DNA from: Solibacteraceae bacterium | Lineage (GTDB): Bacteria > Acidobacteriota > Terriglobia > Bryobacterales > Bryobacteraceae | NCBI GenBank assembly: GCA_026984795.1 | Contig: JALSRK010000073.1 | Location: 62,001-126,000 of the forward strand | Length of the DNA stretch: 64,000 nt | Direction of reading: 5' to 3' | In this document: piece by piece, positions 1-64,000 of the stretch | How the letters are laid out: each line of letters begins with the position of its first letter | Numbering within the stretch: position 1 is the stretch's first letter | Notes under the pieces: generated by a model | What the model was told of the DNA's origin: nothing | The model's input: only the letters and a program-made list of their open reading frames with translations | Databases searched by the model: none | Position numbers and translations under genes: made by a program

Positions 1-115
1 GTTCCGTCTTAGTACGAAACCTTTCCTTCCCGGCTCGCTGGAAGCCCAACGGCTTTCCTGCCGGTCTGAAAACCGCTCCGGCGTCCGAACCGGAAGCGAT
101 TCCGCACCCCGGGGC

Positions 116-733
116 TCAATAGATCGTCCGCGAGTAGACGCGAGTCTGCTCGAAGAAGCCCGGGAAACTCAAGTCGGGCGCCTCGGCCACGGCTTCGGCC
201 ACGTAGGCCAGCTCTCCGGGCTGCAGCGCCAGGATCGAGTTGAACCCGACGGCCCGGGTCCGTACGTCGGTCAGATAGTCCGACATGCTGATCTCGCCTT
301 TGCTGTCCTTCAGATTGGACGGCGGCTCACCCAGTGCGCTCGGCGAAAGTGCCGCATTGCCGATGATGATCTGCTGGGTGATCACGGGCAGCATGTAGTT
401 CGTGCATTCCTGCACCTGAAGTCCGCCGGCGGCGCACTCATCGGCGCCGATCATCATCACCCGCGTCAGAATCACCTTTGCGTTTCCGCCGGTGCGGGTC
501 ATCCCCAGACCGGTGGCCAGGCGCACGATCAGATCCTGATTGCCCGGTTCCGAGAAGTCGACGAACCGGACGAACATGTGTCCGGCGTCGCGGCTGAGCT
601 GGGTAACCTGAATGCTCCGGCTGAGGTTCATGCCGACGTTGACGGTGCCCAGCAGCAGCGGAAGCAGGAACATCGTCGCCACCGCAAACTCGACGATCGT
701 GTTGCCTCGTTGTTGCTTCCCTCTCGCACTCAT
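116..733 (-). CDS. TadE-like pilus assembly protein
   Basis: 205 residues. The N-terminus has the TadE/TadG layout: a short basic leader (RGKQQRGNTIVEFAVA), then one hydrophobic helix (about residues 11-35), then a periplasmic domain. The GNxxVEFA motif is the TadE signature. TadE and TadF are minor pseudopilins of the tight-adherence (Flp pilus) system in the inner membrane. A second TadE-like gene lies 28 nt upstream on the same strand, so the two are probably co-transcribed. The ATPase and platform genes (tadA, B, C) are not in the window and may lie past its left edge. Two cysteines (in DECAAGG and QECTN) could form a disulphide. The family call is good; the exact role (TadE, TadF or TadG) is open. 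Confidence 0.75.
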   Translation of the reverse strand: MSARGKQQRGNTIVEFAVATMFLLPLLLGTVNVGMNLSRSIQVTQLSRDAGHMFVRFVDFSEPGNQDLIVRLATGLGMTRTGGNAKVILTRVMMIGADECAAGGLQVQECTNYMLPVITQQIIIGNAALSPSALGEPPSNLKDSKGEISMSDYLTDVRTRAVGFNSILALQPGELAYVAEAVAEAPDLSFPGFFEQTRVYSRTIY

Positions 734-761
734 GACTCTGCTATCCCTCCCCTGACGCCGG

Positions 762-1247
762 CTAACGGGGCGGCGGATTCTGTCCCGGTGGCAGCCCCTC
801 CATCCGGTCCGATGAGCGGGTCGTGATCTGTAATGGGGGCGCGTTGCGCATCAGCTGGGCCAGCCAGCCCCAGGTGTAGTTCTCGACCGAGACCTCGATG
901 ATATTGCCGGGCGAATTGTCCGCCACCTCAGTGAAGGTAGTGGGATCGTAGTAGCGGATATGGATCTTCTGCAGGCCCTCGTCGCCACTCAAGAAGCCCA
1001 TTGCCGCGTTCTGCACCACCGCTTTGATCGACTCGTCGTGGCTCATGCCGGTGAACGTCCGGTAGGTGACGGCATAGCGCACGCCCTCGCGGGTGGCGTG
1101 TTGCAGCGTACTGCGGACGAAGATGGCAAGGCCGAAGTCGATGATCGCGAAGATCATGGCCAGCAGCGGGACGAGGACGAAGGCCGCCTCGACCATCGCG
1201 TTGCCCCGCTGCCCTCTCCTCCGAAACGGAACGACTGTCATGCTCAT
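762..1247 (-). CDS. TadE-like pilus assembly protein
   Basis: 161 residues if it starts at the ATG at 1247 (MSMTVVPFRRRGQRG), which I prefer because a basic leader then precedes the TadE motif GNAMVEAAFVLVPLLA. The frame stays open to 1313, but the extra residues (rich in Cys, Arg and Ala) do not look like a leader. One transmembrane helix (about residues 19-42) is followed by a periplasmic part with the TadE-typical segment ATREGVRYAVTY. It lies just upstream of another TadE-like gene on the same strand. A GGGCAGG stretch just before the start may serve as a weak ribosome site. Confidence 0.75.
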   Translation of the reverse strand: MSMTVVPFRRRGQRGNAMVEAAFVLVPLLAMIFAIIDFGLAIFVRSTLQHATREGVRYAVTYRTFTGMSHDESIKAVVQNAAMGFLSGDEGLQKIHIRYYDPTTFTEVADNSPGNIIEVSVENYTWGWLAQLMRNAPPLQITTRSSDRMEGLPPGQNPPPR

Positions 1248-1359
1248 GCCTGCCCACCCGATGGATGCACCAGCGCCCCGGCAGCAGTCGGCCGCGGTGT
1301 TCTGGCGCTCCAATTCTTACGTTAGAGTGGTGCGGCGCCGATGCGAATCCGTCGTTCCC

Positions 1360-1382
1360 GTGAATTCCACTGAGGAATTCAC
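1360..1382. other. 9-bp inverted repeat between lgt and the tad genes
   Basis: GTGAATTCC at 1360-1368 and GGAATTCAC at 1374-1382 are exact reverse complements separated by five bases. The element sits after the end of lgt (minus strand) and before the TadE-like gene on the same strand. No T-run follows on either strand, so a classical intrinsic terminator is not clear. It could be a factor-dependent terminator hairpin or a protein-binding site. A 9-bp stem with a short loop is expected roughly once or twice by chance in 64 kb, so position is the main argument. Confidence 0.4.
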
Positions 1383-1433
1383 CTTAGGAGACGGTTCAGG
1401 GTAATGAGGATCGTGTGGTGCGGACGGCTCGGG

Positions 1434-2222
1434 CTACCGCTTCCGGCCGGCGGCCGGCTGGCGGAACCGCCAGAGGTACAGTCCCACGGCGCCGAGCAGC
1501 AGCGCCAACCACTGGGTGGTCGACAGCGGTCCGCCGAACGGGTTGGGCTGCTGGTGGTAGCGGACGAACTCGACGAAGAACCGGACCAGTCCGTAGAGCA
1601 GCAGATAGAGCCCGATGATCGCCCCGCCGGCGTGCGGGCTCCGGAAGCGCCGGTAGAGAATGCCGAAGATGACGAACTCGGCGGCGGACTCATAGAGCTG
1701 GGTGGGGTGCAAAGGAGTGTTGAGGGGGACGCCGACCAGTTCGTGGGCATCCTGCTTCGTGAACGTCACCGCCCAGGGAAGGTGCGTTTCGACGCCCCAG
1801 CAGCAGCCGGCGGCGAAACAGCCGAGGCGTCCGATGCCGTGGCCCAAGGCGATGCCCGGCGCGAAGACGTCGGCGGTCTTCAGCCCCGGCAGGCCATGCT
1901 TGCGCATATAGACGAACGCCGTCGCCAGCGCGGCGATCAGCCCGCCCTGGAACACGCCTCCGGCCTGGAGCGTCCGCAGGGTGAGAATCTCGCCGGGGTG
2001 GGAAGCGTAATAGTTCCAGTCGAACAGGAGCATCATTACTTTCGCTCCCAACAGGCCGGCGACGGCGCAGTAGACGCCCAGGTTGGTCACCGCTTCCGGA
2101 TCGAGCTGCGAGCGGACCGCGAGACGCCGCGCCATCCACAGGGCGGCCAGGAAGCCGAGCGCCACCAGCAGACCGTAGGTGGGCAGGAAGAAGCCATCGA
2201 GGCTGATCAGCTTGGGATACAT
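1434..2222 (-). CDS. lgt: Prolipoprotein diacylglyceryl transferase
   Basis: 262 residues. Lgt moves the diacylglyceryl group of phosphatidylglycerol onto the lipobox cysteine of prelipoproteins in the inner membrane, the first step of lipoprotein maturation. The N-terminus (MYPKLISLDGFFLPTYGLLVALGF), several hydrophobic helices, the signature GHGIGRLGCFAAGCCWG and the segment LHPTQLYES are all typical. The C-terminal helix is followed by a basic tail. It begins one nucleotide after the lspA stop codon, so it is translated with the enzyme that acts next in the same pathway. Confidence 0.96.
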   Translation of the reverse strand: MYPKLISLDGFFLPTYGLLVALGFLAALWMARRLAVRSQLDPEAVTNLGVYCAVAGLLGAKVMMLLFDWNYYASHPGEILTLRTLQAGGVFQGGLIAALATAFVYMRKHGLPGLKTADVFAPGIALGHGIGRLGCFAAGCCWGVETHLPWAVTFTKQDAHELVGVPLNTPLHPTQLYESAAEFVIFGILYRRFRSPHAGGAIIGLYLLLYGLVRFFVEFVRYHQQPNPFGGPLSTTQWLALLLGAVGLYLWRFRQPAAGRKR

Positions 2223-2223
2223 G

Positions 2224-2724
2224 CTAGTTCTCTCCCGGCGGGCGGGGGCGCATTACCGATTCCAGCAACAACAACAGCGCCCCGGCGGTGATGGCACTGT
2301 CGGCGACGTTGAAGGCCGGCCAGTGCCAATCACCGACGTAGAGGTCGAGGAAGTCCGTCACGCTGCCCTGCAGGAGGCGGTCATAGAGGTTGCCCGTGGC
2401 GCCCCCGAAGATCAAGCCCAAGGCCGCCGGCAGCCAGCGCTGCTGGGGACCGGGCTGCGGGGGCAGCCGCCAGATCAGCACCGCCACCGCGCCGAGGACG
2501 GCCAAGGCCACGCCGATCAGCAGCAGGGAGCGCAGGGGGCCGCCGGCGTCGGCGAAGAGTCCGAAAGCGATACCCCGGTTGCGTGTATAGATCAGGTCGA
2601 AAAACCCCGGGATCACGGGGATCGCTTCATAGGGGCTGATGGCGGCTTCGACCCACAATTTCGTGATCCGGTCAAGGACGATGACCGCAGCGGCGACTCC
2701 GAAGGCGATCCGGCGAGAGTACAT
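2224..2724 (-). CDS. lspA: Signal peptidase II (lipoprotein signal peptidase)
   Basis: 166 residues from the ATG at 2724 (MYSRRIAFG). The frame is open further upstream, but that part overlaps the ileS end and is not LspA-like. LspA is an inner-membrane aspartic protease that cuts prolipoproteins before the lipidated cysteine. Four hydrophobic helices and the conserved motifs LDRITK, TRNRGIAFG, GNLYDR and FNVADSAI are present; the Asp residues in the last two are the catalytic pair in the family. The start lies one nucleotide after the ileS stop and the stop one nucleotide before lgt. The ileS-lspA order is common in bacteria. Confidence 0.96.
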   Translation of the reverse strand: MYSRRIAFGVAAAVIVLDRITKLWVEAAISPYEAIPVIPGFFDLIYTRNRGIAFGLFADAGGPLRSLLLIGVALAVLGAVAVLIWRLPPQPGPQQRWLPAALGLIFGGATGNLYDRLLQGSVTDFLDLYVGDWHWPAFNVADSAITAGALLLLLESVMRPRPPGEN

Positions 2725-2725
2725 T

Positions 2726-5551
2726 TCAGCCCCGGGCCTGGACCGTCTCCAGCACCGCCTCGGCGCAGACGCCGCAGACATCAGGGACGAGCGGGTGCGT
2801 GCCCACGTCCTCGCGGTACTTCCAGCAGCGCGGGCACTTGCGCCCGGAGGCCCGCTCGACGTGGACGGCGAGCTCAGCGTCGGCCTCGCCCTCCATGGAG
2901 ACCTCGGAGACGATGAACAGTTCGGGCAGGTCGCGCTCGTAGCGGTCCAACAGCTCGTAGAGTTCCCCGCTGGCCTTAAGGTGGACTTTCGCTTCGAGGG
3001 GGGCGCCGATGATCTTGGCGGCGCGGGCCGCCTCGAGGCTCTTGAGCACCACGTCGCGCACCTCGACCAGGCGGTCCCAGTCTTTCGCCTTCTTCCGGTG
3101 TTCGGGGCCGAGCCCGGCGGTGAGCTCCTCGGGCTCGGGCAGCAGAGCGATGTGGACGCTTTCCGGCGCCCCCGCAGGCCGGGCGAGATGCTCCCAAACC
3201 TCTTCCATGGTGAAGCTCATCAGCGGCGCCAGCAGCCGCACCAGCGCCCAGGTGAGCCGGTGGATGGCCGTCTGCGCGCTGCGGCGGGCCGGCGACTCCG
3301 GAGCGGCCGTGTACAGCCGGTCTTTCAAGACGTCGAAGTAGAGCGAGCTCAGATCGGTGACGGCGAAGTTGTAGAGGGCCTGGTAGACGCGGTGGAAGGC
3401 GAACTCATCATACCAGCGGCGGCAGCGCCGGGTAAGTTCTTCGGCTCGAAACAGGATCCACTGGTCGAACTCCTGCAGTTGCGCGGCCGGCAGCGCATCC
3501 CGCGCCGGGTCGAAGTCGTGCAGGTTGCCGAGGGCGAAGCGGAAGGTGTTCCGGATCTTCCGGTACGCCTCGGTGAGCCGGGCCAGGATCGTCTCGGAGA
3601 TCCGCACGTCCTCGGTGAACTCGACCGAGGCCACCCAAAGCCGCAAGATCTCCGCCCCGTACTTCTCGACGATCGCGGCCGGCTCGATGATGTTGCCCAG
3701 CGACTTGGACATTGCCCGGCCTTCGCCGTCGAGCGTCCAGCCATGGGTGGCGCAGGTCCGGTAGGGGCTGGCGCCCTTGAGGCCGACGCCGACGAGCAGC
3801 GAGCTGTGGAACCAGCCGCGGTACTGGTCTCCCCCTTCGACGTAGAGATCGGCCGGCCAGTGCAGCTCCGGTTCTTTGTCTACGACAGCGAGGTGGCTGG
3901 AGCCCGAATCGAACCAGACGTCGAGAATATCCTTCTCTTTCTCGAACTCCGTCCCGCCGCACTTCGGACAGCGGTAGCCGCCGAGCAGCTCGGCGGCCGA
4001 CCGCTCGTACCAGACATCGGCTGTATGTTCAGCGAACAGATCGACGACCTTGTCGAGCACCGCCCTCTCGGTCACCGTCTCGCCGCAGCCCTGACAATAG
4101 AAGACGGTGATCGGCACGCCCCAGATACGCTGGCGGGAGATGCACCAGTCCGGCCGGGTGGCGATCATGTTCGAGATGCGCTCCTCGCCCCACTTCGGCA
4201 TCCAGGAAACGGTCTTGATAGCCTCCAGAGCCTTCTGGCGGAGGCCGTTGCGCTCCATACCGATGAACCACTGCTCCGTGGCCCGGAAGATCGTCGGGTT
4301 GTGGCACCGCCAGCAGTGCGGGTAGCTGTGCCGGATGGTCTTCTCGGCCAGGAGGGCGCGGCGCTTGCGCAGGATCTCGATGACGAGGGGATTGGCCTCC
4401 CAGACGGTCTTGCCGAGGATCGACTCCGGCAGCGCGCCCAGATCTCCGTCCGGCTGAAAGAACCGCCCGCGATGGTCCACGGGGCAGTAGACCGGCAGCC
4501 CGTACTCTTGTCCCACCAGGTAGTCCTCGAGACCGTGGCCGGGCGCGGTATGCACGGCCCCGGTGCCCTGCTCCAGCGTCACGTGCTCGGCCAGGATGCC
4601 TTTCGACTCCCGTTCGATAAACGGATGGCCGTAGGCGCCCCCCTCCAGCTTTTCACCCGGGAAACGGGCGACGACCTTGTGCTTTCCCCAGCCGCAGGCG
4701 TCCAGCGTCGCGGCGTAGAGACCCTCGGCGATGATGTAAACATCCCCGCCGGTGTCCACGGCCACATAGGGGAACCGAGGGTGGTAGGCGATCGCCAGGT
4801 TGGCGGGGAGCGTCCACGGGGTCGTGGTCCAGATCAATCCCCAGACCCTGCGTCCCGCCAAAGCGGGATCGATGGCGGCGGGGTCGGAAAGCAGTGGAAA
4901 CCGCACCCAGATCGAGGGGCTGGTGTGGTCTTCGTACTCCACCTCGGCCTCGGCGAGGGCTGTCGTGCAGTGCGGGCACCAGTGGACGGGCTTCAGCCCC
5001 TTGTAAACATAGCCCCGCTCCAGGAACTCGAGAAAAGCCCGGGCGATCACACTCTGGTACTGGGCGCTCATCGTCAGGTAGGGTTTCTCCCAACGGCCCA
5101 GCACGCCCAGGCGCTTGAACTCCCGGCGGTGAATGTTGACATACTTCTCCGCGTAGCGCCGGCACGCCCGCCGGATCTCGACTGGGCTCATGGAGGCCTT
5201 CTTCTCGCCGAGTTCGTTGTCCACGCGGATCTCGATCGGCAGTCCGTGGCAGTCCCAGCCGGGAACGAATGGAGCGTCGTAGCCCGCCATGCTCCGGGAT
5301 TTGACGATGAAGTCCTTCAGAATCTTGTTGAAAGCCGTGCCGAGGTGGATGTTGCCGTTGGCGTAGGGCGGACCGTCGTGCAGCACGTACTTCGGCCGCC
5401 CGCGCCTGGCCTGCCGGATCCGGTGGTAGAGGCCGATTTCCTCCCAGCGGGCAAGGATTTCGGGCTCCCGCCGCGGAAGGTTGGCCTTCATCGGGAACGC
5501 CGTCTTCGGCAGGTTGACGGTCTTCTTGAGGTCGAGGTTGTCCAAGTCCAT
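2726..5551 (-). CDS. ileS: Isoleucyl-tRNA synthetase
   Basis: 941 residues, the usual length of the bacterial type-1 enzyme (about 940). It charges tRNA-Ile and edits mischarged Val. The class I signatures are visible: [13 protein letters not shown] at about 61-73 (HIGH motif) and AMSKS at 613-617 (KMSKS motif). The editing-domain segment [17 protein letters not shown] is present. The C-terminal zinc-binding pairs are C906/C909 and C926/C929, as in the E. coli-like form. It heads an ileS-lspA-lgt operon and diverges from the CRTAC1-type gene across a 91-base gap that should hold its promoter. Confidence 0.98.
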
Positions 5552-5642
5552 GTGAGGGCTAACCCTTCATGGTACTACGCCCGTCCGAGCGCCCGGCTCG
5601 GGCCCGTGATAGCTTGAAAAGAGAACCATCCCATCACTCCAG

Positions 5643-7301
5643 ATGCACATCCGTCACCCACTGAAGGCTCTCACCCTGCTGATCGCCGTCTGGCAGACGG
5701 GTCTGGCCGAACAGAAGCCGCCAATCCACTTCCGCTACCAGGCGATTCCTTTCACGCTCGACAACTCCGAGTCGCCCCGGCGCTACGCCCCGGAGACGAT
5801 GGCCGGCGGCGTCGCCGTCTTCGATTACGACAACGACGGCGACCTGGACCTCTATTTCGCCAACGGCGCCGATATCCTGACGCTGCGGAAGACGGGCGAG
5901 AAATACTGGAACCGGCTGTTCGCGAACGACGGCAAGGGGCACTTCACCGACGTCACCGCCCGGGCCGGGCTTCGGGGGTCGGGCTATGACACCGGCGTCG
6001 TGGTAGGAGACTACGACAACGACGGCGACGAGGACCTTTTCGTGGGAGGGGTGCACCACTACGGCTTGTACCGCAACAACGGCGACGGAACCTTTACGGA
6101 CGTCACTGCAGAAGCCGGGCTCGATAAGGCCGACGACCCCGAGTACGGACCGCTGTGGGCGGTTCACGGCGCCTTCCTCGACGCGGACAACGACGGCTGG
6201 CTGGACCTGTTCGTCGTCAACTACCTGGCCTGGAGCCGGGAGAAGGAGCCGGAATGCCGCTACGAGGGCGTGCTGGAATACTGCCACCCGCGGCTGTACG
6301 GACCGACTCCCAACAGCCTCTTCCACAACAACGGTGACGGTACCTTCACCGATGTCTCGGCGCCCTCGGGAATCCGGGCCAATGCCGGCAAAGGCATGGG
6401 GGCGGCGGTGGCCGATTTCGACGGCGACGGCCTGCCGGACATCTTCGTCTCCAATGACAAGCTGTTCAATTTCCTCTTCCACAACCTCGGCAAAGGCCGG
6501 TTCGAAGAGGTGGCTTTCGACGCCGGCGTCGCCCTGGCCGAGCACGGGAACTTCATTTCGGGGATGGGCGTGGACTCCCGGGATATCGACAACGACGGCC
6601 GGCCCGACATCGCCTTCGTCGCCTTGGACAACGAGACCTTCCCTATATTCCACAACATCGGAGATCTGGCCTTCGAGGAGGTCACCGCGACCAGCGGTAT
6701 GACCACCGCCAGCCGGGCGATGGCGGGCTACAGCCCGGCGCTGTTCGACTTCGACAACGATGGCTGGAAGGATCTGTTCGTCTCCCGGGGCCACGTGCAG
6801 TCGTTGACGATGGAGGGGCGCGTGGCGGTTCGGCAGCACAACACGGTCTTCCGGAACCTCCGAGGTGACAAATGGCAACCCCTCACTGAAGAGGCGGGCT
6901 TCGACGTTGTGGAGCCCAAGCGGCACCGGGGATCGGCCCAAGGCGACCTGAACGGCGACGGCCGGATCGACGTCGCCGTCAGCGCTCTGCGGCAGCCCGC
7001 CGAAGTATGGATCAACGACAGCCCGAACGGCCATCACTGGCTGATGCTCGATCTGGAAGGCGTCAAGAGCAACCGGGACGGGATCGGCGCGCGGATCAAG
7101 GTGACGACGGCGGCCGGCACGCAATACAACCACGTATCCTTCGCAGCGGGTTATGCTTCCTCCAGCGCCGGCCCGGTCCACTTCGGACTCGGGGACGCAA
7201 CTTCGGCCGCAGTGGAGATCCGCTGGCCTTCGGGCATCGTGCAGAAGCTCGAAAAGGTGCGGGCCGATCAGGTCCTGAGGATTCGGGAGCCGGCCAAGTA
7301 G
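5643..7301 (+). CDS. Secreted CRTAC1-type protein (FG-GAP/VCBS repeats, ASPIC-UnbV domain)
   Basis: 552 residues. A short signal peptide (about 1-22, ending near GLAEQ) is followed by repeated FG-GAP/VCBS-type calcium-loop units with the pattern DYDNDGDLDLYFANG, seen at about residues 60, 125, 180, 255, 315 and 365. These units normally form a beta-propeller. The C-terminus (from about 465, HHWLMLDLEGVKSNRDGIGA) matches the ASPIC/UnbV domain. Proteins of this architecture are abundant in Acidobacteria and Planctomycetes and are exported; their substrate is not known. It is a single gene facing the outer-membrane barrel gene, with a 53-base gap between the two ends. Confidence 0.85.
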   Translation: MHIRHPLKALTLLIAVWQTGLAEQKPPIHFRYQAIPFTLDNSESPRRYAPETMAGGVAVFDYDNDGDLDLYFANGADILTLRKTGEKYWNRLFANDGKGHFTDVTARAGLRGSGYDTGVVVGDYDNDGDEDLFVGGVHHYGLYRNNGDGTFTDVTAEAGLDKADDPEYGPLWAVHGAFLDADNDGWLDLFVVNYLAWSREKEPECRYEGVLEYCHPRLYGPTPNSLFHNNGDGTFTDVSAPSGIRANAGKGMGAAVADFDGDGLPDIFVSNDKLFNFLFHNLGKGRFEEVAFDAGVALAEHGNFISGMGVDSRDIDNDGRPDIAFVALDNETFPIFHNIGDLAFEEVTATSGMTTASRAMAGYSPALFDFDNDGWKDLFVSRGHVQSLTMEGRVAVRQHNTVFRNLRGDKWQPLTEEAGFDVVEPKRHRGSAQGDLNGDGRIDVAVSALRQPAEVWINDSPNGHHWLMLDLEGVKSNRDGIGARIKVTTAAGTQYNHVSFAAGYASSSAGPVHFGLGDATSAAVEIRWPSGIVQKLEKVRADQVLRIREPAK

Positions 7302-7354
7302 CATTCGGGCGGCGGACGTTCGCCCTGGATCCTTCCGCCGGGGACGGGCCGGCC

Positions 7355-9163
7355 TCAGAAGATGAAGCTCAAGCCGCCGCGCACGGTACGCGGATTCTGG
7401 ATGAGGTACAGAAGACGCCCGTCGGCCGTCGTCACCGGCACGTAACCCTGGGCCAGCAGGTTCCGCAGCTCGGCGCTCGCCACCATCCGCCCGGACCAGA
7501 TTCCGAAGGAAGGCAACGACTGCTGGATCCGGACGTTCAGGCCCGCCTCGGGCTGCAAGCCGGACGTGAGGAAGAGATGGGTGGGCACCAGAGCCCCGTA
7601 GTCCATCCAGCGGTAGCTGGCGGAGATCCGCATCCCCGTGCGCGGAGCCGCCGCCGAGATGCGAGCCGCGAGCCAAGTGCGGCGGGCGAGTTCCATGGAG
7701 TTCCGCAATTCCTGCGGATCGTGAGTAGCGAGGATCCCGCTCTCGTGCACGAGCACGCCGGTGTTGCCGCCGGCCGCCGTCAACCGCAGGTATTCGCCGA
7801 GCGGCTGCGTGATCGAGGCTCGAAATCCCAGCCGGCTGTAGTCGCCGAGATTGAAGATCGAACTGTTTGACGAAAGGTCCGGAAGCAGATCACCGCCGGA
7901 GTAATAGCCCGACGGCGCGGATACGGGCACCGCGGCGTCAGTGACGCTTTCCCGGTACAGACCGACATTGACGGTCCGGCCCCCAATCACCTTCCGGTAA
8001 TTGATTTCGAAGTTTTCGATCCGCTGCACTCGGGCCTGACTGGAGACCAGCGAGACCCGCGGGAAGACGGCCAAGACGGTAAGATCGTCCTGCATCTCCC
8101 CGGCGCCCTGCCCGGAACCGGCCAGCAGTTCCGCGGGCGGCATGCCGGAACTGAAAGCGACTTCGACCATGCCGAACTTGCCGAGGTCGGACGTCAGCCG
8201 GGCAAAAGGACTCACGTAGTTCAGGCGCTCGAGGAACGCGACCGATTCCAGAGAGGCTCCGTACTCGAGGAGCAGGAAATCGGTCAACTGCCGGCGGTCC
8301 ATCGTGCTCACAGCCAGAGTCTGGAGTTTCGGGGCGTTGTCCTGGCCGCCGGCCACCAGAGCCTGGCCGACGACGCCTCGCAGCTGCGCCTGCCGCATTG
8401 TCAACGCCACTTCGGGGCGGGCCCCCCAGAGTTCGTTGCTGTAACTGGTACGGAATCCTGCCGTGGGCGCGCCGGTTTGCAGCGCGTAACCGAAATTGCC
8501 GCTGAACTGGACATCGTTCGAGCCGAACAGCGAGGTGGCCAGTGCAAAGGAAGTGCCCAGGTCAGCGGTGGCGCCCGCGGCTGCCAGAGCGCCCTCCTCA
8601 CCGGCCGAGAGCTTCAGCAGACCACGTGTCCGGGTGAAGATCGCCGTCCGGGCGCCGGGCTTCTTGCCGGCGGGATCCGGAACGTCGGTGCCCGGCAGGA
8701 TCCGCAGGATGGGACGCGCCGGCGTGGCCGTACGCAATACCCATTTCCAGTCGTCGTTCATGATCGAGCGTTTCCCCGGGGCGACATAAATGAGTTCGAC
8801 CGAGCTGAGGATGCTGGCAAGGCTGATCGACAGGAAGCTGCGGTTGCCCGGTAGGATCCGGATGTTGTCCTTGACCGCGGGCACGAAGCTGGGCAAGCTC
8901 ACTTTGATCCGGTAAACACCCGGCAGTAGGGAATTGAAGCCGAAGGCCCCTTTTTCGTTGGTCAGAGTGCGGGCGACCAGCCGGTCGTAACGGTTGTACA
9001 GGAGCACGGCGGCGCCCATCTGCGGAACGCCTTGCTGGTCACTGACGAACCCGATCAGGCTGCCGGCCAACGAGCGGTCAGCCGCATGGCCCATCTGAGC
9101 CGGGGCCGCCGCCAGCAAGAGCGCCAGCAGAACCCGCGCCGTAGGTGGCATTCCCCGTTCCAT
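7355..9163 (-). CDS. Outer-membrane beta-barrel protein with carboxypeptidase-regulatory-like domain
   Basis: 602 residues from the ATG at 9163 (MERGMPPTARVLLALLLAAAPAQ); the ATG four codons later is equally possible. A signal peptide is followed by a carboxypeptidase-regulatory-like fold at about 35-115 (SLIGFVSDQQGVPQMGAAVL to VYRIKVSLPSF). Then come alternating polar/hydrophobic strands to a C-terminal phenylalanine (GGLSFIF), as expected for a beta-barrel. I see no convincing TonB box or plug domain, and it is much shorter than the Oar-like receptor at 22595, so it may be a passive porin or adhesin rather than a transporter. It lies 60 nt downstream of the GWxTD gene on the same strand, so the pair is probably co-transcribed. 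Confidence 0.6.
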   Translation of the reverse strand: MERGMPPTARVLLALLLAAAPAQMGHAADRSLAGSLIGFVSDQQGVPQMGAAVLLYNRYDRLVARTLTNEKGAFGFNSLLPGVYRIKVSLPSFVPAVKDNIRILPGNRSFLSISLASILSSVELIYVAPGKRSIMNDDWKWVLRTATPARPILRILPGTDVPDPAGKKPGARTAIFTRTRGLLKLSAGEEGALAAAGATADLGTSFALATSLFGSNDVQFSGNFGYALQTGAPTAGFRTSYSNELWGARPEVALTMRQAQLRGVVGQALVAGGQDNAPKLQTLAVSTMDRRQLTDFLLLEYGASLESVAFLERLNYVSPFARLTSDLGKFGMVEVAFSSGMPPAELLAGSGQGAGEMQDDLTVLAVFPRVSLVSSQARVQRIENFEINYRKVIGGRTVNVGLYRESVTDAAVPVSAPSGYYSGGDLLPDLSSNSSIFNLGDYSRLGFRASITQPLGEYLRLTAAGGNTGVLVHESGILATHDPQELRNSMELARRTWLAARISAAAPRTGMRISASYRWMDYGALVPTHLFLTSGLQPEAGLNVRIQQSLPSFGIWSGRMVASAELRNLLAQGYVPVTTADGRLLYLIQNPRTVRGGLSFIF

Positions 9164-9223
9164 CCAATACTGTCGTTCCCCGCGGCGCCCGCCCACCGGC
9201 GTCCGCCGCCAGACACCCCGCCC

Positions 9224-10906
9224 CTATATTACCTTGAATGTGGCCTCCGGGGTAAGGGTCTGGTTCTTGAGCCGGTCCGTGACCTTCAGCCGCAGCAGGT
9301 ACTCGCCGGGCTCCAGGTTCTGGAGCGGCAGAATCTTCTCGACAACAGTCTGATTCGCCGAAGCTCCGTCGATGCTGGCGACGTCTTCGGTGAATTCGAA
9401 GATCTTCTTGTTGTCCTTCTTGCGGATCACTTCGTATTCGATGACGCCGTTGGGCTTGCGCGTCTTGTCGTCGGGCTTGAAGTTGTAAAGCTGGAAGTAG
9501 ATCCCCATCTTCTCGTTGCGCTGGAAAGTGTCGTCGATGCGCGGACGCACCTTCGAAGTCCCGATGACGAACTGTCCCGTACCGATCCGCCGCGTCGGGA
9601 CCTTCTCGATCTTGTCGGCCAGGATGAGGCTGCTCATGCTGAGCTCATCGTCCTCGTAATAGGGGACGCGCAGCGCCATCTCGTAATTGTTCATGTTGCC
9701 GCTGACGACGTCCTTCGCCACCACGTTGAGCCGGTAGGTCCCCGGCGGCAGCGGCACCGACTTTTGATAGATCGCCTTCTTGTCGATCGCCTGGCCGAGC
9801 AGCGGCGTCGGAACCTCAGTGGTGATGACGTCCTCGAAGACGTTCACCACGCGGCGGGACATCGATGTGATCCGCCCGTAGATGTTGATCGTGGCCCGGG
9901 AGACGCCGTCTTTGTCCTCGAACTCGAGGTCCTTGTTGGAGAACTGCAAGGTGATGTTCGTCATCACCGTAGAGCTGGTCATGCGGATGTAGTCCGCGCG
10001 GACCTTCATCGGCAGCAGGTTGTACTTGATCGTCGAAGTCACGGCGGCCTCGAGGTCCTTGAACTTGATGGGCGGGGGCTTCTGAAGCGCGGCCCAGATG
10101 CGCAGACGCTCGAACTGGTTCATGCGCTGGGGCAGCGGCATGTCGCCGGTGCCGAGCCGTGTGCCGTCGGTCCGGGTGAAACGGTCCGCCTTGCTGGTGA
10201 TGCCCATCTCCTCGAGCATCGTCAATCCGGCGTTGGGCACGTGGAGGAGGGCGTCCTTCTCGGAGGGATCCATGGTCATCCGGTATTCGCCGGTCAGCGT
10301 CGGATCCACGAATTCGATCATGATGTCCGAGCCAATACCCTCGATCCAGCGGTAACGCCAGATCTCGAAGGGATAGGTGGCCGTGGTGCCGCCGCCCTCG
10401 TACCAGGGGCGGACATAGGAGCCGCCCGAGGGGTGGGATTCGATCTCGTCGGGCGGTCCGAAAGTGATGTAGATACGACCCCGGTCCGTCTTCCAGCCCG
10501 GAATGCCCGAAGCGAACCGCTCGTTGGCGTAAGCGATCCGCCGGTAGTGCTCTTCCTTGAACTCGTTCTCGGGCGTGTCCGGAGTGGGGTCGCGCCGCAG
10601 CCAGAACTGCTCGATGAACTGCTCCATCTCCTCGGCGGTCTGGAGCCTCTTGAACGCGGCCCGCTCCTCATCAGTGATGATATAGGCGACGTCTTCCTCG
10701 AGCCATTTGCGGAACGGCCTCTCCAGTTCCTTGCGCAGCTTCTTTTCGCGGCGCCGGCGCTCCTTCGCACTCAGAGGTTTGGAAACCGTCTGGGCCTGGT
10801 TCTCCACCGTCTTCTTCTTTTTCGGCGCCGGCCAGGCCGGGGCAGCCAGCAACGCGCAGATGACGGACCAGCTAACGAGAGAAGCGGATCTGAGTCTCAT
10901 AGCCAT
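9224..10906 (-). CDS. GWxTD domain-containing secreted protein
   Basis: About 560 residues. The frame opens with GTG (10909) and ATG (10906 and 10900); the ATG at 10906 is chosen, with no strong ribosome site. A signal peptide (to about PAWPA) is followed by a lysine-rich stretch (KKKKTVENQ). The family motif GWKTDRGRIYITFG lies at about 138-151, preceded by EQFWLRRDPTPDTPENEF, which is also typical. The middle and C-terminal parts are rich in beta strands, with a final segment (LEPGEYLLRLKVTDRLKNQTLTP) that looks like an Ig-type or FlgD-like fold. The GWxTD family is common in Acidobacteria and Bacteroidetes and has no settled function. Its neighbour is an outer-membrane barrel gene. Confidence 0.85.
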   Translation of the reverse strand: MAMRLRSASLVSWSVICALLAAPAWPAPKKKKTVENQAQTVSKPLSAKERRRREKKLRKELERPFRKWLEEDVAYIITDEERAAFKRLQTAEEMEQFIEQFWLRRDPTPDTPENEFKEEHYRRIAYANERFASGIPGWKTDRGRIYITFGPPDEIESHPSGGSYVRPWYEGGGTTATYPFEIWRYRWIEGIGSDIMIEFVDPTLTGEYRMTMDPSEKDALLHVPNAGLTMLEEMGITSKADRFTRTDGTRLGTGDMPLPQRMNQFERLRIWAALQKPPPIKFKDLEAAVTSTIKYNLLPMKVRADYIRMTSSTVMTNITLQFSNKDLEFEDKDGVSRATINIYGRITSMSRRVVNVFEDVITTEVPTPLLGQAIDKKAIYQKSVPLPPGTYRLNVVAKDVVSGNMNNYEMALRVPYYEDDELSMSSLILADKIEKVPTRRIGTGQFVIGTSKVRPRIDDTFQRNEKMGIYFQLYNFKPDDKTRKPNGVIEYEVIRKKDNKKIFEFTEDVASIDGASANQTVVEKILPLQNLEPGEYLLRLKVTDRLKNQTLTPEATFKVI

Positions 10907-11118
10907 CACCGGCTGGGGCGTTTCGCTACCTTGATTTTAGGGTGCCCGGGCAACAGGGTCAACCCGCCGGGGTCAAGTTTCACAAGCCCCCGCCGGCCAC
11001 CCCAGCCTAACTTATCAAGACGGACGCGCTGCGATTGCCGTTTCGGTGCGAACCGTCGCGGCCGCGGTCTTGGGTGCGGCCGGGGCGCCGAGCGCCGGCA
11101 CAAATCCAGGCCAGCTCC

Positions 11119-11147
11119 TTGACAGGGGCCAATAATGAGCATATGCT
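11119..11147 (+). promoter_or_regulatory. Predicted sigma-70 promoter of the DUF134 gene
   Basis: A perfect -35 hexamer TTGACA (11119-11124) and a -10-like TATGCT (11142-11147, four of six consensus positions) are separated by exactly 17 bases. Transcription would begin near 11154, just upstream of the ATG at 11164. The -10 box lies inside a 14-bp palindrome. This is a match by eye without experimental support. Confidence 0.55.
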
Positions 11148-11149
11148 CA
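11136..11149. promoter_or_regulatory. 14-bp perfect palindrome, candidate operator
   Basis: TGAGCATATGCTCA reads the same on both strands and covers the predicted -10 box of the DUF134 gene. A dimeric helix-turn-helix protein bound here would block RNA polymerase. The DUF134 protein encoded directly downstream has such a fold, so autoregulation is a natural guess. About four perfect 14-bp palindromes are expected by chance in 64 kb, so the argument rests on the position. Confidence 0.5.
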
Positions 11150-11163
11150 AAACTGAGAGCGCC

Positions 11164-11604
11164 ATGGGGAGGTCTCTGAGATGCCGCTTGGTCGACGGGG
11201 TGCCGGTGGTGCGGTACTTCAAGCCGCAGGGGATCCCCATGACGGAACTCGACGAGGTTGTCCTCGGGATCGACGAGTTCGAGGCGCTGAGGCTGGCCGA
11301 TCTGGAAGGTCTGTACCACGAAGACGCGGCCCGGCAAATGGGCGTGTCACGCCAGACCTTCGGCCGCATCGTAGGGAATGCGCGGCACAAGGTGGCCGAA
11401 GCGCTGGCAAGCGGAAAGGCGCTGCGGATCGACGGCGATGAATTTCGATTACCGGAATGGTGCCGGCTTCGGTGCCGCACGTGTGGTTCTCCGATGCCGG
11501 GACCCCGTCACGCCGGCGCGGAATCGTGTCCGCAGTGCGGAGGCGCAGCCGGGCGCCGGGAAGGCCGGGAGGCCTCGGTCGGCGGCCGCCGTCCGGATTC
11601 TTGA
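11164..11604 (+). CDS. DUF134 family DNA-binding protein with C-terminal zinc-ribbon-like tail
   Basis: 146 residues from the ATG at 11164 (MGRSLRCRLVDGVPVV), which matches the usual family N-terminus; an in-frame ATG at 11143 would sit inside the predicted -10 box. The core (residues about 1-95) carries the family pattern ELDEVVLGIDEFEALRLADL and a helix-turn-helix AARQMGVSRQTFGRIVGNAR, akin to sigma-70 region 4. The tail has cysteines in the pattern CRLRCRTCG ... CPQCGG, which could bind zinc. DUF134 genes often sit near iron-molybdenum-cofactor-like (NifX/NifB) proteins, but no such gene is next to this one. It probably regulates transcription; the target is unknown. Confidence 0.8.
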   Translation: MGRSLRCRLVDGVPVVRYFKPQGIPMTELDEVVLGIDEFEALRLADLEGLYHEDAARQMGVSRQTFGRIVGNARHKVAEALASGKALRIDGDEFRLPEWCRLRCRTCGSPMPGPRHAGAESCPQCGGAAGRREGREASVGGRRPDS

Positions 11605-11851
11605 GTTCGGGAGCACCGCGGCGGGCGGAAATCTCATGGAGCCGCCCCCTCTCCTGTCTGTCCGCCGTTCGGTGCTCCCGGTCCACCATTGGCTGTTCTC
11701 CGTGAGGTACTTCGCCGGTCGCCTACCGGCATCGCGGAAGTCTACGGACCCGCTCCACGCACCGGTCCATGGGTAGCCGGATGCCAGGATCCGCCGTCGT
11801 CTAAGTTATGATTAGATTCAGCTTCACGGCTCCGAAATAGGTAGGCTCACG

Positions 11852-12592
11852 ATGAACGACCTCTCCGGCCTCCGCCTCCGGGATTTCCCGTTGCCGCTGA
11901 AACTCACCATCAGCCTGGGGCTCGTGGTGCTGGGTTTCGGTTACCTGATCGCCCTGGCGAACCTTTATTTGACGTATCACCTGACCGACGGCCAGCCCGG
12001 GTTGACCGTCTCCGATCTGCGCCGGGCCTTCTACGGCAACCGGGAAACCACCAAACTGGCCGCCAAGATCGACGGCGGCAGCATGGCACAGTTCCTTCCC
12101 AAGCCGGGCGACAAGGAGAAGATCCTTTCCTGGATCCAGGACGGGGCCTCCAGAGAGGGTTACGAGGCCGTTGTCCGACCGATTCTCGCCGAGAACTGCA
12201 TCCGGTGCCACAATCCTGAAGGACTGCAGCGTTTCAGGCCTCTCACCTCTTACGAGGAGGTGATGGTCGTCACCCAGGTGGACCGCGGCGAGCCCGTCTC
12301 GCTCTGGGCCCGGGTGGCCCACACCCACATCCAGTCGATCGGACTGATCTTTCTCGTCCTGGGCGCCGTATTCTGCTTCACGTCGGTGCCCGAAAAGTGG
12401 AAAACGGTGATCGTCGTGCTCCCTTTCGCGGCCCTGCTGGTCGATTTCGGAGCGCGTTATCTCGCCCGCACGGTGCCCGCGATTGTGTACCTCATGTTGC
12501 TGTCGGGAGCCAGCATCGGGCTCCTGTTCGCGGTGATGACGCTGGTTCCTCTCTATGACATGTGGATAGCGAAACCGAGTTCCCCTGAGTAA
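11852..12592 (+). CDS. Membrane protein with one c-type haem motif
   Basis: 246 residues. One helix at about 17-40 is followed by a loop of about 110 residues carrying CIRCH at 116-120 (a CxxCH haem c site, followed by NPEGLQRFRPLTSYEE). The C-terminal part then has three or four hydrophobic helices (about 157-240). The haem loop should face the periplasm. The segment VAHTHIQSIG just before the second helix has two histidines that might serve as a distal haem ligand or quinone-side residues. It sits 17 nt upstream of the di-haem peroxidase gene, so an electron-transfer partnership is likely. I do not recognise a named family. Confidence 0.65.
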   Translation: MNDLSGLRLRDFPLPLKLTISLGLVVLGFGYLIALANLYLTYHLTDGQPGLTVSDLRRAFYGNRETTKLAAKIDGGSMAQFLPKPGDKEKILSWIQDGASREGYEAVVRPILAENCIRCHNPEGLQRFRPLTSYEEVMVVTQVDRGEPVSLWARVAHTHIQSIGLIFLVLGAVFCFTSVPEKWKTVIVVLPFAALLVDFGARYLARTVPAIVYLMLLSGASIGLLFAVMTLVPLYDMWIAKPSSPE

Positions 12593-12609
12593 AGGAGGAG
12601 AAGCAAGTC

Positions 12610-13677
12610 ATGATCCGAATTCGTTCTTCCTGCTGCCTTCCCCTTTCGGCGGTCCTGTTCGCACTGGCGCTGCTGGCCGCCTGCGCTCCGGGCGGGAAGA
12701 AGCCTTCCCTCACGCCGGATTCCCCCCAGGTGAAGGCCTTCGCACCGCTGCCGGCGGTGATGGAATCGCCGGCCAACCCCGTCACTGAGGAGAAAGTGGC
12801 TTTGGGCCGCATGCTTTACTACGACACGCGGCTTTCCAAGAGCCAGGAGATCTCCTGCAACACCTGCCATCTGCTCGAGAAGTTCGGCGTGGACAACGAG
12901 CCGACGAGCGAAGGGCACAAGGGGCAGCGGGGCGACCGCAACTCGCCCAGCGTTTATAACGCCGCCGGCCACTTCGCCCAGTTCTGGGACGGCCGGGCGG
13001 CGAACGTCGAAGAGCAAGCCAAAGCGCCGGTGCTGAATCCGGTGGAGATGGCCATGCCGGACGAAGCGAGCGTGATGAAAGTGCTCAAATCGATGCCGCA
13101 GTACGTCGCCGCCTTCCGCGCGGCCTTTCCCGATGACAAGGATCCAGTGACCTTCGACAACATGGCCCGGGCGATCGGGGCCTTCGAGCGGAAGCTGGTC
13201 ACCCCCGGCCGATGGGACAAATTCTTGAAGGGCGATGCCACCGCGCTTACCCGCGCGGAGCTGGCCGGCCTCCAGACGTTCCTCGACGCCAACTGCCAGA
13301 GCTGCCACATGGGACCTTACATCGGCGGTACCATGTTCCAGAAACTGGGCGTTGTGAAGCCGTGGCCCGATCAGAAGGATCTCGGCCGTTTCCAGGTGAC
13401 CAAGAACGAGGCCGACAAGATGATGTTCAAGGTGCCGTCGTTGCGCAATGTGGCCAAAACCGCTCCGTATTTCCACGACGGCTCCGTGCCGACGCTCGAA
13501 GAAGCCGTGTCCAAGATGGCGGAGTACGAGATCGGTAAGGAGCTGGCGCCCGACGAGGTCGCCGCCATCGTGACTTTCCTGGACGCCCTGACCGGCGAGA
13601 TCCCCACGGATTACATCGCCAAGCCTGAGCTGCCGCCCAGCACGGCCAAGACCCCGAAACCGGATCTGAGCGATTGA
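12610..13677 (+). CDS. Di-haem cytochrome c peroxidase (CcpA/MauG family) lipoprotein
   Basis: 355 residues. The N-terminus is a lipoprotein signal (LFALALLAACAPGG, lipobox LAAC), so the protein should be anchored in the periplasmic leaflet or outer membrane. Two haem c sites are visible: CNTCH at 83-87 and CQSCH at 229-233. Family segments such as LGRMLYYDTRLSKSQEISC, HFAQFWDGRA and PSLRNVAKTAPYFHDGSV are present. Members reduce hydrogen peroxide or modify proteins (MauG). A strong ribosome site (AAAGGAGG near 12592-12600) precedes the start. It follows the membrane cytochrome gene and overlaps the thioesterase gene. Confidence 0.92.
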   Translation: MIRIRSSCCLPLSAVLFALALLAACAPGGKKPSLTPDSPQVKAFAPLPAVMESPANPVTEEKVALGRMLYYDTRLSKSQEISCNTCHLLEKFGVDNEPTSEGHKGQRGDRNSPSVYNAAGHFAQFWDGRAANVEEQAKAPVLNPVEMAMPDEASVMKVLKSMPQYVAAFRAAFPDDKDPVTFDNMARAIGAFERKLVTPGRWDKFLKGDATALTRAELAGLQTFLDANCQSCHMGPYIGGTMFQKLGVVKPWPDQKDLGRFQVTKNEADKMMFKVPSLRNVAKTAPYFHDGSVPTLEEAVSKMAEYEIGKELAPDEVAAIVTFLDALTGEIPTDYIAKPELPPSTAKTPKPDLSD

Positions 13678-14093
13678 GCACGAAAGACGCAGCAGAACTT
13701 CTCTCCCGGCCCGCGAACCGCTGCCTGGTTTGCGGGCCGGACAACCCTTACGGCTTTCACATCGACTTCCGGACCGGCGAGGACGGCTCGGTGAGCGCCG
13801 AATGGGTGGCGCTCAATTATCTGGAGGGCTGGGCCGGCGTGCTCCACGGGGGCATCGTCTGCACGCTGCTCGACGAGGCGATGGCCAAAGCCGTCGCCGC
13901 AGCGGGCCTCCGGGCGATGACGGTGGAGATCCAGGTCCGCTACCGCCACTTCGTCGCCACCGGCGAAAAGCTGCGCATCCAGGGCCGCGTGGTGGAGCGC
14001 AAGCGCCGCCTGTTGAAAACCGAGGCGGAGATCACCACAGAGGACGGCGAGCCACGCGCCCAAGCCACGGCGACCTTCCTGGCAGTGGTTTGA
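13674..14093 (+). CDS. Hotdog-fold thioesterase (PaaI-like)
   Basis: 139 residues from a TTG start at 13674 that overlaps the TGA of the peroxidase gene (TTGA), which suggests translational coupling. The PaaI/4HBT hotdog pattern is clear: the segment from GWAGVLHGGIVCTLLDEAMAKA holds the HGG motif and the catalytic-helix Asp/Glu. The N-terminal NRCLVCGPDNPYGFHIDF is common in this subfamily. Such enzymes hydrolyse acyl-CoA thioesters in the cytoplasm; the substrate cannot be read from the sequence. Its place after two cytochrome genes is unexplained. Its end lies 11 nt from the convergent Kelch gene. Confidence 0.85.
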   Translation: MSTKDAAELLSRPANRCLVCGPDNPYGFHIDFRTGEDGSVSAEWVALNYLEGWAGVLHGGIVCTLLDEAMAKAVAAAGLRAMTVEIQVRYRHFVATGEKLRIQGRVVERKRRLLKTEAEITTEDGEPRAQATATFLAVV

Positions 14094-14104
14094 GAAGCCG
14101 TTGC

Positions 14105-16525
14105 CTACCGGGCCGGCCGATGCCGGTAGCGGAGCGCGAAGACCGACGCCCGGCCCTCGTCGCCCCTAGCGCCCAGCACCAGCAGCACGATTCCGCGCTG
14201 GGGGTCGAAGACCATCGCCCGGTTCTGAGCGGCCCGCCGGTGCAACTCCTCGCCCTCGCGGATCGGAATCTCGACCCTCCGCCAGGTGTTGTCCGCCGCC
14301 GTGTAGGCCCACATGGGCGGCAGCCCGCCCCGGCGCGCGCGTCCGTAGAGCAAGAGCACGTCCTCGCCGGGGATGTAGACGGATTCCCGGGTACAGACCG
14401 GCGGCGCTCCGCCGCCGGCGACCTTCGGGTGCAAGTTCATCCACCGGCGCTTTACCCAGTCGAAGGCCCAGAGTTCGTCGCGGCGGGCGCCGCCGCCGTG
14501 TAAGAGCAGCCGTTCGCGCTTCGAGTCCCAGGCCAGGCTCGTCATCTCGTAGAGGTTCTGGGGCCAGGGGCCGCCGCGGTCCATGCGTTCCCAGTCCGAA
14601 CCGCGGAGCAGCCAGACGCTCGTCTCCTGGTGCGGATCGTCCGGCCGCCAGGGAAGCAGGTAGCCGGCGTCGTTCAACCGGCTGCGCCAGTCCAGGCGGA
14701 CGCCCACGACGCCGTGCGGAGTAGTGACGACCGTGTCCACGCCTTCCGGCGCCGGGCCGATGAGCGTCCACTCCCGCGTTTGGGGATCCCAGCTCCAGGT
14801 GACGAACTTCTTGTAAGAAGATGGCGGCCGGACCAGGGCGTCAGGAGCTACGGAGCGGCTCTCGGGCCAATCGCGGGACCACTCGGGCTCGTAGCCGGTG
14901 GTCAGCCGCATCCGCACGACGTTGATCAGCCGGTCACCTACCGGATCGTAAGCGTAGGCTTTGCGGCCGTGGGTCGCCCAAGGCCCGCCCCGGAAGGTCA
15001 CCCCGGCGAGCCGGACGCCTTTGTCCCACGTCCGGCCGGGGAATTCGGGCTCCGGGCCGCCCACCCAGGTGTGCCCAGCCACGTCGTAGACGTCCACGTC
15101 GTTGCCGCCGTAGCCGCAGTGGCCGCCGCCCCAGTAGAGAATCTGCTCCCGCCGCGTGTCGAAGGTGGCGCTGCCCCAGGTGCGGGTGATCGCGGCGCGT
15201 CCCGGATCGGCCAGCAGAACCCATTCGTTCTCCGGCAAATTCTCGAGGCGGGCTTGCTGGACCGCCCGGCGCCGGGGATCGGGCCGCGTACCGGCCGCTT
15301 CCTTCGGGGGCCGTTTCGGCATCGCCTCCTGCGGGCGGACCGGGGCCGCCGCGTCCACCAGGCCTTCCATCTCGATCCGGTATCCGTAGGTGGTGCGCAC
15401 CGGGTAGAGGGTGTTGCAGCTCGACCGGTCGTCCGGCCGGCGCGTGTTCGCCACCAGGACGATCAGCCGCCGCTCGGGGGCGATGTCGGCGCTGATGTAG
15501 AAGCCGGTGGGCACGCGCCCGTTCAGCTTCCGCCACCGGTCCTCGCCGGCGTCGTAGGCCCACATGTCGGTCAGGTCCCGGCGGTTGTAGCCCCCGCCGA
15601 CGATCACCCAGCCGGTCTCGGGATCCCACACGGTGAAATGTCCGGCCCGGGCTTCGGGGCTTCCCGGCGCCTGCGACTTGCGCCAGCGGCGCGTCTTCAG
15701 GTCGAAGAGCCAGGTATCGGCCAGGTAGCGGCTCTGGCCGTCGCCGCCGAAAAGCACCAGCACGCCGTGGCGGCGGTCGCATACCAGCCGCGTCTGCATC
15801 CGCGGCGGCGGTTCCACATCGAGAGACAACCGGCGCCATTCCCCCTCGGCCGGGCGGAACACCCAAGTTCCGGTGTAACCGCGGACCTTTCCGTCCGGCC
15901 CCCGTTCGGCCACGTGCCCGCCGCCGAAGAGAATCAACTCGTCAGCGACCGGATCCCAGACCAGCGAGCCGCCCAGCACCGGGGGCGGCGACTGCCGCGG
16001 CCGCAGGTCGCGCCAGCGGCGCCGCCGGACGTCGTAGGCCGCCGTCAGCCCGCCGGTGAAATAGTAGAGGGAGTGGTCCGTTTCGCGGTAGGCCACCTGG
16101 TCGAAGACGATGTTCAGGTCCGGCCGGGGCGCGGCGGGTTCCTCGTCGGTGGGGCTGCGCATGACCGTCCGTTCGCTGCCCGAGGTGATCCCGGCGTAGG
16201 TCCGGGGGACGTAGGCGAGCGGCAGCCGCCGGCTCCAGAGCCGCTCCCAGGCCGGCGGGAACTGGTTCTCCCACCGGCGGGTGTCCGGGTCGAAGGCCAC
16301 CATGTCGTACTCGGGTACACGGATGAGCGGGTGCTCCTGGAGCAGCTCGGGGTCGTCGTTCATGAAGCCCCAAAGCAGGAAAGAATCCACCGCCGGGGCG
16401 TAGCGGATGGCCGAACCCCGCCTGGCGCCCGAAGGATCCTTGGCCAGCTCGACCCACCGGTTCGGCGGCAGATCGGCCGCGACCAGGCAAGTGGCGGACA
16501 ACAGGGCCGCGAGCAGTGCGCGCAT
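14105..16525 (-). CDS. Secreted Kelch-repeat (galactose-oxidase-like propeller) protein
   Basis: 806 residues. A signal peptide (MRALLAALLSATCLVA) is followed by many Kelch units of the type GGSLVWDPVADELILFGGG and DTWLFDLKTRRW, spread over residues about 40-370 and 430-800. This suggests two propeller domains joined by a basic linker (about 385-425, RPQEAMPKRPPKEAAG). I see no haem, Cys-Tyr cofactor or other catalytic signature. It begins four nucleotides after the downstream GH20 gene, so it belongs to the ROK-GH20-GH20 operon and may bind or process the same glycan. It may be related to Kelch-type sugar mutarotases, but it is about twice their length. Confidence 0.75.
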   Translation of the reverse strand: MRALLAALLSATCLVAADLPPNRWVELAKDPSGARRGSAIRYAPAVDSFLLWGFMNDDPELLQEHPLIRVPEYDMVAFDPDTRRWENQFPPAWERLWSRRLPLAYVPRTYAGITSGSERTVMRSPTDEEPAAPRPDLNIVFDQVAYRETDHSLYYFTGGLTAAYDVRRRRWRDLRPRQSPPPVLGGSLVWDPVADELILFGGGHVAERGPDGKVRGYTGTWVFRPAEGEWRRLSLDVEPPPRMQTRLVCDRRHGVLVLFGGDGQSRYLADTWLFDLKTRRWRKSQAPGSPEARAGHFTVWDPETGWVIVGGGYNRRDLTDMWAYDAGEDRWRKLNGRVPTGFYISADIAPERRLIVLVANTRRPDDRSSCNTLYPVRTTYGYRIEMEGLVDAAAPVRPQEAMPKRPPKEAAGTRPDPRRRAVQQARLENLPENEWVLLADPGRAAITRTWGSATFDTRREQILYWGGGHCGYGGNDVDVYDVAGHTWVGGPEPEFPGRTWDKGVRLAGVTFRGGPWATHGRKAYAYDPVGDRLINVVRMRLTTGYEPEWSRDWPESRSVAPDALVRPPSSYKKFVTWSWDPQTREWTLIGPAPEGVDTVVTTPHGVVGVRLDWRSRLNDAGYLLPWRPDDPHQETSVWLLRGSDWERMDRGGPWPQNLYEMTSLAWDSKRERLLLHGGGARRDELWAFDWVKRRWMNLHPKVAGGGAPPVCTRESVYIPGEDVLLLYGRARRGGLPPMWAYTAADNTWRRVEIPIREGEELHRRAAQNRAMVFDPQRGIVLLVLGARGDEGRASVFALRYRHRPAR

Positions 16526-16529
16526 CGGC

Positions 16530-18836
16530 CTACTCTTCGAGCCGCGGCTCAGCCAACCCCTTCACCGGCACGCCGTGCGCTTTGGCGTAGGAGCGGGTGA
16601 TCCCGGCCAGCTTTTCGAGCCAGCCTTCGAGGCCGATGCTGCGTTCGGGCATCATCATGAAGCTCAGGTCCGGCGTGCGGTCCGCCCAATGGTCCTTTGT
16701 GTCGTCGAGCTTGTGGAAGAACTTCCGGCCGCCCACCGAGCGCCCCTTCGGGTAGCGGCTCTTCTCGTAGACCGCCTTCAGTTTGGAGAAGACCCGTTCG
16801 CCGTCTTCGCGCAGGCGCTGGACGCGGTTGTAAGCCGCCACCAGATGCCCCACCGCCTGGGCGGGTTTGTTCGCAGCCGCCGCGTCCCGGGCGCGGAGGA
16901 GCGATTGCTCGGCCCCGGCCAACCCGGTAAGCAGGTCCCACTTGTGCCCCATGAACTCGGCCAGGGCGGTGAAGACTTCCAGGTTGTACCGGTTGCGGTC
17001 CGCGCGGCCCAGGTTCTCGTGCAAGGCCGCCAGCAGTTGGCGGCTCTCGATGGCCCGTTCTTTGGCCGTGTCCAGGTATTTCTCATATTTCGACGCGAAG
17101 CCGGGCTTGAATCTCAGATCCGGCAGCTCGGGCAGCGGCGGGGGCTCGAGGGTCAAGTCGTAGCGCCGGGTGCCGATGCCTTTGCCCCGGGAGTTGCCGT
17201 AACCCGGCCCCCGCACGCGGGAGGTGACACGATCCCAGGTGGATCGCCAGGCCCGCGCCTGCCGCTGCATCCGGCGGTATACTTCCGCCATCCCGGCAAC
17301 GCGCGGCCCGTAGTAGGTCTCGAAGAACTCGGCGGCGTGTTGGGCCACCGAAACCGTCCCGGGGTTCCAGCCCCACTGGGCGACCGCCGACCAGCCCAGC
17401 CAGAAGGTCTCGTTGTGCAAACCCGAGTCGTCCCAAGCGGCGCCGAAGACGCCGATCGGGTTGCCCTTCCAGTGGCGGCCATGGGCGATTTTCTCGTAGG
17501 CTGCCTCCAAGCGGCCTCTCGTGAGGCCGCTCTCGCTCTCCAGGCTCAGATGGTTCGGAAACAAGTACTCGCTTCCTTGCATCGAGACATAAGCGAGCTG
17601 GCGCATCCCCAGCTTGTTTTCCGGCTCCAGGTATTCCTCCTCGCCGATGACGCCGTCGATCAGGTCCGGCGGCAGCATGTGGACATGCTGGGGCAGCACC
17701 GGGTACTCGACCCAGGCCAGCGGGCGCCGTCCCCGCTTGGCGAGGAAGTCCCGCGCCTTGCGCACGAACTCGACCCACTTCAGGCTGCGGTTCACTTCGT
17801 TGTACGGCTCTTTGCAACGCTTGTCGATGCCGGCGTAGTAGACTTCGTCGGTGGAGACGTAGAAGTAGTTCACCCCTTTGGTGGCGCGGATCACGTCGTC
17901 GTACATCGAGAAGATCAGGTCGTAGGTGCGGGGGTCGCACAGCGTGGCCTCGTAATTGTTGCCGTCGGCGCGCAGCTCGGCGAACTCCGGGTGCTTGAGT
18001 ACGTAGGCCAGGTGGGCGGGCGCCTGGACGTCCGGCACGATCTGGATGAACCGTTCCAGCCCGTAATCGACGAGCTCCTGTAACTGCTCGGTGGTGAAAG
18101 CTCCCGGAGCGCCGATCACCGGGTGGGAGGGATACTCGAACTTGTCCTCCAGCTCGAAGGCGATCATGTTGACCTTGAAGCGCGCCGACCAGTCGAGGTA
18201 GCGCTTCAGCGTCTCGATGCGGTCCTGATGGTGCTTGGTATCCCAGTGCAGGAACCGCAACTGGAGCGCCGGCCAATCTTCGATCACCGCTTCCGGCAGC
18301 ACCAGGCGCCCGGCCGCGTCGCGCTTCAGCAACTGAAGCAGCGTCTGGACCCCGTAGAAGAGGCCCGCCTCGGCGTTGCCGGTGATCTCGATCCGCCGGG
18401 GCGTGATCTCGAGCCGGTAGGCCTGGCGCTCGATGCCGGGCTCCTTGCCCGTAGCCACTGTCCCCTTGCGGACCGCCAGCTTGACGACTTTGCCGCCGGA
18501 GCCGCGCCTGAGCTCGAGCTTGTGGAACTCCGCGAGGTCCGCTACCAGCGACCGGTAGGCCATCGTCTCGGGATCGCCGTCCACGACCCAATCGCTTCCG
18601 AAGACGACGTCGCCGCCCCGGAGCTCCACCTTCTGCGGCTGGGGGATCACCGAGTAGCCCCGCTGCCGGAGCTCGGTCACGCCGCCGTTGGCCAAACTTG
18701 CGAAAAGCAGAAGCAATACCAGAGTCATAAGCACCGCCATCACCAGGCCGAATCGGAGCCAGCGGCCGCCGGGTGCCACCCGCAGCCGCCTGAACCCCGT
18801 CCGAATTCTCTGCCGGCCCGTTTTTCCGCTCGTCAT
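16530..18836 (-). CDS. Glycoside hydrolase family 20 (beta-N-acetylhexosaminidase-like), membrane-anchored
   Basis: 768 residues from the ATG at 18836, which overlaps the stop of the upstream paralogue (ATGA). A basic N-terminus and a hydrophobic helix (about 28-50, FGLVMAVLMTLVLLLLFASL) suggest an uncleaved anchor or a long signal peptide. A GH20b-like beta domain (about 55-165, YSVIPQPQKVEL) leads into the TIM barrel. The catalytic Asp-Glu pair is D330-E331 in YVSTDEVYYAG, where classical members have GGDE. The C-terminal 200 residues are helical, ending with KSRYPKGRSVGGRKFFHKL, which the paralogue shares. It probably releases terminal N-acetylhexosamine from a polymer or glycoconjugate. 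Substrate not proven. Confidence 0.8.
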   Translation of the reverse strand: MTSGKTGRQRIRTGFRRLRVAPGGRWLRFGLVMAVLMTLVLLLLFASLANGGVTELRQRGYSVIPQPQKVELRGGDVVFGSDWVVDGDPETMAYRSLVADLAEFHKLELRRGSGGKVVKLAVRKGTVATGKEPGIERQAYRLEITPRRIEITGNAEAGLFYGVQTLLQLLKRDAAGRLVLPEAVIEDWPALQLRFLHWDTKHHQDRIETLKRYLDWSARFKVNMIAFELEDKFEYPSHPVIGAPGAFTTEQLQELVDYGLERFIQIVPDVQAPAHLAYVLKHPEFAELRADGNNYEATLCDPRTYDLIFSMYDDVIRATKGVNYFYVSTDEVYYAGIDKRCKEPYNEVNRSLKWVEFVRKARDFLAKRGRRPLAWVEYPVLPQHVHMLPPDLIDGVIGEEEYLEPENKLGMRQLAYVSMQGSEYLFPNHLSLESESGLTRGRLEAAYEKIAHGRHWKGNPIGVFGAAWDDSGLHNETFWLGWSAVAQWGWNPGTVSVAQHAAEFFETYYGPRVAGMAEVYRRMQRQARAWRSTWDRVTSRVRGPGYGNSRGKGIGTRRYDLTLEPPPLPELPDLRFKPGFASKYEKYLDTAKERAIESRQLLAALHENLGRADRNRYNLEVFTALAEFMGHKWDLLTGLAGAEQSLLRARDAAAANKPAQAVGHLVAAYNRVQRLREDGERVFSKLKAVYEKSRYPKGRSVGGRKFFHKLDDTKDHWADRTPDLSFMMMPERSIGLEGWLEKLAGITRSYAKAHGVPVKGLAEPRLEE

Positions 18837-21049
18837 TGCTCCAACCCGTAGCTCTTTGCGTAACCTTCGATAAACTCTGCCAGCTTCCGGTTCCACGGCT
18901 CGAGCCCAATCAGATCGAAAGGTTCGAGCATGTAGTCGAGCCCGGGGCGCCGGTCCGCCCGGTGGTCTTTGAGGTCGTCGAGAACATGAAGGAAATGCCG
19001 GCCGCCGACGCTGCGTCCCTTCCGGTAGCGGCTCTTCTCCCAAACCCGCACGAGGCTCTCCCACATGCGTCCGCGTTTCGCCAGGTTGCCGGCGACGACC
19101 GCGTGGGCCTGTTTCAACAGAGCCAGAACGTCCCGGTGGCGATCTTCCCGTTGGGCTCGAGCGGCCTGAAGCATCAGTTCTTCGGCTCGCTGGAGGTCCT
19201 GAAGCGTTTCGACGAAGTGTTTTTCGAACCGGGCGATCGAGAGCAGCACCTCGATGTTGTAGCGGTTGCGACTGACGGCCGAGAGCTTTCCTTCGAGGGC
19301 GTGAATCGCGGCGTCGAGCCGGCGGTTGATCCGGGGGGCCCTGGCCAGGGGCCCGGCGTAGAGCCGCCGGAAACGGTCCTCGACGATCAGGCCCTCGTCG
19401 TAGCCGAAGGGCAAGGCCGGCGGCTCCAGCTTCAGGTCGATCCGTACGGTGCCCCGCCCCTTGCCGGCGTAACTGCCGTAGGAAGGCTTCAGCCGGGTAG
19501 CCGGCACGCGGTCCCAGGTGTTCTCGTAGAAGCGGGCGGCTTCCATCAGGGTCCGGTAGATCTCGACCATGTCCTGGTTGCCCGGCCCGTAGAAGACGTC
19601 CATGAAATCGGCGACGCTCTGCTCCACCGGAGGCGTTTGCGGGGTCCAGCCGTACTGGGTGACCGTGGCCCAGCCCAGCCAGAAGGTCTCGCAGTGCAGG
19701 CCGGAATCGTCCCAGGCGGCCGCGTAAGTGCCGATGACGTCGGCGCCCCTCTCGATCGTCGCCGCCACGCTTCGCGCCGGCTCTTCTAACCGGCCGGTGA
19801 TGGGCCGCCCGCGATAGAGGAAATCGGAAGAGAAGTAGTTCGGGAACAGCAGCTCGGAACCTTGCTGAGAACTGTAGACGAGACTGCGGACGCCTGCCTG
19901 CTTCAGGCCCTCGATCCACTCCCGGCTGGCGCCCGGCCCGATGACGCCGTTGATCAGGCCCCGCGGCAACAACTCCAGGTGCTTTGTCAATACCGGGTAC
20001 TCGACCCAGCACAGCATTTTCCGGTGGCGCTCCTGAAGCCACCGGAACATGCGGTTGACGTAGTCCACCCACGTCAGGCTGCGGTTCTCAGGGTTGTAAG
20101 GCCGCCGCGCCCGGCACCCTTTCGAGATCCCGGCGTAGTAGACCTCGTCGGTGGAAACGTGGAAGTATTCGACGCCCGGAGTGGCCTCGATCATGTCCTG
20201 GTACATGTCCTCGATCAGGCGCATCGCCTCTTCGTTGCACATCGAGATCTGGTAGTTCGAGCCGTCGGCGCGGAGGTGGGCGAACTCCTCGTGCTTGAGG
20301 ACGTAAGCCATGTGGGCAGGCGACTGGATCTGGGGCACGAGCTGGATGAAGCGCTCGCGGGCGTAGGCGGTGAGCTCCTGCATCTGGGCCTTCGTATAGG
20401 CTCCGGGAGCGCCGATGATGGGATGCCGCGGGTATTCGTACTTGTCTTCCATTTCGAAGCCGATGGCGTTTACCTTGAAGAAGGCCGCCCAGTCGATGTA
20501 ACGCTTCAGCGTCTCGATGCGGTCCTGGTGGTGCTTCGTGTCCCAATGAATGAAGCGGAGCGGCAGGGCCGGCCAGTCGGTAATCACGCCAGCGGGCAGC
20601 TTCCATGCGCCGGCGCCGTCGGGCTTCAAGAGCTGGAGCAGGCTCTGGACGCCGTAGAAGAGGCCGGGGCCGGCGTTCGCGGAGATCTCGATGCGCTCCG
20701 GGCGGATCTCGATCCGGTAGGCCTGGCGGGCCAGCTCGGGCCCCGCCGGTTCCGCCACCGTCCCGGGCTCGATTCGCAACACGATGCGGCCCGCGCCGCC
20801 GCCGTCGAAGACGAGCCCGTGCAGCTCGCGGGCGCCGTCGAACAAGCGCCGAGTCGCAATATGATCGTCACCGGCTTGGGAAACGACGCTCCAGGAACGG
20901 TCCACCCTCACGTCGCCGCCGGCCAGCTCCACTTTCTGCGGCGCGGGGATCAAACTATAGCCGGCGCTGCGCAGGTCTGTGGAGAAACCAGGCCGGGGAA
21001 GGGCAAGGGCGGCCCAGATGAGGAAGCCGGCGAAGAAGCTGCGAATCAT
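18833..21049 (-). CDS. Glycoside hydrolase family 20 (beta-N-acetylhexosaminidase-like)
   Basis: 738 residues with a cleavable signal peptide (MIRSFFAGFLIWAALALPRPGFS). It is paralogous to the next gene over the whole length: both have the segments HWDTKHHQDRIETLKRY, SDxGLHxETFWLGW-like and KSRYRKGRSVGGRHFLHVL. The Asp-Glu pair is D301-E302 in HVSTDEVYYAG. A GH20b-like beta domain at about 28-130 precedes the barrel, and a long helical C-terminal domain follows it. The lack of a membrane anchor suggests that this copy is free in the periplasm or outside the cell while its partner is anchored. It is the first enzyme gene after the ROK regulator, with a 43-nt gap. Confidence 0.8.
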   Translation of the reverse strand: MIRSFFAGFLIWAALALPRPGFSTDLRSAGYSLIPAPQKVELAGGDVRVDRSWSVVSQAGDDHIATRRLFDGARELHGLVFDGGGAGRIVLRIEPGTVAEPAGPELARQAYRIEIRPERIEISANAGPGLFYGVQSLLQLLKPDGAGAWKLPAGVITDWPALPLRFIHWDTKHHQDRIETLKRYIDWAAFFKVNAIGFEMEDKYEYPRHPIIGAPGAYTKAQMQELTAYARERFIQLVPQIQSPAHMAYVLKHEEFAHLRADGSNYQISMCNEEAMRLIEDMYQDMIEATPGVEYFHVSTDEVYYAGISKGCRARRPYNPENRSLTWVDYVNRMFRWLQERHRKMLCWVEYPVLTKHLELLPRGLINGVIGPGASREWIEGLKQAGVRSLVYSSQQGSELLFPNYFSSDFLYRGRPITGRLEEPARSVAATIERGADVIGTYAAAWDDSGLHCETFWLGWATVTQYGWTPQTPPVEQSVADFMDVFYGPGNQDMVEIYRTLMEAARFYENTWDRVPATRLKPSYGSYAGKGRGTVRIDLKLEPPALPFGYDEGLIVEDRFRRLYAGPLARAPRINRRLDAAIHALEGKLSAVSRNRYNIEVLLSIARFEKHFVETLQDLQRAEELMLQAARAQREDRHRDVLALLKQAHAVVAGNLAKRGRMWESLVRVWEKSRYRKGRSVGGRHFLHVLDDLKDHRADRRPGLDYMLEPFDLIGLEPWNRKLAEFIEGYAKSYGLEQ

Positions 21050-21092
21050 CGTCCCCGCAAGTGGTGATTTTGCGCGTCTCTTGGCCCGGCGC

Positions 21093-22334
21093 TCAATCCG
21101 CAGCTCCTTCTTCCGGACGCGGAGCCAGAGCCGCTCCGGAGCGCTCGGCGAACCTTCCTTCGTTGAACAAAGGCTGGAACGGCAAAGCCGCAGCTCCTGT
21201 AATCGCCGATTGCCCGCGCAAGGCCGAAGGCCGGACCATCAGGTTCCGGAAATTGAGGAACTCCCGGCCGTCGGCGAACTGATCGAGGATCACCGGCGAG
21301 ACGATCGACCAGGCGTCGAACATCGTGCCGTCGAGGATTACGGCGTCGGGATCCAGAAACCATATGACGTTGGCGATGCCGATGCCCAGATAGCGCGCGC
21401 TGCGGGTCACCGCGTCGACAGCCGCTTTGTCGCCGGCCAGGGCCCGGTGGGCGATCTGCCGCACACAACTGGAAGACTCCTCCCATGGGAGTCGCCGGAG
21501 GCCGTTCGAGGCCCGGAAACTGGCGCAGGTCGCCTGGTCGGAGGCCAGTTGTTCCACCGATCCCGGCCGGTCGTGCCGCAACGGGCTCCCCGTATCGGCG
21601 ATCACCATTTGTCCGAACTCGCCGGCGGCCTTGTGCTGGCCGTAGAACAGCTCCCCGTCGATCACGATGCTGCAGCCGACGCCTTCGTCCACCTTGACGA
21701 AGAGCAGGCAGTGGGCGTCGTGGACGTCGGACATGCCATAGTGGTACTCGGCATAGGCGGCGGCGCGGACGTTGTTCTCGACCCAGACGGGAACGCCGAG
21801 CTGTTCCTCCAAGTGCGCCCGGACGGGGATCTTGGTCCAGATCTCCTGGTTGCCGCGTTCCACCACACCGGTGTCGGGATTCACCAGGCCGCGGGCGCTG
21901 ACGCCGAGCCCCACCAGCCGGATGTCCGGGCGCTGCTCCCGAATCCCCCGGATCCAGGCGGCGACGCGGTTCAGGGCCTCCAGCGGCTGCTCCGGCGTCG
22001 GGAACGAATCAGTGGCTTCCAGCCGGCCGCTGAGCGTGCCCAGGGCGACGAAAGTCTCCTGGTTGTGGATGTCCGCGGCGGCGGAGTAGTAATAGCCGTC
22101 GTCGAGGCGCAGGTGAGCCGGAGGGCGCCCGCCGGTGGAAGGGGCCGCGCCTACTTCGGCCACCAGGCGCTCCTGAAGAAGCCCGCTGATGATGCGCGAC
22201 ACGGAAGCTTCCGAGAGACTGGCGCGTTCGGCGATCTCCAGGCGGGAGAGCCGGTGGTGCCGGCGCAACAGACGGAGCGCAAGGGCCCGGTTATTGTTCG
22301 TAGATAAGGCCTTTCGGCCCGACGGCGGCGGCAT
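21093..22334 (-). CDS. ROK-family transcriptional regulator lacking the zinc ligands
   Basis: 413 residues. An N-terminal winged helix-turn-helix (about 15-65, RLSRLEIAERASLSEASVSRII) is followed by a ROK sugar-binding/ATPase-like domain (about 80-390, with GLGVSARGLVNPDTGVV and WVENNVRAAAYAE). In this family the motif GHxxxxxxxxxCxCGxxxC binds zinc. Here the four positions are Q242, L252, H254 and S259, so the site is lost. By analogy with NagC and Mlc it should repress sugar genes and be released by a sugar or sugar phosphate. It heads the GH20-GH20-Kelch operon and diverges from a TonB-dependent receptor gene, so both are likely targets. Confidence 0.88.
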   Translation of the reverse strand: MPPPSGRKALSTNNNRALALRLLRRHHRLSRLEIAERASLSEASVSRIISGLLQERLVAEVGAAPSTGGRPPAHLRLDDGYYYSAAADIHNQETFVALGTLSGRLEATDSFPTPEQPLEALNRVAAWIRGIREQRPDIRLVGLGVSARGLVNPDTGVVERGNQEIWTKIPVRAHLEEQLGVPVWVENNVRAAAYAEYHYGMSDVHDAHCLLFVKVDEGVGCSIVIDGELFYGQHKAAGEFGQMVIADTGSPLRHDRPGSVEQLASDQATCASFRASNGLRRLPWEESSSCVRQIAHRALAGDKAAVDAVTRSARYLGIGIANVIWFLDPDAVILDGTMFDAWSIVSPVILDQFADGREFLNFRNLMVRPSALRGQSAITGAAALPFQPLFNEGRFAERSGAALAPRPEEGAAD

Positions 22335-22429
22335 TGGACTCCCTCAATGATACTGTAATCGCTCGCGAAGGCTCAAGTAGTTTCTTGCTGGAGTGCAAGG
22401 AAGATTGCCAGCCGAGCGCGGCGAAGCAG

Positions 22430-22444
22430 TCGCACCCGGTGCGA
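22430..22444. promoter_or_regulatory. 15-bp inverted repeat in the ROK/TonB-receptor divergent region
   Basis: TCGCACC and GGTGCGA are exact reverse complements around one central C. The site lies seven bases upstream of a TTGACA hexamer (22451-22456) that points toward the TonB-dependent receptor gene. The position suits an operator for the ROK regulator or an activator site. Roughly four repeats of this quality are expected by chance in 64 kb, so this is a suggestion. Confidence 0.4.
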
Positions 22445-22450
22445 GATGTA

Positions 22451-22479
22451 TTGACATACGCGGAACTCTGCAGTAACTT
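22451..22479 (+). promoter_or_regulatory. Possible promoter of the TonB-dependent receptor gene
   Basis: The -35 hexamer TTGACA (22451-22456) is perfect, but the best -10 candidate at 17-base spacing, TAACTT (22474-22479), matches poorly. If real, the leader to the ATG at 22595 would be about 110 nt. An AAGGA ribosome site lies at 22579-22583. Confidence 0.3.
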
Positions 22480-22594
22480 AATTCCGAAAGATCTCCCATG
22501 CGCGCTTCGGCGGGTGTCTTTTCCAGTAGGCCTGCAAGAAAACTGTGAAGTGCGCACCTGCCTGAGCGCGCCGGGAACAAGGACAAAACCTACC

Positions 22595-25500
22595 ATGACG
22601 GGAACAGCTTTCCGAGGGGTGGGGATCGGCAGGTCGCTCCTCGGCGGTCTGGCGTTCCTCTCTTCCGTACTTCTAGTAGTTGCCTTATTCGTCTCGCCTG
22701 CGCTCGGGCAGACGGGCCTCGGCGTCGTCAAGGGCACGGTCCAGGACGCCACCGGGGCCGTCATTCCCGGCGCGCAAATCACGTTGACCAATTTGAAGAC
22801 CGGCGCTGTCCGCCGGTCGGAAACATCCGAACTCGGCATGTACGAGATCGGCGCCTTGCCGATCGGCGAATACCGGCTGACCGTAGAGGCGCCGGGATTC
22901 AGCAAATACGAAGGCACCTTCACCCTGGAAGCCGGCGCCACCGTCGTTATCGATCCGCAGTTGCAGGTCGGCACGGTGGACACCGTAGTGGAAGTGAGCG
23001 ACGTAGCGCCGATCATCTCCACCGTGGGCATGGAGGTCAGCGACGTCAAGGATGCCCTCCGCATCCAGCAGTTGCCCCTCAATGGCCGCTACATCACGAA
23101 CCTGTTTGCGTTGACGCCGGGCGTCGAAGGGGGCGGCAGCCCGAGGATCCACGGGATGAAAGTCGGGTCCGCCGAGATGACGCTCGACGGCATTTCGCTG
23201 GTGGACCGTTTCGGCGGCGGCATGGCCCGGGTGCAGCCCGGCCTGGACACGGTCCAGGAATTCCGCATCGAGACGGCCGGGTCGAGTGCGAAGTACTCGC
23301 GGCCGGCCACCGTAGCGCTGGTGACCAAGAGCGGCACCAACGAGCTCCACGGAGACGTCTTCTGGACCCACCGCAACAACTTCGGCGGCCTCCGGGCGCG
23401 CCGGCGTGAGGATCGGGGCGCGACGCCGCAGTACATCCGCAACGAGTTCGGCGTCACCGCCGGCGGCCCCATCATCAAGAACAAGACCTTCTGGTTCTTC
23501 TCTTATGAAGGCCAGCGCTTGCGCCAGGCGCGCTTCGCCCGGGCCGCGGTTCCTACTGACGCCATCTGGGGCGGCGACTTCAGCATGGCCATGACCCAGA
23601 ACCGCGAGTTCATCACCATCTACGACCCGTTCTCCACCGATGCCCAGGGCCTGCGCGTTCCGTTCCCCGGCAACCGGATTCCACCAGACCTGATTCACCC
23701 CTTCGCCGAGACGATGCGCAGCGTGACCGCCTCGCCGGCGGGGCCGAACGCCGGTGAGAACCCGTACCTCTACGACAACTTCGAGACCTACTACCCTGAC
23801 CAGACCGACATCAACACTTGGACGGCCAAGGGCGACCAGATCTTCTCCGAGAAAGACAACCTCTCCGGCCGCTTCACGCTGTCCAAACAGCCGCGTAAGA
23901 CGTTCGGCGGGCGGTACGGCTACCCGCCGCCGGGAATCAGCAATGCCGGCGGCACCCGGCGGGCGGACTACAAGGTCTACAACGCCTATGTCCGCTGGAA
24001 TCACGTCTTCTCACCGACCCTGCTCAACGAGTTCCAGGCCTCCGGCCACCGGTCTCCCGCCAGTTATGGAACGCTGGCCGACGACACCAACTGGGCTGAC
24101 AAGCTCGGCTTGCCGAACCCGTTCGGCGTCACCGGCTGGCCGACGATCTGCATGGACAGCAACTTCCTCTACTGGGGTTGCTGGGATGCGGACAACCGGC
24201 ATGACCAGCACCTGACGGCCTACGAACTCGACGACAACGTGACCTGGGTCCGCGGCCGGCACTCCATCAAGTTCGGTTTCAAGGGCCGTCTGGAACACAA
24301 CAACATTCGCGAGTTGCAGCAGGCCCAGGGCTCGCATAGCTTCGGTTCGGACTGGACGGCGCTGTTCGACCCGGTGGCCGAGCAAGCGGTCTCCTTCACC
24401 GGCGACGGCATGGCCAGCCTCCTGCTCGGCTTGCCCACTTATCTGTCGAACCAGTACAACCGCGGCTACTTCTATTTCCGGCAGATGGAGTTCGGCCTCT
24501 ATTTCCACGACAGCTTTCGGGTGAATCCGCGACTCACTCTGGAGCTCGGCCTGCGGTGGGACAAGTGGACCGTCTACAAAGAGAAGTACGACCGGCTGGT
24601 GAACATCGACATGGAGGCTCACCTGGCCGATCCCACGCTCATGCAGGTGGTCACCCCCCGGGACACCAGGATGGAGGACATCCCGGGCATTCCTCCGTCG
24701 GTGCTCGAGTCGTGGAAAGCCCGGGGACTGACCTGGACCACGGCGCGCGAGGCCGGCCTCCCCGACAGCTTGTTGCCGGCTGACAACAACAACTTCGCGC
24801 CGCGGCTGGGCGCCGCTTTCCGTCTGACCGACAACTGGGTGATCCGCGGAGGGTACGGCATCTACTACTGGACCATGCCCCTGTCGCAGATCCTGCAGAG
24901 CGCCAGGAGCAATCCGCCGCTCAACCTCCGGTTCACCAATGTCATCGCCGACAAACAAGGCACGTTCTACAACTACGCCTTGAGCCAGCCCCCGAACCCC
25001 AACGAGGACTTCGTCGGGGTGGCCGACGTAGACATCACCGGCGTGGTCGGCATCAGCAAGAGCGCCCGTTCGATCATGCCGTGGGACTACCGCAACTGGA
25101 GCGACAACATGATGCAGGAGTGGAACTTCACGCTCGAGCGCCAGTTGATGCGCAACACCGCCCTGCGGCTGAGCTACATCGGCAACCACGGCAGCAACCT
25201 CGAGCAGCGCTGGCGCTGGAACGATCCTGAGTCGGAGTGGAACTACCAGGCCAGGACCGGGCTGAAAGCTCCCACGAACCGGGATCTGCGCCGGATCAAC
25301 CCGAACTTCCGCAACGGCTGCTGCCAGGCGCCGATCAAGCACAACGGCTATTCGAACGCCCACTCTTTGCAAGCCGAGGTCGAACGGCGCTATTCCGACG
25401 GACTGGCCTTCCAGGTCTTCTACACGTTCACCCGTTCGCTGACCACCAACGACACGGGAGGCTTCTCCTACGGACCCAGCAGCATCAACGCGACCGGCGG

Positions 25501-26260
25501 CCGCCAGATGGCCGTCCCCGAGCCTCGTGTCATCCTCGGCGAACCCAACATGACGCCCGAGCAGCGCTTGCGGCTCGCCTACTACAACTCGACCAACGTG
25601 CCGGCCCACCGCGTCCGGTGGAACGGCATCTACACGCTGCCGTTCGGCCGCGGCAAGAAGTATTTCAACAATGCTTCACGCCGTCTGGACCTGCTCGTCG
25701 GCGGCTGGGAGCTGGCCTTCATCGGTTCGTGGCGGAGCGGGAACTGGCTGAGCGTGAGCAGCAGCCGGTACCTGTTCGGCGACCCCACGCTCAGCGCCGA
25801 CGAACGGCTCGTGATGACCATCTTCGGTAAGCGGCAGCGGCTGTGGTTCCGCGGCGACTTCGATCCTACGTTCGCTACCGACGTGGATCAAGCCAAGCTG
25901 CAGCAACTCGTGCCGCTGGACCGGTCCAAGCGCGTGCTGCGCCCGGTGGGATCGAAGTTCAACAACCGGATCCCGCAGGTGCTGGCCGACGGAACCGTGC
26001 GCGAAACCAGGATCACCGACAATGTCAACTGGAACGCGCGCAACTTCTTCCGCGGCCCGGGATTCTGGGGCATGGACTTCTCGGTGTTCAAGTGGTTCAC
26101 CATTACCGAGCGTGTCCGCACGCGATTTACCGCCGACTTCTTCAACGTCTTCAATCACCCGAACGACGTAAACCCGAACTCGACGACCGGACTTCAGGAC
26201 CTGAGCCGGTCGGCCAATGAGCCCCGGATCATCCAGTTCTCCCTCCGGGTCGAGTGGTAG
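22595..26260 (+). CDS. Oar-like TonB-dependent receptor
   Basis: 1221 residues from the ATG at 22595, chosen because a signal peptide follows (RSLLGGLAFLSSVLLVVALFVSPALGQ) and an AAGGA site precedes; the frame is open 87 codons further upstream without protein-like sequence. A carboxypeptidase-regulatory domain (about 42-125, VKGTVQDATGAVIPGAQITL) is followed by a plug domain with LPLNGRYITNLFALTPGV and then a large barrel ending in FSLRVEW. This architecture is the abundant Acidobacteria receptor type. It imports an oligosaccharide or other ligand across the outer membrane using TonB. Its gene diverges from the ROK-GH20 operon, which suggests an amino-sugar ligand. No SusD-like gene is nearby. 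Confidence 0.9.
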   Translation: MTGTAFRGVGIGRSLLGGLAFLSSVLLVVALFVSPALGQTGLGVVKGTVQDATGAVIPGAQITLTNLKTGAVRRSETSELGMYEIGALPIGEYRLTVEAPGFSKYEGTFTLEAGATVVIDPQLQVGTVDTVVEVSDVAPIISTVGMEVSDVKDALRIQQLPLNGRYITNLFALTPGVEGGGSPRIHGMKVGSAEMTLDGISLVDRFGGGMARVQPGLDTVQEFRIETAGSSAKYSRPATVALVTKSGTNELHGDVFWTHRNNFGGLRARRREDRGATPQYIRNEFGVTAGGPIIKNKTFWFFSYEGQRLRQARFARAAVPTDAIWGGDFSMAMTQNREFITIYDPFSTDAQGLRVPFPGNRIPPDLIHPFAETMRSVTASPAGPNAGENPYLYDNFETYYPDQTDINTWTAKGDQIFSEKDNLSGRFTLSKQPRKTFGGRYGYPPPGISNAGGTRRADYKVYNAYVRWNHVFSPTLLNEFQASGHRSPASYGTLADDTNWADKLGLPNPFGVTGWPTICMDSNFLYWGCWDADNRHDQHLTAYELDDNVTWVRGRHSIKFGFKGRLEHNNIRELQQAQGSHSFGSDWTALFDPVAEQAVSFTGDGMASLLLGLPTYLSNQYNRGYFYFRQMEFGLYFHDSFRVNPRLTLELGLRWDKWTVYKEKYDRLVNIDMEAHLADPTLMQVVTPRDTRMEDIPGIPPSVLESWKARGLTWTTAREAGLPDSLLPADNNNFAPRLGAAFRLTDNWVIRGGYGIYYWTMPLSQILQSARSNPPLNLRFTNVIADKQGTFYNYALSQPPNPNEDFVGVADVDITGVVGISKSARSIMPWDYRNWSDNMMQEWNFTLERQLMRNTALRLSYIGNHGSNLEQRWRWNDPESEWNYQARTGLKAPTNRDLRRINPNFRNGCCQAPIKHNGYSNAHSLQAEVERRYSDGLAFQVFYTFTRSLTTNDTGGFSYGPSSINATGGRQMAVPEPRVILGEPNMTPEQRLRLAYYNSTNVPAHRVRWNGIYTLPFGRGKKYFNNASRRLDLLVGGWELAFIGSWRSGNWLSVSSSRYLFGDPTLSADERLVMTIFGKRQRLWFRGDFDPTFATDVDQAKLQQLVPLDRSKRVLRPVGSKFNNRIPQVLADGTVRETRITDNVNWNARNFFRGPGFWGMDFSVFKWFTITERVRTRFTADFFNVFNHPNDVNPNSTTGLQDLSRSANEPRIIQFSLRVEW

Positions 26261-26284
26261 TGGATCCTTTGCAACTCCCGCCAG

Positions 26285-26325
26285 GCTACCGGCCTTGCAA
26301 CGTCAAGGCCGGTAGCTCTTTCTTG
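26285..26325 (+). terminator. Rho-independent terminator after the TonB-dependent receptor
   Basis: A perfect 13-bp stem (GCTACCGGCCTTG at 26285-26297 and CAAGGCCGGTAGC at 26304-26316) closes a six-base loop and is followed by TCTTTCTTG. It starts 24 bases after the receptor stop codon. A stem this long is not expected by chance. It separates the receptor from the sulfatase-fold gene. Confidence 0.85.
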
Positions 26326-26451
26326 AGGAGTTGCGCGGAGCGGCTTTTCCAAAGGGGGCTGGGGCGCCGCTCGAAGGCGCCGAGGCAATCCCGCTCAACG
26401 CCCGCCGGGAGCCGCCCCGGGGGGGCGCCCGATTTGGTTGGTTCGGCGGGT

Positions 26452-28752
26452 GTGTATTCTCGCGCTGCCGCCGTTCTGGCGCTCGCGGCACTGGCCGTGT
26501 CTCCCGCATGCCGTTTCGAGAGAAAGCCGGCCACGACGGCTGCGCCGTTCCACCTCTACCGGTTCGATGACCAACTCGCCTCGGCGGCCACGATCCAAGC
26601 CTCCGGCTCGGGGTCGTCGCTGCGGATGGCCGAGCCGATCGTCTGGGACTTTTCAGAACCGAAGACGGACTGGATCCTTCTCCGAGGACGTCTGGGCTTC
26701 CGCCACGGGGAGCTGGCCGTGCAGGGCCGCGGAAGCACGCCGGTGATCCAGTCGCCGCCGCAGGCCGAGATCGACTGGAGCCGTTACCAGGCCGTCGAGA
26801 TCCGAATGATCACCGAAGCGGGCAGGGAAATCAAGATCAAGATCGGGGACCGGGAGTACAAGCAGAAGTTGGCTCCGCCGCTCCAGTACCGCGTGTATCG
26901 GTTCAACCTCGATATCACCGAACACACCCATGCCTGGCCTCTGGCCATCATGCCGACCGATGACGTGATCGCCACGGTGGCTATCGACTATGTCCGGCTG
27001 GTCCCGAGAATGACTCCGTTCCCCAAGGCCGTCGGGTGCATGAGGGTCGGCAAGGGCGAGGAATACCGGAACACGATATACACTCACGCCCCTTCGTCGC
27101 TCACCTATGAGGTCCGGATTCCGTCCGGCGCCCGGCTTCACTTCGGCATCGGCGTCGCTGATCCGGAGCCGGTAACCTTCCGGGTTCTCGCCGGCGCCGA
27201 CGAGGTGTATTCCAGGACGTTGAAGGATCCGAACACCTGGGTGGACGCCGCCGTGGACCTTACGCCATACGAGGGCACGAGCACAAAGATCGTCTTCCGG
27301 ACCGAGAGCCCTCGGGAAGGAGCGATCGGATTCTGGGCCAATCCATTGTTGGCCCCGGCGCGCCCAAGGGGCCGGTTCAACATTCTGATGTATACGGTTT
27401 GCACGTTGCGGCCGGACCATACGAGCCTCTACGGTTATGAGCGGGACACGACTCCGTTCCTGAAAAGGCTCGGAGCCTCGGGCGTGGTCTTCGACGACTG
27501 CCAGGCGCAGGCCACCTGGACCAAAGCCTCGGTCGCCTCACTGCTCACGTCGCTGTATTCCTACACCCATGGAATCCGGCGGGACACCGGCGCCATCCCC
27601 GCCGGCGCCGCTACGATGGCCGAGCAGTTCCGGAAGGCCGGCTACGTCACCGCGAGTATCACCGGCAATCCTTTCGCCGGGCGGCTCACCGGACTGGACC
27701 GGGGCTTCGACTATCAGATGGAGTATCCGGCCGTGGAGCGGGAGCTCAGCGCGTCCGACCGGGCCACCGATTCAGCGGGTCTGAACCGGGTCGCCTTCCG
27801 CTGGCTGGACAAGCACCGCCAGACGCCGTTCTTCCTTTTCTTGCTTTCGACCGATCCGCACGCTCCCTACCGGCCCCCGGCCGCGTTTGAGAGGCTCTTT
27901 GCCAATCCGGCCGAGACGGCCGAGTTCGACAGGGACTACGCCCGGTTGAAAAAGTACCGCGGATACGGGGGAGGCGCGATGATCAGCCCCGCCGAATGCC
28001 GGGCCAACGGCGTCGATCCGGAGACCTTCCGGCGCCGGGCGATCGAACGCTACGACGCAGAGATCGCCCACAACGACCACAGCATCGAACTTCTCTTCAA
28101 CCGGCTCGAGCAGCTGAAACTGCTCGAGAACACGCTGGTTGTCGTCCTCTCCGATCACGGCGAGGAATTCTGGGAGCACGGCTGGAGCGCCCACGAGCAT
28201 TCCCTGTACGACGAGCTGACCCACGTGGTTCTTCTGTTCTGGAATCCGCGTCTGCTCGGGCCGGCGCGCCGGATCCCGGATCCGGTTCAACTGATCGACG
28301 TTATGCCCACGGTGGCGGCGCTCCTCTCGGCGCCGTTGCAGGGCGTGGTTCAAGGGGAGAATCTGCTCCCCCTCCTCCGGGGGGAACCGTTCCACCGGCG
28401 GGCGCCGGTGATGTCGTCGCGCTTCGCCCATCCGAATTTCCGGCCTGATGGAGTTCCGGAGAACCGCACCGGCACCTTCGCCCGCATCGGCGCGGATTGG
28501 AAGTTCCTCTATCGAGACCAGGCGCGGCGGGCCGGTCTGAAGCGGATCGAGCTCTACGACCACCGCAACGACCGCCAAGACCGCCGGGACGTGGCCTCCG
28601 AACACCCGGAATTGACCCGGAAGCTCCTTGACGAGCTCCTCCGGTGGATCGATGATCAAAAGCAGGTAAGGAAAGCTCTCGGAGCGCCCGGAAAAAGAAA
28701 GTTGGACCCTCGCACGCTGAAGCGGCTGCGGACGCTCGGCTACTTGAAATGA
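26452..28752 (+). CDS. Sulfatase-fold (alkaline phosphatase superfamily) lipoprotein with altered active site
   Basis: About 766 residues from a GTG at 26452, chosen because a lipoprotein-like signal follows at once (AAAVLALAALAVSPAC); the frame is open to 26254 but crosses the terminator. The first 300 residues are beta-rich with no clear family. The sulfatase fold runs from about 310 to 740: CTLRPDHTSLYGYERDTTPF, SVASLLTSLYSYTHG, SDHGEEFWEHG (D568, H569). The usual metal-ligand Asp of DTLR is Cys (C317), and the nucleophile position that is Cys or Ser in sulfatases is Thr (T357), with the following Pro and Arg also gone. A formylglycine sulfatase is therefore unlikely; a phosphotransferase or phosphodiesterase fits better. 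Substrate unknown. Confidence 0.75.
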   Translation: MYSRAAAVLALAALAVSPACRFERKPATTAAPFHLYRFDDQLASAATIQASGSGSSLRMAEPIVWDFSEPKTDWILLRGRLGFRHGELAVQGRGSTPVIQSPPQAEIDWSRYQAVEIRMITEAGREIKIKIGDREYKQKLAPPLQYRVYRFNLDITEHTHAWPLAIMPTDDVIATVAIDYVRLVPRMTPFPKAVGCMRVGKGEEYRNTIYTHAPSSLTYEVRIPSGARLHFGIGVADPEPVTFRVLAGADEVYSRTLKDPNTWVDAAVDLTPYEGTSTKIVFRTESPREGAIGFWANPLLAPARPRGRFNILMYTVCTLRPDHTSLYGYERDTTPFLKRLGASGVVFDDCQAQATWTKASVASLLTSLYSYTHGIRRDTGAIPAGAATMAEQFRKAGYVTASITGNPFAGRLTGLDRGFDYQMEYPAVERELSASDRATDSAGLNRVAFRWLDKHRQTPFFLFLLSTDPHAPYRPPAAFERLFANPAETAEFDRDYARLKKYRGYGGGAMISPAECRANGVDPETFRRRAIERYDAEIAHNDHSIELLFNRLEQLKLLENTLVVVLSDHGEEFWEHGWSAHEHSLYDELTHVVLLFWNPRLLGPARRIPDPVQLIDVMPTVAALLSAPLQGVVQGENLLPLLRGEPFHRRAPVMSSRFAHPNFRPDGVPENRTGTFARIGADWKFLYRDQARRAGLKRIELYDHRNDRQDRRDVASEHPELTRKLLDELLRWIDDQKQVRKALGAPGKRKLDPRTLKRLRTLGYLK

Positions 28753-28824
28753 GGAACGCACGCCGGGTTGGGGCGCCGCTCGTGGACCGGTTCTGGGAAG
28801 TCAGCTCAGCCGGGGGAAATCACC

Positions 28825-30435
28825 ATGAACACCGAACGTCACAGCACACGATCACGCAGTAGCCGTTTGCCGGAGGCGCAGCGGCGCGAGTTGGAGGCGC
28901 TGCGGGACTACATACGCCGGGAGTATCGCACCTTCGTCGGCTACCCTTGTCGCGGCGACCTCGACTACTCGGAACTCTATGACTTCTTCGCCTATCCGGT
29001 GAACAACGTCGGCGATCCCTTCGCCCCCAGCACTTACCGCCTGCACACCCGGGAGATCGAGCGCAAGGTGCTCGCCTGGTTCGCCGAGCTCAACCACATC
29101 GCCGACGGCGACTACTGGGGCTACGTGACCAACGGCGGCACCGAGGGCAATATCTACGGGCTGTTCCTGGCGCGCGAGATCCTGCCGGAAGGCATCGTCT
29201 ACTACTCCGAGGACACCCACTACAGCGTCGCCAAGAACCTGCGCGTGCTGCGGATGAAGCACATCATGATCAAGTCCCAGCCCAGCGGCGAGATCGACTA
29301 CGACGACCTGCGCCGCTCGCTGGAGATCCACCGCGACGCCCCGCCCATCATCTTCGCCAACATCGGCACCACGATGACCGAGGCCGTGGACGACGTCCAG
29401 AAGATCCGGGCCATGCTCCAAGAGATGGCCGTTCCGGAGCATTACATCCACTGCGACGCCGCCCTGAGCGGGATGACGCTCCCGTTCCAGGAAGGCGCGC
29501 CCGTCTTCGATTTCCGCGCCGGCATCGACAGCATCTCCATCAGCGGGCACAAGTTCATCGGCTCGCCGATTCCCTGCGGCATCGTGCTGGCCAAGAAGCG
29601 CTACGTGGAGCGGATCGCGCGTTCCATCGAATACGTCGGCACCCTCGACACGACCCTCACCGGTTCCCGCAACGCCGTCACGCCCCTTTTCCTTTGGTAC
29701 GCCATCCACACCCGGGGAGCCGAAGGGTTCCGCCGCGAGGTGGCCGAGTGCATCGAGAAGGCCGACTATGCCATCGGCAAGCTGGCCGAAATCGGCGTCG
29801 AGGCGTGGCGCAACCCCTTCGCCATCACCGTCGTTTTTCCGGCGCCGCCGCCTCCGGTGCTGGAGAAGTGGCAGATCGCCGTCAACCGGGGGCGGGCGCA
29901 TATCATCACGTTGCAATCGATCACTCGCGAACAGATCGACGAGCTCGCCGCCGACATCGCCGCCGCCATGGCCCGAGCTCCGGAGGTGCGCCCCGAGCGG
30001 CCGGCTCCACCTGTCCGCGGCGAGGGAGTCGTACCGGAAGCGAAACTGAGAGAGATCTTCATCGTCACGGCGAACCGTCCGGGCTTGGTGGCCGACATCT
30101 CGGAAGTCCTCGCCGCCCACGGCATCAACATCGAGTCCCTGGACGCCGAGGAAGTTCACGGCCTCGCCACCGTGGTCCTCACCGTGGACCGTTACGACGA
30201 GGCTCTGAAGTGTCTGCGCAACGCGGGCTTCGACGCCGTCTCTGAAGATGCGCTGGTGGTGAGGATCAAGGACGAGCCCGGTTCTTTGGCCCGGCTCTCC
30301 CGCCGCTTCAAAGATGCCGGCATCAATCTGCGCTGCCTGCGGATCCTGCGGCGGCACGAGGGGCTGGCCTGGATCGCCCTCTCCACGCCCCGCACCGCCG
30401 AAGCCAAGGCTTTGGTCGAGGACTGCTCCGTCTAG
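28825..30435 (+). CDS. PLP-dependent histidine-decarboxylase-like enzyme fused to two ACT domains
   Basis: 536 residues from the ATG at 28825 (MNTERHSTRS), preceded by CGGGGG. Residues about 15-395 form a group II PLP decarboxylase: GYPCRGDLDYSELYDFFAYP, NNVGDPF, TNGGTEGNIYGLFLAR, HCDAALSG and the PLP lysine K243 in SGHKFIGSP. After a proline-rich linker come two ACT domains (about 410-475 and 475-536), each with the typical start (FIVTANRPGLVADISEVLA; VRIKDEPGSLARLSRRF). Bacterial HDC is normally about 380 residues without ACT domains. The ACT pair probably binds an amino acid and controls activity. Serine is an alternative substrate, as in plant relatives. Confidence 0.85.
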   Translation: MNTERHSTRSRSSRLPEAQRRELEALRDYIRREYRTFVGYPCRGDLDYSELYDFFAYPVNNVGDPFAPSTYRLHTREIERKVLAWFAELNHIADGDYWGYVTNGGTEGNIYGLFLAREILPEGIVYYSEDTHYSVAKNLRVLRMKHIMIKSQPSGEIDYDDLRRSLEIHRDAPPIIFANIGTTMTEAVDDVQKIRAMLQEMAVPEHYIHCDAALSGMTLPFQEGAPVFDFRAGIDSISISGHKFIGSPIPCGIVLAKKRYVERIARSIEYVGTLDTTLTGSRNAVTPLFLWYAIHTRGAEGFRREVAECIEKADYAIGKLAEIGVEAWRNPFAITVVFPAPPPPVLEKWQIAVNRGRAHIITLQSITREQIDELAADIAAAMARAPEVRPERPAPPVRGEGVVPEAKLREIFIVTANRPGLVADISEVLAAHGINIESLDAEEVHGLATVVLTVDRYDEALKCLRNAGFDAVSEDALVVRIKDEPGSLARLSRRFKDAGINLRCLRILRRHEGLAWIALSTPRTAEAKALVEDCSV

Positions 30436-30480
30436 TCCGTCTAGGCGGCCGCTGGATCGTTTCGGCGGACCCCTGCAGCC

Positions 30481-31938
30481 TCAGAACTTTCGCATCCACT
30501 CCCGCGGCCAGCGCTCGACCACCACTTTTTTGTCCGTGTAAAACTCCACCGCATCGCGGCCCTGTCCGTGCAGCGTGCCGAAGAAGCTGTCCTTCCAGCC
30601 GCTGAACGGGAAGTAGGCCATCGGGGCGGCCACGCCGATGTTGACCCCCACGTTGCCGGCCGGGACCTCGTTGCGGAAGCGCCGCGCCGCCTGTCCGCTG
30701 GAAGTGAAGATCGACGCCATGTTCCCGTAGGGATTGGCGGCCATGCGGGCGATCGCCTCGTCCAGGTCGCGCACCTGCTCGAGCGCCAACACCGGCCCGA
30801 AGATCTCGGTTTTCGTCAACGGCGATTCCACCGGCACTGCCTCGAGCACTGTCGGCCCGACGAAGTAGCCCTGCGGCGGGAGATCGCGCCGCCGCCCGTC
30901 GAGCAAAACCCGCCCGCCGTCGCTCACGCCCTTCTCGATCGCGTCCTCGATGCGGCGCTTGCTCTCGGAAGTGATCACCGGCCCCATCTCGACGCCTTCC
31001 TCGAGCCCGTTGCCGACGCGAAGCGATCCGGCGAGGCCGGCGATCGCTTCCCGAAACTTCTCGTGAGCCTCGCCCACGGTGAGGGCCACCGAGACCGCCA
31101 GGCACCGCTGCCCGGCACAGCCGAAGGCGCTGTCGCTAATCACCTTCGGGGCCATCTCAGGATCGGCGTCCGGCATGATCACCACGTGGTTCTTCGCCCC
31201 GCCCTGGCACTGCACCCGCTTGCCGTTGGCCGCCGCCTTGGCATAGACGTATCTCGCCACCGGCGTGGAGCCGACGAAGCTGATCGCCTTCACCTCGGGC
31301 GCGTCCAGCAGCGCGTCCACCACCGGCTTGCCGCCGTTCACCAGACTGAGCACGCCCGGCGGCAGCTCCAGGCGGCCGATCAGCTCGAAGAGCTTCTGGG
31401 AAGCCAGCGGCGTGCGCTCGGAGGGCTTCAGGATGAAGCAGTTGCCGCAGGCCACCGCGTAGGGAAGGAACCAGAGGGGGATCATCGCCGGGAAGTTGAA
31501 CGGCGTCACCGCCGCCACCACGCCCAGCGGCTGCCGCAGCATGATCTCGTCGATGCCCGGGGCCACGTCCTCGAGATTGTAGCCCTGCATCAGCGTGGGG
31601 ATGCCGCAGGCCACCTCGATGTTCTCGATGCCCCGGCGCAGCTCGCCCCGCGACTCGGCCAGCGTCTTGCCGTTCTCTATGGTGATGGTCCTCGCCAGCT
31701 CTTCGAAATTCTCCTCGAGCAGGCGCTTGAGACGGAACAGATACTGGATCCGCTCGCCCGGAGGCACGGCCCGCCACTGAGGAAACGCCTTCGCCGCCGC
31801 CTCCACCGCTGCGGCCGCGTCGGCGGCGTCCCCGGCCGGCGCTTCGCCGATCACCTCTCCGGTGGCCGGGTTCCGCAATTCGATCCGCTCCGCCCCGCGC
31901 GGCTCACACCACTTACCACCGATATAGTTCCGAACCAT
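30481..31938 (-). CDS. mmsA: CoA-acylating methylmalonate-semialdehyde dehydrogenase
   Basis: 485 residues, the full length of the family. It converts methylmalonate semialdehyde (from valine) or malonate semialdehyde to propionyl-CoA or acetyl-CoA with NAD. Family marks include NYIGGKW at the start, TPFNFPAMIPLWFLPYA, the NAD-binding FVGSTPVARYVY and the catalytic cysteine C279 in FGCAGQRCLA. The motif NHVVIMPDAD is also characteristic. Its gene converges with the decarboxylase gene and diverges from the UroD-like gene, so it appears to be a single transcription unit. Confidence 0.92.
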   Translation of the reverse strand: MVRNYIGGKWCEPRGAERIELRNPATGEVIGEAPAGDAADAAAAVEAAAKAFPQWRAVPPGERIQYLFRLKRLLEENFEELARTITIENGKTLAESRGELRRGIENIEVACGIPTLMQGYNLEDVAPGIDEIMLRQPLGVVAAVTPFNFPAMIPLWFLPYAVACGNCFILKPSERTPLASQKLFELIGRLELPPGVLSLVNGGKPVVDALLDAPEVKAISFVGSTPVARYVYAKAAANGKRVQCQGGAKNHVVIMPDADPEMAPKVISDSAFGCAGQRCLAVSVALTVGEAHEKFREAIAGLAGSLRVGNGLEEGVEMGPVITSESKRRIEDAIEKGVSDGGRVLLDGRRRDLPPQGYFVGPTVLEAVPVESPLTKTEIFGPVLALEQVRDLDEAIARMAANPYGNMASIFTSSGQAARRFRNEVPAGNVGVNIGVAAPMAYFPFSGWKDSFFGTLHGQGRDAVEFYTDKKVVVERWPREWMRKF

Positions 31939-32069
31939 CGCAACCTCCTCGCGCCGGCGCCGTCCATCCGGCCGGCCCGTTCAGCGTATCAGCATATAAC
32001 CGCCGCCGGCCGCGATGCGCCCGCGGCGCGCCCGGGGTATCATGTGGGCAGCCGCGGACTCCGGAAACG

Positions 32070-33071
32070 ATGAACAGCCACGAGAGAGTCTTCGCCCTGC
32101 TCGACGGGCGGGAGGTGGACCGCCTGCCGGTGATGCCGATCACCATGATGTTCGCCGCCGACCGCATCGGCGTTCCTTACGGCCGGTACGCCCTGGACCA
32201 CCGCGTGATGGTCGAAGCGCAGATCCGCACCGCCGAAGAGTTCGGCTTCGACCACGTCTCCGGCATTACCGAGACCCGCGAAGCGCCCGACTGCGGGGCG
32301 AAGATCCGCCTCTTCGACGACCAGCCCTACGCCCTCGACGAGAGCCAGGCCCTGCTGGCCGACAAGCGCGTCCTGGCCCGCCTGGCGGCGCCCGATCCGG
32401 AAACCGCCCCGCACATGCGCGACCGGCTCCTCGGCCTCGGGCTCTTCCGCGAGCGCGTCGGCGGCGAGAAGATCGTAGAAGGCTGGGTGGAAGGCCCGTG
32501 CGGGGCCTCCGCCGACCTCCGGGGCATCAACACTTTGATGCTCGACTTCTTCGACGATCCTGGGTTCGTCCGAGACCTGTTCGAGTTCGTCCTCGACCTG
32601 GCGATCCGCTTCGCCCGCGCCCAGGTCCGCGCCGGGGCCGACATCATCGGCGTCGGCGACCCGGCCTCCTCGCTCATCGGGCCCCACTTGTACGAGGAGT
32701 TCGTCTGGGGGTTTCAGAAGCGCCTCGTGGACGCTGTCCACGAAACCGGCGCCCGCGTGCGGCTGCACATCTGCGGCAACATCCGGCCCATTCTGGAGCC
32801 GCTGGGCCGCCTCGGCTGCGACATCATCGACGTGGACTCAGCCGTTTCACTGGGCGAAGCGCGCGAGCGGATGGGGCCGGAGCAGGTGCTGTTGGGCAAC
32901 CTCGACCCGGTGCGCACCTTGCGCAACGGGACGCCGGATCAAGTGGCCGCCGCCGTCGCCGAATGCTACCGGGCCGCGGGCCCCCGCTACGTCGTCGGCG
33001 CGGGCTGCGAGATCGTCCGGGATACGCCGCCGGAAAACGTGCTGGCCCTCGCCCGGGCGGCACAGGTCTGA
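32070..33071 (+). CDS. Uroporphyrinogen-decarboxylase-like methyltransferase (MtaA/CmuA type)
   Basis: 333 residues. The UroD fold is clear, but a zinc-binding set typical of corrinoid methyltransferases is present: H233 and C235 in LHICGN and C313 in VGAGCEI. True HemE lacks these. Other family segments are GWVEGPCGASADLRG and GADIIGVGDPASSLIGP. Members move methyl groups from corrinoid proteins to coenzyme M, tetrahydrofolate or related acceptors. No corrinoid protein gene is next to it. It starts 131 nt from the divergent mmsA gene. Confidence 0.8.
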   Translation: MNSHERVFALLDGREVDRLPVMPITMMFAADRIGVPYGRYALDHRVMVEAQIRTAEEFGFDHVSGITETREAPDCGAKIRLFDDQPYALDESQALLADKRVLARLAAPDPETAPHMRDRLLGLGLFRERVGGEKIVEGWVEGPCGASADLRGINTLMLDFFDDPGFVRDLFEFVLDLAIRFARAQVRAGADIIGVGDPASSLIGPHLYEEFVWGFQKRLVDAVHETGARVRLHICGNIRPILEPLGRLGCDIIDVDSAVSLGEARERMGPEQVLLGNLDPVRTLRNGTPDQVAAAVAECYRAAGPRYVVGAGCEIVRDTPPENVLALARAAQV

Positions 33072-33105
33072 CCCCGGCGCGCTTCGGGAGCCGCCTCCGG
33101 GAGCC

Positions 33106-33618
33106 TCAGGCCCACCAGTCGTCGTAGCCGATCATCTTCCAGGCCGCCTTGCCGCGGTTGCCGCCCCACTTCGGGTGGCTGTAACAGCCGTGCATCGTGT
33201 GCGAGCGCACCATGGCGAAGAACTCATCGCAGGGCACGCCGTCACAAGCGGTGATATGGAACTCGCCGTGCTCCATCCGCCGCAGCAGCTCGTCCTGCTG
33301 CTCCGGAGCGAGTCTAGGAAACGGTTTGCCATAAAGCCGGCGAGCGTTCTTGTCGGTGGCTCTCAGCCCGGTGCGGTAGGCGGCGGTCCAGTCCGGGTGC
33401 GCTTCTTTGAGCAGCCGGTCGATGAACTCCACCACGCCCAGCTCCCGCGCCCCGGGGTACTCGTCCTCGGGGACGATCCGCTCCGCGATGTGCCCCAGGA
33501 TCTCCTTTTCCTCCGTGGTCAGCGGCGCCGGATCCGCCGGGCCGGACTCTCCACGCAACGGCCAGGGCGGCGCCGCCGCCAGCGCCGCCAGCGAAAAGAC
33601 GAAATCTCTTCGCCGCAT
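33106..33618 (-). CDS. Gluconate 2-dehydrogenase subunit 3-like protein (Tat-exported)
   Basis: 170 residues. It begins with a Tat signal (MRRRDFVFSLAALAAAP, pattern RRxFxF). The mature part has the subunit 3 features LTTEEKEILGHIAERIVPEDEYPGA and MVRSHTMHGCYSHPKWGGNRG. In gluconate and related sugar dehydrogenases this small protein helps export or assemble the flavoprotein subunit. It directly follows the GMC oxidoreductase gene (two nucleotides between them), so the two should form one periplasmic dehydrogenase. Confidence 0.88.
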   Translation of the reverse strand: MRRRDFVFSLAALAAAPPWPLRGESGPADPAPLTTEEKEILGHIAERIVPEDEYPGARELGVVEFIDRLLKEAHPDWTAAYRTGLRATDKNARRLYGKPFPRLAPEQQDELLRRMEHGEFHITACDGVPCDEFFAMVRSHTMHGCYSHPKWGGNRGKAAWKMIGYDDWWA

Positions 33619-33620
33619 CT

Positions 33621-35288
33621 TTACACCTCCCTGCTGCCTTTACGCCAGGCGCCGCCTTTCCATTCCCGCACGATGTAGGCGGCGAAGCGGTAGGCCAGCG
33701 CCTGGATCGTCAGTGCCGGATTTCGCCCGCCCGAGGTGACGAACACGCTGCCATCCACCACGAAGAGATTGTCGATCTCGTGGCTCTGGCCCCAGCGGTT
33801 CACTACCGACGTCTTCGGATCGTTCCCCATGCGGCAGGTGCCGAGCTGATAACCGGCCCCGCCCCGGCCCAGGCCGCTCCGGGTGATGTCGTGCGCTCCG
33901 GCTTCTTTGAGGATCTCCTGCATCTTCCGGCTGAAGAACTCCCATACCCGGTAGTCGTTCGGGTGGAAGCTGTGGGTGATGCGCGGCGCCGGGATGCCCC
34001 AGGCATCGCGCACGGTGGGCGAGACCTCCACCCGGTTCTCGAACTGCGGCATGTCCTCGGCCGGGGCGAACAGCCGGATGTAGCGGCGGAAGTTCTCCCG
34101 CTGGTACTTCTTGTGCTCCAGCCCCCAGCGGGGCGCGCCCCGGGGCCGCCGCCCGGTGAAGCTGATGGGCGTGATTTCCGTCCGGCTGTAGATGACGCCG
34201 CCGCCGACGAAGCCCGGGTTCTTCATGCAGAAGTCGTTGATGGCGACGCCCGGCCCGGGGCCGAAGCCCTCGTTCGTCGTGCGGTCCATGACGCCCCACA
34301 CCCACGGGCTGATGTGCCCCATAAGGTTGCGGCCCACCCAATCGTTGCCGTTCGCCATGCCTTTCGGAAACCACCGCGAAGCCGAGTTCAGCAGCAGCCG
34401 CGGCGTCTCGATGGCCGAACCGGCCAGGATGATCAGCCGCGCCCGCTGGCGAACGAGCTTTTTGCCCCGGAAGTACTCGACGCCGTTGGGCTCGCCCCGG
34501 CCGTCCACCGTGATCTGCTTCACCAGGGCGCCCGGCACGAGGTTGCAGTTGCCCGTGGCCAGGGCCGCCGGCAGCAGCGCGGTCACCGGCGTCGATTTGG
34601 CCCCGATCTCGCAGATGAAGCCGTTGCAGCAGGGATGCTGAATGCACGGCGAGCGGCCGCGGTACTCGCGCGTGATGATCCCGAGCGGCGTCCGGAACGG
34701 CCGGTAGCCCATCCGCTTCGCCGCATCCCGGATCATTTCATCGCCCGGCTGCAGCTCCACCGGCGGCAGCGGGAAGGGCTTGCTCCGCTTCCCCTCGTAG
34801 GGATCTACGCCCGCCTCGCCCGAGACGCCCATGTCGTATTCGGCCTTGGTGAAGTCGGGCTCCAGCTCTTCGTAGGTGATCGGCCAATCCTCGAGCGTCG
34901 TGCCTTCGACGTGTCCGTACTCGGACTTCATCCGGAAATCGACCGGCGGGCGGCGCCACATCAGTCCGCCAAAGAAGAGCATTCCACCGCCGACCACCGC
35001 CCCTTGCGCCGAGTACTCCCAGTCCTTCGGGTAGAGCGTCCGGAACTTCTCCTCGCCCTGGAAGCGGAACTCCCGCGGGGCGAACGGCTCTTCGGATCCC
35101 GGCGGCGGGCGCAAGCCCCCCGCGAAGTCCGACGTCTCCTCGTCGTGCAGGTAGAAGTCCGCCGGATTCAGTTTCGGACCGCGCTCGAGCAGGACCACAT
35201 TGAGCCCGGCCTCGGCCAGCTCTTTCGCCACCACGGCGCCGGAGGCGCCGGCGCCGACGATCACTGCGTCTGCAACATCGATGTTCAT
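33621..35288 (-). CDS. GMC-family FAD oxidoreductase
   Basis: 555 residues from the ATG at 35288, which shares one base with the stop of the heparinase-like gene (TGATG); a TTG one codon upstream is also in frame. The FAD-binding motif is at the start (IVGAGASGAVVAKELAEAGL, ending LLERGP), and the GMC C-terminal motif is FVVDGSVFVTSGGRNPALTIQ. It matches the large subunit of membrane-linked gluconate/sugar dehydrogenases. It probably oxidises a sugar or sugar acid and passes electrons to a cytochrome. No cytochrome subunit gene is adjacent; the electron acceptor is unknown. Confidence 0.9.
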   Translation of the reverse strand: MNIDVADAVIVGAGASGAVVAKELAEAGLNVVLLERGPKLNPADFYLHDEETSDFAGGLRPPPGSEEPFAPREFRFQGEEKFRTLYPKDWEYSAQGAVVGGGMLFFGGLMWRRPPVDFRMKSEYGHVEGTTLEDWPITYEELEPDFTKAEYDMGVSGEAGVDPYEGKRSKPFPLPPVELQPGDEMIRDAAKRMGYRPFRTPLGIITREYRGRSPCIQHPCCNGFICEIGAKSTPVTALLPAALATGNCNLVPGALVKQITVDGRGEPNGVEYFRGKKLVRQRARLIILAGSAIETPRLLLNSASRWFPKGMANGNDWVGRNLMGHISPWVWGVMDRTTNEGFGPGPGVAINDFCMKNPGFVGGGVIYSRTEITPISFTGRRPRGAPRWGLEHKKYQRENFRRYIRLFAPAEDMPQFENRVEVSPTVRDAWGIPAPRITHSFHPNDYRVWEFFSRKMQEILKEAGAHDITRSGLGRGGAGYQLGTCRMGNDPKTSVVNRWGQSHEIDNLFVVDGSVFVTSGGRNPALTIQALAYRFAAYIVREWKGGAWRKGSREV

Positions 35289-37222
35289 CAAGTCACCGCC
35301 TTTCCAGCCGGTGCGTCCGCGCGGAACGTCCGGCCATCCTTACCGAACCAGAACCTGCGCCCGGCGACGTCCAGCTCGAATCCGTCCCCGCGCTCCTCGA
35401 GGCGGGCCGGCGGCGGCGCCGCGCTAGGATCCCCGGGCGTCAGGACGTGCAGGAAATAGACCGTTTCCGCCCCCTGCGACGCCGGCTCCACCTCGATCCG
35501 GGCGGCCGGCCAATAACGCTGCCAGCGGGGCGACAACTCCGGGTGCTCGGCCGGCGAGCATGGAACGGTGTGAATCCTGGGCTCGCGAGGCAGAAGCGTT
35601 TGCACGACCAACTCTCCCCCGCCCTTCCTCCAGCGGAACCGGGTTTCGCCGATTTCCGGCGCCGCCGAGCAGTGGACCACCCACCGGCACCTCAACCCCG
35701 GCCGAGCGGGCTGCACCCTGTCGAAGATCACGACGTGCTTCCAGCCGGCGAAGACCAGTTGGCGCGTGAACGCTTTCACCTTGGCCGGATCGTACGCCGC
35801 CGTCGCATCGCCGCAGGCGTAGACCAGATCATCGCAAGCCCGGTAGTCGAGGATCGATCCCGTCTTCACCACCGGATCGGCCAGGTAGGACTCCAGCGTC
35901 CCGTGGATCTGCCGGGAGAACTTGCGCTGCTCGCCTTCGTCCCGGGGATCAGAAGGATCACTGACGAGGATCGTGTTGTGATACTTCGTCGTCTTCGCGC
36001 CGTAGTAGTGATCCACCGCCAGGGGACTCTTGTAGAAGATCTCGAAATGCCCCTGGTCGAAGTGGCCGTGGTTGTCGCCGTAGTCGCCGCACTTGAACAG
36101 CAGCCAGACGTCGTCGGGCCCCCAGCCGGAGCGGGCCGCCAGCATCCCGATCGAGTCCCGGCCGAACAGCCGCGCCCGGGGCAACCCGGACCGTGGCCGC
36201 GACGGGATCGAGGGATCGTAGAAGACCTGGTACCAGCGCGACTCCCAGCGCGTCGAGCGGCCGCCGCAGTGGGCGCGGATCTCTTCGAGGAACCCCTGGA
36301 TGTACGGATCGCGCAGCTCGTAGGCCGCCTGGAGCATCAGCCGCATCGTGCCCTGACAACTGTTGGCCATCGAGTTGAACAGATCCCCGTAGCCGGCGAA
36401 AGTGTGGTCCGGCCGGAGCATGTACATCAGGTAATAGGCCATGTTCCGCGCCCAGTCGCTTTGCTTGCGGCGGGCCGTTTCCCAAAGGTTCTCGCCGCTG
36501 GCGGAACGCCACGCGGTCAGCATGCTGAAGACACTGCGGCACATGTACTTCTGGCCGTAGCTCATGGCGTTGAACCACGCCCCGCCCAGGTGCGCCCGGG
36601 CCGGGATCAGCCGCTCTTTCCAGTAGCGGATCCCGTAGTCGATGAAACGCGCCGCCTCTTCTCTTTCTCCATACAGAGCCAGGCCGGCGAACAGGACGGC
36701 GTTCGCCCAGGCGTACATGCGCGTGTGGTAGATGCTCGGCTCCCCCTCGAGATTCCGCATCGCCCGGCGGGCGCCGTCGATCAGGATCCCTTCGACGGCC
36801 ACGCGATCCTCCCCCGGGAAGCCGCGCCAGGTTCCTCTCAACCAGTCATAGGCGATGGAGATGGCTTCGATCTGGTCGCCTGCCGTCGTCGTCCAAGGTT
36901 CCGGGTTGAAGCCCTTCTTCATGTGCCCGACGGCCGTCTGCGCTGCTTCCTCCTCGCCGGTGATCACGTACAGCAGCGCCAGATCCGGCGCGGCTTCGGG
37001 GTCTGGTTTGCGCTTCAGACGCAGCGCATCGGCGAAAGCCGCCCCGCGCCGCCGCACTTCACCGAGGGTCAGCCGGTGCGGACCCCACTCGCGCCGGCGA
37101 AAGAACAGCCGCGGGTGCTCCGGATGGATGCTCCAGCCGCTCCGCGCCGGCAACAGGCCTGCGGCGGCTCCCGCGAGCAGGAATGTCCGCCGCGTGGTTC
37201 TGAATCCCTCGGAACGAAACAT
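35288..37222 (-). CDS. Heparinase II/III-like polysaccharide lyase-type protein (Tat signal)
   Basis: 644 residues. A Tat-like signal (RTTRRTFLLAGAAAGLLP) is followed by an alpha/alpha-toroid domain (about 40-330, with ISIAYDWLRG and YHTRMYAWANAVLFAGLALYG) and a beta-sandwich with the heparinase II/III signature GDYGDNHGHFDQGHFEIFY (from about 385). Such proteins cleave uronic-acid-containing polysaccharides by beta-elimination, but many relatives have no measured activity. It lies between the transglutaminase-like gene (19-nt gap) and the GMC gene (one-base overlap), so products may be oxidised by its neighbours. Confidence 0.75.
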   Translation of the reverse strand: MFRSEGFRTTRRTFLLAGAAAGLLPARSGWSIHPEHPRLFFRRREWGPHRLTLGEVRRRGAAFADALRLKRKPDPEAAPDLALLYVITGEEEAAQTAVGHMKKGFNPEPWTTTAGDQIEAISIAYDWLRGTWRGFPGEDRVAVEGILIDGARRAMRNLEGEPSIYHTRMYAWANAVLFAGLALYGEREEAARFIDYGIRYWKERLIPARAHLGGAWFNAMSYGQKYMCRSVFSMLTAWRSASGENLWETARRKQSDWARNMAYYLMYMLRPDHTFAGYGDLFNSMANSCQGTMRLMLQAAYELRDPYIQGFLEEIRAHCGGRSTRWESRWYQVFYDPSIPSRPRSGLPRARLFGRDSIGMLAARSGWGPDDVWLLFKCGDYGDNHGHFDQGHFEIFYKSPLAVDHYYGAKTTKYHNTILVSDPSDPRDEGEQRKFSRQIHGTLESYLADPVVKTGSILDYRACDDLVYACGDATAAYDPAKVKAFTRQLVFAGWKHVVIFDRVQPARPGLRCRWVVHCSAAPEIGETRFRWRKGGGELVVQTLLPREPRIHTVPCSPAEHPELSPRWQRYWPAARIEVEPASQGAETVYFLHVLTPGDPSAAPPPARLEERGDGFELDVAGRRFWFGKDGRTFRADAPAGKAVT

Positions 37223-37241
37223 GCCCGGCCCTCCTTCACCT

Positions 37242-38951
37242 TCAGTACGTGATCGCCAACGAGTTGCACCGGACCAGGCCCGGCGCGTCGATCTCGTAAA
37301 CCGCCACGTTGTTCTGAAAATCCTCCGGTTCGAGCACCTGCGTGTGCACGCGCTCGCCGCCGGCGGTCTGATACCGGTAGCTGACCTTCACCGGACCCCG
37401 CAGCGCCCCGGCGTCGTCCACCTTGAAGCGGATCGTGTTGCGCCCGGCGAAGATCTGCGGGATCGACATGATCCCGTTCTCGAACCACGTAGTCAGTCCC
37501 AGCGCACTCAGCCCCGCCGGCCCTCCGCTCGACGCTCCCGCATCCATTTGCAGCCGTAATTGGAAATGATAGACGCCATGGATGCTGACGTCGCGGCCGT
37601 TGAAACGTTTCCGGCCCAGTTCCACCGAGAAGCGCCCCGGCCCTTTGTGCAACGTCTGCCAGCGCGACCAGACGTCCGGCTCCCGCTCGTTCGCCGGCTT
37701 GGCCTGCAGGGTGCGGATCTGGAGCCGGACCTTGCCCGGCGCCCCTGCCAGCTCGCCTTCGAGCTTTCCCTCCACCAGGATGTACGGGCTATAGAAATCG
37801 AAAACCGCCTCGGCGGGCTGGGCGCCGTCGCCTTGGCGCAAAAAAGGCGCCGCCGCGGCGTGCTCGACGTTTGACAGGCGAATCCAGGCGTCCAGCGAGT
37901 CCGGCGAAGCCAACTCCGGCCGGTAGGTGATCCTGCCCCAGGCCTGCCCGATGGTCCGGCCGCCGGCCACCTGCTCGTTGTAACCTTCATCTGTCGGCAC
38001 CGTGGCCAGGTACGGCTTCGCCCACCGGTAGTTGGGGTCGTACTTCGGCCAGTTGCCGTCGAACATCGTCTCGGTCACGCGATAGAAACGCCCCGAGGGC
38101 AGGAACGGCTCTTCCTTCTTCGTATGCTCGCCCGCCGGCACGTAGAACATCCGCGCCGTGTTGTCCCAGAAGCGCTCGATCGTCGTGCCCCGCGGCAGCC
38201 GGAACCGCATGTCGTGGTACGGCGTGCCCATCTTGTACATGCCGTTGCCGAAGACGCACTCCACGGGGCGCCCGGCGGCGATCCAGCTCGGCTCGTCCTC
38301 GTAGTAGCACTCGTTGATCGCGAACGCCCGTTCCCACTCCTTGCCGAAGAACTCGAAGAACGGCCGGCTGCGGTGCTTGTAGATCCGGTTCTTCAAGATG
38401 TTCAGATCCACACCCACCTCGGGCCAGTCCAGCACCCGGGCGTCCGGCGCATCGCGCTCGATCAAGTAATAGCCGTAACGCGCGTCGAAGGCCCCGTAGT
38501 GGCCGTCCAACCGAAGCCGGTACATCGTGTGGTAGGTGTGGTCTTCATGCATGGTGATGACGCGTTCGGCCGACTTCGGGTCGCCCGTGTACTCCTGCCA
38601 CACGGCTTCGGCGATGCGGCTGTGCGTGTCGCAATAACCCCAGCCGTAGACGAAGAGGCTCTTGTGCACGTCGTGGACGGGGCGTTCCTTGCCATACTCG
38701 CCTTCGAAGGCCTGGATCATGCCGCCCACCGCCATCCGGTTGAACAGCCGCAGCCACTCGAAGAACGCCTTGCCCTTGGCCGTCTCCGAGGCGTGCTCCA
38801 CGCCGGCCAGGCGCATCACGTCGCGCATCCAGGTCTGGTGCGTCGTGCACTCCGGCCAGCGGTCGCTGACCACCAGCGGCCCGGTGACCAGCTCTCCGGC
38901 GTTCAACGGCAGCGAAAACAGGAAAAGAAAAACACAACAAAAACGCAACAT
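37242..38951 (-). CDS. Secreted protein with a transglutaminase-like Cys-His-Asp arrangement
   Basis: 569 residues with a signal peptide (MLRFCCVFLFLFSLPLNAG). Residues about 60-170 contain GWGYCDTHSRIAEAV (C107), YHTMYRL (H141, with H135 and H138 close by) and GAFDARYGYY (D156). This order and spacing resemble the catalytic triad of transglutaminase/papain-like folds. The rest is beta-rich, with a possible carbohydrate-binding part at the C-terminus. Family membership is my inference from the residues. It is the first of a four-gene minus-strand run with the lyase-like, GMC and subunit 3 genes, so it may act on the same secreted substrate. Confidence 0.5.
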   Translation of the reverse strand: MLRFCCVFLFLFSLPLNAGELVTGPLVVSDRWPECTTHQTWMRDVMRLAGVEHASETAKGKAFFEWLRLFNRMAVGGMIQAFEGEYGKERPVHDVHKSLFVYGWGYCDTHSRIAEAVWQEYTGDPKSAERVITMHEDHTYHTMYRLRLDGHYGAFDARYGYYLIERDAPDARVLDWPEVGVDLNILKNRIYKHRSRPFFEFFGKEWERAFAINECYYEDEPSWIAAGRPVECVFGNGMYKMGTPYHDMRFRLPRGTTIERFWDNTARMFYVPAGEHTKKEEPFLPSGRFYRVTETMFDGNWPKYDPNYRWAKPYLATVPTDEGYNEQVAGGRTIGQAWGRITYRPELASPDSLDAWIRLSNVEHAAAAPFLRQGDGAQPAEAVFDFYSPYILVEGKLEGELAGAPGKVRLQIRTLQAKPANEREPDVWSRWQTLHKGPGRFSVELGRKRFNGRDVSIHGVYHFQLRLQMDAGASSGGPAGLSALGLTTWFENGIMSIPQIFAGRNTIRFKVDDAGALRGPVKVSYRYQTAGGERVHTQVLEPEDFQNNVAVYEIDAPGLVRCNSLAITY

Positions 38952-39036
38952 CGGCTTCCCTCGATTCTACTGCGGGACGGGCCGGGGTGAAAACCGTTTG
39001 TGCAAGCGGCGGCGGCTCGGGTGCGGTGGAAGCCGT

Positions 39037-40323
39037 TCAGCGTTTCAGGTTGTAAAGAAAGTTCAACTGGAGACGGATCTCCTCGCCGGTGTAATCGGCG
39101 GGGAGCGGCGGGAACGGGTTCGATGCGGAGATGGCGGCCACGGCCGCCCGGTCGAGCGGTTCGGCGCCGGAGGGCACGGCGATCACCAGCTTAGGGACGT
39201 TGCCGGTCCGGTCGATGGCCAGTTGGATCACTACTTTGCCCCGGCGGCCGAGCTTGGCCGAGGCGGGCAGTACCGCGTACCAGTTCCTCCGGACGGCCGA
39301 GAGCACGCGGATGAGGTAGGGCCGGAAATCGACACCTTTCGGATCGCTCAACAGTTGGATGTTGCTCGCTGCGTTGCCTCGCGACGGCGGAATCCCGCGG
39401 GCCTCGAGCACTCCGCCGGGGGCCACGACGTCGCCCAGAACCATGCCCCGCCCGCCCCCGGAGCGGCTGATCTCGGCGATCGCCTGCTGCACGGAAGAGG
39501 AGGGTGGGCTGGGGATCGGGGAGCTTGTTCCCTCGCCTGTCCGTGAGATCCCACTAGTGGTTCTCGGGGGCGGAGTGGGCAAACTCACCGCGCCCGGCTT
39601 TTCGAAAGCCAGCAGCGGACGTTCCGGCTGCTTTTTCGTTTGGGAAGCCGCTGCTGGTGGATTCCCGGTACTTTCTTCAGGGGGAGGCGGCAGGGTTTCG
39701 GCGAGCAACTCGGGTGGGGGCGGCTCGGGGACGGAGACCGGCGCCGGCGGCGCGACCGCCGGAGGCGGCAACGGAGGCGGTGCGGTGATGCGAACCGCAT
39801 CGGAGCGTTTCGGGGCGGTGGGCGGCGATCCCGGCTCGGCCAGTAGACTCTCGAGGGTCACCTCGCGCACCGCCGGCGCGCCGGCCCCGGTCAGCTCCCG
39901 CAGGAGGCCCGGAGGCGGCGCCACGAGCTTCACCGGGGGGCCGAGGCGCAGCGCCGATTGGGATGGTTCGGGCGGCGGCAGCCCCATCCCGATCGGCGCG
40001 TTCAAGAGCCCGGCGACCAGGGCTGCGTGAATAGCCGCGGAAGCGGCGAAGGATCTCCCCGTCTTTCGGCTGGCGAAAGTCCCAGGCCCCGGAAGCAGCT
40101 CCAGATCGGCGGTTTCCCCGGCGGGTCGCGCCAGCAGCAGCAGGCGTGGGCGCGGCTGGTACTTCCACAGCCGTCGTGGAATCGTCCGCCAAGAATCGGG
40201 AATCTTACGGGGACGCCCTCCCCCCGGCGGAAGTCGATGTAAAGGCAGGAAACTGCCCAGCGTCAGGGGAAGACGCCGACCTGCTTCAACCCGGTCCGCC
40301 CCGCGACGCCCCAGGCGGCGCAT
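39037..40323 (-). CDS. TonB-family energy transducer
   Basis: 428 residues if it starts at the ATG at 40323, which overlaps the end of the Gfo/Idh gene by 38 nt; no other ATG or GTG lies before the conserved part, and no strong ribosome site is visible. The segment RKTGRSFAASAAIHAALVAGLL (from about 90) looks like the membrane anchor. A long proline-rich spacer follows (about 150-300, many PPP and EPPPPE units). The C-terminal TonB domain runs from YLIRVLSAVRRNWYAVLP to the end. TonB transmits proton-motive energy from ExbB/ExbD to outer-membrane receptors. No exbB or exbD gene is nearby. Confidence 0.85.
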   Translation of the reverse strand: MRRLGRRGADRVEAGRRLPLTLGSFLPLHRLPPGGGRPRKIPDSWRTIPRRLWKYQPRPRLLLLARPAGETADLELLPGPGTFASRKTGRSFAASAAIHAALVAGLLNAPIGMGLPPPEPSQSALRLGPPVKLVAPPPGLLRELTGAGAPAVREVTLESLLAEPGSPPTAPKRSDAVRITAPPPLPPPAVAPPAPVSVPEPPPPELLAETLPPPPEESTGNPPAAASQTKKQPERPLLAFEKPGAVSLPTPPPRTTSGISRTGEGTSSPIPSPPSSSVQQAIAEISRSGGGRGMVLGDVVAPGGVLEARGIPPSRGNAASNIQLLSDPKGVDFRPYLIRVLSAVRRNWYAVLPASAKLGRRGKVVIQLAIDRTGNVPKLVIAVPSGAEPLDRAAVAAISASNPFPPLPADYTGEEIRLQLNFLYNLKR

Positions 40324-41305
40324 GCGCTGAAAGAGACTGGGCAACGATTTTGCCGTGCTCTTCGATTTTACCAAGGATCTCCACGGCCACCTCCAGCGCC
40401 CGGAGCGCTTCCGTCCCGCCGACCTGGGGACGGCCGCGCGTTCGCACACACTCGAGAAACGATTCCAGCTCCCGTTTCAGCGGCTCCTCTTTTTCCACCC
40501 CCAGGGCACGGAAACCGAAGCGCCCGTCCGGCCCCACCTCCACCACCACGCCGTCCTGGCGCTGGTAGTCGACGGAGATGTACTGGCCCGGCTGAAACAA
40601 CCGGAGTTTCCGCACGCGCTCGGTGGAGACCCGGCTGGCCGTCAGATTGGCGATGCACCCGGTGGGGAACGCCAGCCGCACGTTGGCGATATCGACTTTC
40701 CCGCTCAGCACGGAGATGCCCGCCGCGCGCACTTCCGAGGGCTTGAGTCCGGTGAGGCACAAAACGATGTCCAGGTCGTGAATCATCAGATCCAGCACGA
40801 CGTCGATGTCCAGGCTGCGAGGCGTGAAGACGCTCAGCCGGTGGACTTCGAAGAAGAGAGGCAACGTCTTCAGCTTCCGGACGGCCTCGACCACCGGATT
40901 GAAGGATTCCAGGTGCCCTACCTGCAGAACGCGTCCAGCGCTCCGGGCCGAATCGACGAGCCGCTGCGCCCCGGTCAAAGAGGCGGCGATGGGCTTCTCG
41001 ACCAGGACATCGATGCCCGCTTCGAGCAGACCGCACCCAACGGCCACGTGGGCGCTGGTCGGCGCCGCCACCACTGCCGCATCCACCCGCCCGGGGAGTT
41101 CTTCCCAGCTCGTGAAAGCTTCGCAGCCAAACTCCTCCGCCGCTCGGCGGGCGCGTTCGGCGTCGGGGTCGGCGACGCCCACGAGTTCGGCGCCTGCGAG
41201 ACCGGCCAGCACCCGAAGGTGGTGACGGCCGAAAACCCCGGCCCCCACGACGGCGACCCGGACCGGGCGGGACGAATTTTTGTGTATCTGAGCGGAAAGA
41301 TTCAA
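40286..41305 (-). CDS. Gfo/Idh/MocA-family NAD(P)-dependent oxidoreductase
   Basis: 339 residues from a TTG at 41305 (LNLSAQIHKNSSRPVRVAVV), the best start I can see; the frame is open upstream into the sensor-kinase region. A Rossmann motif (VAVVGAGVFGRHHLRVLAG) at the start and EKPIA (about 110) are the family marks, with the Lys catalytic in many members. Substrates are usually sugars, inositol or sugar-nucleotides, including UDP-N-acetylglucosamine-type compounds in lipid A and surface-sugar synthesis. It diverges from the sensor-kinase gene and overlaps tonB downstream. Confidence 0.85.
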   Translation of the reverse strand: MNLSAQIHKNSSRPVRVAVVGAGVFGRHHLRVLAGLAGAELVGVADPDAERARRAAEEFGCEAFTSWEELPGRVDAAVVAAPTSAHVAVGCGLLEAGIDVLVEKPIAASLTGAQRLVDSARSAGRVLQVGHLESFNPVVEAVRKLKTLPLFFEVHRLSVFTPRSLDIDVVLDLMIHDLDIVLCLTGLKPSEVRAAGISVLSGKVDIANVRLAFPTGCIANLTASRVSTERVRKLRLFQPGQYISVDYQRQDGVVVEVGPDGRFGFRALGVEKEEPLKRELESFLECVRTRGRPQVGGTEALRALEVAVEILGKIEEHGKIVAQSLSAHAPPGASRGGPG

Positions 41306-41306
41306 G

Positions 41307-41324
41307 CTATAGTCTAGTCTATAG
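41307..41324. repeat. Paired CTATAG boxes in the Gfo-Idh/sensor-kinase divergent region
   Basis: CTATAG occurs at 41307-41312 and again at 41319-41324, six bases apart, so the pair is both a direct and an inverted repeat. The island is AT-rich in an otherwise GC-rich region of only 59 bases between two divergent starts. TATAGT at 41308-41313 matches five of six -10 positions on the plus strand, and TATAGA and TATAGC lie on the minus strand. It may combine -10 boxes for both genes. No good -35 hexamer was found. Confidence 0.35.
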
Positions 41325-41364
41325 GCCGCCTCGGCAATGGTCGAACAGATAAAGAGACGGAGAA

Positions 41365-44300
41365 GTGCGGCGTAGCACTTGGGCGCTGATCGTATGCTTC
41401 CTGGCGGCCACGGGCAGCGCGGCCGGCCAGCGCTATAGTTTCCGCCATTACGGGCAGCACGAGGGTCTGCAGAACCTCGTCGTCGAGTGCCTGTTCCAGG
41501 ACCGGACCGGCTTTCTGTGGGTGGGTACCCAGCATGGATTGTTCCGCTTCGACGGGGAAGAGTTTCGACGTTTCGGCGCCGAGCAGGGCCTGCCCGAGCT
41601 ATGGATCTATTCCATTCATGAAACGCCTGACCGGACGCTGTGGGTTGCGGCCGGCGCCACTCTGACACGGCTTGAAGGGGGACGCTTCCGCGTCGTCTCT
41701 ATCTCACCGGATCAGCCGAAGGTTGCCCGCCGGGGCTTGGCATCGGACGCCTACGGCCGCTTCTTCGTTGCCACCGACAGCGGCCTGTGGGTCGGCTTCC
41801 GCTCGGAAGGCCGGTACAAGTTCACGCGGGTTCCCACCCCCGCCGAAGCCGGCTCTCCGGCGGCCAGGGGGGTCCACGTCGCCCTCGGCGGAACCGTCTG
41901 GTACGGGTGCGGCACCGGGCTCTGCTGCCTGCGAGGCGGCCGGGTCGAGTTCTGGGGCCCGGCCCGCGGGGTTCCCAAGGACCGCTGGGACGCCGTGATC
42001 ACCGGCCACGACGGCCGCCTCTGGGCGCGAAGCTCCCGGCGTCTGATCCTGCGGGAGGGAGGCGCGCAGAAGTTCCATGACGCCTCCAAAGACGTGGCCC
42101 AGTCCAGTGACTTCGGCGCCTTGGCCGTCGATCGGGCGGGAATGGTCTTGGTCCCGACAGACCGGGGCCTCTACCGGGAGGCGGCGGGCGGCTGGCAAGT
42201 GATCAGCGAGGCCCAGGGCCTGCGCACCGGCTCCACGGCCGATGCGTTGGAAGACAGGGAGGGATCCATTTGGATCGCCATGCTCGGTGGTGGGCTGGCC
42301 CGATGGGTCGGCGACCGGGAATGGGAAGCCTGGACCACCGCCGAGGGTTTGAGCAACAACGTCATCTGGGACATCCGCCGGGGACCCGACGGCAGCCTTT
42401 GGGTGGGTACCGACCACGGCTTGAACTGCTGGCCCGCCGGCGGCCGGGGATGGCGGATCTGGACCGAGGCCGACGGACTGCCCGGCAACCGTGTCCGGGC
42501 GCTGGCGCTCGATAAGGCCGGAAGGATCTGGGCGGGCCTCTCGCCGGGAGGGCTCGCCAGGCTCGACCCGAAGTCGGGAACGATCGTGCGTTTTGGAGCC
42601 GACTCCGGGCTGGATGCCGACCGGCCGACTTTCTTGTTGATCGACCGCCACAACCGGTTGTGGGTCTCCGCGGACGGGGGCCTGTTCCGCAGTACGCCCC
42701 TCGGCGCCACTGTCCGTTTCCGGCGCCTGCGCCCACCTGGCGTGCCGGCCGATGGAGATTTCTTCGAGATCCTCGAAGACCGGCGGGGCCGGATATGGGT
42801 GGCTACCGCACATGGCCTGCTCTGTCACGAGAACGGGGAGTGGCTCCGGCTCACCAGCGCCGACGGCCTCGCCGACGACGCTGTCGGGTACCTGGCCGAA
42901 GACCGTGACGGGAACTTGTGGGTCGCCTACCGCCGGAGCCTCGGGATCAGCCGGGGCCGGCGCGTCAAGGGCCGCCTCGAGTTCGAGCATTTCACCACCG
43001 CCGACGGCCTTTCTTCGAACAACGCCGTTTTCGTCGGGGTGGACGGCCGGGGCTATGTCTGGGTGGGTACCGACGCCGGCGTGGATGTCTACGACGGCTG
43101 GCGGTGGCAGCACTACAGCCGCGAAGACGGCTTGATCTGGGACGACTGCGACGGGAGCAGTTTTCTGGCCGGGCCCGGCCGGGAGGTGTGGATCGGGACC
43201 AGCGCCGGTCTGGCCCGATACCACCCCCGCCAACAGCCCGCGCCGGACTATATTCCGCCGGTAGTCGTCACCCGCGCCCAGCTCGGCGACCGCACGATCC
43301 GCCCCGGCGAACTGCTCCGGGCCCCTTACCGGGACCGTTCGCTGCTCGTGCGCTTCGCCGCCCTGACGTTCCGCAACCGCCACAAGGTCCGGTTCCGTTA
43401 CCGGCTGGCCGGTTTCGAAGAGACCTGGGTGGAGACCCGCCAGAGCGAAGTCCGCTATCCGCAACTGCCTCCCGGCGCATACACGTTTGAAGTCGCCGCT
43501 CAAAGCGCCCGCGGAGTCTGGAGCGCGAAGCCCGCGGCGCTGAGCTTCGAGATCCTTACGCCCTGGTGGCGCTCCTGGTGGTTCAACGGCCTGTTGATTC
43601 TGTTGCTCGTCTCCGGCACCCGGCACTGGCTCCACCGCCGAATGCACCGGCTCGAGGAAGACCGGCGCCGGCTGGAGGCCGCTGTGGCGGACCGCACCCG
43701 CCAGCTCCAGATCGAGCGGGACCGGGCGGAGACGGCCAACCGTCTCAAGAGTGAGTTCCTGGCGAACATGAGCCACGAGATCCGCACGCCGATGAACGGC
43801 ATCGTAGGCATGACAGAGCTCTTGCTCTCCACCCGCCTCACCCCCGAGCAACGTGAGTCTCTCGACGTCGTCCTTTCCTCGGCCGACTCGCTGCTGGGAC
43901 TGCTGAACGACATCCTGGATTTCTCCAAGATCGAAGCCGGGCGTCTCGAACTGGAACGGAAGCCCTTCTCCCTGCGCCGGTGCGTCACCGGTTCCGTACA
44001 GGCGCTCCAGTTCGCTGCCCGGCAAAAGGACCTCCATCTCGACGCGCACGTTTCGCCGGATGTCCCCGACCGCCTGATCGGCGATGCCGGCCGTTTGCGC
44101 CAAGTGCTGGTCAACCTGCTCGGGAACGGCCTCAAATTCACCGATCGCGGGTCGGTGGACCTGCAGGTGGCCAGGGCCGGACTCGCCGGTGAGATCGCCA
44201 CGCTACGGTTTGCGGTCCGGGATACGGGCATCGGGATCTCTCTCGACGACCAGCAGGTCATTTTTGAAGAGTTTCGCCAGGCAGACGGTTCGAGCACCCG

Positions 44301-44892
44301 GCGCTACGGCGGCACCGGCCTCGGTTTGGCGATCTCGAAACGTCTCGTCGAATTGATGGGGGGGCGAATCTGGGTGACCAGCCGGAAAGGGCAGGGGTCC
44401 ACTTTCTTCTTCACCGCGAAGTTCCCGCTGGCCCCGGCGGCGGTCGAGCCATCCATCCCTTCCACAGCCGGGCGAGCCGCGGATACGGCCGCGCCGCGCC
44501 GGCGTCTCCGGATCTTGCTGGCCGAAGACAACCCTATCAACCAGACCGTGGCCATCCGCCTGCTCGAGAAGTCCGGCCACCGGGTCGTTCCTGTCACCGA
44601 CGGTTTGCAAGCCCTCCAGATGCTGGAAAAAGAGTCGTTCGACGTCGTCCTGATGGATGTCCAGATGCCGAACATGGACGGTATCGAAGCGACGCTGGCG
44701 ATCCGTGCCCGGGAACGGTATTGGGGCCGGCGGGTTCCCATCATTGCCATGACCGCCCATGCCATGAAAGGCGACGCCGAACGCTGCCGGAACGCCGGAA
44801 TGGACGGCTACATCTCCAAACCGGTGCACGCTGAGGAACTGGCCCGGCTCGTCCAGGAAATCGCCACGCCAAGCCGCCGGTCACAAAGCTGA
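41365..44892 (+). CDS. Hybrid sensor histidine kinase with periplasmic Reg_prop/Y_Y_Y propeller
   Basis: 1175 residues from a GTG at 41365 with GGAG just upstream. A signal peptide (to about GSAAGQ) precedes two-component-propeller repeats (about 25-640; units such as [15 protein letters not shown] and [13 protein letters not shown]) and a Y_Y_Y domain (about 640-730). One transmembrane helix (about 736-755) leads to a coiled coil, HisKA with H804 in [12 protein letters not shown], an ATPase domain ([19 protein letters not shown]) and a receiver domain with E1054, D1055 and phospho-acceptor D1098 ([11 protein letters not shown]). It lacks the AraC-type output domain of Bacteroides hybrid systems, so signalling must pass to another protein. 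The ligand is probably a polysaccharide fragment. Confidence 0.92.
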
Positions 44893-44943
44893 CGGCCGGA
44901 CGCCGGGCAGCCGGAAGGGATCCGCCGCCCCCTCTTCGTTCGT

Positions 44944-45756
44944 TCACTCCTCCGGCGGATACCCCACCACCCCGAGGCCCGCTTCGTCGGCGGCCTGCAA
45001 CATCTCGTCCCGGTCGAGCAGGAGTGTGCGGCCCGCATCGACGGCCAGCACCGTGGCGCCGGTTTCTTTCATCACCTCGATCGTTCGCGGCCCGGCGACC
45101 GGCACGTCGAAGAGGAGATGCCTCCGGCGCCGGGATACTTTGATCAGGCGCAGGGGCCGCCCGTTGGCGATCCGGGCCGCCCGCCGCAGCATGGCGTCGG
45201 TGCCCTCCATGGCTTCCACCGCCACGCAGGCCCGCTCGCACACGGCCACGCTCTGGCCCACATCGAAGCTGGCCAGGGCGTTCGCGATCCGGCGCCCGTA
45301 GGCGATGTCGGCCTCCTCGTCCTTGGTCGGCTTGCGGCGCGTCATCGGCCCCTTGCTGGCGAGCAGAGGCTTCAGCAATCGCGTCGAGTCCACCAGCCGG
45401 ATGCCCTCGTCCTCGAGAATCCCTGCCACCCCGCCGATCAGCGCGTCGGTGTTCTTCGCCGGCAGCGACGCCAGCAGCTTCACCAGCCGCCAGTCCGGTC
45501 GGATCGAGGAGAAGATGCTCGCGTGCTTCACCTGGCCGGCCATCATCACTTCAGTGACGCCCTCGGCCTTCAGGATCTCGATCAGCTTGCCGAGCTGCCC
45601 GAGCGAGATCCAGTGGCAGCGCGCCGCCAGGCGCTCGATCTCTGCGGAGGCTTCTTCCTTGATGCCGATCGCCACGACCTCGTGGCCCAGCTTCCGGGCG
45701 CTTTCCAGCGCCAGGATCGGGAAGCGGCCGTTGCCGGCGATGATGGCGTACTTCAT
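44944..45756 (-). CDS. lpxI: UDP-2,3-diacylglucosamine pyrophosphatase LpxI
   Basis: 270 residues from the ATG at 45756, which overlaps the stop of lpxA (ATGA). LpxI hydrolyses UDP-2,3-diacylglucosamine to lipid X and UMP, the fourth step of lipid A synthesis, and replaces LpxH in many bacteria. Family marks are the N-terminal YAIIAGNGRFPILALESARK, the segment HASIFSSIRPDWR, and the C-terminal part with GPMTRRKPTKDEEADI and GTDAMLRRAA. Order fabZ-lpxA-lpxI places consecutive lipid A enzymes in one operon. Confidence 0.92.
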   Translation of the reverse strand: MKYAIIAGNGRFPILALESARKLGHEVVAIGIKEEASAEIERLAARCHWISLGQLGKLIEILKAEGVTEVMMAGQVKHASIFSSIRPDWRLVKLLASLPAKNTDALIGGVAGILEDEGIRLVDSTRLLKPLLASKGPMTRRKPTKDEEADIAYGRRIANALASFDVGQSVAVCERACVAVEAMEGTDAMLRRAARIANGRPLRLIKVSRRRRHLLFDVPVAGPRTIEVMKETGATVLAVDAGRTLLLDRDEMLQAADEAGLGVVGYPPEE

Positions 45757-46532
45757 CGCTTGATCACGCCGCGCTCGGAAGACTGGATGAATTCGATCAG
45801 CTCCTCTACCTCCGGGCACTCGTGGATCTCCTCGCGGATCCGCTCGATCGCCTGCGAGGTGTTCAGCTTGGAGCGGGTCAGCAGGCGGAAGGCCTTCTGC
45901 AGTTTGTCGATTGTCTCCGAGGGGAAGCCCCGGCGTTCCAGGCCCGTCTTGTTCGCCCCGAAGATCTTGATCTCCCGGGGGCTCACCGTCAGCGAGTACG
46001 GAGGCACGTCTTGGGTCACCACCGAGTAGCCGCCGATCATCGCGTGCCGGCCCACCCGGCAGAACTGGTGCACGCCGCTGAAGGCTCCGATCACCGCCCA
46101 ATCGCCGACGAGGACGTGGCCGGCCAGAGTCACGCCGTTGGCGAGGATCGTGTGGTTGCCGATGTGCACGTCGTGGGCCACGTGCGTATAGGCCATCAGG
46201 AGGTTGTCGTCGCCGATCGAGGTCACCAGCCCGCCCCCTTCGGTGCCCCGATGGATGGTGACGAACTCCCGGATGCGGTTGCGGTTTCCGATCCTGGTCT
46301 CGGCCCGTTCGCCCTTGTACTTCAAGTCCTGTGAAGCCACGCCCACCGTCGAGTAGGGGAAGAAGAGGTTGTCCTCGCCGATCCAGGTGGGGCCCTCCAG
46401 ATAGACGTGAGCCATCAGCCGCGTCCGGGGGCCGATCTCGACCTCCGGCCCTACGATGACATACGGCCCGATCTCGGCAGTGGGATCGACCCGCGCCTTC
46501 GGATCCACGATGGCGGTCGGGTGAATCGGCAT
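45753..46532 (-). CDS. lpxA: UDP-N-acetylglucosamine O-acyltransferase
   Basis: 259 residues, the usual length. LpxA adds the first 3-hydroxyacyl chain to UDP-GlcNAc in the cytoplasm. The left-handed beta-helix hexapeptide repeats run through most of the protein (IHPTAIVDPKARVDPTAEIGPYVIVGP). The catalytic histidine region is visible in TYTHVAHDVHIGNHTILANG, followed by GAFSGVHQFCRVGRHAMIGG. It lies 15 nt after fabZ and overlaps lpxI by four bases. Confidence 0.96.
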   Translation of the reverse strand: MPIHPTAIVDPKARVDPTAEIGPYVIVGPEVEIGPRTRLMAHVYLEGPTWIGEDNLFFPYSTVGVASQDLKYKGERAETRIGNRNRIREFVTIHRGTEGGGLVTSIGDDNLLMAYTHVAHDVHIGNHTILANGVTLAGHVLVGDWAVIGAFSGVHQFCRVGRHAMIGGYSVVTQDVPPYSLTVSPREIKIFGANKTGLERRGFPSETIDKLQKAFRLLTRSKLNTSQAIERIREEIHECPEVEELIEFIQSSERGVIKR

Positions 46533-46547
46533 GCGATCTGCTGGAGA

Positions 46548-46994
46548 TCAGCTTCCGGGAACCGTCTTCGGACCCATCTTGCACATGACCGTGACTTCGG
46601 CGACGATCGCTCCGTCCACCGTCGCCTTGCCGCTCATCTTTGCCACCGACGCCTTGAGCTTGTCCACCTTCATCTCGATGCGAAGCTGGTCGCCGGGAAC
46701 CACGGGCCTCCGGAAGCGGGCGTTCTCGATGGTAGCCAACAGCACGGCGCGGTCGCGATCGTCGGTCTTGCTCAGGGCCAGCACGCCGGCCACCTGGGCC
46801 ATGGCCTCGACGATCAGCACCCCGGGCATCACCGGGAAGTCCGGGAAGTGGCCGGCGAAGAACGGCTCGTTGATCGTCACGTTCTTGATGCCGACGATAC
46901 GATCCTCTTCGATCTCCTCGATGCGGTCCACCAGCAGGAACGGGTAGCGGTGGGGCAGGATCTTTCGGATTTCCAGAACGTCCAGTGCGGCCAT
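46548..46994 (-). CDS. fabZ: 3-hydroxyacyl-[acyl-carrier-protein] dehydratase
   Basis: 148 residues. FabZ dehydrates 3-hydroxyacyl-ACP in fatty-acid elongation. The hotdog motif is PFFAGHFPDFPVMPGVLIVEAMAQVAG, with the catalytic His in GHFP and the Glu in VEAMAQ; the N-terminus (ALDVLEIRKILPHRYPFLLVDRI) is typical. It is first in the fabZ-lpxA-lpxI operon and competes with LpxA for hydroxyacyl-ACP. Its start codon is only 24 nt from that of the divergent M20 peptidase gene. Confidence 0.96.
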   Translation of the reverse strand: MAALDVLEIRKILPHRYPFLLVDRIEEIEEDRIVGIKNVTINEPFFAGHFPDFPVMPGVLIVEAMAQVAGVLALSKTDDRDRAVLLATIENARFRRPVVPGDQLRIEMKVDKLKASVAKMSGKATVDGAIVAEVTVMCKMGPKTVPGS

Positions 46995-47005
46995 GCGATG
47001 CCGCT

Positions 47006-47011
47006 ATTATA
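47006..47011 (-). promoter_or_regulatory. Consensus -10 box upstream of fabZ
   Basis: TATAAT on the minus strand lies 12 bases upstream of the fabZ start, in a divergent gap of only 24 bases. Transcription would begin close to the start codon, giving a very short leader. TATTAT on the plus strand (47005-47010) could be a -10 box of the peptidase gene. No convincing -35 hexamer was found, and it would lie in the neighbouring coding region. Confidence 0.35.
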
Positions 47012-47018
47012 ACAGGCG

Positions 47019-48146
47019 ATGCAGGAACTACTTGCCTGGGCGCGCTCCCGGCAGGCCGCGGCCGTCGAGCTGATCCGCCGCCTCGTCGAATGTGAGTCTC
47101 CCAGCGGGGACGAAGCCGCCTTGCGCCGCATGGGGGAACTGGTGGCCGACGAGGTTTCCCCGATCGCCAGGGTGCGTTTCTTCCGCGGCGGCCACCTCCG
47201 GTGCGACTTCAAACTGCCCGGCCGCCCGAAGGAGGGCCGCGTCCTGGGCCTGGGCCACATCGACACCGTCTGGCCCATGGGGACACTGAAAACGATGCCC
47301 TTCCGCAAACGGGACGGCCGGCTTTGGGGGCCGGGCGTCTTCGACATGAAGTCCGGCATCGCCTTCTTCATCATGGCCGTACGGGCGTTGCGCGAGCTGG
47401 ACGCGCCGGTGAGGCGCCGTGTCTCGCTCCTGCTCGTCACCGACGAGGAGACCGGCAGCCACTCTTCCCGCCCGCTTACCGAGAAGGAGGCCCTGGCGAG
47501 CGACGCGGTCCTGGTGCTCGAGCCGGCCTTCGGCCCCGAAGGGCGGTTGAAAACGGCCCGCAAGGGCGTCGCCCACTACCGCATCGCGGTCCACGGCCGG
47601 GCCGCCCATTCCGGCATCGACTTCGAAGCCGGCGGCAGCGCCGTGGTCGAGCTGTCCCATCAAATCGTCCGCGTCGCCGCTCTGACCGATCTTGGCCGTG
47701 GCCTCACTGTCAATCCCGGCCTCGTCCGCGGCGGCTCCCGCGTCAACGTCGTCGCCCCCTATGCCGAGGCCGAGATCGACGTCCGCTTCCGCCGGGCTTC
47801 AGACGGCCGCCGGGCCGCGCGGAAACTGGCGCGGTTGCGGCCCGTGGATAGGCGGTGCCGCTTGGAGATCACCGGCGGCGTCAACCGGCCGCCGATGGAG
47901 CGGACCCGCGAAGTGGCCCGGCTCTTCCGCCTGGCGCGGCGCCGGGCCGCGGAGATCGGCATCGGCTTGGACGAAGCCGAAACCGGCGGCGCCTCCGACG
48001 GCAACTTCACCGGCGCCCTGGGTATTCCGACCCTTGACGGCCTCGGCGGCGTCGGCGAAGGGGCCCACGCTCCCCACGAGAGCATCTTCATTGCCCGCAT
48101 CGCCGACCGCACCGCACTGCTCGCCGGACTCATCGCCGCCCTCTGA
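47019..48146 (+). CDS. M20-family metallopeptidase (carboxypeptidase G2-like)
   Basis: 375 residues, cytoplasmic (no signal peptide). The zinc-ligand motifs of the M20 family are present in order: GHIDTVWPMG (about 85), GPGVFDMKSG (about 105), DEETGSHSSR (about 145), and a C-terminal HAPHES-like segment (AHAPHESI). A dimerisation domain is inserted at about 185-300. Members remove C-terminal glutamate or cleave other amide bonds; specificity cannot be read. It diverges from fabZ. Confidence 0.88.
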   Translation: MQELLAWARSRQAAAVELIRRLVECESPSGDEAALRRMGELVADEVSPIARVRFFRGGHLRCDFKLPGRPKEGRVLGLGHIDTVWPMGTLKTMPFRKRDGRLWGPGVFDMKSGIAFFIMAVRALRELDAPVRRRVSLLLVTDEETGSHSSRPLTEKEALASDAVLVLEPAFGPEGRLKTARKGVAHYRIAVHGRAAHSGIDFEAGGSAVVELSHQIVRVAALTDLGRGLTVNPGLVRGGSRVNVVAPYAEAEIDVRFRRASDGRRAARKLARLRPVDRRCRLEITGGVNRPPMERTREVARLFRLARRRAAEIGIGLDEAETGGASDGNFTGALGIPTLDGLGGVGEGAHAPHESIFIARIADRTALLAGLIAAL

Positions 48147-48228
48147 AAATCCGGCGGCGCAAGGAGTCCCTCCGGTATACTGAAGGTAAGGCCGTCCGCC
48201 TCGTTCATATCGCAGGAGATATCTTTCT

Positions 48229-50163
48229 ATGTTCGATCTTTTCCGCAGTCGCGCGAAAGCTGTGCGCTATCTGCTCGGCGCGGTGCTGATGCTGGTCGCG
48301 CTCTCGATGGTCGTTACTCTCATTCCTGGCTTCGTCGGCGCCAGCTATTCGGAAGACAGCAATATCGTCGCCGAGATCGGAGATGAGGTCCTCACGATCC
48401 GCGACGTGCAGCTCCAGATCCAGCAGGCCATCCGCAACAACCAGTTTCCGCGGGAGATGGCCAGCGCCTATGTGCCCACCATCGTCAACAACATGATCGC
48501 CTCCCGGGCGGTGGCGTACCAGGCCCAGAAGCTCGGCTTCGAGGTGACCGACGCGGATGTGGCCCAGGCCGTGCGCTCGATGATGCCCCAGCTCTTCCCC
48601 AACGGCCAGTTCCTCGGCCGGGAAGCCTACGCGATGTACCTCCAGCGGATGAACCTCACCATTCCGGAATTCGAGGCGAACGTCCGCAAACAGATTCTGC
48701 TGTTGCGGATCATGAACCTGGCGCTCGAGGGCGAAGTCGTCACTGACGAAGAGGTGGAAAAGGAGTTCCGCAAGCAGAACGAGAAGATCCGTATCGAATA
48801 CATTGCTCTGTCGCCTTCCGATTACCGCGGTCAGGTCCGCGTCACGCCCAAGGAGATCCGCGACTATTACGAGCGCAACAAGCCGACCTTCCGGATCCCG
48901 GAGAAGCGGGACGTCCGGATCCTGGTGGTCTCTCAAGACGAGGTAGGCAAGTCCGTCGAAGTGCCCGTAGAAGAGTTGCGGCGCGCCTACCGGGCTGAAC
49001 AGGATCGCTTCCGGCTGCCGGAGCGCGTCCGCGTACGGCACATCCTGCTCAAGACCACCGACAAGTCCCCCGCCGAAATCGAGCAGTTGAAGGCCAAGGC
49101 GGAGCAACTGCTCCAGCAACTGAAAAACGGCGCCGATTTCGCCAAGCTCGCCGAGAAGTACTCCGACGACAAAGGCACCGCCGTCCAGGGCGGCGAACTC
49201 GGCTGGATCACCCGCGGTCAGACGGTGGAAAGCTTCGAGAAGGTCGCCTTCTCCCTGAAACCCGGTGAGTTGAGCGACGTCATCACCACCGAGTACGGGT
49301 TCCACATTCTCCAGGTGGAGGCCAAGGAGCCGGCCCGGCTGCAGCCCTTCGAAGAAGTGAAGGACCAGTTGGCCGCCGAGCGGAAGAAGCAGCTCGTCTA
49401 CGACCGGATGCAACAGCTCGCTGACCAGGCCCGGGCGGAACTGCTGAAGAACCCCCTGGGCGCTGAACAGATCGCTTCCAGACTCGGCGTCACGCTCCTC
49501 AAAGCCGACCAGGTGAGCGCCGCTGATCCCATCCCGGAACTCGCGGGCAACGCCCAGATCGTCGAGGAGGTGCGCTCGCTCGACAAGGGCGGCGTCACCC
49601 AGGTCTACCAGTTGGGCAAAGACCGCCTGGCCGTCGCCGTGGTCACCGAAGTCTATCCCGAGCGCCCAGCCGAGTTGAGTGAGGTCGAAGACCAGATCCG
49701 CGAACGCCTCGTCAACCAGAAGGCCGCCGAACTCCTCCAGCAGAAACGCAAAGAGCTGGAGAAGCTGCTGAAGGCCTCCGGCGGCGACTTGCGCAAGATC
49801 GCCCGGGCCTTGGGAGTGAAGGTCCAGACCAGCGAACCCTTCTCGCGCACCGGCGGCATCCAAGGAGTGGGAGCCGCCACCTATATGATGGAAGCCTTCG
49901 ACAAGCCCGTCGGTTCCCTCGTCGGCCCCATCAACGCCATGGGCCGTACCATCGTCTGCAAAGTGATCGAGAAGATCCCCGCCGACATGACGAAGCTGCC
50001 CGCCGAGCGCGACCGCATCCGCACCGCCCTGCAGCGCCAGCGGGCCCAGGAGCGCCGGGAACTTCTCGAGGACAGCATCCTCACCCACCTGATCAACGAG
50101 GGCGAGGTGAAGATCTACGACCGGACGATCCAGCGGCTGATCTCTATCTACACTGCGAGCTGA
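48229..50163 (+). CDS. PpiD/SurA-like peptidyl-prolyl isomerase, membrane-anchored
   Basis: 644 residues. An N-terminal transmembrane helix (about 12-37, AVRYLLGAVLMLVALSMVVTLI) anchors the protein, with the body in the periplasm. A SurA_N-like helical chaperone part (about 45-200) is followed by a parvulin domain (about 255-370: VRHILLK, FAKLAEKYSDD, GGELGWITRG, EYGFHILQV). A second, more degenerate rotamase-like part is at about 390-560. This layout is that of PpiD. It helps fold outer-membrane and secreted proteins. AGGAG at 48214-48218 is a good ribosome site, and TATACT at 48176-48181 is a possible -10. Confidence 0.88.
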   Translation: MFDLFRSRAKAVRYLLGAVLMLVALSMVVTLIPGFVGASYSEDSNIVAEIGDEVLTIRDVQLQIQQAIRNNQFPREMASAYVPTIVNNMIASRAVAYQAQKLGFEVTDADVAQAVRSMMPQLFPNGQFLGREAYAMYLQRMNLTIPEFEANVRKQILLLRIMNLALEGEVVTDEEVEKEFRKQNEKIRIEYIALSPSDYRGQVRVTPKEIRDYYERNKPTFRIPEKRDVRILVVSQDEVGKSVEVPVEELRRAYRAEQDRFRLPERVRVRHILLKTTDKSPAEIEQLKAKAEQLLQQLKNGADFAKLAEKYSDDKGTAVQGGELGWITRGQTVESFEKVAFSLKPGELSDVITTEYGFHILQVEAKEPARLQPFEEVKDQLAAERKKQLVYDRMQQLADQARAELLKNPLGAEQIASRLGVTLLKADQVSAADPIPELAGNAQIVEEVRSLDKGGVTQVYQLGKDRLAVAVVTEVYPERPAELSEVEDQIRERLVNQKAAELLQQKRKELEKLLKASGGDLRKIARALGVKVQTSEPFSRTGGIQGVGAATYMMEAFDKPVGSLVGPINAMGRTIVCKVIEKIPADMTKLPAERDRIRTALQRQRAQERRELLEDSILTHLINEGEVKIYDRTIQRLISIYTAS

Positions 50164-50199
50164 TCCGCCACCCGCAGGGACCGCTTTGCCGCCCGCTCC

Positions 50200-51642
50200 T
50201 CAGCCGCGGCTCTCCAGGATCGCCACCGCCTTGCGCACCCGCGGATCCCGCTCCAGCTCGATGCGGTCCCCGGCCTTCACCCCCAGGGCGAGGTTGAAGA
50301 TCTCCTGCCGCAGGCGGCTGCGGATCCATTCTCTTTCGGTGGACCATTCGGCCACCGACGGCTGTACCCGCCGTTCGATCAGCCAAGTCTGAAACTCGTC
50401 GAGCAGCGAGTTCGACACTTCGAACTCCGGACTCACCGGCTCGAGCTTCGGCAGAACCTCGCCCGCGAATGTGGGAAAGGCCCCGCTGGCTTCGAGATAC
50501 ATCCGCAGCCGGCTGAGCGGCTCGGGGTAGACGACGTAGTCCGGCTGGATCCCCCCCGGCCCCTTGCCGCCCTTCAACTGTCCCCCGTGGAGCGGCCGTT
50601 GGATGGATCGTCCGTTCGGCGTGAAATAGTACGCCGTCGTCAGCGCCAGCCCAGTGTTGTCCGAAAGCGGGTAGACCTGCTGCACCAGCCCCTTGCCAAA
50701 GGTCGGAGCGCCCACGATCTTTGCCCGCCCGTGATCCTGCAGCGCCGCGGCGACGATCTCCGCTCCGCTGGCCGACTCCTCGTCCACCAGCACGGCCATG
50801 CGAAAGCGGTATGGATCACCATCCTCGGGCGCCTTCAGCTCTTCCCGTTTGGTGGCGCGGCCCCGGACGCTGACGATTACCGACCCCGGCTCGAGGAACA
50901 GCGCCGCCGTCTCCAGCGCCGCCGCCATGATCCCCCCGGGGTTGCCCCTCAGATCCAGCACCAGACCGCGCAGCTCCTCGCCGCCCAGCTTCTCGATCGC
51001 TTCCTTCACTTTCGGCCCCGTGTCGGCCTCGAAGTCCTTCACCCGCACGTAGCCGATGCCCGGCTTCAGCTCGAAAGCCAGATCCACGCTCTCGGACTTC
51101 ATCGTCGCCGGCGACATCGTTACCCGCACCAGCTTCGAAGCGCCCGGCCGGCGGATGTCCAGCCGTACCGTCCGCTTCCGCGACTCGGTCAGCAGCGCCA
51201 CGAGCTGCTCGATGCCCAGCCGGTCCAGAGCGATCCCGTTGATCGCCAGGATCTCGTCGCCCGGCTGCATCCCGGCCCGCGCCGAGGGCGTCCCGGGAAG
51301 CGTCTGCAGTACGAACACCCGCCCCGGCAAGATCGACACCACGCTGCCGAAGCCCTTTTGCGTGGCCGTCTGCAACCGCTTGAGCTGCTCGAACTGGTCG
51401 GGATCGAAGAAGATCGAGTGCGGATCCAGGCGCTTCAGCATCCCCGGGATCGCCCCGCCGTAGATCGCCTGGAAGGAGTTCACCGGGTCGGCGGCGTTCT
51501 CCTCCACCGCGCTGTAGACCTCGGCGAAGCGCCGCACCAGCCCCTCCAGCTCCGCCGGGTCCCACTGCCCGGAGGGACCGTCCTGGGCCCGGGCGGACCA
51601 CAGCCCGGCGAACAATACCGTGATGGCGGCCAGTCTTCTCAC
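50200..51642 (-). CDS. S41-family carboxy-terminal processing protease
   Basis: 480 residues from a GTG at 51642 that overlaps the ddl stop (GTGA), followed by a signal peptide (AITVLFAGLWSARAQ). A PDZ domain (about 100-180, GFGSVVSILPGRVFVLQTLPG) precedes the protease core. The catalytic pair is S292 (ESASGAE) and K317 (TFGKGLVQQ), 25 residues apart as in CtpA/CtpB. Tsp-type proteases cut periplasmic proteins at exposed C-termini. It is the last gene of the rlmB-ggt-asnS-arginase-ddl run. Confidence 0.9.
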   Translation of the reverse strand: MRRLAAITVLFAGLWSARAQDGPSGQWDPAELEGLVRRFAEVYSAVEENAADPVNSFQAIYGGAIPGMLKRLDPHSIFFDPDQFEQLKRLQTATQKGFGSVVSILPGRVFVLQTLPGTPSARAGMQPGDEILAINGIALDRLGIEQLVALLTESRKRTVRLDIRRPGASKLVRVTMSPATMKSESVDLAFELKPGIGYVRVKDFEADTGPKVKEAIEKLGGEELRGLVLDLRGNPGGIMAAALETAALFLEPGSVIVSVRGRATKREELKAPEDGDPYRFRMAVLVDEESASGAEIVAAALQDHGRAKIVGAPTFGKGLVQQVYPLSDNTGLALTTAYYFTPNGRSIQRPLHGGQLKGGKGPGGIQPDYVVYPEPLSRLRMYLEASGAFPTFAGEVLPKLEPVSPEFEVSNSLLDEFQTWLIERRVQPSVAEWSTEREWIRSRLRQEIFNLALGVKAGDRIELERDPRVRKAVAILESRG

Positions 51643-52616
51643 CGCGTGTAACGTGTGCTCCGGCGCGTTTCGTGGCGCTCCAGCGCCAGCGCGATCAGCC
51701 GGTCCACCAGCTCGGGATAGGAGATCCCGGCGTGCTCCCACATCTTCGGGTACATACTGATAGACGTAAAGCCGGGGATCGTGTTCACTTCGTTGATGAA
51801 CAGCTCCCCGGTGGCCTCATCCAGCAGGAAGTCCACCCGGGCCATGCCCTCGCAGCCCAGCGCCCGGTAGGCCTCCAGGCTCAGCCGCCGCACCTCCTGC
51901 ATCTTTTCCGGGTGCAGCTTGGCCGGCAGGTGGAACTCGGCGGCCTCCAGCACGTACTTGTCTTCGTAGTCGTAGAACTCCCGCGACGGGACGATCTCGC
52001 ACGGAGCCGAGGCGATCGGCTCCTCGTTACCCAGCACCGAGCACTCCAGCTCCCGGCCCTCCACGGCCCGCTCGACGATCACTTTCCGGTCGTACCGGCC
52101 CGCCAGCTCGAGCGCCTTCTCCAGCTCCACCGGCTCCCGGACCTTCGAAATGCCCACCGAAGATCCCAGATTCGCCGGCTTGACGAAGACCGGGTATCCG
52201 AGCCGTTCCTCCACCAACTCCGGTTCCCAGCGCTCCCGGAACAGCACCACGTAGTCGACCACCGGCAAGCCCCGCTCCCGGCATAGGCGCTTGGTGACGT
52301 CCTTGTCCATCGCCGCCGCCGAGGCCAGCACCCCGGAGCCGACGTAGGGCAGCCCCGCCATCTCCAGCAGCCCCTGGATAGTGCCGTCCTCGCCGAAGGT
52401 ACCATGGAGCACCGGGAAGACGACGTCGATCCCCTCGTTGGCTCCCGGCTCCGGCAGGATCGGGGCCGGCTGCCAGCGCCCTTCCTTGGTGATGAAGATC
52501 TCCCTGACGCCGTACTTGTCCCGGTCGATCGCCGCCAGGATCGACTTCGCCGAGCGGATCGAGACCTCGTGCTCGCCGCTGCGCCCGCCGTAGACGACCG
52601 CCACCGTCGGTTTCAT
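51639..52616 (-). CDS. ddl: D-alanine--D-alanine ligase
   Basis: 325 residues from the ATG at 52616 ([19 protein letters not shown]), which overlaps the arginase stop (ATGA). Ddl makes D-Ala-D-Ala for peptidoglycan with ATP. ATP-grasp marks are HGTFGEDGTIQGLLE, FVKPANLGSSVGISKV, and the C-terminal ARVDFLLDEATGELFINEVNTIPG with the metal-binding Glu/Asn. It lies between rocF and the S41 protease with 4-nt overlaps on both sides. Confidence 0.96.
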   Translation of the reverse strand: MKPTVAVVYGGRSGEHEVSIRSAKSILAAIDRDKYGVREIFITKEGRWQPAPILPEPGANEGIDVVFPVLHGTFGEDGTIQGLLEMAGLPYVGSGVLASAAAMDKDVTKRLCRERGLPVVDYVVLFRERWEPELVEERLGYPVFVKPANLGSSVGISKVREPVELEKALELAGRYDRKVIVERAVEGRELECSVLGNEEPIASAPCEIVPSREFYDYEDKYVLEAAEFHLPAKLHPEKMQEVRRLSLEAYRALGCEGMARVDFLLDEATGELFINEVNTIPGFTSISMYPKMWEHAGISYPELVDRLIALALERHETRRSTRYTR

Positions 52617-53527
52617 AAGATCCTCTTGCCCATCGCCGACATCACCAGCTCCGCCGCCAGCGCCGCCGTGCGGTTGGAGACGTCCATCACCGGGTTCACT
52701 TCCACCGTCTCCAGCGAAACCATCACCCCGGCGTCGCAGACCATCTCCATGGCCAGGTGCGCCTCGCGGTAGGTCAGCCCGCCCCGCACCGGCGTGCCCA
52801 CCCCCGGCGCCACGTCCGGGTCCACCACGTCGATATCCAGCGAGACGTGCACGCCCGCGGTCCCGTTGCCCGCCACGGCGATCGCCTCCTCCATCACCGC
52901 CCGCATGCCCCGCTCGTCGATGTCCCGCATGGTGAAGGCCTTCACGCCGGATTGCTTGACGTGCGGCTTCTCCAGCAGGTCCACGTCCCGGATCCCCACC
53001 AGCGCCACGTTGCCCGCCTCCACCATCGGCTGGAAGCCTGCCAGGCCCGCCAGCTCTTCCGGACCCATCCCCACCGCCGCCGCCAGCGGCATCCCGTGGA
53101 CGTTGCCGCTCGGGCTGGTCTCCGGCGTGTTCATGTCGGCGTGGGCGTCGATCCAGATCACCCCCAGCTTGCCGCCCCGCTCCTTCAGGCGCCGGGCCGC
53201 GGCGGCGATCGTCCCCACGGCGATCGAGTGGTCGCCGCCCAGCGCCACCGGGAACCGCCCGGCCTCGAGGATCTCGCCCACCCGCTCGGCCAGCCGCCGG
53301 CAAGTGTTGGCGATCTGCGGCAGGTAACGGGCCTGCTCGCGCCCCACCGGAGCCTCCTCGGCCTGGTCCACCGGCACGTTGCCGAAGTCCGCCACCTCGT
53401 AGCCCAGCGCCGCCAGCCGCTCGTTCAGCCGGGCCACGCGGATGGCCGAGGGGCCCATGTCCACGCCGCGGCGCCCCGCCCCGAGGTCCAGGGGGACGCC
53501 CACGATACCGATCCGGGATACGCGCAT
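52613..53527 (-). CDS. rocF: Arginase
   Basis: 304 residues from the ATG at 53527 ([21 protein letters not shown]). Arginase hydrolyses L-arginine to ornithine and urea at a binuclear Mn centre. The three metal motifs are present: [29 protein letters not shown] and [18 protein letters not shown]. The N-terminal [10 protein letters not shown] favours arginase over agmatinase. It lies 32 nt after asnS and overlaps ddl. I see no urease or ornithine-pathway gene in the window. Confidence 0.93.
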
Positions 53528-53559
53528 CTCAGCTCCTTCTTCCGGCCGCTCGACCGCCC

Positions 53560-54864
53560 TCATGGGCGCGTCCGGTAGAGCATCCGGGGGAAGGCGATCG
53601 TCTCGCGCACGTGCTCCAGCCCGCACATCCAGGCCACGAACCGCTCGATGCCCATGCCGAAGCCCGCGTGCGGCACGGTGCCGTACTTGCGCAGGTCGAT
53701 GTACCAGTCGAAGGCGTCCTCGGGCAGGTTGTACTCTTCCAGGCGCTTGCGCAGCAGCTCCAGGTCGTGGATGCGCTGGCCGCCGCCGACGATCTCCCCG
53801 TAGCCCTCCGGCGCGATGATGTCCACGCCCAACACCACGTCGTCGCGGTCCGGCGCCGGCTGGAAGTAGAAGGCCTTCACCTTCTTCGGATACCGGTCCA
53901 CCATCACCGGCCGGTCGAAGGACTCGCCGAGAATCGTCTCGTCCGGCCCACCGAAGTCCTCGCCCCACTGGATGTCGCTGCCCTTGCTCTTGAGCAGCTC
54001 CACCGCCTCGTCGTAGGTGATCCGCGGGAACGGCGCCTTCACCCGCTCCAGCTTGGAGACGTCCCGTTCCAGCGTCTCCAGCTCCCGCCGCCGGTTCTCG
54101 AGCACCCGTTCGACGACGGCCACGATCAGCCCCTCGGCCACCTGCTTGACGTCCTCCAGCGTCGCGTAGGCCATCTCCGGCTCCACCATCCAGAACTCGG
54201 TCAGGTGACGCCGCGTCTTCGACCGCTCGGCCCGGAACGTCGGCCCGAAACAGTAGACCTTGCCGAAGGCCATCGCCGTGGCCTCGTTGTAGAGCTGGCC
54301 GGACTGGGTCAGGTAGAGCGTCTCGTCGTCGAAGTAGTTCACCGGGAACAGCGTCGTCGTGCCCTCGCAGGCCGCCGGGGTGAAGATCGGCGTGTCGACC
54401 AGCGTGAAGCCGTGGCTGTCGAGGTAGTCGCGCACCGCCCGGACCACCTCGTGGCGCACCCTCAGGATCGCGTGCTGCCGGCGGCTCCGTAGCCACAGGT
54501 GGCGGCGGTCCATCAAGAACTCTATGCCGTGCTCCTTCGGCGTAATCGGGTACGGATCGTCCTCGGGAACCCGCTGGACGATCTCGGCCCCCTCGACGTC
54601 CATCTCGTAGCCGCCCGGGGCCCGTTTTTCCGCCCGGATGCGGCCCCGCATCACCAGTGACGACTCCTGGGTCAAGTGGCGCAGCGTCTGGAACGTCTCG
54701 GCGTCCAACTGGTTCTTCACCGCCACGCACTGCATGATGCCCGTGCCGTCGCGCAGGATCGGGAACAGGATCTTCCCGCTCCGCCGCAAGTTGTAGAGCC
54801 AGCCGGGGATCTCCACCGTCTCGCCCACGTGCGAGCCGGCCTCGGCGATGGTAATCCGCTTCAT
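53560..54864 (-). CDS. asnS: Asparaginyl-tRNA synthetase
   Basis: 434 residues. A class IIb enzyme that charges tRNA-Asn directly. An OB-fold anticodon domain (about 1-110, [23 protein letters not shown]) is followed by the catalytic core with motif 2 ([25 protein letters not shown]) and motif 3 ([14 protein letters not shown] near the C-terminus). The Asn/Asp distinction fits the segment [14 protein letters not shown]. It starts directly after the TIM-barrel gene, with no gap. Confidence 0.94.
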
Positions 54865-55695
54865 CTATTCGCTCTCCAGCTTCTCGAAGATCTCCGTCAC
54901 CCGCTCGAGCGGCCGCTCCATCCCCTCCACTTCGCGCAACTCCAGCAGCAGCGGGACCTCGTCTCCCAGGCTCCGCAGCAGCCCCACCGCCTGTTTCCAG
55001 TCCACCGTGCCTCCCTCGGCCAGGTAGGGGAACCAGTGCCGGTCCTTCTCGCCGTCGTTGTCGTGCAGGTGAGTGGCCCGGATGCGGTCCTTCATCTTCT
55101 GGAAGGCCGCCTCGACGCCCTCCATGATGTGGGCGTGGCCCACGTCGAAGCAGTAACCCAGCCCCAGGTGCGTCGTCTCCAGCAGGTAGTTCAGCCGCTC
55201 GGAGCTCGAAAAGGCGTTCGGGATGTTCTCGAGCAGGATCTCCACCCCGCGCTGCCCGGCGAAGACCTTCAGATCTTCCAGCGCCGTAAAGGCCGCCTCC
55301 AGCTTCCGCTCGTCCCACTCGGCCTCGGGCACGCCCACGTGCTGGATCAGGTAGCGGAACGGGATCCTCTCGGCGATCTCCAGCGCCCGCTTGATCTCGT
55401 CCACCGCCGCGATCCGCTTCGGCTTCGAGGTCTCGGTGATGTCGATGACGGCGTTCGGCCCGGACCGGCCCCAGACGTCGTCCCGGTACATCGGCGCGTG
55501 CAGCGACCACAGCTCCAGCTCCGAGTCGTGGAACCAGTGCGCCAGCTCCTGGATCTGCGCCCGGTCCCGGTAGTCCAGGTGCTGCCGCGCGCAGAAGATC
55601 TCCACCGCCGGGATGCCCGCGTCCCAGATCCGGTCCAGCCAGACCGTCGTCAGGCGGTGGTTGACGAAAAGATGTGTCGAGATCAGATGCCGCAT
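54865..55695 (-). CDS. Sugar phosphate isomerase/epimerase-like TIM-barrel protein
   Basis: 276 residues with the AP endonuclease family 2/xylose-isomerase-like fold. Metal-binding segments are visible: WSLHAPMY (about 65), LLENIP (Glu at about 155), CFDVGHAHIM (about 185, Asp and two His) and THLHDNDGEKDRHWFPYLAEG (about 210). The terminal Glu is in LLLELRE. Family members isomerise or epimerise sugars, act on inositol derivatives or cleave DNA; none can be assigned here. It is packed between ggt (13 nt) and asnS (no gap). Confidence 0.8.
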   Translation of the reverse strand: MRHLISTHLFVNHRLTTVWLDRIWDAGIPAVEIFCARQHLDYRDRAQIQELAHWFHDSELELWSLHAPMYRDDVWGRSGPNAVIDITETSKPKRIAAVDEIKRALEIAERIPFRYLIQHVGVPEAEWDERKLEAAFTALEDLKVFAGQRGVEILLENIPNAFSSSERLNYLLETTHLGLGYCFDVGHAHIMEGVEAAFQKMKDRIRATHLHDNDGEKDRHWFPYLAEGGTVDWKQAVGLLRSLGDEVPLLLELREVEGMERPLERVTEIFEKLESE

Positions 55696-55708
55696 CGGTC
55701 AACTCCGC

Positions 55709-57379
55709 TCAGTAGCCCGCCGCCCGGCCGTGGCCGCGGGGATCGGTCGCGCCCTGCAAGTACTTCCCGTCGTACAGGATGGCCTCGACCACCGCCACCG
55801 CCGGGATGGATGCGATCTCATGGCCGCGCCGCTCGAGCAGCGCGACGGTGTCGGGAGAGAAACCGTCTTCCAGGAACAGCTTGTCGGGCTTCCACTGATG
55901 ATGGAAGCGCGGCCGGTTGACAGCCTCCTGAATATTCATTTTAAAGTCCAGCACGTTCAGCAGCACTTGGAGCACCCCGTTGATGATCCGCGAGCCGCCC
56001 GGCGCCCCCAGCACGATGTAGGCCCGGCCGCGGCGCACCACGATCGTCGGCGTCATCGACGACAGCGGCCGCTTGCCCGGCTCGATGCGGTTCGCCTCGC
56101 CCTGCACCAGTCCGAACATGTTCGGCTCGCCGGGCTTGGCCGAGAAGTCGTCCATCTCGTTGTTCAGCAGGAAGCCCAGGCCGGGTACGGTCACCCCGCT
56201 GCCGAACGAGCCGTTGATCGTGTAGGTGAGCGCCACGGCGTTTCCGTCCTTGTCCATCACCGAAAGGTGCGTCGTTTCGGCCGATTCGCTCCAACCGGCC
56301 AGCCCCGGTCCGATCTCCTCGCTCGAGGAGGCCCGCTCCGGGTCGATCGTCCGGCGGCGGGCGGCCAGGTAGTCCGGATCGAGCAGCCGCTCGATCGGCG
56401 GGCGGTAGAAGCCCGGATCGGCCAGATACTCGCTGCGGTCGGCGTAGAAGCGCCGCATCACTTCGGCCACGTAATGGATGGTCGCCGCCGCGCCCCAGCC
56501 CGCCCGCTGGTAGCCCGAGCCCTCGAGCATCCCCAGCATCTGGAGCAGCCCCACGCCGCCCGAGCTGGGCGGGGGCGCCGACAGGATCCTGACGTTGCCG
56601 TAGCGGCCCTCGAGCGGCGCCCGCTCGTAGACCTTGTACGCCGCCAGGTCCTTCAGCGTGATCAGCCCCCCGTGGGCCTTCATCTCCTCGGCCAGCCGCC
56701 GGGCCGTTTCGCCCCGGTAGAAGTCCTCGGCCCCGTGACGTGCGATGCGCTCGAGCGTCGCCGCCAGCTCCGGCTGCACGAGCCGCTCGCCCGGCTCGTA
56801 GTATTCGCCCCCTTTGAGAAAGATCCGCCGCGACTCCTCGAACCGCGCCAGCCGCTTCGAGGCCCGCAGCGACCGCGCCAGCCAGTAGGGGATCTCGAAG
56901 CCCTCCCGCGCCAGGCGGATCGCCGGCTCCACCAGCTCGCCCCACGGCTTCGTCCCGTAGTGGCGGTGGGCGTACTCGAGCCCTTTCACCGTGCCCGGCA
57001 CTCCGGACGCCCGCCACCCCGTCCGGCTTTCGTCCGTCAGGCGCCCGTACTCGTCCAGGTACATCTCCGGGGTGGCCGCCGCCGGGGCCTGCTCCCGGAA
57101 ATCTATAAAGGTGGCCTTCCCATCGGCTTGCCGCAGCAGCAGGAAGCCGCCGCCGCCGATGTTGCCCGCCGCCGGATGGGTCACCGCCAGGACGAAGGCC
57201 GTCGCCACCGCCGCATCCACCGCGTTGCCCCCGTCCCGCAGCACCTCGAGGCCCGCCTCCGCCGCCAGGGGCTCCTGCGCCACCACCATCCCGTGACGCG
57301 CGAACACCGGATGGCCCGCCCCGGCGGCGATCCCCGCCGCCAGGAGCGCTCCGAGCCAGAGGGCCGCCAGCCGCCTCAT
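55709..57379 (-). CDS. ggt: Gamma-glutamyltransferase
   Basis: 556 residues from the ATG at 57379, which overlaps the rlmB stop (ATGA). A signal peptide (LAALWLGALLAAGIAAGAG) exports it to the periplasm. The precursor normally splits itself at a conserved Thr, here in SAETTHLSVMDKDGNAVALT. Substrate-site segments are DAAVATAFVLAVTHPAAGNIGG near the N-terminus, PLSSMTPTIVVRRG and LGAPGGSRIINGV. It hydrolyses or transfers the gamma-glutamyl group of glutathione and related peptides. The TTHLS context is canonical. Confidence 0.95.
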   Translation of the reverse strand: MRRLAALWLGALLAAGIAAGAGHPVFARHGMVVAQEPLAAEAGLEVLRDGGNAVDAAVATAFVLAVTHPAAGNIGGGGFLLLRQADGKATFIDFREQAPAAATPEMYLDEYGRLTDESRTGWRASGVPGTVKGLEYAHRHYGTKPWGELVEPAIRLAREGFEIPYWLARSLRASKRLARFEESRRIFLKGGEYYEPGERLVQPELAATLERIARHGAEDFYRGETARRLAEEMKAHGGLITLKDLAAYKVYERAPLEGRYGNVRILSAPPPSSGGVGLLQMLGMLEGSGYQRAGWGAAATIHYVAEVMRRFYADRSEYLADPGFYRPPIERLLDPDYLAARRRTIDPERASSSEEIGPGLAGWSESAETTHLSVMDKDGNAVALTYTINGSFGSGVTVPGLGFLLNNEMDDFSAKPGEPNMFGLVQGEANRIEPGKRPLSSMTPTIVVRRGRAYIVLGAPGGSRIINGVLQVLLNVLDFKMNIQEAVNRPRFHHQWKPDKLFLEDGFSPDTVALLERRGHEIASIPAVAVVEAILYDGKYLQGATDPRGHGRAAGY

Positions 57380-58113
57380 CGCCCCGCCGCCTCCGTTTCG
57401 CGCTTCCGTCTGCGCCACTCGAACAGCGCCACTCCCGCGGCCACCGAGATGTTCAGCGACGACACCTTGCCGTGCAGCGGGATCCGGACCAGATGGTCGC
57501 AGCGCTTGCGCACGTTCGGCCGCAGCCCCCGGCCCTCGCCCCCCAGCACGAGCACGGTGGGGGCCAGGTACTCCACCCGGTCGTAGTCCTCGGCGCCCTG
57601 GGCCTCCAGCCCGTAGATCCAATAGCCTTTCTCCTTCAGCCGGTCCAGCGCCCGGGCCAGGTTCACCGTGCGGGCCACCGGCAGATGTGCCAGCGCCCCG
57701 GCCGAGGCCCGGGCTACCGTCTCGGTCAAGCCGGCGGCGCGCCGCTCCGGGATCAGCACCGCCCCGGCCCCGGCCGCTTCCGCCGTCCGGACGATCGCCC
57801 CGAGGTTGCGCGGGTCCTCCACGCCGTCCAGCGCCACGATCAGCTCCGCTCCCGGAGCCACGTCGTCGAGCTCCACATACCGGTGCGCCGTCCCCACGGC
57901 CACGACGCCCTGGTGGTTCGCCTTGCCCGCCGCCCGGTCCAGCGCCTTGCGGTCCTCGAAGCGCACCGGGACGCCCCGCTCGCGCGCCAGATCGATGATC
58001 TCCTGCAACCGGGCGCCCCCGGCTCCGCGCACCACCATCACGCGGTCCAGGGGGCGGCCCGAGGCCAGCGCCTCCTTCACCGCGTGAATCCCGCTGATGA
58101 CGCCCACTTCCAT
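57376..58113 (-). CDS. rlmB: 23S rRNA 2'-O-ribose methyltransferase RlmB (SPOUT family)
   Basis: 245 residues from the ATG at 58113 (MEVGVISGIHAVKEAL). RlmB methylates G2251 of 23S rRNA. An N-terminal substrate-binding domain (1-75) is followed by the SPOUT knot with motif 1 DGVEDPRNLGAIVRTAEAAG, motif 2 LVLGGEGRGLRP and motif 3 IPLHGKVSSLNISVAAGVALFE. It is first in the seven-gene minus-strand run and diverges from the alpha/beta hydrolase gene across 78 nt. Another TrmH-type target is possible. Confidence 0.9.
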   Translation of the reverse strand: MEVGVISGIHAVKEALASGRPLDRVMVVRGAGGARLQEIIDLARERGVPVRFEDRKALDRAAGKANHQGVVAVGTAHRYVELDDVAPGAELIVALDGVEDPRNLGAIVRTAEAAGAGAVLIPERRAAGLTETVARASAGALAHLPVARTVNLARALDRLKEKGYWIYGLEAQGAEDYDRVEYLAPTVLVLGGEGRGLRPNVRKRCDHLVRIPLHGKVSSLNISVAAGVALFEWRRRKRETEAAGR

Positions 58114-58191
58114 CGATGGTACCGCAGGGCGTTCCTCGTCCCAGCCGAGCGGCCCCGCCGTGGCATGATAGGGAAACCAGGAGGTGGCTGG

Positions 58192-59424
58192 ATGGATAGG
58201 AATCCCGACGCCCTGCTCGAGTTCGGCCGCCGGAGGCTTCTCCAGGGGCTGCTGCTGCCCTTGGCCGCGCCCCTGCCCGCCGCCGGCCCCGACGCACCCA
58301 CCGGAGCCGACATTGGTACGCTGTACCCCAAGATCGACGAGCTGGCCGCCCAGAGCGGCTATCCCCTTTCGTGGCTCTCCCGCGACTACCCCAACGCCGC
58401 CGAATACGCGCGCGCGGTCCGCGAGAAGGTCTTCGAGCTGTTCCACTATCAGCCCCCGCCGGTGGACCCCGCGCCCAAGCTCGTGCGCCGCTGGGAGTTC
58501 GACGGCTACGTCCAGGAGCGCGTCGAGTTCTCCACCGCGCCCTGGTTCCGCGTCGCCGCCTACGTGCTCACGCCCAAGGGCGCCCGCGGCCGCCTGCCGG
58601 CCATCGTCGATCTGCACTCCCACGGCGGCATGTTCGTCTTCGGCAAGGAGAAGGTGATGCCCATGCCCGGCGGCGACCATCCGGCCATCGCCGAGTACCG
58701 CAAGCGCAACTACGGGGGCCGCTCCACCTCGCTGGCGCTGTGCCGCCGGGGCTATGTGGTGGCCTCCATCGACGCCTTCTACTTCGGCGAGCGCCGCACC
58801 CTCTTCGACGACCTCGAGTTGCCCGCCCGCCGCGAGGACTACTCGCTCGAAGACGTCCGCCGGGCCAACCGCCGCGCCGCCCGGGGCGAGGAGACCCTCA
58901 TCAAGAGCCTCTTCTGGGCCGGAACCACCTGGAAGGGCATCGTCCACTGGGACGACATCCGCACCGTCGATTACCTCGTCTCGCGGCCCGACGTCGATCC
59001 CGACCGCATCGGCTGCGTCGGCATCTCCATGGGCGGCGACCGCACCAACTACCTGGCCGGCCTCGACGGCCGGATCCGCTGCGCCGTCTCCGTCGGCTGG
59101 ATGTCCACCCTGCGGCCTATGATCCGCCGCCACGTCGACACCCACAGCAACGTCCACTTCCTACCCGGCATGGCCCGCTACCTGGATCTGCCGGACCTCG
59201 CGGCCGCCCGCGCCCCGAAGCCCCTCATGGTCCAGTATTGCCGCCGGGATCCCCTCTACCCGCTCGAAGGCATGCAGGAATCCGAGAAGAAGCTGGCCGC
59301 CATCTACGCCAAGGCCGGGGCCCCCGAGAACTTCCAGAGCCGCTTCTACGACCTGAGCCACACCTTCAGCATCGAGATGCAGGAAGAGGCCTTCGCCTTC
59401 CTGGACAAGCACCTGAAGGATTGA
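58192..59424 (+). CDS. Exported alpha/beta hydrolase (acetyl xylan esterase/dienelactone hydrolase-like)
   Basis: 410 residues from the ATG at 58192 with AGGAGG at 58179-58184. A twin-arginine-like N-terminus (FGRRRLLQGLLLPLAAPL) suggests export. The alpha/beta hydrolase core holds the nucleophile elbow GCVGISMGGDRTNYL, an Asp in CRRDPLYPLEG and His in DLSHTFSIEMQ. A conserved HSHGG is in DLHSHGGMFVFG. The substrate is likely an ester of a plant or microbial polysaccharide. Its stop overlaps the start of the alkyltransferase-like gene (TGATG). Confidence 0.85.
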   Translation: MDRNPDALLEFGRRRLLQGLLLPLAAPLPAAGPDAPTGADIGTLYPKIDELAAQSGYPLSWLSRDYPNAAEYARAVREKVFELFHYQPPPVDPAPKLVRRWEFDGYVQERVEFSTAPWFRVAAYVLTPKGARGRLPAIVDLHSHGGMFVFGKEKVMPMPGGDHPAIAEYRKRNYGGRSTSLALCRRGYVVASIDAFYFGERRTLFDDLELPARREDYSLEDVRRANRRAARGEETLIKSLFWAGTTWKGIVHWDDIRTVDYLVSRPDVDPDRIGCVGISMGGDRTNYLAGLDGRIRCAVSVGWMSTLRPMIRRHVDTHSNVHFLPGMARYLDLPDLAAARAPKPLMVQYCRRDPLYPLEGMQESEKKLAAIYAKAGAPENFQSRFYDLSHTFSIEMQEEAFAFLDKHLKD

Positions 59425-59843
59425 TGGGCGGCAGGAAGACAGCCTCGGCGCGCCCCCGGCCGTCCCGCAAACGCAAGCCGGGCCCGCCCGATCCCGGCCT
59501 GGAGCGCCGCATCCTCCGCGACGGCCTCCGCCCCGACGAGCAGCGCGACGCCGCCATCCGCCGCGTGATCGGCTCCATCCCCCGGGGCAAGGTGGCCACC
59601 TACGGGCAGGTGGCCGCGGCCGCCGGGTATCCTCTCTATCACCGCCTCGTCGTCCGTATCCTCCGCCAGGCGGGCGACCGGCTGCCCTGGCAGCGCGTCG
59701 TCGGCGCCGGGGGCGAGATCCGCCTTCAGGGCGAAGCCGGCTGGGAACAGCGCCGCCGCCTGGAGATGGAGGGCGTCCGCTTCCGCGGCAAGCGGGTGGA
59801 CATGGCCGCCTGCGGGCACCGCTTCCGCACCTGGGAACTCTGA
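59424..59843 (+). CDS. Alkyltransferase-like DNA-binding protein (ATL type)
   Basis: 139 residues from the ATG at 59424. The MGMT DNA-binding domain is clear (IPRGKVATYGQVAAAAGYP, then VVRILRQAG). In true O6-alkylguanine transferases the active site is PCHRV; here it is LPWQRVVG with W89 at the cysteine position and Q91 at the His position. ATL proteins bind O6-alkylguanine without removing it and call in nucleotide-excision repair. The N-terminal 35 residues are basic and specific to this protein. It is co-translated with the hydrolase gene. Confidence 0.88.
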   Translation: MGGRKTASARPRPSRKRKPGPPDPGLERRILRDGLRPDEQRDAAIRRVIGSIPRGKVATYGQVAAAAGYPLYHRLVVRILRQAGDRLPWQRVVGAGGEIRLQGEAGWEQRRRLEMEGVRFRGKRVDMAACGHRFRTWEL

Positions 59844-59873
59844 TCGGCCGGCCGTTGCCGCACCCTCCGTCTC

Positions 59874-60863
59874 CTACCTCTTCCCCGGCCGCCTGGAGTG
59901 CGCTTCGAAGAACTCCCAGATCGTCTCGCTCGCCGGGAACTTCCGGCAGGGGTCGTTCGTCCACAGGCGCGGGCGCTTGCTGCCCGGCCACACGTGGCCC
60001 CCGTGGATCAGCGTATAGAGCACTACGTCCGCCCCGTCGCGGCAGCCCCGGTAGCTCTCCCGCTCCACGTGGCCCTCCACGGCCCATTCCCGCACCGGCT
60101 CCGGCGCGCAGCCGTTGTTCTTCACCCAGAACTCGACGGCGGCCCTGACGGGCAGATCCACCCGCCCCGGCGTGAGCGTGATCACCGGCTCGCCGCCCTC
60201 GTAGCGCAGGTGCCGGTCCTTTTTGCCGTGGAGGATCAGCACCGGCACGGGCCGCCCGGGCCTGGGGATCACGTAGTCCGGGGCCTTGGCGTTCGCCTTC
60301 CCGCCGATCGAGCCGGCCACCGGCGCCGCCCCGGCCAGCAAGTCCGAAAGCTCCGCCGCCAGCCGGTGGGCCATCATCCCGCCGTTCGACATGCCGGTGG
60401 CGTAGATGCGGTCCGGATCGGCCCCGTAGCGGCGGATCAGCTCCCCGATCAGCGCCCGGACGAACCCTACGTCATCCACCCGGTTCCGCAGCGCGTAGCC
60501 GCAGCAGTAGCCCGAGTTCCACGTCAGCAGCCACTTGCCCAGGCGCCCCGTGCCGTTCGGATAGACCGCCAGGAAGCCCTCCCGGTCGGCCACCGCGTTC
60601 ATCCCCGACATCCGCGCCGCCTGCCGCGCGTTGCCGCCCCCGCCGTGGAAGACCAGCACCGCCGCCCGCGGCCGCCGCGCCTCGCCCGGCGGCACGTGGA
60701 CGATGTAGGAGCGCGTGCGCCCGCCCCACTCGAGGGTCCCGGTATGGTCGCCGGGCGCGGGAGTCTGCCCCCAGGCCCCGGCCATCAGCCCGAGCGCCAC
60801 TGCTGCGATCCTGCCGGCGCGACGCACCGCCGTCACCTCTCTGAATTTCAACCCGGCCGCCAC
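59874..60863 (-). CDS. Secreted esterase of the PHB-depolymerase/LpqC family
   Basis: 329 residues. The N-terminus has a signal peptide (RRAGRIAAVALGLMAGAWGQ). The esterase core shows VFHGGGGNARQAARMSG (oxyanion loop), the nucleophile in YATGMSNGGMMAHRLA, an Asp region ILHGKKDRHLRYEGG and the terminal His in IHGGHVWPG. Family members cleave polyhydroxybutyrate or act as feruloyl/acetyl esterases. The NSGYCCGYA segment may hold a disulphide. It starts six nucleotides after the beta-galactosidase stop. Confidence 0.85.
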   Translation of the reverse strand: MAAGLKFREVTAVRRAGRIAAVALGLMAGAWGQTPAPGDHTGTLEWGGRTRSYIVHVPPGEARRPRAAVLVFHGGGGNARQAARMSGMNAVADREGFLAVYPNGTGRLGKWLLTWNSGYCCGYALRNRVDDVGFVRALIGELIRRYGADPDRIYATGMSNGGMMAHRLAAELSDLLAGAAPVAGSIGGKANAKAPDYVIPRPGRPVPVLILHGKKDRHLRYEGGEPVITLTPGRVDLPVRAAVEFWVKNNGCAPEPVREWAVEGHVERESYRGCRDGADVVLYTLIHGGHVWPGSKRPRLWTNDPCRKFPASETIWEFFEAHSRRPGKR

Positions 60864-60869
60864 TCGCCG

Positions 60870-64000
<3,131 letters not shown>

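Follow-up and report, generated by a model that had tools for sequence, protein, structure and literature searches.

How might an acidobacterium take up amino sugars through an outer-membrane receptor that has no SusD partner? The question is raised by one locus in the window, our term for the whole 64,000-nucleotide stretch analyzed here, which belongs to a 5.2-Mb genome (77 contigs) of a soil bacterium in the family Bryobacteraceae, phylum Acidobacteriota. A sequence-only reading had proposed that this locus cuts and imports an N-acetylhexosamine polymer.

Organization of the locus and its enzymes

The features discussed below are as follows (positions are those of the window).

14105-16525, minus strand: Kelch gene, encoding an 806-aa secreted double Kelch-repeat protein, probably accessory (Pfam Kelch families)
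16530-18836, minus strand: GH20A, predicted exo-beta-N-acetylhexosaminidase, GH20C/GcnA-like with a helical C-terminal domain (Pfam GH20b and GH20)
18833-21049, minus strand: GH20B, a diverged, secreted paralogue of GH20A (Pfam GH20b and GH20)
21093-22334, minus strand: ROK regulator (Pfam ROK)
22381-22402, no strand assigned: candidate operator between the ROK and receptor genes, an imperfect palindrome, TTTCTTGC-N6-GCAAGGAA
22451-22479, plus strand: possible receptor promoter, TTGACA-17-TAACTT, picked by eye
22595-26260, plus strand: Oar-like TonB-dependent receptor, 1221 aa (Pfam CarboxypepD_reg and OMP_b-brl_4)
26254-28752, plus strand: secreted sulfatase-superfamily protein (Pfam Sulfatase), possible GTG start at 26452
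26284-26317, plus strand: hairpin/terminator 3' of the receptor, 14-pair stem

The open reading frames bear out the minus-strand set that the sequence-only reading had described, with a 43-nt gap between the ROK gene and GH20B, a 4-nt overlap of GH20B and GH20A, and a 4-nt gap between GH20A and the Kelch gene, and Pfam agreed with each assigned family (Kelch, two GH20, ROK, and Oar-like receptor). The divergence of the regulator from the receptor gene was likewise confirmed; it leaves a 260-nt region (22335-22594) containing the palindrome and the TTGACA box at 22451, with the receptor frame open from 22334 and its best-read start at 22595. The strong terminator claimed after the receptor is present as the 14-pair hairpin, followed by CTTTCTT. 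No other terminator-like site occurs in 20900-26700, and since shuffled versions of this region gave a mean of 3.9 such sites under the same loose rule, the count itself is no evidence, although the stem is long. The gene beyond the terminator (26254-28752) is conserved and lay mostly outside the span first considered, 14105-26325. The reading frame directly after it, at 28768-30435, joins a pyridoxal-dependent decarboxylase-like domain to two stretches of ACT domain. The flanking genes scanned included neither a transporter nor a gene of sugar catabolism.

Both GH20 proteins, which are 50% identical, have GH20b and GH20 domains and the catalytic Asp-Glu pair of beta-N-acetylhexosaminidases (D330-E331 in GH20A), set in the motif STDE in both copies, whereas most GH20s have GGDE. 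An AlphaFold (AF2) model of GH20A, built from 37 family sequences, had a mean pLDDT of 91, and its best whole-model match in VIA-align was Streptococcus pneumoniae GH20C (Z 29.5, 534 of 610 residues). Structural alignments to GH20C and Streptococcus gordonii GcnA (Z 27.4-29.5 over 524-542 residues) included the helical C-terminal part, so the model has the overall GH20C/GcnA fold with helical domain III; nematode HEX-2 was also among the top matches (Z 28.9), and other GH20s scored at most 26.4. Judging from strand order and alignments, W375, Y416, and W468-x-D470 of GH20A correspond to W266, Y308, and W373-x-D375 of GH20C, whose roles are taken from PMC11308363; enzymes of the GH20C type accept GlcNAc as well as GalNAc (PMC11308363). 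Since the D-E pair and the W, Y, and W-x-D positions are in place, GH20A and GH20B are likely to be active enzymes, as far as sequence and model can tell.

Relatives that group with the window GH20s are nearer to GH20A than to GH20B, which lies on a long branch outside the 25-member clade holding GH20A and is without a one-to-one counterpart among the loci examined. We rejected a recent tandem duplication of the pair on the grounds that the 25 GH20A-type relatives all group to the exclusion of GH20B, the length of its branch notwithstanding, and we regard the second GH20 as accessory. In Acidobacteriaceae bacterium KBS 96 (L069/L195), a partly masked tandem array also contains several diverged GH20 genes and fragments. 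The claim that GH20A is an anchored copy appears doubtful, and we dropped it: hydrophobic helix 27-49 ends where a signal peptidase could plausibly cut, and in most relatives whose N terminus is complete an ordinary short signal peptide stands at this place.

Nine of 150 family genomes encode the Kelch protein, and every one of them carries the close GH20 type, itself present in 26 of the 150 (hypergeometric P = 2e-7 with the window's own genome left out and relatedness ignored). Since all nine have the GH20 and the two genes adjoin only in the window and in one other of the genomes searched (L042), the Kelch protein appears to be functionally associated with the GH20 as an accessory outside any fixed operon. 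Its AlphaFold model fits the two propellers that had been claimed, at moderate confidence only (pLDDT 72.7), with Kelch propellers matched over about half its length. A NanM/YjhT mutarotase was rejected, the NCBIfam matches being far under cutoff, and solved-structure searches with this moderate-confidence model gave no match to galactose oxidase.

The receptor and its partners in relatives

We searched 150 genomes of the same family with the GH20B, Kelch, receptor, and sulfatase-like proteins and mapped the genes around the matches. The most constant partner of the receptor, near-fixed, is the sulfatase-like protein. Relatives at least 51% identical to the window's were found at 19 places, and in all 17 that could be tested the gene adjoins a receptor of the window's kind, counting L215, where a second sulfatase-like gene lies between the two; in G129:C83 and G038:C527 the contig breaks off on the side expected to hold the receptor. 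A GH20 gene was nearby at 7 of the 19 places.

The formylglycine nucleophile position of this partner is Thr in the window and in all orthologues covering the site, and the window has T-K-A-S-V in place of the C/S-x-P/A-x-R motif. Moreover, a subgroup comprising the window, L087, L088, L089, and L112 has Cys for the first metal-binding Asp, which the other members keep. Because of this Thr, together with the Cys of the subgroup, we ruled out an ordinary formylglycine sulfatase. In phospho-transfer members of the sulfatase superfamily a Thr serves as nucleophile, so the protein may be a phosphatase or a phosphodiesterase or act in binding. Four of the five members of the Cys-for-Asp subgroup have an adjacent or nearby ROK gene.

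In the receptor tree, a well-supported branch (SH-aLRT 95) has GH20-linked receptors on one side and the window receptor on the other, among sulfatase-linked receptors. Its nearest relative is L086, from the same genome; L087-L089 are also close kin, and each of these four receptors has a sulfatase-like gene downstream. The window ROK shows a similar affinity, sharing 59-61% identity with its counterparts in receptor-sulfatase loci L087 and L088, 44-49% with those in ROK-receptor-GH20 loci, and ~29% with those in GH20-ROK-receptor loci. L086 (C34:9001-29000) is a second receptor-sulfatase pair whose receptor is 69% identical to the window's and whose sulfatase-like protein keeps the canonical Asp; no ROK or GH20 gene was found near it. 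The genome has 68 OMP_b-brl_4 matches, some of which are fragments of one gene.

These affinities would fit two independent neighboring systems, namely a ROK-receptor-sulfatase module for a substrate other than amino sugars (perhaps phosphorylated or sulfated) and a GH20-Kelch operon that shares the ROK strand. At L086-L090, the loci of the receptor's nearest kin, the sulfatase-like gene is present and no GH20 is nearby, and the most similar ROK genes (L087 and L088) belong to GH20-free loci. However, the receptor-sulfatase pair together with a GH20 recurs in L061, L063, L066, L098, and L215, and a sulfatase-like gene stands next to a GH20 in L216, which argues that the pairing of the modules is not mere accident; in addition, only 43 nt separate the ROK gene from GH20B on the same strand. 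We consider separate systems a minority possibility, if one to be taken seriously. Since the window receptor and ROK are closest to receptor-sulfatase loci, the simplest history is that the two modules came together.

The absence of SusD, as first claimed, holds genome-wide for the SusD_RagB family: a SusD_RagB search, which covers one SusD Pfam family and whose positive control worked, gave no match anywhere, and so none beside the receptor, where a SusC/SusD polysaccharide utilization locus (PUL) would have its SusD-family lipoprotein. It is conceivable, if rather doubtful, that in Bryobacteraceae SusD has given way to the secreted sulfatase-superfamily protein, which, at the surface and with altered catalytic residues, would capture or prepare glycans that are charged or contain amino sugars for an Oar-like receptor dedicated to them. 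If true, Acidobacteriota would have a distinct design of receptor and partner for importing glycans.

A GH20 relative was present in 58 of the 150 genomes. At 19 of 57 GH20 places (18 genomes; the 57 comprise two main GH20 types), a receptor sharing at least 49% identity with the window's was no more than 15 kb away, where 0.39 such places would be expected for independent positions in a 5.5-Mb genome, a figure that is a guide only, as related genomes are not independent. The comparison of gene order across relatives that had been suggested as a check thus revealed co-localization of receptor and GH20 far over chance, but the exact order is not conserved. The order ROK-receptor-GH20-AA_permease-M20 recurs in L039, L051, and L052 (L054 has it otherwise, but no M20 was found there), and the alternative GH20-ROK-receptor-permease-M20 occurs in L044, L047, L057, and L100. 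These genes often overlap, and several such loci include a DUF4091-like gene, so named by eye and with no Pfam match. The M20 proteins of GH20-linked relatives are ArgE/DapE-type deacylases. Tight GH20/receptor-AA_permease-M20 loci are thus found in Acidobacteriota at L039, L051, L052, L044, L047, L057, and elsewhere, and they suggest an amino-acid-linked amino-sugar substrate.

By extension, the window could hold the outer half of a system for amino sugars that bear amino acids (glycopeptides or fragments of peptidoglycan). In such a system GH20 would free the sugar, and the deacylase/peptidase and the amino-acid-type permease of relatives would do the rest. The tight overlap of the AA_permease and M20 genes in GH20-linked relatives speaks for such a system, but no permease, M20, or DUF4091-like gene was found at the window locus. 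Copies elsewhere in the genome were also considered and set aside as distant homologues only, the closest being 42% (permease) and 30% (M20) identical, and we judge this reading quite unlikely for the window. That the GH20s act in turnover of the cell's own envelope, where secreted enzymes could meet its peptidoglycan or glycans, is highly improbable, because they recur beside a receptor for uptake through the outer membrane and a sugar-type regulator and are patchily distributed (58 of 150 genomes).

Control region and proposed working

The nearest NCBIfam model to the ROK protein is NagC, at 155.5 bits against an equivalog cutoff of 650, which leaves it a member of the ROK family rather than an assigned NagC. 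The palindrome at 22381-22402 is the sole exact copy in the genome, and its inexact matches equal the count for a reversed-pattern control, making it a weak operator candidate. The TTGACA-17-TAACTT promoter candidate fell under the scan threshold; a TTGACA-like box is also found upstream of the paralogous L086 and of L087-L089. Control of both directions of the divergent region by the ROK protein is plausible.

On balance, we think it probable, though far from assured, that the window contains a locus of the CUT type (carbohydrate utilization loci with TonB-dependent receptors) that scavenges amino sugars without SusD, with import and regulation as follows. A ROK/Oar-like receptor/sulfatase-like module and a GH20 exo-N-acetylhexosaminidase operon, each separate elsewhere in Bryobacteraceae, would be joined here. 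The secreted GH20s would cut terminal beta-linked GlcNAc or GalNAc off outside glycans, a substrate suggested by sequence and model, and the receptor, by analogy with its family, would use TonB energy to bring the freed sugar, or else a short oligosaccharide, through the outer membrane. The pairing of the sulfatase-like protein with the receptor points to a role in modifying or holding the substrate there. From the 260-nt region, the NagC-like ROK may act as a repressor in both directions, with relief when it binds an amino sugar. Inner-membrane import and catabolism would be supplied from elsewhere in the genome, which has a NagA gene and whose nearest permease homologue is unlinked to the locus. 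We infer amino sugars as the substrate, as well as the modes of import and regulation and the roles of the sulfatase-like and Kelch proteins.

Several findings count against this scavenging locus: the window receptor lies outside the clade usually found with GH20, so that its halves may be accidental neighbors; a terminator separates the receptor from the sulfatase-like gene; the flanking genes scanned offer no transporter and no sugar catabolism; and the operator candidate is weak. The outline of an N-acetylhexosamine-polymer system holds, insofar as relatives of this receptor lie near GH20 genes far over chance and the window's genome has no SusD_RagB match; it is the placement of this particular receptor, in the sulfatase-linked clade, that fits it less well. 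Soils are rich in Acidobacteriota, whose genomes encode Oar-like receptors by the dozen, with unassigned cargo. Amino sugars offer a testable cargo for one receptor family, whose near-fixed partner could do the job of the Bacteroidota SusD.

Comparison with known systems

GH20A resembles the Streptococcus GH20C/GcnA enzymes in its fold, including the helical C-terminal domain, and in the D-E, W, Y, and W-x-D positions, but it is only 14% identical to them and has STDE rather than GGDE. Unlike them, it is predicted to be secreted from a Gram-negative cell and has a complete GH20b domain. The sulfatase-like protein shares the Sulfatase domain and the DHG metal motif with formylglycine sulfatases and phosphonate monoester hydrolases of the alkaline phosphatase superfamily, from which it differs by Thr for Cys/Ser and Cys for the first metal Asp.

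That the locus is built differently from SusC/SusD loci, as the sequence-only reading had it, is underlined by Bacteroidota and Chlorobiota, where PULs of Pseudozobellia, a Chlorobiota metagenome-assembled genome (MAG), and a Flammeovirgaceae MAG have this GH20 subtype behind SusC/SusD; the window has an Oar-like receptor in place of SusC, in a genome without a SusD_RagB match. Our paper searches found no description of this gene combination or of the recurrent ROK-receptor-GH20-permease-M20 locus.

The closest parallel is with the CUT loci of Xanthomonas campestris (PMC1790865), which likewise combine a receptor, degradative enzymes, and a sugar-related regulator with no SusD. The window has a TonB-dependent receptor beside carbohydrate-degrading enzymes and a sugar-type regulator (ROK, nearest to NagC). 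In contrast to the X. campestris loci, it lacks an inner-membrane sugar transporter among the flanking genes scanned (relatives have AA_permease), and it is at most a partial CUT locus under the definition of PMC1790865. It differs further in its Oar-like OMP_b-brl_4 receptor, its sulfatase-superfamily partner, and its phylum. The locus is thus a variant of the known SusD-less CUT kind with a distinctive receptor partner.
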